Shown here: positions 1-20,635 of the stretch, piece after piece
How the letters are laid out: every line of letters begins with the position of its first letter
How positions within the stretch are numbered: position 1 is the first letter of the stretch
Virus record (IMG/VR): IMGVR_UViG_3300047300_000465
Coordinates: 1-20,635 of that record
Source: a virus
Strand: one strand, 5' to 3'
Length of the DNA: 20,635 bases
Translations under genes and position numbers: made by a program
The notes under the pieces: generated by a model
Seen by the model: the letters and a program-made list of their open reading frames with translations, nothing else
Databases searched by the model: none
What the model was told of the DNA's origin: nothing

Positions 1-572
1 TCTTTCCCCTTTTCTCTGCTCGGCGCAGGATTCCCGCACAAGCTGTCGCGCTCAAAAAGTACCGCTGCGGCAGGTCGCCAGTCTCCAAAGTATCCGACAA
101 CGAATACACGCTTGCGTCTTTGGGCCACTCCGAAGTACTGAGCGTCAAGCACTCGGTAGGCGAACCCATACCCGAGTTGCCCCAACCCTCCGAGGAAGGA
201 ACCAAAGTCCCGTCCTCCATTCGACGACAAGACGCCGGGTACGTTTTCCCAAACCAACCAACGGGGGCGAAATTTGTCAGCGATGGCAAGATAGGTAAGC
301 ATGAGGTTACCACGAGGGTCATCCAGTCCTTTTCTAAGTCCTGCAACTGAGAATGATTGACAAGGGGTTCCTCCGCAAAAAAGGTCAATTGATCCAAGAT
401 TCCACTCCTTGAATTTGGTCATGTCGCCAAGATTTGGCACATGGGGGTAATGATGTTTTAAAACTTGACAAGGGAAAGGCTCAATCTCGCTTAATGCCTC
501 TGCTTCCCAACCTAATGGATTCCAAGCCACTGATGCGGCTTCAATTCCAGAACAAACACTTAGGAATTTCAT
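1..572 (-). CDS. DNA (cytosine-5) methyltransferase, Dcm-like, 3' end cut by the window edge
   Basis: This enzyme methylates carbon 5 of cytosine in DNA and in phages usually protects the genome from host restriction. The 190 visible codons hold the ordered family motifs: motif I SVCSGIEAA (residues 5-13), the catalytic motif IV GGTPCQSFSVAG with Cys71, motif VI WENVPG (108-113) and motif VIII QRRKR (151-155). The target-recognition domain and motifs IX and X lie beyond the left edge, so the target sequence cannot be guessed. The start ATG overlaps the stop of the DUF1376 gene as ATGA, so the two are translationally coupled. No lesion is seen in the visible part, so the enzyme looks active. 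The companion restriction enzyme is not in the window, which suggests an orphan protective methylase. Confidence 0.95.
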   Translation of the reverse strand, partial: MKFLSVCSGIEAASVAWNPLGWEAEALSEIEPFPCQVLKHHYPHVPNLGDMTKFKEWNLGSIDLFCGGTPCQSFSVAGLRKGLDDPRGNLMLTYLAIADKFRPRWLVWENVPGVLSSNGGRDFGSFLGGLGQLGYGFAYRVLDAQYFGVAQRRKRVFVVGYFGDWRPAAAVLFERDSLCGNPAPSREKGK

Positions 573-1330
573 TTGTTGTACTTCCCATCTATGATTTTCT
601 GAAAATTAGTCGCGTTAACAATCCACTCAAGGTCTGGTCGCCATGTTCGCCCATTGCCTTCAAACCCACGGGCAAGGTTTGTGTCGTTTGCTATGTAGCC
701 AAAAAATGAATCCCACCACTTCAACCCATCCTGAACTGTTTTGTAACCTTCAGGTGAATAGTCCGATGGTTTGCCAGCTTGTATCCATCTCTGCTTGAGA
801 CTTGACTGCCTGGAGCCTTCCCACGACCTTGGTTGGGTAAGGTGCGGTAAATGCTTTTTGTAAAGACTTAACAATTCTTTTTGTGGACAGGGCGGGAAGG
901 TACTTCCCGACAAAGAAGGTTTACCTTCTTTAATATATGGTTCTTGGTTATTGGTTATTGGTTCTTGGTTATTGGTTGCTATTGGGGTCGCATTAGGGGG
1001 GCTATTAGCCTCCCCATTGCCATCCTTATGCCAACGCAATGCCGCCCCTTTTTTCCCATCTTCAGAAAACTTGCGATACTTGGCTATTTCTGAGTCTGCC
1101 CGTGGATGTATGTAACCACTTTCAGTCGAAACAAAGAACTCATCAAGAACAGTTAAAACTTCTTGTTCGTTTTCTCTCATGCCGATCTGACGCGCTATGT
1201 CTCGCTGTTTTATTGGTTCTTCATGTAAGTAGTAATGATCCAATAAACGGCGAAATGCAAGGTCTTCCATCAATGAAAGATGCCTGGTGTGACTAATGTA
1301 GTCACCAATGTGGAACTGGTAAAAGTGCAT
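569..1330 (-). CDS. DUF1376 phage protein, probable replication-associated factor
   Basis: The protein has 253 aa. The N-terminal 90 residues match the DUF1376 (YdaU-like) pattern found in many phage early regions next to replication and regulatory genes: MHFYQFHIGDYISHT, then a leucine-rich stretch with FRRLLDHYYLHEEPI. The molecular function of the family is not established; a role in replication initiation is inferred from context. A low-complexity Asn/Gln/Pro linker (about residues 110-135) carries a tandem NNQEP repeat. It is followed by a tryptophan-rich C-terminal part with KWWDSFFGYIAND. I chose the ATG at 1330, not the upstream ATGs at 1333 or 1351, because GGGAGG at 1335-1340 lies four bases before it. 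The start abuts the upstream stop (TGATG). Confidence 0.85.
   Translation of the reverse strand: MHFYQFHIGDYISHTRHLSLMEDLAFRRLLDHYYLHEEPIKQRDIARQIGMRENEQEVLTVLDEFFVSTESGYIHPRADSEIAKYRKFSEDGKKGAALRWHKDGNGEANSPPNATPIATNNQEPITNNQEPYIKEGKPSLSGSTFPPCPQKELLSLYKKHLPHLTQPRSWEGSRQSSLKQRWIQAGKPSDYSPEGYKTVQDGLKWWDSFFGYIANDTNLARGFEGNGRTWRPDLEWIVNATNFQKIIDGKYNK
939..977 (-). repeat. 21-bp tandem repeat in the DUF1376 linker
   Basis: The 18-base string GGTTCTTGGTTATTGGTT occurs twice, at 939-956 and 960-977, with a period of 21 bases. The period is a multiple of three. On the minus strand it encodes a repeated NNQEP-type heptad, so changes in copy number would keep the frame. Confidence 0.85.
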
Positions 1331-1563
1331 CATGCCTCCCAATCTGCCCAACCCTGAACCTGCAAGATCAGAAATCGTTCTGTGGGATACATAACCTGCA
1401 ATCTTTTTGCCTCGCGCATGGCAAGTGCTTGTGTATCGTGAATGCAGGTAAAGCGAAATGATTTGTTGCTACGCGATTGACGCATAACGACAAATTTATT
1501 AGCCAAATTTTCTAAGGGAGTTTCGCCAATGAGTTTGGCTTTTTTTAGCGTGAGAGTCGCCAT
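1330..1563 (-). CDS. Hypothetical small phage protein, 77 aa
   Basis: I do not recognise the family. The protein is basic with a hydrophobic C-terminal strand (RFLILQVQGWADW) and no membrane segment. It lies between the repressor and the DUF1376 gene. Its ATG has AAGG seven bases upstream (GTAAGGTTAAAAATG), and its stop overlaps the next start, so it belongs to the leftward early operon. The real-gene call rests on spacing, ribosome site and coupling. Confidence 0.7.
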   Translation of the reverse strand: MATLTLKKAKLIGETPLENLANKFVVMRQSRSNKSFRFTCIHDTQALAMREAKRLQVMYPTERFLILQVQGWADWEA

Positions 1564-1667
1564 TTTTAACCTTACGTTATCGGTTGTCGTTACTGAAAAA
1601 CACTGAAGGCAGGACGGTAACGAATCGTCTTTTCGGTAGCTAACCTAGCCGTGTCCAGTGAATTTTA

Positions 1668-1781
1668 CTATATCTTTGCCTTGCTTGGCAAACGATGAGT
1701 AGTCGGAATGATCGTGATTGACTTTCTGAACTTGGTCAGAGTTTCCTCTTTGTTCGGATCGTCTTTTTTCACTGTCGTCAT
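1668..1781 (-). CDS. Possible 37-aa ORF coupled to the repressor gene
   Basis: A short ORF starts at an ATG that overlaps the repressor stop as ATGA (1778-1781), the junction style used throughout this genome. The predicted product is highly basic (MTTVKKDDPNKEE at the N-terminus) with no recognisable domain. It has no clear ribosome site and would depend on coupling. Two other reading frames are also open here, so coding is only possible. The stretch from 1564 to 1667 holds nothing else I can support. Confidence 0.35.
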   Translation of the reverse strand: MTTVKKDDPNKEETLTKFRKSITIIPTTHRLPSKAKI

Positions 1782-1996
1782 TGTTGACTTGTCGCGCTGG
1801 CGTTGGAGTTCGATTCCGATAGAACTTTGTCCTGTGCGCCACTGAAATGCGTTTGCCATCCTTCAATCCCTTTTAGCTGGTTAATACGTTTCTCAGGGAG
1901 CGTTTCCCACTGCGTCACAGCAGCCCTCGACACTCCCAAGAGGGAGGCGAGTTTACTCTTGTTTCCAGCGATTTTGATGGCGTCTTGCAAATTCAT
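1778..1996 (-). CDS. Cro-like helix-turn-helix repressor
   Basis: This 72-aa protein fits the P22 Cro type. The segment KSKLASLLGVSRAAVTQWE (about residues 13-31) is a canonical helix-turn-helix, followed by LPEKRINQLKGI, which resembles the 'iPe' region of Cro proteins. The C-terminal 20 residues are Ser/Asn/Ala-rich and probably disordered. The ATG has AAAGGA five bases upstream. It is the first gene of the leftward early operon and diverges from the rightward early operon across a box-rich region, which is the standard position for a switch repressor. It probably binds the CTTAAC boxes or the TAGGGA palindrome there (inference). No CI partner is seen in the window. Confidence 0.85.
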   Translation of the reverse strand: MNLQDAIKIAGNKSKLASLLGVSRAAVTQWETLPEKRINQLKGIEGWQTHFSGAQDKVLSESNSNASATSQQ

Positions 1997-2011
1997 GGTG
2001 TTCCTTTAGAT

Positions 2012-2095
2012 GCTGGTCAGCCTCATAAAGCAGAGTTTCCGGTTGTTGCACTCTGATACATTGATCGGCAGGCGCTAACCCTGTTTCTGACCAGC
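2012..2095 (-). promoter_or_regulatory. Nested inverted repeats in the repressor mRNA leader
   Basis: GCTGGTCAG (2012-2020) pairs exactly with CTGACCAGC (2087-2095). Inside it, CAGAGT (2031-2036) pairs with ACTCTG (2050-2055). Leftward RNA would fold into a long stem-loop ending about 16 bases before the repressor ATG. It could be a leader structure or DNA half-sites for a protein; no poly-U follows, so it is not a terminator. Confidence 0.45.
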
Positions 2096-2186
2096 TTAAC
2101 TATTCTAACCTTAACAAATCACTCAACATTAGGGAAAGTCCCTAGACAAAGTGTTAAGTTGTGCGTTAAGATTCATTCACCTTAAC
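2095..2186. promoter_or_regulatory. Operator region: five CTTAAC boxes plus a palindrome
   Basis: CTTAAC occurs at 2095-2100, 2110-2115 and 2181-2186, and its reverse complement GTTAAG at 2153-2158 and 2165-2170. By chance about 0.1 copy would be expected in a gap of this size (two orientations, 206 bases). A separate palindrome, TAGGGA-AAG-TCCCTA, lies at 2130-2144. The boxes flank and overlap the predicted rightward promoter, as expected for repressor operators. Confidence 0.6.
2143..2172 (+). promoter_or_regulatory. Probable rightward early promoter
   Basis: TAGACA (2143-2148, five of six matches to the -35 consensus) is followed after 18 bases by TAAGAT (2167-2172, four of six to the -10 consensus). 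The palindrome overlaps the -35, and two GTTAAG boxes lie in the spacer and on the -10. The start point would be near 2179, about 24 bases before the first rightward ATG. Confidence 0.45.
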
Positions 2187-2202
2187 AAAACCGGAGTAGC
2201 AA

Positions 2203-2424
2203 ATGAACTTAGCAACTTTTAAGGAGTCCTCAATGACTACCGATTTCACCTTCCTTCCTTCCGACTTTTCTGCTACCGAGATCACCTTGGTAGCTAACAC
2301 CAAAATTGCCAAAGAGTATTTGGCAAAATGGTACGGTCTTGGTTGCGTTGCAATCAATGTTCGTAAATCAGCAGCACCTAGCTTTGCTGATAACCTCGAA
2401 TTTGAGGGTTTAACTTACGCTTAA
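2203..2424 (+). CDS. Hypothetical early protein, 73 aa
   Basis: This is the first gene of the rightward early operon. I do not recognise the family. The sequence has a mixed composition with the motif IAKEYLAKWYGLGC in the middle and no membrane segment. The ribosome site is CCGGAGTAGCAA before ATG, close to the site used at 2899 and 4925. Position right after the controlled promoter suggests an early function such as host takeover, but nothing in the sequence shows one. An internal ATG at 2233 exists, with weaker upstream GGAG spacing. Confidence 0.7.
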   Translation: MNLATFKESSMTTDFTFLPSDFSATEITLVANTKIAKEYLAKWYGLGCVAINVRKSAAPSFADNLEFEGLTYA

Positions 2425-2429
2425 CAAAC

Positions 2430-2443
2430 GGGGCTTCTGCCCC
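2430..2443 (+). terminator. GC-rich hairpin after the first early gene
   Basis: GGGGC (2430-2434) and GCCCC (2439-2443) enclose a TTCT loop. Only TTCT follows, so it is a weak terminator or an RNA 3'-end stabiliser rather than a strong stop. The next ribosome site (AGGAG) begins five bases later. Confidence 0.35.
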
Positions 2444-2457
2444 TTCTAGGAGTAGTC

Positions 2458-2535
2458 ATGAAAGAAACAATCTCAGCAATTATTACGATCTTGTCCATGA
2501 TCGCTATCGGCGTCATCTTGGCTTGGAGGGGTTAA
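2458..2535 (+). CDS. 25-aa single-span membrane peptide
   Basis: A 26-codon ORF has the ribosome site TAGGAGTAGTC directly before its ATG. The product is MKETISAIITILSMIAIG followed by VILAWRG. It is almost entirely one hydrophobic helix with a short charged N-terminus and an Arg near the C-terminus, so it should insert in the inner membrane. It sits between two coupled small genes in the early operon. The function is unknown; small phage membrane peptides can act on host envelope processes or superinfection, but that is only analogy. The strong ribosome site and conserved spacing argue that it is translated. Confidence 0.6.
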   Translation: MKETISAIITILSMIAIGVILAWRG

Positions 2536-2536
2536 C

Positions 2537-2689
2537 ATGAACACACAAGCCCTCAAAACCGTTCGTAGGCTTTTCAATGTTGACTATGTATCCAAGGCTC
2601 AGAACCGCCACAATCAACGCGCCTGGGTGCGTTCTGTGCGTATCCTGGGGGATCGTTGGTTGCTGTCACAGAAAGTAGAAAAGAAATGA
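2537..2689 (+). CDS. Hypothetical basic protein, 50 aa
   Basis: This short ORF has GGAGGGG seven bases before its ATG. The start lies one base after the previous stop, and the stop overlaps the next start as ATGA. The product is strongly basic (VRRLF, NRHNQRAWVRSVR) with several Trp and Val residues, so nucleic-acid binding is possible. I do not recognise a family. Its place in a tightly coupled chain and the good ribosome site support a real gene. Confidence 0.6.
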   Translation: MNTQALKTVRRLFNVDYVSKAQNRHNQRAWVRSVRILGDRWLLSQKVEKK

Positions 2690-2889
2690 GTCCTGAGTAC
2701 ATCATCAATTCAATCGCGCAAATTTCAGAAATTAACTATCGCAATGGTGAGAGTGCAGATCGCCTTGCATACCGAGTTGGTTTGCTGGAGTCAAAAATCA
2801 GAGAACTTTGCTTTGTGCATGAAGAACGAGTAAAGTTCCTGAAAGAAGAAATCTTGTCCCTCAAGAAAATTATCGACAATCTTAGTTAA
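2686..2889 (+). CDS. Hypothetical coiled-coil protein, 67 aa
   Basis: The N-terminus (MSPEYIINSIAQISEIN) is followed by a long helical stretch with heptad-like leucines (LESKIRELC, then VKFLKEEILSLKKIIDNLS), which suggests a coiled-coil dimer. I chose the ATG at 2686, which overlaps the previous stop as ATGA, over an in-frame TTG at 2656 without a ribosome site. It sits directly upstream of the ERF gene. Its function is unknown. Confidence 0.65.
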   Translation: MSPEYIINSIAQISEINYRNGESADRLAYRVGLLESKIRELCFVHEERVKFLKEEILSLKKIIDNLS

Positions 2890-2898
2890 GGAGTAGCA

Positions 2899-3480
2899 AT
2901 GAAAGTCTATCAAGCAATCAATTCAGTCCAAGCAGAGCTTTGCAAAATTGGCATCGCCAAAGACTCAAGAAACACCCAAGGTCAGGGATATAACTTCCGA
3001 GGCATTGACGCTGTTTATAACGTCTTGTCATCAATCATGGCGCAAAATGGTCTTGTCATCGTTCCCAGGATGCTTGCTCGAACCTGCGAGGAAAGAGTCA
3101 GCAAATCAGGTGGCGCACTTTTCTATGTGACAGTAGAAGCTGAGTTCGATCTGATCTCCGCTGAAGATGGGTCAAAACACACCGCTAGAACTTTTGGTGA
3201 AGCGATGGATAGTGGAGACAAAGCCACCAACAAAGCAATGTCAGCAGCATACAAATACATGGCGTTCCAGACCTTTGCAATCCCCACTTCTGGTGACAAT
3301 GACGCAGACTCATCTACCCATGAAGTTGTCAGAAAAAAACCAACTATCGACAACAATCGTTTGGGTCAGGCAATCCAGAAGATCAAAGAGGGAGCCTATA
3401 CGACTGACAAACTGAGAGAGACGTTCGCTTTGACCGCAGAGCAGGAAAAAGTCTTGGTAGGAGCGCTTGCAAATGACTAA
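2899..3480 (+). CDS. erf: ERF-family single-strand annealing recombinase
   Basis: ERF proteins (founder: P22 Erf) form rings that anneal complementary single strands, supporting phage recombination and genome circularisation. At 193 aa this has the usual family length. The N-terminal 130 residues carry the expected pattern: AINSVQAEL, then GQGYNFRGIDAVYN, and GDKATNKAMSAAYKYMAFQTFAIPT, the most conserved part. The C-terminal 50 residues are a short, less conserved tail. The ribosome site is TTAAGGAGTAGCA, identical to the one before 4925. The exonuclease and SSB genes follow at once, making a complete recombination set in which the exonuclease exposes the strands that ERF and SSB bind. Confidence 0.93.
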   Translation: MKVYQAINSVQAELCKIGIAKDSRNTQGQGYNFRGIDAVYNVLSSIMAQNGLVIVPRMLARTCEERVSKSGGALFYVTVEAEFDLISAEDGSKHTARTFGEAMDSGDKATNKAMSAAYKYMAFQTFAIPTSGDNDADSSTHEVVRKKPTIDNNRLGQAIQKIKEGAYTTDKLRETFALTAEQEKVLVGALAND

Positions 3481-3688
3481 TACAGGTGGACCAGCGTTTC
3501 CTTGCGAGACAATACATCCATGCGGTTCGCATGAACAAGTTGATGGTTTATCTATCCGTGACTATTTTGCTGCCAAGGCAATGCAAGCCTATATGCAAAA
3601 TGAAGTCTGGAGAAATGAAACATATAAACAAGCAGCAAAACAATCTTATGAAGTAGCAGATGCCATGCTGAAAGCGAGAGATCAATGA
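3473..3688 (+). CDS. Conserved phage hypothetical protein, 71 aa
   Basis: The protein begins MTNTGGPAFPCE and holds DGLSIRDYFAAKAMQAYM, a pattern I recognise from many small phage proteins of unknown function (usually 'GMTLRDYFAA-A'). The remainder is helical and ends KQSYEVADAMLKARDQ. I start at the ATG at 3473, with GTAGGAG well placed upstream; the in-frame TTG at 3467 is less likely. Its first codons overlap the end of ERF, and its stop overlaps the exonuclease start as ATGA, so it is co-expressed with the recombination genes. Confidence 0.8.
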   Translation: MTNTGGPAFPCETIHPCGSHEQVDGLSIRDYFAAKAMQAYMQNEVWRNETYKQAAKQSYEVADAMLKARDQ

Positions 3689-4335
3689 TTGAACAAGGCA
3701 CACAAGAATGGCATCAGATGCGCCTGGGAAAAGTCTCAGCTTCTCGGATGTCTGATCTACTAGCCAAGACCAAATCCGGTTACGGAGCAAGTCGAGCCAA
3801 ATACATGGCGCAACTTCTTTGTGAACGAATGACAGGACAACCCACCGAGTTTTTTACGACAGCAGCAATGCAAAGGGGGACAGAAATTGAGCCAGTCGCC
3901 AGAGCAGCCTATGAAGCACAAAACCTTACATCAGTCGAGCAAGTCGCTTGGGTCGAGCATCCGACTATTCCGATGGCGGGATGCTCACCTGATGGTAGGG
4001 TGGGAGAACACGGTCTTATCGAAATCAAGTGTAAAGAGATTCACAATCACCTGGATTCGATTCTGAACGACAGAATAGACCCAGATCATCAAGCGCAAAT
4101 GATGTGGCAAATGGCTTGTACAGGTAGACAATGGTGTGATTACGTTTGCTTTGATGACCGCGCACCTGAAGGGTTGCAGTTGTTTATCAAGAGACTAGAA
4201 CGTGATGACAATGAAATCAAACGCATGGAGGATGAGGTTAGGACATTTCTCAAAGACTTAGATAGCATGATTCAAAAACTCAACGCAATTAAGGAAAAAA
4301 ATGGCATCAGTTTGCACAGTTCACTTGATCGGTAA
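3685..4335 (+). CDS. YqaJ/lambda-type phage exonuclease (PD-(D/E)XK)
   Basis: This enzyme resects double-stranded DNA from ends to expose single strands for the annealing partner. At 216 aa the length fits the lambda Exo/YqaJ family. The N-terminal pattern GTQEWHQMRLGKVSASRM is typical. Catalytic motifs are visible: GTEIEP (Glu69), SPDGR (Asp103), and the E-x-K pair in LIEIKC (Glu113, Lys115), then the helix with HQAQMMWQM. All metal-binding residues are present. The ATG overlaps the preceding stop, and the gene runs 35 bases into ssb, so translation of the three genes is linked. Together with ERF and SSB it makes a Red-like module. Confidence 0.93.
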   Translation: MIEQGTQEWHQMRLGKVSASRMSDLLAKTKSGYGASRAKYMAQLLCERMTGQPTEFFTTAAMQRGTEIEPVARAAYEAQNLTSVEQVAWVEHPTIPMAGCSPDGRVGEHGLIEIKCKEIHNHLDSILNDRIDPDHQAQMMWQMACTGRQWCDYVCFDDRAPEGLQLFIKRLERDDNEIKRMEDEVRTFLKDLDSMIQKLNAIKEKNGISLHSSLDR

Positions 4336-4690
4336 CATTGGAAAAGACCCAGAGGTTCGCTACTCAGCAGCAGGGAAACCAATCGCAAATGCGAGTCTAG
4401 CCACCACTTCACGCAGAAAAAAAGATGGTGAAATGGTCGAAACAACCGAATGGCACAAGTTGGTCTTTTTTGACAAACTCGCAGAGATCGTGGGAGAGCA
4501 CGTTACCAAAGGCTCGATGATCTATGTCGAGGGCACAATCAAATACGAAAAGTACATAAACAAAAATGGAGTGGAGGTGAACACGACTCAGATTGTTTGT
4601 GACGAAATGACGATTCTGAAGCGTCCTGATAAAGAAAAGCCTGTAAAGTATGAAGGCTTGCCAAAAGATGAAGATGATGTCCCGTTCTAA
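4301..4690 (+). CDS. ssb: Single-stranded DNA-binding protein
   Basis: This OB-fold protein coats single-stranded DNA during replication and recombination. It has 129 aa. The N-terminus has the family pattern VHLIGNIGKDPEVRY, followed by WHKLVFFDKLAEIV and KGSMIYVEGTIKYEKYINKNG. The C-terminus is a short acidic tail ending DEDDVPF, the classic tip that recruits partner proteins. It is shorter than E. coli SSB because the disordered linker is much reduced. The start lies inside the end of the exonuclease gene, with AAGG nine bases upstream. Confidence 0.95.
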   Translation: MASVCTVHLIGNIGKDPEVRYSAAGKPIANASLATTSRRKKDGEMVETTEWHKLVFFDKLAEIVGEHVTKGSMIYVEGTIKYEKYINKNGVEVNTTQIVCDEMTILKRPDKEKPVKYEGLPKDEDDVPF

Positions 4691-4699
4691 GGAGTGAAA

Positions 4700-4837
4700 A
4701 TGAAACTTGAACTTGAAGAAAACGAAATTGTGTTTATCATGAACGTGCTTGGCGAATTGCCTACCAAGTCTGGAGCATTCCTGTTGCTTCAGAAAATTGG
4801 ACAGCAGAAAGCAGCACAGGAACAAAAACCAGATTAA
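4700..4837 (+). CDS. Hypothetical small protein, 45 aa
   Basis: This short ORF follows ssb by nine bases with an excellent ribosome site (TAAGGAGTGAAA before ATG). The N-terminal half is acidic and helical (MKLELEENEIVFIMNVLGEL), followed by KSGAFLLLQKIGQQ and a polar tail. It resembles short phage helical proteins of the 'L-x-E-x-N-x-I' type, but I assign no function. It is probably real because of the ribosome site and clean spacing. Confidence 0.65.
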   Translation: MKLELEENEIVFIMNVLGELPTKSGAFLLLQKIGQQKAAQEQKPD

Positions 4838-4913
4838 CTTAACGGGGGAAAGCGGATGCCGCTGATACGTCACATGGGCATTGAGCCTCGGTGCAGCGAG
4901 TACCCCACCTTTT
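4838..4913 (+). ncRNA. Candidate structured RNA element before the winged-helix gene
   Basis: This is the one clear non-coding gap inside the rightward operon. The RNA could close with GGGG (4844-4847) against CCCC (4903-4906). Inside are AGCGG/CCGCT with a 3-base loop (4851-4863) and GGGC/GCCT with a 5-base loop (4876-4888). CTCG/CGAG (4887-4900) competes slightly with the second of these. The gap lacks an ORF and is much more GC-rich than its surroundings. It ends just before the ribosome site of the next gene, so it could be a cis-acting leader or a processed small RNA. The pairings were found by eye and no energy was calculated. Confidence 0.4.
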
Positions 4914-4924
4914 AAGGAGTAGCA

Positions 4925-5206
4925 ATGAAACTTTTTGATCTTTTCAAACGCGCCAGGAGTAGCGATCCAATCACCTCTTTTGAGGCAGCAGATCAAGTCA
5001 AAACTGAAAAACACTTCAAGATGATCGTTGATTGTTTGCGTCAGCATGGTCCTCTTGGGAAAGATGGGATAGCCCAACACACTGGACTAGATGCAGTGGC
5101 GATCGCGCGAAGGCTTCCAGAGCTTCAGACAATGGGTCTTGTCAAACTCACAGGCAAAACCACCAAATCTTCAAAAGGCAGAAACGAACGGGAGTGGTCG
5201 GCATGA
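4925..5206 (+). CDS. Winged-helix DNA-binding protein
   Basis: This protein has 93 aa. After a basic N-terminus the segment HFKMIVDCLRQHGPLGKDGI starts a winged helix: helix 1, then 'GPLGKDGIAQHTGLDAVAIARRLPELQTMGLV' as the helix-turn-helix, then the wing (VKLTGKTTKSSKGRNEREW). It resembles phage MarR-like or replication-associated winged-helix proteins; the target is unknown. The ribosome site TTAAGGAGTAGCA before ATGAAA is identical over 19 bases to that of ERF. A structured non-coding stretch lies just upstream and may control it. Confidence 0.8.
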   Translation: MKLFDLFKRARSSDPITSFEAADQVKTEKHFKMIVDCLRQHGPLGKDGIAQHTGLDAVAIARRLPELQTMGLVKLTGKTTKSSKGRNEREWSA

Positions 5207-5466
5207 AAAGATCAGACGCAATCGCTTATTCCACCGGAGACTTTGAGTATGAAACAGAGGATGGTCCGGTCGAGGTGTTTTACATGTTTGAGCCAGGTGA
5301 CCCAGACGTAGGTTTGGCAGATGATTATGATGTCTACATTTTCGATGGTGAAGACGACATCACATTCGATTCAGACCACAATCTTTATTTAAAGATCATC
5401 AAGTTAGTTCCAGATCATCACCGCAAAATCCAATCAGACAGAGACAATCACCTCAGTGAGCCTTGA
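5203..5466 (+). CDS. Hypothetical acidic protein, 87 aa
   Basis: The ATG overlaps the preceding stop as ATGA, with GGGAGTGG upstream. The product is very acidic, especially between residues 15 and 60 (EDGPVEVFYMFEPGDPDVG, then DDYDVYIFDGEDDITFD). Alternating hydrophobic and acidic residues suggest a beta-rich fold. Acidic early phage proteins sometimes mimic DNA, which is only a possibility here. I do not recognise a family. Upstream in the same frame the reading frame is open as a shadow of the winged-helix gene and should not be included. Confidence 0.65.
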   Translation: MKRSDAIAYSTGDFEYETEDGPVEVFYMFEPGDPDVGLADDYDVYIFDGEDDITFDSDHNLYLKIIKLVPDHHRKIQSDRDNHLSEP

Positions 5467-5596
5467 TCTGTTTCTGATTCTTTTTATTCTTTCAATAGGG
5501 TTAGCAATAGCCCTATTCATCATCTTTTATTTATTCGCTTGGCATGAAACCACAAAAGACGCACACTATTACGACTCTAAAAGAAAGAACCATTGA
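5456..5596 (+). CDS. 46-aa single-span membrane protein, GTG start
   Basis: A GTG-started ORF bridges the acidic gene and the HNH-like gene, overlapping the first by 11 bases and the second by 53. It opens with MSLDLFLILFILSIGLAIA and continues IFYLFAW: one long hydrophobic helix of about 25 residues, then a polar tail with HETTKDAHYYDSKRKNH. The lysine-rich tail after the helix predicts a cytoplasmic C-terminus. No strong Shine-Dalgarno is seen, so it would rely on coupling to the preceding gene. The bases 5467-5543 would otherwise be an unexplained gap, which this ORF fills. Moderate confidence. Confidence 0.5.
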   Translation: MSLDLFLILFILSIGLAIALFIIFYLFAWHETTKDAHYYDSKRKNH

Positions 5597-6035
5597 AGAC
5601 GGAGATTGTTGGGAATGGCAGGGATACTGTGCTAACGGGACACCATCTGTCTGTCATCAAGGCAAGATGATCTCGGTTCGCAGGTTATTAACTCAGCTTT
5701 TGGGAAACACAGTAAGAGATGGATACTATGTCCCCAAGTGCGGAAATGGGCTTTGCGTGAACCCAGAACACACAACCTACAACGACCCCAAGCAGCACAT
5801 GAAAAAAGCCGCTAGAAAGGCTCTACAAAGCCCTACAAGGCGTTTAAAAATCCAGATACATAAGAGAGCCACGAACGCAAAATTAACTCAGGAAAAGGCA
5901 GACGAAATCCGTTGCTCAGAAGGTCCGTCTCGGTTAATTGCTGAAAAATATGGCGTTAACAAATCCGTGGTGTGTAGAATCAGGGCAGGTAAAGCCTGGG
6001 TCAATCTATCCAATCCATTCGCAGGTCTGATGTGA
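5544..6035 (+). CDS. HNH-like zinc protein with C-terminal helix-turn-helix, active-site His missing
   Basis: This 163-aa protein resembles phage HNH nucleases of the homing-endonuclease type. The N-terminal part has DCWEWQGY (21-28) and the zinc and active-site loop CGNGLCVNPEH (66-76), giving Cys66, Cys71, Asn73 and His76. In active relatives the first catalytic His usually stands two residues before the first Cys of this loop; here it is Pro64 in YYVPKC, and the usual 'AHR' is VRR (45-47). Cleavage may therefore be lost or different. The C-terminal 50 residues (KLTQEKADEIR, then RLIAEKYGVNKSVVCRIRAGKAW) form a helix-turn-helix of the type that gives such enzymes specificity. It may act as a DNA-binding protein instead. 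Confidence 0.7.
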   Translation: MKPQKTHTITTLKERTIEDGDCWEWQGYCANGTPSVCHQGKMISVRRLLTQLLGNTVRDGYYVPKCGNGLCVNPEHTTYNDPKQHMKKAARKALQSPTRRLKIQIHKRATNAKLTQEKADEIRCSEGPSRLIAEKYGVNKSVVCRIRAGKAWVNLSNPFAGLM

Positions 6036-6208
6036 AAATCGCTTATCCAAACCTTCAAACGCCGACACAAGTGGAAGTTCGTCAGAAACAAATCCACTAT
6101 GAGCAGGTCTTAAAGAATAAGGTCGCTGAAGTGTTGGATAAGCAGACTCAGACTGAAGAATACAAATACTGGAAGTCGCTAGGGTCTAACGTGGACCTTT
6201 ATGCCTGA
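6032..6208 (+). CDS. Hypothetical protein, 58 aa, GTG start
   Basis: The GTG overlaps the preceding stop as GTGA. The product starts MKIAYPNLQTPTQVEVRQ and continues as a charged helix with KNKVAEVLDKQTQTEEYKYWKSLG. I do not recognise it. It is the last gene of the rightward operon and runs 10 bases into the end of the oppositely oriented endolysin gene. Codon use and the coupled junction support it; no ATG alternative exists. Confidence 0.6.
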   Translation: MKIAYPNLQTPTQVEVRQKQIHYEQVLKNKVAEVLDKQTQTEEYKYWKSLGSNVDLYA

Positions 6209-6798
6209 AGCACATCATGGGCTTCGTTGATGTGTTTTATCCGGTCAGCAAGCCCAATCGTGCCACCGTTGATCTTCTTGGTTAGACCAATCCAGTCTTG
6301 GACCTCTGCCAATTCGTTGCATTTGTGAGTTGACCAAAACCAACCTGCTGTCAGTGCAGCATACTTAGGCGTTCCGACAAGATCGGGGTCCATAACAAAA
6401 TCGACTCCCAGAGCTTGTGAAGCGTGGAAATAATTTGCATGTCCGGTAAGCTGAATACAGCCGCGACCACGGAAACGATACCCGTCACCACTAGCCTCAT
6501 CCCGATTACCCATCCGAGAGGCGTAGACCATATTTGCAATTTTTCTGGGGTTTTTCTCGTAAGCATTTGCAATTTCTTGTGTCGGAAATCTCTTTGACCA
6601 TAGCTTCATTAAAGTAGCAGCACGATAGTTCAGATTCTCCTCAAGAATTTTGAAGTTACCGCATTCATGGGAGCACTGACCGATAAATCCTGCCTGTTGT
6701 CTGGCAGAGAGAATCCCAAAACGCTCGAATGTCTCATTCAAAGGATCGACCCATTCAGGACCGATTTTGAGTCTTTGTAGTTGATTAGCGTTTACCAT
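6199..6798 (-). CDS. Endolysin, glycoside hydrolase family 19 (chitinase-like)
   Basis: This enzyme cuts the glycan strands of peptidoglycan at the end of infection. It has 199 aa, the usual length of a single-domain GH19 phage lysin. The catalytic part is recognisable: FIGQCSHECGNF with Glu45, EENLNY with Glu53/54, VYASRMGN (91-98), and GYRFRGRGCIQLTGHANY (106-123), the most conserved block. No signal peptide or membrane helix is present, so release needs a holin. The ATG has GAGG six bases upstream and lies 14 bases inside Rz. It is the last gene of the late operon and meets the rightward operon tail-to-tail. Confidence 0.93.
   Translation of the reverse strand: MVNANQLQRLKIGPEWVDPLNETFERFGILSARQQAGFIGQCSHECGNFKILEENLNYRAATLMKLWSKRFPTQEIANAYEKNPRKIANMVYASRMGNRDEASGDGYRFRGRGCIQLTGHANYFHASQALGVDFVMDPDLVGTPKYAALTAGWFWSTHKCNELAEVQDWIGLTKKINGGTIGLADRIKHINEAHDVLQA
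6211..6238 (+). terminator. Probable terminator of the rightward operon
   Basis: CACATCA (6211-6217) and TGATGTG (6228-6234) form a perfect 7-bp stem with a 10-base loop, followed by TTTT. It lies just past the last rightward stop and inside the antisense 3' end of the endolysin gene. In the leftward direction there is no T-run, so it would act one way only. Confidence 0.5.
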
Positions 6799-7279
6799 TC
6801 AAAACCTCAAGAACTTGATTGTAAGAATCTATGCAGGCATTCAGTTGAGCAGTGTTCCTATCGCCTTGAGCGACTATTTCTGCGATGGCTGCGAGGGTTG
6901 CTCTTTCGGAATCAGTAGGTCCGTTAGGCGTTGGGTCAGGTTCACTTCTCTTTTCGTTCCGATCTGTGGCGGTAGGGGTGGGACTTTGGGGGGCTGATAC
7001 ACAACTGGTGGAGGGGAGGCGCACCCTGCCAGCACGGATAGCACGATCAAGAGCAGACTGTTTTTGATTGACAACATTGTTAGCCTCTTGCAGTTGAGTT
7101 GAGGTTTCGTTAATCTTTTCTGTGAGTTTTTGTTCTTTCTCACGCGACTCGGCATTTTTCTTGGCTATCTCAATTTGCATCTCTTGGTCGCGCTGTGTCC
7201 ATCCTTTATGGTGTCCGTAGCCATAAAACGCCCCCAGAGCGATTAAAACCGCCAAGATAAGCCAAGGGTTCGGTTTCAT
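6785..7279 (-). CDS. Rz: Rz-like inner-membrane spanin
   Basis: Spanins fuse inner and outer membranes in the last step of lysis of Gram-negative hosts. This 164-aa protein has an N-terminal membrane anchor (WLILAVLIALGAFYGYG, residues 6-22). A long charged periplasmic coiled coil follows (about 30-85: KNAESREKEQKL, KINETSTQLQEAN), then a Pro/Ser/Thr-rich stretch and a C-terminal helix. The layout is that of an i-spanin. The outer-membrane partner Rz1 is nested in another frame, a classic arrangement. The start overlaps the preceding stop as ATGA. Confidence 0.88.
   Translation of the reverse strand: MKPNPWLILAVLIALGAFYGYGHHKGWTQRDQEMQIEIAKKNAESREKEQKLTEKINETSTQLQEANNVVNQKQSALDRAIRAGRVRLPSTSCVSAPQSPTPTATDRNEKRSEPDPTPNGPTDSERATLAAIAEIVAQGDRNTAQLNACIDSYNQVLEVLNGKR
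6874..7077 (-). CDS. Rz1: Rz1-like outer-membrane spanin lipoprotein, nested in Rz
   Basis: This 67-aa reading frame lies wholly inside Rz in a different frame. It begins MLSIKNSLLLIVLSVLAGC, a lipoprotein signal with lipobox LAGC (Cys19). The proline-rich stretch PPPVVYQPPKVPPLPPQ follows, the hallmark of Rz1, and then a short charged tail. I start at the ATG at 7077, with AAGAGG seven bases upstream; the frame is open further upstream only as a shadow. After lipid attachment the mature protein would sit in the outer membrane and bind the C-terminus of Rz across the periplasm. Confidence 0.9.
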   Translation of the reverse strand: MLSIKNSLLLIVLSVLAGCASPPPVVYQPPKVPPLPPQIGTKREVNLTQRLTDLLIPKEQPSQPSQK

Positions 7280-7776
7280 GTTTCGTGCCTTGCAGCGGCT
7301 CTTTCAACCGCGATTTCTTCTTTGGCAGGATCGATGTAATCAGGTGGAGTCGTTGGGGGTGGAGGCGGTCGCCAATCTTCGTCTAGGGCTGGATTCTGAA
7401 AGCCCATCCAGTTGAAACCTGTTGTGTTAACTGGTGCTGGAGTTGATGTGTTTACAGTTGGTTGAGATAAGTTTACAGTCGGCTGCGATGAGTTTACAGT
7501 TGTTGAGAGCTTATCACTCACCGCCTGGACGCCTTTACGAGTCATCACTCCACCAATACCGCCAACGATTAGCAGAACAATGTCGTTAAGCATCTTCGTA
7601 TAGGCTTGGTCAATAGGAGCCATGCTCTTGATCGGCTGAGTTACGAACGTCACCGAGTAAAGCATGAATCCAACGATTCCGGCGAGAATCACAGTGACAA
7701 TGATGACAACGATAGCCCAAACACGGACTTCGATTTCCTCACTTGTCAGAAGGCGGTTGAGTTTGTTGTTGAACAA
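7276..7776 (-). CDS. Two-span membrane protein, probable holin, TTG start
   Basis: This 166-aa protein has a hydrophobic helix at residues 20-42 (WAIVVIIVTVILAGIVGFML) and a second near 63-80 (NDIVLLIVGGIGGVMT). The C-terminal half is polar with three TVN-x-S repeats (about 93-110) and a proline run. Two helices plus a position directly before the spanin and endolysin genes fit a holin, which would open the inner membrane and time lysis. The start is TTG with GGAG seven bases upstream (GGAGAAACAAG); no ATG alternative gives the first helix. The long polar tail is larger than in most class II holins. Confidence 0.6.
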   Translation of the reverse strand: MFNNKLNRLLTSEEIEVRVWAIVVIIVTVILAGIVGFMLYSVTFVTQPIKSMAPIDQAYTKMLNDIVLLIVGGIGGVMTRKGVQAVSDKLSTTVNSSQPTVNLSQPTVNTSTPAPVNTTGFNWMGFQNPALDEDWRPPPPPTTPPDYIDPAKEEIAVERAAARHET

Positions 7777-7939
7777 CTTGTTTCTCCAAAATAGGCGCTA
7801 CCAAGTAATCGGAGCACTGTTGAGTAAACAGACACTTAGGGCGTTGACATTCTGCGTCTTGGAAGTGATTAGGGTCTTGGCATGGATAGCGATAACGATC
7901 ACTGCATCCAACCAATAAAAGAATAAGCAACCACCTCAT
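7739..7939 (-). CDS. Small cysteine-rich lipoprotein, 66 aa
   Basis: The N-terminus MRWLLILLLVGC is a very short lipoprotein signal with lipobox LVGC (Cys12). The mature part has four more cysteines (20, 31, 36, 42) in the pattern YRYPCQDP...ECQRPKC...C, and may form two disulphides in the periplasm. I recognise this cysteine pattern from small proteins near the lysis genes of environmental phages, but their role is not known to me. Block of superinfection (as for T5 Llp) is one possibility. The start overlaps the previous stop as ATGA, and the gene runs 38 bases into the holin-like gene. Confidence 0.75.
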   Translation of the reverse strand: MRWLLILLLVGCSDRYRYPCQDPNHFQDAECQRPKCLFTQQCSDYLVAPILEKQVVQQQTQPPSDK

Positions 7940-8094
7940 TTTTCGCAGCCTTGCTCAAACTGTTTTCTTAACTCAATTACCCGTTTGTCCATCTTTTTTG
8001 CCCTGGCTTCCTCTGTTTTGTAGTCCATAAAAAGAAACCCTCCAAAGGTCAAAAACATCACCAGAATAAACATGAGAATCACGTTGCCCACCAT
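7936..8094 (-). CDS. Small single-span membrane protein, 52 aa
   Basis: The protein opens with the hydrophobic stretch MVGNVILMFILVMFLTFGG and continues with a charged helix (KTEEARAKKMDKRVIELRKQFEQ), so it is a membrane anchor plus short coiled coil. The start is uncertain. The ATG at 8094 overlaps the upstream gene by only 16 bases and has AAGAAGG 12 bases before it. Longer versions from 8133 or 8181 would overlap the upstream gene by 55 or 103 bases. Its place in a run of small membrane proteins suggests a link to lysis or the envelope; no family is recognised. Confidence 0.6.
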   Translation of the reverse strand: MVGNVILMFILVMFLTFGGFLFMDYKTEEARAKKMDKRVIELRKQFEQGCEK

Positions 8095-8768
8095 AGAGAG
8101 AATGAGCCTTCTTTGTGTCGAGCGATTGCCCATAGCAGAAGAATCAGATACAGCCAAACGATTGTTCCGCAAATCAGCCATGCTCCTATTCCCCAGTAAA
8201 AATCTCGCTCTTTTTTCTTCTCTGCGTTTTCTTGTTGACGCTCTATTCTTAATCTCTCCCAGGCTCTCTTTTGTTCATTCCCGATCTGCGCCCTCATAGC
8301 CTCAAAACGGGTCCACAGGTCTTTTAATTCCGGAGGTGAATGGTAGATCATCAGTTCTCGCATTTCTGCCTCCATCATCGTTAGACGCGATCTAATCAAG
8401 ACACGCTGAAGTGCCCTCTTGCTGACAGAATCTTCGCCTTCGTAGACTTTATTCGCGTTGCGTTCTTCTTCGTAGAAAAGTTGCTCGATCTTGTCAAAAG
8501 CCTCAAAGAAGTCGCCTAACTGGTTTCCGATGCGTGAGATTACGTCATTCGGGTCAGTGGTAGCGGCTTCTCGAAACTCTGCCTTTTTCTCAGCAATCTT
8601 TTCTGCTTGCTCTTTGGAAACCTTCCTTCCAGCGAATTGTTTGTCAATGTCTTTTAGGACTGAGGAAACATCACCTGCTGCACTTTTAATATCCTTGTAA
8701 AGTTGACACCCCTTCTTGACTGCTTGCACAGCGCCATTGGCAAGCGCTAACAGAGTAAGGGGGTCCAC
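8079..8768 (-). CDS. Helical phage protein with C-terminal membrane anchor, 229 aa, GTG start
   Basis: The N-terminus LTLLALANGAVQAVKKGC and the following long charged helices (about residues 45-190, with RKVSKEQAEKIAEKKAEF and ENAEKKKERDF) end in one strong membrane segment (194-215: GIGAWLICGTIVWLYLILLLW). I recall similar proteins in environmental podovirus genomes, annotated only as hypothetical. The start is GTG one base after the previous stop, with only weak ribosome-site character (ACAAGA). It lies between tail genes and the lysis cassette. It could be a virion or membrane component; the sequence does not decide. Confidence 0.75.
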   Translation of the reverse strand: MDPLTLLALANGAVQAVKKGCQLYKDIKSAAGDVSSVLKDIDKQFAGRKVSKEQAEKIAEKKAEFREAATTDPNDVISRIGNQLGDFFEAFDKIEQLFYEEERNANKVYEGEDSVSKRALQRVLIRSRLTMMEAEMRELMIYHSPPELKDLWTRFEAMRAQIGNEQKRAWERLRIERQQENAEKKKERDFYWGIGAWLICGTIVWLYLILLLWAIARHKEGSFSLWWAT

Positions 8769-8769
8769 T

Positions 8770-8943
8770 TTACATCTTGTGAGACAAAGAAGTCCAGATA
8801 ACGCCAGCCATGCCGCATAGCATCACGCCAGCGACCTTAATCATGATTCCCTCTAGCCTTTTTAGACGCGCATTGATCTGTTCGTAGCGAAATGCACAAA
8901 CTGCCTCATGAGTTTCTAATTTAGCCTCAACCTCAGTCACCAT
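8770..8943 (-). CDS. Small coiled-coil/membrane protein, 57 aa, XhlA-like layout
   Basis: An ATG at 8943 with AAGG six bases upstream starts a 57-codon frame. The N-terminal 31 residues form an amphipathic helix (VEAKLETHEAVCAFRYE, then INARLKRLEG), followed by one membrane segment (IMIKVAGVMLCGMAGVIW). This helix-then-anchor layout matches XhlA-type lysis-associated proteins, though the similarity is in architecture only. A GTG at 8940 overlapping the previous stop (GTGA) is an alternative start. The frame fills the whole gap between the DUF7936-like gene and the 229-aa gene. Confidence 0.65.
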   Translation of the reverse strand: MVTEVEAKLETHEAVCAFRYEQINARLKRLEGIMIKVAGVMLCGMAGVIWTSLSHKM

Positions 8944-9227
8944 GGCACACCTTGAGCAGAGACAGGATTCTTTTGGAGTTCAATCTTCGCAGCGACAGCG
9001 GCTTCGGTAGCGTCTTTGTCAACAGATTCCCAAACCCAACCCAACACAGTGGCTTCAGTGAGGCTATCGTAAGCCACAGTAGGCTCACCAGTCCATGAGG
9101 CAGTGGAGTAAACAGAATCTGAGAATTCTCCGTCAGTGCCTACGCATTGCCAGTGAGCTACGGTTACGAAACCATTAGATAGATTACGTTCCAGAGGATT
9201 TACTGTCCATTTGTAAGAGATTGACAT
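8937..9227 (-). CDS. DUF7936-like conserved phage protein, 96 aa
   Basis: The pattern MSISYKWTVNPLERN, a central VTVAHWQCVGTDGEFSDSVY and the C-terminus KNPVSAQGVPW matches a small family common downstream of phage tail-fibre genes (I recall it as DUF7936). Its function is unknown. It is likely beta-rich at the N-terminus with a helical C-terminal half (LTEATVLGWVWESVD). AAAGGAAAC is well placed before the ATG. The position directly after the tail fibre suggests a tail accessory or fibre-assembly role, which is inference. Confidence 0.85.
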   Translation of the reverse strand: MSISYKWTVNPLERNLSNGFVTVAHWQCVGTDGEFSDSVYSTASWTGEPTVAYDSLTEATVLGWVWESVDKDATEAAVAAKIELQKNPVSAQGVPW

Positions 9228-9238
9228 GATGTTTCCTT

Positions 9239-11218
9239 TCAGTTGGATTCAAGTTGAGCTACGCGAGCGCGTAATGATTGAAGTTCTGCAATGATGTTGG
9301 CAATGAACTCAGCGGAGCCATATTCCATTGCTTGCATTTGTTCACCGTCTTTTTCACCAACCACAGAGCCAGGGCTTACTGCTTGAACTTCATGGGCGAT
9401 GAAACCAACACCGCGAGAACCGTCTGCTTTCCAGTTCCAAGTCTTTGGTTGCAGTGCGTCAATGAATGCACCTGAACCTGTCAGGGGTTGTTGATTGTCC
9501 TTGAGTCGATAGTCGGAGGAGGTGTTGTAGGCCGTTGCGGTAGTTGTGGTAGTAATTGTTCCAACAGTAGTGCCTTGATACCTAAAGTACATAGGAGCAC
9601 CAGTGCCGGAATTGCTGTTGACAATAATGTAAGGAGCAGAACCTCCGTCACCGTCAACGGTTACACCTAAACCACCAGCCGTTTGTGCGTAGACCAAAAA
9701 TCTTCCAGAGCTATCAATACGAGCGCGTTCGGTGTTGTTTGTGTCAAAAATGATTGCGGCGCTGGCATCGTTGTGGATATAAAGATTCGTTGAATCTAAA
9801 AAGCCAACAATCCCTTGCCGAGAGTTGGAGGCGTTGTAATAATCAATCCAGTTGCCACCAGCGGTAGTTCCAGTTCGACAAGTAATTGCAGTTCCACCGC
9901 CAGCGTTTTTCACATCAAGTGGGTTGGCGGGACTTGTAGTGCCGATGCCCAACCGACCACTAGCATCCAGAGTCATTGCTTGGGTGAAGCTGATGGTGTT
10001 GCCTGCGGTGCCTGCTGCTGAGTAATACCACTGATGTTCGCCGTTGCTAGCCTGCGTATAACGTGTAGCACGATAACTGCTCGCTACCTTGTATTTCCAA
10101 TTACTTGTATTTCCGTCATAAAAACAGTTTGTTCCAACGTAGGTATTTGGAATGGCGGCCGCAGAATATCCACCAATATGACTACCACCAGGACCAATTT
10201 CGATTGCTGTTATGTCTACCCAAGCACTAGGAGTAACTCCTAATCCCAGGTTGCCGGAGGAGTCGATACGCATACGCTCGGTGGCGTTCGTTGAAAACAG
10301 CATTGCAGCGTTGGAATACTGCATGAATTCGACGTTGCCGCTATTACCGCTCTTCTGGATGTAGAAATAATCGCCACCACTAAAGTTAGCACCATCCGCG
10401 TCTAGCCAAAGTTGCGCTGCACGACTTGAAGCGGTTGCACTAGAAATTGAGCGGAAACCGCCGCCTGCATTATTTGCAGAAGTTGCATCGCCAGAACGGA
10501 ACAAGCTGATGATGTTGTCCCCAGCCGAACCGACTACTTCCATCTTATACCCAGGAGAACTTGTACCAATGCCAAGCCCTGTGGAGGTCAGGCGCATGCC
10601 TTCGGAGTAACCAGACCCAAGTCGGAAAATAATTCCGCCAGTGCCGGTCATATTCAGGTAGCCGTCGTTGCTGATGTTCTGCAACGAGGTCTCAGACACT
10701 GTGCTTTTAACAGCCAGAGCCGAGTTCGTAGTCGAGCCATTCAGCGTAACCTGTGAAGCGCCATCAAAAGTAAGCGCAGAACCACTGGTAGCTACTTTTG
10801 AGCCATTGAGATACAAAACACCGTTAGCAGTGCCGCCGGAGAGTGTAGGATTAACCTCAAGCGTAGGAGTGCCCTTGACAGTAACCGTATCGCCCGATCC
10901 GTCACCAAGAGTGGCGTTTCCATTTGCAACCAAAGCACCCGTGAGAGTAGTAGTCCCAGTGACAGCAAGAGTACCCGCAACCGCAGTGTTACCCGATGCA
11001 GAAGCTACTGTAAACTTATTAGTAGCAACAGAAAAATCACCACCAGAATTAACGGAGTCACCTGCGCCACCTGTTTGGAATTCTTTAAGCTGGCGCATTA
11101 ACTCTCGAATGGCATCATTGATGCCACTCGGAGCACAGCCTTCAGCAATGTTGATCGAGTTAATGTCTGTGTTGTTTCCAGCGGTTGTGCTGAACTCGGA
11201 AATCTTTGTCTTTGCCAT
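9239..11218 (-). CDS. Tail fibre with C-terminal S74 intramolecular chaperone
   Basis: This is the probable receptor-binding fibre, 659 aa. The N-terminal 50 residues (MAKTKISEFSTTAGNN, then INDAIRELMRQLKEF) resemble the virion-attachment part of podovirus fibres. The long middle is beta-repetitive, with several copies of the motif TERMRIDSSGNLGLG and related 'G-x-L-x-V-x-G-x-x-T' stretches typical of trimeric shafts. From residue 567, SSDYRLKDN begins a Peptidase_S74 domain. Ser568 and Lys573 have the five-residue spacing of the known Ser-Lys dyad, so self-cleavage before Ser568 after trimer folding is expected. The chaperone ends in a coiled coil (AELQSLRARVAQLES). GGAG lies upstream of the ATG. 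Confidence 0.9.
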   Translation of the reverse strand: MAKTKISEFSTTAGNNTDINSINIAEGCAPSGINDAIRELMRQLKEFQTGGAGDSVNSGGDFSVATNKFTVASASGNTAVAGTLAVTGTTTLTGALVANGNATLGDGSGDTVTVKGTPTLEVNPTLSGGTANGVLYLNGSKVATSGSALTFDGASQVTLNGSTTNSALAVKSTVSETSLQNISNDGYLNMTGTGGIIFRLGSGYSEGMRLTSTGLGIGTSSPGYKMEVVGSAGDNIISLFRSGDATSANNAGGGFRSISSATASSRAAQLWLDADGANFSGGDYFYIQKSGNSGNVEFMQYSNAAMLFSTNATERMRIDSSGNLGLGVTPSAWVDITAIEIGPGGSHIGGYSAAAIPNTYVGTNCFYDGNTSNWKYKVASSYRATRYTQASNGEHQWYYSAAGTAGNTISFTQAMTLDASGRLGIGTTSPANPLDVKNAGGGTAITCRTGTTAGGNWIDYYNASNSRQGIVGFLDSTNLYIHNDASAAIIFDTNNTERARIDSSGRFLVYAQTAGGLGVTVDGDGGSAPYIIVNSNSGTGAPMYFRYQGTTVGTITTTTTATAYNTSSDYRLKDNQQPLTGSGAFIDALQPKTWNWKADGSRGVGFIAHEVQAVSPGSVVGEKDGEQMQAMEYGSAEFIANIIAELQSLRARVAQLESN

Positions 11219-11221
11219 GTC

Positions 11222-13084
11222 TTACTCCGTTAAACCAAAAGATGCACCATAACCCGCTGCGATTGCTCTTTTCTTGAGTTCTTTACTCAAAGGCTCAACT
11301 GTCATCACGTTTGCCTTTTTCATCAAGTCAGCAGCCAGTTTAGGGTCAAGCATTGCACTCACCAACAATTCACGAATTTGATCGTCAGTGCCGTTATATA
11401 ACCAATTCAAAGGAGCCACTGTTTTGTTAACAGCAGACGGAACCTCTCCGAACATTTGCTTACCAATAACGCCACCAATAATATTAGCAGTGCTCAAATT
11501 CTTGAATGTGTCAGACCCTGGAACTCGACCTGCACGATTCAAAACACCAGAGTCTAAATCCTCAGCAACCCGTTTCAAAACTGCCAACTGGGTTTTAGAC
11601 AAATTAGTTTCTTTTTCTGCTGCACGAATAGCGCGAGTAAAGGCAGGCTGAGAGATCAAGAAATCTCCAACACGTGAAGGATCGGGAGTCGTAGAAAGAA
11701 CCTTTCCACGGAACTCTTGTGCAGCCTCTAACCGCTCAATCCCACGACTAGAAGTGGCGTATTTCTGGAGATAGTCTTTATACCCAGGAGCACCAGATTC
11801 AATAGCGTCATCAACGGCTCTAATCACTTCTTCAAGCTGTTTTTTAGCAAGAGAGTATGCAGACCCTTCCTTATCTAAAAGACCTTGTGCAGCGTCTCTT
11901 AAATCCTTTCGAGCCTCATAAAGTCGAGTCGGAGAACCTAACCCACCCTCAACAGTCTGACGGGCAAAGTCCATTGCCTTTTGAACCGTTTTTCTTGCCC
12001 CAACATCAGAAGCAGAGATAGCGTCAATCTTTCCTAAAACGTTCTCATAAACTGCGGTATTGAATGCAGTCTCATCAACAGGATTAGAAAAGGCTTGTTC
12101 ACGCAAAGGAGCGGTAATCTCATCACGCTTTTTAATTGCACCTTCTAGCGCAGTTTTATCCTTTGCCAGTTGGTCAAGAATTTTCAATCGAGCCTGATTA
12201 GCAGCAGACGTTTGAGCCTCAAACTGCCCCATAGTAGCCATAGACCGAATCGGAGTCTCAGCAGAAACCAATCCCAAATCCCGTGTAGCCTGAGAAGTTG
12301 TCGGCGTGTAGCCTGGAACTTTTGCTTGGTAGGATTCCGCAGCCTTAATAGCGGCTTCAGGATCACGCGCAAGAGAACGTAGCACGTTACCAGTGATTAC
12401 CTCTCGCCCTGCCTCTGTAAAGGGTCTTACAGCCTCTTTAGCGCCTCTTTGGAGGGCTTGTGATGCCGTAACACCACCCGGAGCGATAGAGCCTGTAATC
12501 GCGGCTAATGTCTGAGCGACTGGTCCTAAATCAGACTCCCTTGCCGTACCACCAGCAGCGGCTCCACCAATGGCAGCAGCGGCTTGAGCTTGTGGGCTTC
12601 CCATGAAAAACTCTTTAGCAACTGGACCCATCTTCCCAGCAAGAAGACCCGGACCAGAAACGCCAGCCATTGCACCGCCAATATCTTGAACCACTCGCTC
12701 TTGTGCTGTTTGAGGTTCAGGAACTCCTGCGCGAGTCATCAATGACTGAAGCGCCTGAGAGGAAGGTTGCATAACCTGTTTACCAGCGATGAGGTTAATC
12801 AACCCTGTCAGAGCATCAGCACCGATAGCCGGAAGTGAAGTGGCACCAGTAATCGCAGCCCTAGCAGTCAAACCAAGTTGACGGGGTAGATCAGACAAAT
12901 TACCCGGAACCATTCCAATGTTCTGCGGAGGCGTAAACAACTCTTTCCGCATTTGCTCTTTGTCAGCAGGAGTAACTTTCTCTGTCTCTCCGGCTAACAT
13001 TCTCAAAGTCTTTTCAGACAAAGAAGATAGATCACCAGAGGAGATTGCCTCTAACTCTTTATCTGTAAGTTTTGAGAAATCCAT
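11222..13084 (-). CDS. Large virion protein, probable DNA-ejection protein (third of three)
   Basis: This 620-aa protein starts MDFSKLTDKELEAISSGDLS, a short helical motif seen at the start of many podovirus internal proteins. Residues about 110-210 are Ala/Gly-rich and hydrophobic (GAMAGVSGPGLLAG, AAAAIGGAAAGG), suggestive of membrane insertion; residues 280-500 are long charged helices. No enzyme motif is seen. It sits where P22 has gp16 (about 609 aa), last of the three ejection proteins and just before the fibre gene, and matches it in size. The role is inferred from order and size, not from sequence similarity. The start overlaps the preceding stop as TAATG, with GGAGAGG upstream. Confidence 0.65.
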   Translation of the reverse strand: MDFSKLTDKELEAISSGDLSSLSEKTLRMLAGETEKVTPADKEQMRKELFTPPQNIGMVPGNLSDLPRQLGLTARAAITGATSLPAIGADALTGLINLIAGKQVMQPSSQALQSLMTRAGVPEPQTAQERVVQDIGGAMAGVSGPGLLAGKMGPVAKEFFMGSPQAQAAAAIGGAAAGGTARESDLGPVAQTLAAITGSIAPGGVTASQALQRGAKEAVRPFTEAGREVITGNVLRSLARDPEAAIKAAESYQAKVPGYTPTTSQATRDLGLVSAETPIRSMATMGQFEAQTSAANQARLKILDQLAKDKTALEGAIKKRDEITAPLREQAFSNPVDETAFNTAVYENVLGKIDAISASDVGARKTVQKAMDFARQTVEGGLGSPTRLYEARKDLRDAAQGLLDKEGSAYSLAKKQLEEVIRAVDDAIESGAPGYKDYLQKYATSSRGIERLEAAQEFRGKVLSTTPDPSRVGDFLISQPAFTRAIRAAEKETNLSKTQLAVLKRVAEDLDSGVLNRAGRVPGSDTFKNLSTANIIGGVIGKQMFGEVPSAVNKTVAPLNWLYNGTDDQIRELLVSAMLDPKLAADLMKKANVMTVEPLSKELKKRAIAAGYGASFGLTE

Positions 13085-14421
13085 TATTGACCTCTCCGGC
13101 GTTTCAGTTCTTCCAAAGCCATTGAACGTAAATCAGTGGGTTGTGCTTTTACTTCAGGCAGTTTAGGAAGTTCAGGAGGTTTATAAGCATTTGCTGCTGA
13201 TGTAATCATTCCTTGAGTTGCCAAATCTCGCGCTTGTGCTTTCTGACGGATTACTTGTGGAGAATCTCCAACTACTGGGAAATAAGTTCTAAACTCATTT
13301 TCTTCCTCTGCTGCACCGATTGCTGCGCCTGATTCTTTACGTAACTTTGCACGAATCCAATCTCTTGCAGCCTGAGTATATTGCTGTGTTTCAGGTTTTT
13401 GAGATATGTTTTTAAGAGACTCACCAATAAATGGAACAGTTCCAGCGATTGCAGATGTTGCGCCAGGAGCCGTTAATCCATAAGCAGGATTACTCAATAA
13501 TGCATTAGATACAACCATTCTCTGTGCAAAACCAGCAGAGTTTAGTTGTGCCTCCGTTGGTTTTGAGCCTTTACCCATTACAGGTTTACCATCTTGCATT
13601 ACGGGCGTAATCTGTGATGTTCTAGGATTAAAAACAACCATGCCCTGTTCAGTTTCTGCAAGTTGCAAAGATGCCGGACCTTCTGGCGGTCTGCCTTTTA
13701 CAAGACGAGCAACTTCTTTACCATCTTGAAGACCAACAACAACATTACCCAAATCTTGATACTGAATTGGTTTTTCTTTAGCTACTCCAGCAACTTCAAC
13801 ATATCGATTATCTGGACCGACTTCATATCGTTTCTGTCCCTCTGAAAGAGTAAAGCCTTCAGCACGTTGAGACTTTGCCAAATCTGCAAGCGTTTTCTCA
13901 ATTCCAAGTTGCTCACTCAAAGCCTTAGTGCCTGCTGGACCCAATGCCCTCAAAGAAGGCATGACAGATTGAAGGTCCAAGCCAGCCGGACGGATATTAG
14001 CCCCAGGCATTAGGTTGCCTTCCTCATCTCGCAGAACTTGAGAAGGCGTGTTTCCAATCATGCCCATTTCAGGACGATATCCAGATTGAATAATTTGCTG
14101 TGCGCGTGCTTGTTGTTCACGCAACGCTTTTTCTTCAGCACGTTTTTGCAACATATCTTCTAGTTGCATTTGAGTTAGCTTACCCTTGAGAGCTTCGCCC
14201 ATTGCATCGCGGTAGGCGTTCTGTCCCATTTGCAGACCTTGGGCAATCGCCAATGCACCACCGCCAGGAGTGCGGCTCGGAGCACCAGCTTGTAGGAGCG
14301 CCATTGCTGCGTTTTGCAGTCCCTGCTGTTGGGCATAGGATTGAGCTTTACGGAGTTCTTCTTCACCGAGAAGACCACCGTAATAAGAAGGCGTATCGCC
14401 AAAAATGTCTAGTAGTGCCAT
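13084..14421 (-). CDS. Virion protein, probable DNA-ejection protein (second of three)
   Basis: This 445-aa protein begins MALLDIFGDTPSYYGGLLG, followed by a Gln/Ala-rich helical part (LRKAQSYAQQQGLQNAAMAL) and a long charged helix (about 85-115). The middle contains beta-type stretches (GMVVFNPRTSQITPVMQDGKP). A helical block with LSNPAYGLTAPGATSAI and KESGAAIGAAE near 370 is familiar from internal virion proteins of environmental podoviruses. Its place corresponds to P22 gp20 (about 471 aa). Function is inferred from order and size. It has AAGGAC before the ATG. Confidence 0.65.
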   Translation of the reverse strand: MALLDIFGDTPSYYGGLLGEEELRKAQSYAQQQGLQNAAMALLQAGAPSRTPGGGALAIAQGLQMGQNAYRDAMGEALKGKLTQMQLEDMLQKRAEEKALREQQARAQQIIQSGYRPEMGMIGNTPSQVLRDEEGNLMPGANIRPAGLDLQSVMPSLRALGPAGTKALSEQLGIEKTLADLAKSQRAEGFTLSEGQKRYEVGPDNRYVEVAGVAKEKPIQYQDLGNVVVGLQDGKEVARLVKGRPPEGPASLQLAETEQGMVVFNPRTSQITPVMQDGKPVMGKGSKPTEAQLNSAGFAQRMVVSNALLSNPAYGLTAPGATSAIAGTVPFIGESLKNISQKPETQQYTQAARDWIRAKLRKESGAAIGAAEEENEFRTYFPVVGDSPQVIRQKAQARDLATQGMITSAANAYKPPELPKLPEVKAQPTDLRSMALEELKRRRGQ

Positions 14422-14429
14422 ATTAGTCC

Positions 14430-15341
14430 TTAACGGTAATTGTCACCAGTCAGGAAATTAACACCAGCAGCATTTTCTAAACCGCTAGTTCCCCATCCTG
14501 AAGGGGTTGAGAAACCACCCAACCAGTTTGATACACCACCACCTGTCAAACGATTCAAACCAGTCAACAAATTCACACCGAGAAGACCAGTACCTAAGCC
14601 TGTTGCCAGAGGATTCGTGTAATACGGCGTTTGCGTTGTCGTGGTGCGTCCAGCAGGGAAACCATAGACCTGATTCAGATATTGGTTTAGCTGTTGTTGG
14701 GGTAGCTGTTGCTGATAGTTGAATCGGTTAATGTCAGCTTGCAACGCTTGACCTTGATAACCCTCACCCAACTGACCAGCAGCCAATAAGCGCTGAATGT
14801 CTCCATAATCAGCCTGAGCCATTTCTGGAGCCATTGCAGTGGCTTGCTGTTGACGAGCACGTTCTTGAGCGTAGTTCTGATAGGCAAGTTGTCCAGCAGT
14901 GTCAGTCAGTTTCTGAGCGAATTGACCGGATGCCTGCTGTTGGAGATTACCCATTGCACCAGAGCCATATCTACCAGCAAGAGACGCCTTAGAACCAATG
15001 TCACCTAGAGCAGTTTCAAACGCTTGGCGTGCAGCCTGAGCAGCAGGTTGAAAAGCACCCTGGAAGAAAGGATTGCCACCAAGGTAATCACCTTTAATCG
15101 TTCCCAAGGTCTGCTGTTGCGCTTGAGACAACAATGGACTGCCCGTGGTAGCACGTTGCTGGAGAGCTTGAATTGCCTGCTGAGTAGTAGCAGACGGACT
15201 TACATAAGTCTGACCTGCATAATACTGTGGACCACCACCCTGATAAAGACGTTGCGCCTCAGTCAGCCCATAAGTCAGATAGGGCTGGATTGTGGGATCA
15301 ATCTGCGTTGTTTGCGTGGATGTTGCTGTTTCAGTCGCCAT
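14430..15341 (-). CDS. Gln/Ala-rich virion protein, probable DNA-ejection protein (first of three)
   Basis: This 303-aa protein begins MATETATSTQTTQIDPTIQPYLTYGL, followed by Tyr/Gly-rich patches (YQGGGPQYYAGQTYVSP). The helical core (about 70-220) is unusually rich in Gln and Ala (QQQTLG, ERARQQQATAMAPEMAQADYG). The C-terminus is Gly-rich with a hydrophobic patch (LATGLGTGLLGVNLLTGL) that could touch membranes. It takes the place of P22 gp7 as the first internal protein. AAAAGGAAACC precedes the ATG, inside a 12-bp palindrome (15350-15361). Confidence 0.65.
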   Translation of the reverse strand: MATETATSTQTTQIDPTIQPYLTYGLTEAQRLYQGGGPQYYAGQTYVSPSATTQQAIQALQQRATTGSPLLSQAQQQTLGTIKGDYLGGNPFFQGAFQPAAQAARQAFETALGDIGSKASLAGRYGSGAMGNLQQQASGQFAQKLTDTAGQLAYQNYAQERARQQQATAMAPEMAQADYGDIQRLLAAGQLGEGYQGQALQADINRFNYQQQLPQQQLNQYLNQVYGFPAGRTTTTQTPYYTNPLATGLGTGLLGVNLLTGLNRLTGGGVSNWLGGFSTPSGWGTSGLENAAGVNFLTGDNYR

Positions 15342-15391
15342 GATGGTTTCCTTTTAAAAGGGACTCCATAGACGGGTCATCCACGGAGCCA

Positions 15392-15397
15392 ATTATA
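15392..15397 (-). promoter_or_regulatory. Possible promoter -10 box for the ejection/tail/lysis genes
   Basis: The minus strand reads TATAAT just after the stop of the preceding gene, in one of the few gaps of the late operon (57 bases). No convincing -35 is found 16-18 bases upstream, so it would need an activator or a phage-specific factor. Downstream, CTCC...GGAG could form a weak hairpin before the ribosome site. Confidence 0.3.
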
Positions 15398-16180
15398 CTA
15401 GCCAACAATAATGTAGGCATAGGTTTTGTCTGCTGTGTTGTTTGCGTAATGTGTTAAGGTAGCAGTGCCTTTACCCTTGGACGTCACGTAAACATTCGTA
15501 GATGCAGCAGGAGCCACATATTGCATGGTTGCAATCACAGAGGGCACAGCCGGACGGGTCGGGGAAGTACCAGCAGGATATTGCTCAATGCTCACGCCTA
15601 CGTCAGAAACTCGCCATATCAATTCCACATAATCATCGGCGTTAAGTTCAACGTAGAAATTCATCGCAGCAATCAAGTGACTTGGATCACCAGAGCTTTT
15701 TCTCGCTGGTAAGGAAAAGCGGCTATTTGAATTAGATATATCAGTGCCGTTCTTTCTGAACCATACATCAACGTCTTGCGTGTCGTTTGTGGTGTTCTTA
15801 AACTGAATTGAAAACTGATAGTTATAGATTCCATAGTTCTTAACATTCAGTCTGGAGCTATTTGATAGCGTCACACCATTAGAGAAATCAGTGGTGTTAA
15901 AAGTGATCGCGTATGCCGTTGTCGTACTTCCCGCAGTCTGGTCGGTAGAGTCCTGAAAAGCCCCATAGGGAGCGCTGTCCTCATAAGCCGCCTCAGAGTC
16001 AGGGACTAGGATAATCACACTATCCGCGCCGATACGATAGTCATTGATCGTTGTCGTGGTGGCATTTCCAGTGGATAAGGTAATAGTCCCTGTGTTATTG
16101 GTTTTCCCGTCCATGATGCCACGGACAACCTCAGAGATACCTCTAAGGTCAGCACCAAACGTAGGAAGACTGCGAAACAT
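15398..16180 (-). CDS. Structural protein with jelly-roll-like (C1q/TNF-type) domain
   Basis: This 260-aa protein begins MFRSLPTFGADLRGISEVVRGIMDGK and carries a beta-rich N-terminal domain (TGTITLSTGNATTTTIND). The central part is predicted all-beta: YGIYNYQFSIQFKNT, then DVDVWFRKNG and LNADDYVELIWRVSD. This pattern resembles C1q/TNF-like jelly rolls found in phage decoration and tail proteins. The C-terminus ends DKTYAYIIVG. It lies between the hub and the ejection proteins, where P22 has its needle and gp14. A head decoration or tail-tip role is possible. The start overlaps the hub stop as TAATG. Confidence 0.65.
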   Translation of the reverse strand: MFRSLPTFGADLRGISEVVRGIMDGKTNNTGTITLSTGNATTTTINDYRIGADSVIILVPDSEAAYEDSAPYGAFQDSTDQTAGSTTTAYAITFNTTDFSNGVTLSNSSRLNVKNYGIYNYQFSIQFKNTTNDTQDVDVWFRKNGTDISNSNSRFSLPARKSSGDPSHLIAAMNFYVELNADDYVELIWRVSDVGVSIEQYPAGTSPTRPAVPSVIATMQYVAPAASTNVYVTSKGKGTATLTHYANNTADKTYAYIIVG

Positions 16181-17829
16181 TAGCGACCACCTTGCGGGAC
16201 AATTTCAACATCCACAGCAGTGGCGTTCTTCCAGTTGTTACCACTTGGGTTAATTTGTATCCTGTGATAATTTCCTGAACTTCTCAAAGAAACTCGATTC
16301 TCTGAGCTTGCATCCACAGCAGTTCCATAGGTAACTTGTTGATTAAGAAGTTGCCTAGACGAAATAGCAATAGATGCCGATCCATTGTCTACTTGAGGTT
16401 TGACCAAAGTCACCACAGTCCTAGCACCTTCACCCAAATCACCCGTAGCCAGTCGAGCAGTCAAATTTGATCCTGTGTAGGTCATTACCGTTGTTCCCTT
16501 AGTACCGCCCAGGAAGTATTTACCACCCATGAACATTAGAGAGTCAAGAGAGATTGCCAAAGCATCAATAGACGCGCTCAAAGTGTCTAGTTCTTCAAGC
16601 GTAGACGATGAGGTGGAACTTTCAGAAATGTAGTCAGTTCCTGCGTCTGCATAAGTCCATTTTTTGGTGGCAAAGTTGTAAATAATCAGGTGTCGGTTTC
16701 CGTCTACACCCTTATAGTTCCAAATCACCAACTTACGGACAGGATCAACAGCAGCAGACATTGACGGAAAATCAAACTCTGAGGCGTCATTAAAGAAGAA
16801 CCGATCAACCTTCTCCGCGCCAATGGGCTGGACAGTCTGACCGTCACACATATAAAAACCATCATCAGACAAGAAGAAAGAGATGCCTTGATACTGAGCG
16901 ATAGAACCAGAGGCAATACATCCTTTATTTCGAGAGATGTTGTCGAATTGGAAAATGAATGGAGTTCCCACGTAGGTCATTCGGTGGATTGCTCTATCCA
17001 AAAAGACAATTCCAAACTCACCACCTCGGATGCCAACAATCTGACCACCATCAGGAATGTCTTGATAGTCTGATTGCGTATTGACGTTTTCAACCCAATC
17101 TGTTTCGTTGTTCAAAGCACTCCAGCGCACTCGATACGGTTTCTGTGAGCCTTCATTTGTATTTGCAACAACAACAAAATCCCTGACTACTGTAATGAAT
17201 TTTGCAATCGGAGCAGAGTCAGAAAGATTTTTAAATGAAGTGCTAGAGGTCAAATCCCATGACTGAAGTCTCTGAGAGTTATTTGTGAAAATAATCTGAC
17301 TGCCAAACTGCGTAAACCGCACTCGATCACCTGATTGTGTCGTGTAGTCAGTTGCGCTAACCTTAATTGTGACATTTCCTGAAGTAGTCGCAGAGGTTGT
17401 CGTCACTGTGAAAGTGTTTGCATCAACCACCGTGATCGTGAAACTTCCATCCGTTGCTGTTCCACTTGTGAAATCCAGATAGATAATATCTCCGGTCTTC
17501 AGCTTATGACCGTTAGACGTAACAGTGAGAGTCGTTGTTCCAGTCTGAGAATAAGTCCCAGTAAATCGGGAAACATCCGTCAAAACGCCAACACCTGAGA
17601 CACTGTAAATTTTAGAAGCGCCAGCAGCAAATAGTTTGGTAGCGCCACTGTTGTCTTTTCCTGCATAAAGAGAGGTCAAATCTTCAGCAGCACTTTGCGA
17701 GAAAGTAGTCGCAGAAGGAAAAGGACCATACCCCACAGCCTGAGAAACTACATTCTTGGCGTCTGTCAGAGCACCAGTAATCCCAGGTTGATCGGGTAGC
17801 CATTCGGTTAGTTGGATTCGTTGCATCAT
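16180..17829 (-). CDS. P22 gp10-like tail hub / packaged DNA stabilisation protein, with inserted beta domain
   Basis: Proteins of this type form a ring under the portal that keeps packaged DNA in the head and joins it to the tail. This one has 549 aa. The pattern LTEWLPDQPGITGALTDAKN at the N-terminus, repeated blade-like segments (KLFAAGASKIYSVS, RVRFTQFGSQIIFTN, KFITVVRDFVVVAN) and VRWSALNNETDW fit the beta-propeller of P22 gp10 (about 472 aa). Residues about 92-157 look like an insertion: a Thr-rich beta module with GHKLKTGDIIYLDF and VVDANTFTVTTT. The position after the adaptor fits. Family assignment is from memory and moderately sure. Confidence 0.65.
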   Translation of the reverse strand: MMQRIQLTEWLPDQPGITGALTDAKNVVSQAVGYGPFPSATTFSQSAAEDLTSLYAGKDNSGATKLFAAGASKIYSVSGVGVLTDVSRFTGTYSQTGTTTLTVTSNGHKLKTGDIIYLDFTSGTATDGSFTITVVDANTFTVTTTSATTSGNVTIKVSATDYTTQSGDRVRFTQFGSQIIFTNNSQRLQSWDLTSSTSFKNLSDSAPIAKFITVVRDFVVVANTNEGSQKPYRVRWSALNNETDWVENVNTQSDYQDIPDGGQIVGIRGGEFGIVFLDRAIHRMTYVGTPFIFQFDNISRNKGCIASGSIAQYQGISFFLSDDGFYMCDGQTVQPIGAEKVDRFFFNDASEFDFPSMSAAVDPVRKLVIWNYKGVDGNRHLIIYNFATKKWTYADAGTDYISESSTSSSTLEELDTLSASIDALAISLDSLMFMGGKYFLGGTKGTTVMTYTGSNLTARLATGDLGEGARTVVTLVKPQVDNGSASIAISSRQLLNQQVTYGTAVDASSENRVSLRSSGNYHRIQINPSGNNWKNATAVDVEIVPQGGR

Positions 17830-18660
17830 TTACCCCTGCAAAAGCCATACGTTACTGTTCTGCGCTTGGCTTGTCCATGTGTTTGACCCCGTACTGTTTG
17901 GAGTCCAAGTGTTTACAGATACCGCTAGATCAGTCCAATCATTGTCCGATACCGTAGCAGTTACCCAAGTATTGTCGCTCTCAGGTATGTCTGACCAGTT
18001 GTCGCCCATGCGAACACCGTTACAAACGACAGTCGCAAGACAAGACACAGACGCATCACCAGCATAAGTAACCGCAGAACCCGAGGAAACAGTCGCTAGA
18101 GCGCTTATTTCAGCCTGGGCAAGCCTTACCCTTATCCCATCGCAAGAAACGCTTGCAGAGCCTGTAACAGAACCTGTCGCTTCTCTTACACGGATTGCTT
18201 CAGCAGTGACAGTCGCAGAGGCTGTGATACTCGCATCCCCTGCTACTACCAAGCCACCATTTGCTGTGACCGTTGCTTCACAAGTAATTGAGGCTGCTGC
18301 ATCTTTGACGATCTGACCCGATGCGGTTACGGTCGCAGTGGCGGAAATATCAGCAGAGCCAAACTGAACCCTGATTGCATCACAAGATACTTGGGCAGAG
18401 ACAGTGATACTCGCAGAGGCGTCTTTGACGATCTGGGCATCACAAGAGACTGAGGCAGCGCAAGAGACACTTCCAGCGCCAGCAAAGATTACGCTAGACC
18501 CTGAAGATACGGTGGCAGTCGCATTGACCGATCCGTAAGCATCCCACAGTGTGACCGATGTTTCGTATAGTTCGCTGTCTAACGAAAGAGTGAGGTCATC
18601 TAAACTCGCCTTGAGGTTGTCAAGTGAGTCTAGTGTCCACGGTGGGAGTAGGTCAGCCAT
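17830..18660 (-). CDS. Repeat protein: nine 20-residue repeats followed by six 10-residue Trp repeats
   Basis: This 276-aa protein has a short helical N-terminus (WTLDSLDNLKASLDDLTLSL). Residues 43-222 are nine consecutive repeats of exactly 20 residues, each of the form (G/A)-S-(V/I)-x-x-x-A-(T/S)-V-x-x-x-x-x-(V/I)-x. From residue 222 Trp appears every 10 residues exactly (222, 232, 242, 252, 262, 272), usually as N-x-W, ending WLLQG. The regular beta-strand spacing suggests a solenoid or stacked fibrous fold. It is encoded between a Gp80-like gene and the hub gene, so it is probably a virion protein. I cannot assign a known function. Confidence 0.75.
   Translation of the reverse strand: MADLLPPWTLDSLDNLKASLDDLTLSLDSELYETSVTLWDAYGSVNATATVSSGSSVIFAGAGSVSCAASVSCDAQIVKDASASITVSAQVSCDAIRVQFGSADISATATVTASGQIVKDAAASITCEATVTANGGLVVAGDASITASATVTAEAIRVREATGSVTGSASVSCDGIRVRLAQAEISALATVSSGSAVTYAGDASVSCLATVVCNGVRMGDNWSDIPESDNTWVTATVSDNDWTDLAVSVNTWTPNSTGSNTWTSQAQNSNVWLLQG
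17995..18534 (-). repeat. 60-bp-period coding repeats
   Basis: This is the DNA behind the nine 20-residue repeats. Short strings recur, such as 'tctttgacgatctg' at 18301-18314 and 18421-18434, 120 bases (two units) apart. Most third positions differ between units, so the repeats are old and held by selection on the protein, not recent slippage. Confidence 0.7.
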
Positions 18661-18661
18661 C

Positions 18662-19048
18662 TCACGCGAGTGTCACGCTCAGAGAACCAGAAGCGATGCG
18701 GAAAACGTCTCCAGTAGAGATAGCCTTAGACGCATCCAGAGCAGTGTGATACAAGAGATTGCCAGAGGTCGAGGCGTCACGAATCCCGATATGCGTCACA
18801 GTACCCCAAGACCCACCAGCTTGAGGAAACTCCACCGCAGCAGAGTTAGTCGTAACCCCATTACTAGGTGAGCCAAAAGTCACAGACTGTCGAGCGTAGG
18901 AAGTACCAGAAACCTCCGTTCCCGTGTCAGCATCGGTCGGGTCTGAGGTATACAGTGCCACATAAACCGTGGTGGGAGTGGTGTAGCTGGTATTACGCAA
19001 AGTCGCGTTAATCAGCGCATTTTCTAAATAATTTGACATTTCAGACAT
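18662..19048 (-). CDS. Gp80-like phage structural protein, 128 aa
   Basis: The sequence SNYLENALINATLRNT, then TTVYVALYTSDPTDADTGTEVSG, SYARQSVTFG and WGTVTHIGIRDA is a pattern I recognise from small beta-rich phage structural proteins (Gp80 type). They are found near tail or fibre genes in many phages. No catalytic residues are known for them. The end GSLSVTLA is the usual closing strand. The gene has GAGG before its ATG and lies two bases upstream of the repeat-protein start and two bases after the adaptor gene, so it belongs to the head-to-tail joining block. Confidence 0.8.
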   Translation of the reverse strand: MSEMSNYLENALINATLRNTSYTTPTTVYVALYTSDPTDADTGTEVSGTSYARQSVTFGSPSNGVTTNSAAVEFPQAGGSWGTVTHIGIRDASTSGNLLYHTALDASKAISTGDVFRIASGSLSVTLA

Positions 19049-19051
19049 GAT

Positions 19052-19669
19052 TTACCTCAGTGAAAGTTTCATTGCGAGAGGAACACCTGAATACTGACCT
19101 TGTTGGTCGGAGATATTCAGAGTCTCGATTGCTCGGTTGTACATAGAACCCCATGTCTGAATCCGAGCATCATTCATAATGTACGGCTCTGCCTCTAGGA
19201 GTGAAGCATACAAAAGCGCATCAGGCGTGTTAGCCATGAAGACGTTGCTTGTGTTTGAGTCACTCAAGAAAGTGGGCGCAGCATAGTACAAGAGTTCAAG
19301 CGTGTAATTTGAATCTGGAATAGGAGCCAGTTCAAACTCCAAAGCCATGATTGTGTAATCAAGAGGCTTTCCACTCTCTGCCCTACGTGTATTCCGAGAG
19401 AAAGACGAAGGGCTAGAGTAAGTCAGAGGTTGGACAGGATTCAGGTCAATGAAAAAATCCCGCACTTCAAGGAAATCTGATGGAAGTTCAACAGTCGAAT
19501 CACCCCCAGTCGTGGAGGTTGTCACTGTCTTGAGCATTTGTCGGATTCGCAACTCACGGCGCAACCTGATCTCTGCGAAACGAATGAAGTCGGGAATTTG
19601 ATCCGTGAGGTCGGTTCTTGCCAAGTAATTAGCAATCGCTGTTTTCAAATCCGAATATGTTGAAATCAT
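19052..19669 (-). CDS. Head-to-tail adaptor protein (gp4 / SU10-adaptor type)
   Basis: Adaptors dock under the portal after packaging and receive the tail. This 205-aa protein is helical at the N-terminus (YSDLKTAIANYLARTDL, then DFIRFAEIRLRRELRIRQM), with a beta part (TVELPSDFLEVRDFFID) and a helical end (PDALLYASLLEAEPYIMND). The pattern matches the SU10-like adaptor family. It corresponds in place to P22 gp4. The start overlaps the glycosyltransferase stop as ATGA. Confidence 0.85.
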   Translation of the reverse strand: MISTYSDLKTAIANYLARTDLTDQIPDFIRFAEIRLRRELRIRQMLKTVTTSTTGGDSTVELPSDFLEVRDFFIDLNPVQPLTYSSPSSFSRNTRRAESGKPLDYTIMALEFELAPIPDSNYTLELLYYAAPTFLSDSNTSNVFMANTPDALLYASLLEAEPYIMNDARIQTWGSMYNRAIETLNISDQQGQYSGVPLAMKLSLR

Positions 19670-20283
19670 AGATCATCCCATCCATATTCATACGTTCCGA
19701 TGTGCCGAATGTGCATTGACAATTCATGGTCAACGTATGTAGGTATCCCATTATCCCATGCCTTCGCACAAAAATAAATGTCTTCTCCTACCAATCCACC
19801 CTTTGCTGTTGTTTCAAACCAGAACCAAGGCTTTTCCATTTGGAATGCTTCTTTTCTGGTTAACACCATGCCAAATCCCACACCTACAATTTGCTCTAGT
19901 CCCTCTTTGCCTTTTGAGAAAACCTTTACAAGTTGATTCGTATTTGGATCAGCATCCAGTGCAGTAGGCTCTACTGGTTTTCTTCGGGTTGTTGCGTTAA
20001 CCCCAACAATAGGAACTTCTCTGCTTAACATGATCTGAAGTGAGTCTTTTGGGAATCTCATGTCAGAATCAATCCAGAGAATCGCATCAGCACCATCGGC
20101 TAAAGCAGTCTCTGCGAGTTTTTGTCTTTGGTTGAATATCAGTGTCCCAGGCATTTGGTAAATCCGCAGGGAACCGCCTTTAGAGCATCTTGTAACCCCA
20201 TCGTAGGCACAGAGTTTGGCAAGATCAAAAGCAAAGCCAGCCATGACCGTATCACGGCAAGGAACACAGATTGCGATATTCAT
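19666..20283 (-). CDS. GT2-like glycosyltransferase (GT-A fold) in the virion block
   Basis: This 205-aa protein has the elements of a family 2 transferase: an N-terminal strand and loop IAICVPCRDTV (3-13), NQRQKLAETALADGADAILW (51-70), the metal and sugar-nucleotide motif DSD (72-74) in WIDSDMRFP, RRKPVEPTA, a GVGFGMVLTRK acceptor segment, GED (166-168) as the likely base region, and a C-terminal HIRHIG. It is shorter than bacterial GT2 enzymes, and no membrane anchor is present. Its substrate is unknown. It is coupled on both sides by ATGA junctions to virion genes, so it is made with the particle and may decorate a virion protein or alter the host surface. Confidence 0.8.
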   Translation of the reverse strand: MNIAICVPCRDTVMAGFAFDLAKLCAYDGVTRCSKGGSLRIYQMPGTLIFNQRQKLAETALADGADAILWIDSDMRFPKDSLQIMLSREVPIVGVNATTRRKPVEPTALDADPNTNQLVKVFSKGKEGLEQIVGVGFGMVLTRKEAFQMEKPWFWFETTAKGGLVGEDIYFCAKAWDNGIPTYVDHELSMHIRHIGTYEYGWDDL

Positions 20284-20588
20284 ACTTCTCCTGGGCGAGT
20301 TCTGAAAAAACGGTTATCAGGATCATTCAAGAAAGCCTTAAAGCCTCGTTGGTCCATAACCGCAAACCCACGCATTATCCCCTTTTTGTTAAGGTCGTCA
20401 ATGACAACCATAGGGAGAGAAGCAATTTTTGTCAGTTCGCCCCACTTCGCTCGTTCGTCAATAGCGTTGTATTGGGCTTTGTTTTGTTCGATGATTTTTG
20501 AAACGTCCTGTCGAACTTCAAGAACGTCATTCCCGTCTATCGAGTGAAAGAGGGTTTGTTTGCCAGCGTTATCGTGAACAAGTTTCAT
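20280..20588 (-). CDS. Conserved phage protein after the coat gene, 102 aa
   Basis: The sequence begins MKLVHDNAGKQTLFHSIDGN; the motifs ASLPMVVIDDLNKKGIMRGF and FLNDPDNRFFRTRPG are familiar from a conserved family located beside coat genes in environmental podoviruses. Its function is unknown. The ATG follows directly after the T-run of a strong terminator, and no Shine-Dalgarno is visible. The next in-frame ATG (residue 60) would lose the conserved N-terminus. The gene therefore depends on readthrough, on a promoter hidden upstream, or on leader-poor initiation. Its stop overlaps the glycosyltransferase start as ATGA. Confidence 0.75.
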   Translation of the reverse strand: MKLVHDNAGKQTLFHSIDGNDVLEVRQDVSKIIEQNKAQYNAIDERAKWGELTKIASLPMVVIDDLNKKGIMRGFAVMDQRGFKAFLNDPDNRFFRTRPGEV

Positions 20589-20614
20589 AAAAAAAGGGGG
20601 GTGATTAGCCCCCC
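20589..20614 (-). terminator. Strong intrinsic terminator after the probable coat gene
   Basis: On the minus strand GGGGGG, a 7-base loop (CTAATCA), CCCCCC and TTTTTTT follow each other without a break (stem 20596-20601 with 20609-20614). It begins seven bases after the stop of the upstream gene and its T-run ends directly at the next ATG. It would cut or reduce expression of the downstream late genes relative to the upstream gene. Confidence 0.9.
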
Positions 20615-20620
20615 AGTTGA

Positions 20621-20635
20621 TTAGGCAACAGCCAA
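20621..20635 (-). CDS. Last codons of an upstream late gene, probably the major capsid protein
   Basis: Only the final codons are in the window: the minus strand reads Leu-Ala-Val-Ala-stop directly before the terminator. The identity comes from order alone: in P22-like genomes the coat gene precedes the adaptor block and is often followed by a terminator that sets its high level. The sequence here is too short to prove a reading frame. Confidence 0.4.
   Translation of the reverse strand: MAVA

Follow-up and report, generated by a model that had tools for sequence, protein, structure and literature searches.

Organization of the locus

The window analyzed here is a virus record of 20,635 bases. 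The features considered, all on the minus strand, are the following:

19052–19669, minus strand: SU10-type adaptor protein (PF24175, E = 3.1e-36), the head-to-tail adaptor
18662–19048, minus strand: Gp80-family bead, 128 aa, homologous to gp80 from fibre I of GP4 (PF23140, E = 2.3e-52)
17830–18660, minus strand: repeat protein, 276 aa, proposed as the rope (string) in a beaded fibre of the Gp80 type, based on repeats, synteny, co-occurrence and purifying selection
18535–18660, minus strand: its N-terminal module, residues 1–42, with LD heptads (TLDSLDNLKASLDDLTLSLDS), near-invariant in close relatives; proposed anchor
17995–18534, minus strand: its residues 43–222, nine uninterrupted 20-residue units; proposed bead-docking string
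17833–17997, minus strand: its residues 222–276, with a Trp every 10 residues; C-terminal end module, which also ends distant ropes
16180–17829, minus strand: hub, a P22 gp10-like stabilization protein (phrog_3287, E = 1.4e-72)
16531–16602, minus strand: hub residues 410–433 (TLEELDTLSASIDALAISLDSLMF), matching the N-terminal heptads of the proposed rope (local alignment score 65)

The Gp80 gene lies upstream of the repeat gene, one base apart, and the hub ORF, whose orthologue is annotated as a phage stabilization protein, begins directly past the repeat-protein stop codon. The position between the Gp80-like and hub genes, already given in the initial annotation, is borne out both by annotation and by synteny. 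The order adaptor, Gp80, repeat protein and hub is found in 77 of 80 related viral contigs, with Gp80 just upstream of the repeat gene; the remaining three contigs end within 100 bases of the latter.

Elsewhere in the window, a gene at 19666–20283 (minus strand), among the neck genes, matches phrog_1574 and, weakly, a phage glycosyltransferase family; a close relative, ct2t2046, has a gap free of annotated genes at this position. Two short tandem repeats with a 21-bp period are present at 938–977 (ORF 569–1351) and 7450–7508 (ORF 7276–7776).

Two periods in the repeat protein

Residue identity across residues 43–222 is 0.36 at lag 20, 0.36 at lag 40 and 0.34 at lag 60, corresponding to z values of 11.0, 9.8 and 8.5 (shuffled sequences give about 10% identity). 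For residues 222–276 the peak moves to lag 10 (40% identity, z = 7.7), and Trp residues occupy positions 222, 232, 242, 252, 262 and 272. These values confirm the 20-residue period followed by a 10-residue Trp period that had been read from the sequence initially. The same reading described the units as exact, which holds for their length, as nine units follow each other free of gaps, but not for their sequence, since the units are only 15–55% identical to one another in protein and 32–62% in DNA. The consensus of the unit is roughly [AG]S[IV]T[AG]SATVTAD[AG]IRVQx[GA]S, in which hydrophobic residues alternate at positions 3, 5, 7, 9 and 11, then at 14 and 16.

Tandem Repeats Finder reports no array at the repeat protein gene. 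Together with the low identity between units, this points to an old, selected repeat, and we rejected an origin by recent tandem duplication on the same grounds. The dN/dS ratio of the whole protein is 0.12–0.17, indicating purifying selection, and falls to 0.03–0.05 for residues 1–42 in the more diverged pairs. A chance or low-complexity ORF was rejected on the basis of dN/dS and conservation.

Conservation among close relatives

N-terminally complete relatives fall into two length classes, 276 aa (23 proteins) and 295–296 aa (52 proteins). In the alignment, the difference corresponds to one 20-residue unit, nine versus ten. The comparison of repeat number among related phages, suggested at the outset as a check, thus returned lengths that differ by one whole unit. 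All six Trp residues are invariant across 39 aligned relatives, and the spacing 10-10-10-10-10 is kept in 75 of 76 N-terminally complete relatives. The repeat proteins of Venkman (238 aa) and ctXG6705 (258 aa) are devoid of the N-terminal heptads; in both, the repeat gene is located about 6 kb from Gp80, inside the tail-fibre block.

The N-terminal heptads of the window protein have a counterpart in the hub. A 24-residue LD-heptad segment of the hub aligns to the rope N-terminus with a score of 65, which none of 2000 shuffles reached (best 57). The likeness could stem from an old copying event or from a docking element common to both proteins; docking of the rope by mimicry of the hub segment could be one reading of it.

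The neighbouring gene encodes a Gp80 bead

The window Gp80 scores 177 bits against PF23140 (cut-off 27), the Pfam family named 'Podophage GP4 fiber I protein gp80'. Among PDB sequences it matches chain a of 8JOU (E = 1.9e-14), an entry entitled 'Fiber I and fiber-tail-adaptor of phage GP4' that holds 10 copies of this chain. In agreement with this, a model built from 37 aligned sequences (pLDDT 94) has 8JOU_a as its best PDB fold match (TM 0.89, 1.7 Å).

Tandem Gp80–Gp80 proteins are encoded at two other loci (L103, 6001–6783; L262, 5001–5813), an arrangement that, going by sequence, is compatible with a dimeric working bead. No natural fusion of Gp80 and rope in a single chain was found among the Gp80 loci. 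Two further loci, L315 and L316, have several Gp80 ORFs each, and in L316 one Gp80 domain heads a 1424-aa protein with collagen-like Gly-X-Y repeats. The bead also aligns to part of a 953-residue tail protein of the Haloferax virus HFTV1 (9H4P chain BD; Foldseek probability 1.00, TM 0.53). This archaeal match of the predicted structure suggests that the bead fold may be wider than PF23140.

Predicted structure of the repeat protein

AlphaFold2 prediction of the repeat protein from 39 sequences gave a mean pLDDT of 56 and a pTM of 0.57, and the five models are discordant, with pLDDT ranging from 35 to 56. Residues 41–170 are predicted with moderate confidence and show two strands in each unit; at the two ends pLDDT stays under 50. 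The monomer prediction called for in the initial annotation returned a repetitive two-strand pattern in the repeats, but, at a mean pLDDT of 56, no confident fold. A Foldseek search of the PDB with the model found nothing better than E = 0.2 (probability 0.12). Relatives in BFVD align to it only at about 20–33 Å rmsd; one of these has E = 3.6e-5, yet 33 Å rmsd.

Searches of Pfam, PHROG and PDB sequences with the repeat protein gave nothing above chance, and no Pfam family reached its cut-off. A described solenoid repeat family of the hexapeptide or pentapeptide type was set aside on the latter result. None of the described families in the libraries searched matches the rope. The low-confidence model fits a chain that may need a partner to fold; it proves neither a solenoid nor a rope.

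A 20-residue period recurs near Gp80

Four repeat-protein queries were run by tblastn against 50,697 phage records and matched seven of them. Gp80 is present in all seven, compared with a background of 694 in 50,697; several of the seven are related, so that they represent fewer than seven independent events.

To go beyond sequence similarity, the periodicity itself was measured at 41 Gp80 loci of viral contigs, made non-redundant with a cut-off of 60% bead identity. Among ORFs up to two genes from Gp80, z exceeds 5 in 12 at lag 20, in nine at lag 40 and in six at lag 60, and almost all other lags below 46 give 0 or 1 such ORF. Only 3 of 191 ORFs farther from Gp80 have z > 5 at lag 20. At 62 non-redundant loci, ORFs within three genes of Gp80 were compared over lags 12–30: lag 20 gave the strongest signal in 19 loci, where 3.3 are expected (binomial P = 2e-10), and for 11 of the 19 the period-20 ORF directly follows Gp80 downstream. 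The pool for the 62 loci took in 21 hand-picked or inspected loci; the set of 41 and the bacterial-genome set contained none. By this simple identity-based test, the strongest period is other than lag 20 in most of the 62 loci, and many have no period-20 gene near Gp80. The Gp80 searches used single queries, and the diverse Gp80 alignment has no conserved stretches.

In bacterial genomes, period-20 ORFs were found up to five genes from Gp80 in Paenibacillus, Aneurinibacillus, Vreelandella and proteobacterial assemblies. The smallest of the ropes has about four units (Paenibacillus, 174 aa); larger ones reach 493 aa (locus L310) and more than 1,100 aa (locus L255). In phage MEP402 and in L310, lag 40 is slightly above lag 20, as expected if units work in pairs. 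A unit length of 20 is common to ropes that have no recognisable sequence similarity, which suggests a shared geometric constraint.

Two proteins at other Gp80 loci deserve mention. In Roseobacter phage CRP-4, the gene after Gp80 (L088, 2447–3208) has a strong 8-residue 'ESGDSR' repeat and no clear 20-residue period. Gp11 of Octadecabacter Antarctic DB virus 2 (L094, 7065–8591), three ORFs from Gp80, is labelled 'ribonuclease E' and has repeats of about 20 residues and six Trp at a spacing of 10; it is likely to be a rope.

Modular ends and fusions

The ropes carry different motifs at their N-termini: LD heptads in the window protein, LNxxxLN in BcepMigl-like phages, YGxG in phiM5 and ctjtQ328, and GDSRITE in MEP402 and CRP-4. 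End modules with three to six Trp at a spacing of 10 are present in Venkman, C72C1, phiM5, ctvy9321, L310 and others. The initial annotation had stressed that the second period is half the first. This relation recurs in several distant relatives, but it is not obligatory, because MEP402 spaces its Trp residues by 13.

Furthermore, a Paenibacillus prophage has rope repeats fused to the C-terminal domain of SPP1_Dit (E = 2e-9); in phage PVJ1 they are fused to the baseplate domain of Mu gp48 (E = 2e-21) and in mycobacteriophage Lumos to Gly_rich_2 (E = 1e-26). With the Lumos rope as query, only close kin were matched. Judged from these domain arrangements, the string region is portable and occurs attached to domains of tail or tip proteins.

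Proposed role of the repeat protein

By analogy with GP4 fibre I, we consider it likely that the repeat protein is the string, or rope, of a two-component beaded fibre in which Gp80 forms the beads. Speaking for this are the assignment of the neighbour to Gp80 by sequence and fold, the conserved gene order, the co-occurrence in phage records, the 20-residue period found beside Gp80 in diverse phages, length changes of one whole unit, the fusions to tail or tip domains, the tandem Gp80 proteins and the threaded whisker of Sf14. Counting against it are the distance of several kb between rope gene and Gp80 in Venkman and ctXG6705, the many Gp80 loci where lag 20 is not the strongest period, the missing 20-residue period in Sf14 gp30 and the virion data discussed below. 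Each 20-residue unit, with a capacity for two short β-strands, would be a docking site for the bead encoded upstream, and the beads, probably dimeric, would line up on the string. Of the two ends of the string, formed by the N-terminal heptad module and the C-terminal Trp module, one would attach to the tail and the other would be distal. If the unit spacing of 20 is set by the geometry of the bead, the number of units would set the number of beads and the length of the fibre. Physical binding of Gp80 to the rope, at a single unit or a pair of units for each bead or bead dimer, is inferred, as are the choice of the proximal end and any role in adsorption. On this reading the initial guess of a fibre component was right, the protein being one half of a fibre whose other half is Gp80.

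An initial proposal, that both periodic parts are turns of a self-standing β-solenoid or a trimeric stacked fibre, would make each unit a coil, the Trp region a narrower continuation and Gp80 a mere operon neighbour. The exact period, the two predicted strands per unit and the moderate confidence of residues 41–170 speak for such an architecture, as does the fact that the Trp region, where present, always follows the repeats. We nevertheless regard it as unlikely: it found no support in the prediction (pLDDT 56, discordant models, no PDB fold match with E < 0.2), and it leaves unexplained the specific association of a 20-residue period with Gp80 across unrelated phages. The protein may instead be a shaft or tip protein of a tail fibre, placed in one operon with Gp80 and likewise serving host recognition, that has no contact with Gp80 and is inherited with it as a fibre cassette. 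Operon linkage and co-occurrence would look alike in this case, and the fusions to Dit, gp48 and Gly-rich domains fit any tail appendage. A constant unit length of 20 in ropes lacking sequence similarity, insertions and deletions of exactly one unit, and the direct contact known from phage Sf14 (see below) make this quite improbable.

Evidence from virions bears on whether the protein is part of the particle at all. Proteomics of JC1 virions lists Gp80 (59% coverage) and leaves the rope unlisted (PMC9144972), and the annotation of phiM5 flags Gp80 as detected in particles and leaves the rope unflagged. Both observations would suit a non-virion protein, such as an assembly factor, encoded among the tail genes. 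Against this, gp56 of BcepIL02, a rope orthologue, is annotated as virion-associated, and the repeats are fused to structural tail domains elsewhere; we therefore consider a non-virion protein very improbable.

A wider reading of the fibre string is one to which we give about an even chance. Strings of 20-residue units threading Gp80 beads would be a widespread, unnamed molecular ruler, in which about four to several dozen units set both bead number and fibre length and the ends are exchangeable. Such a ruler would span phages of the podo-, sipho- and myo-type, in Gram-negative as well as Gram-positive hosts, and the different ends (LD heptads, LNxxxLN, YGxG, Trp at a spacing of 10, Gly-rich, Dit and gp48) would fix the module at different places of the virion. 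No description of a general 20-residue rule was found in the literature searched.

So far, Gp80 has been associated with a single solved fibre, of which it forms the bead. Should the rope reading prove true, a simple rule, namely repeat units with a length of exactly 20 residues in the vicinity of Gp80, would identify strings of beaded fibres among many phage genes that are unannotated or misannotated, for instance as 'serine-rich adhesin', 'E3 ubiquitin-protein ligase HERC6' or 'ribonuclease E'. In addition, length control becomes a testable question: does the unit number determine the bead number, as the length of the tape measure determines that of the tail?

Comparison with known beaded fibres and whiskers

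A structure of this kind is already known from one podophage, GP4, and, by analogy, from the whiskers of Sf14. In fibre I of GP4, an elongated 'rope' protein reportedly connects five dimers of gp80. The window bead is like that of the Ralstonia podophage (PDB 8JOU; Zheng et al. 2023, J Mol Biol 435:168258) in Pfam family PF23140, sequence and fold, and an elongated second protein is encoded beside it (adjacent in 77 of 80 contigs), as would be expected of a GP4-type fibre. The GP4 relatives BcepMigl, DC1 and BcepIL02 likewise encode a protein with a 20-residue period directly after Gp80. In contrast to the window rope, these ropes have no LD heptads and no terminal Trp region, and they share no Pfam or PHROG family with it. 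PDB sequence searches with such BcepMigl-type ropes gave chance matches only, and nothing from 8JOU. A counterpart in position and architecture is phrog_19041, a virion structural protein of Bcep22-like phages that comes next after Gp80 and has units of about 20 residues; it has no detectable sequence similarity to the window protein.

Gp35 of Alishewanella phage LSH1 is a Gp80-like dimer (HHpred match to 8JOU_g) in an extra structural module, gp34–gp36 (PMC13243795). Unlike the window locus, this module is described in that paper with no repeat rope named. The Anabaena myophage A-1(L) has a beaded neck fibre, five per particle, made of at least two protein types from one operon (PMC10966104). 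Its beads are gp81 trimers joined head to tail and modelled without a string (PMC10966104), and we set this bead chain aside as a model for that reason.

A solved precedent for a threaded bead comes from neck whiskers. Foldseek matches the window bead to 9C39_K and to chains of 9MT4, neck proteins of Sf14 and Bas63 (TM 0.54–0.73), with TM 0.62/0.72 and E = 3.6e-4 for 9C39_K. The whiskers of Sf14 are made of gp30 and gp31 dimers, and one gp30 chain 'threads through' both whiskers (PMC11821841). The likeness to Gp80 resides in gp31, which the Gp80 profile also finds, and gp30 comes from the adjacent gene. A dimer of the Gp80 fold with a threading partner encoded next to it thus exists. The Sf14 whisker is short, has no multi-bead chain and belongs to a phage with a contractile tail, and gp30, of 166 aa, has no 20-residue period, unlike the window rope. 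By analogy, the repeat rope would be a multi-unit version of the Sf14 threading partner.
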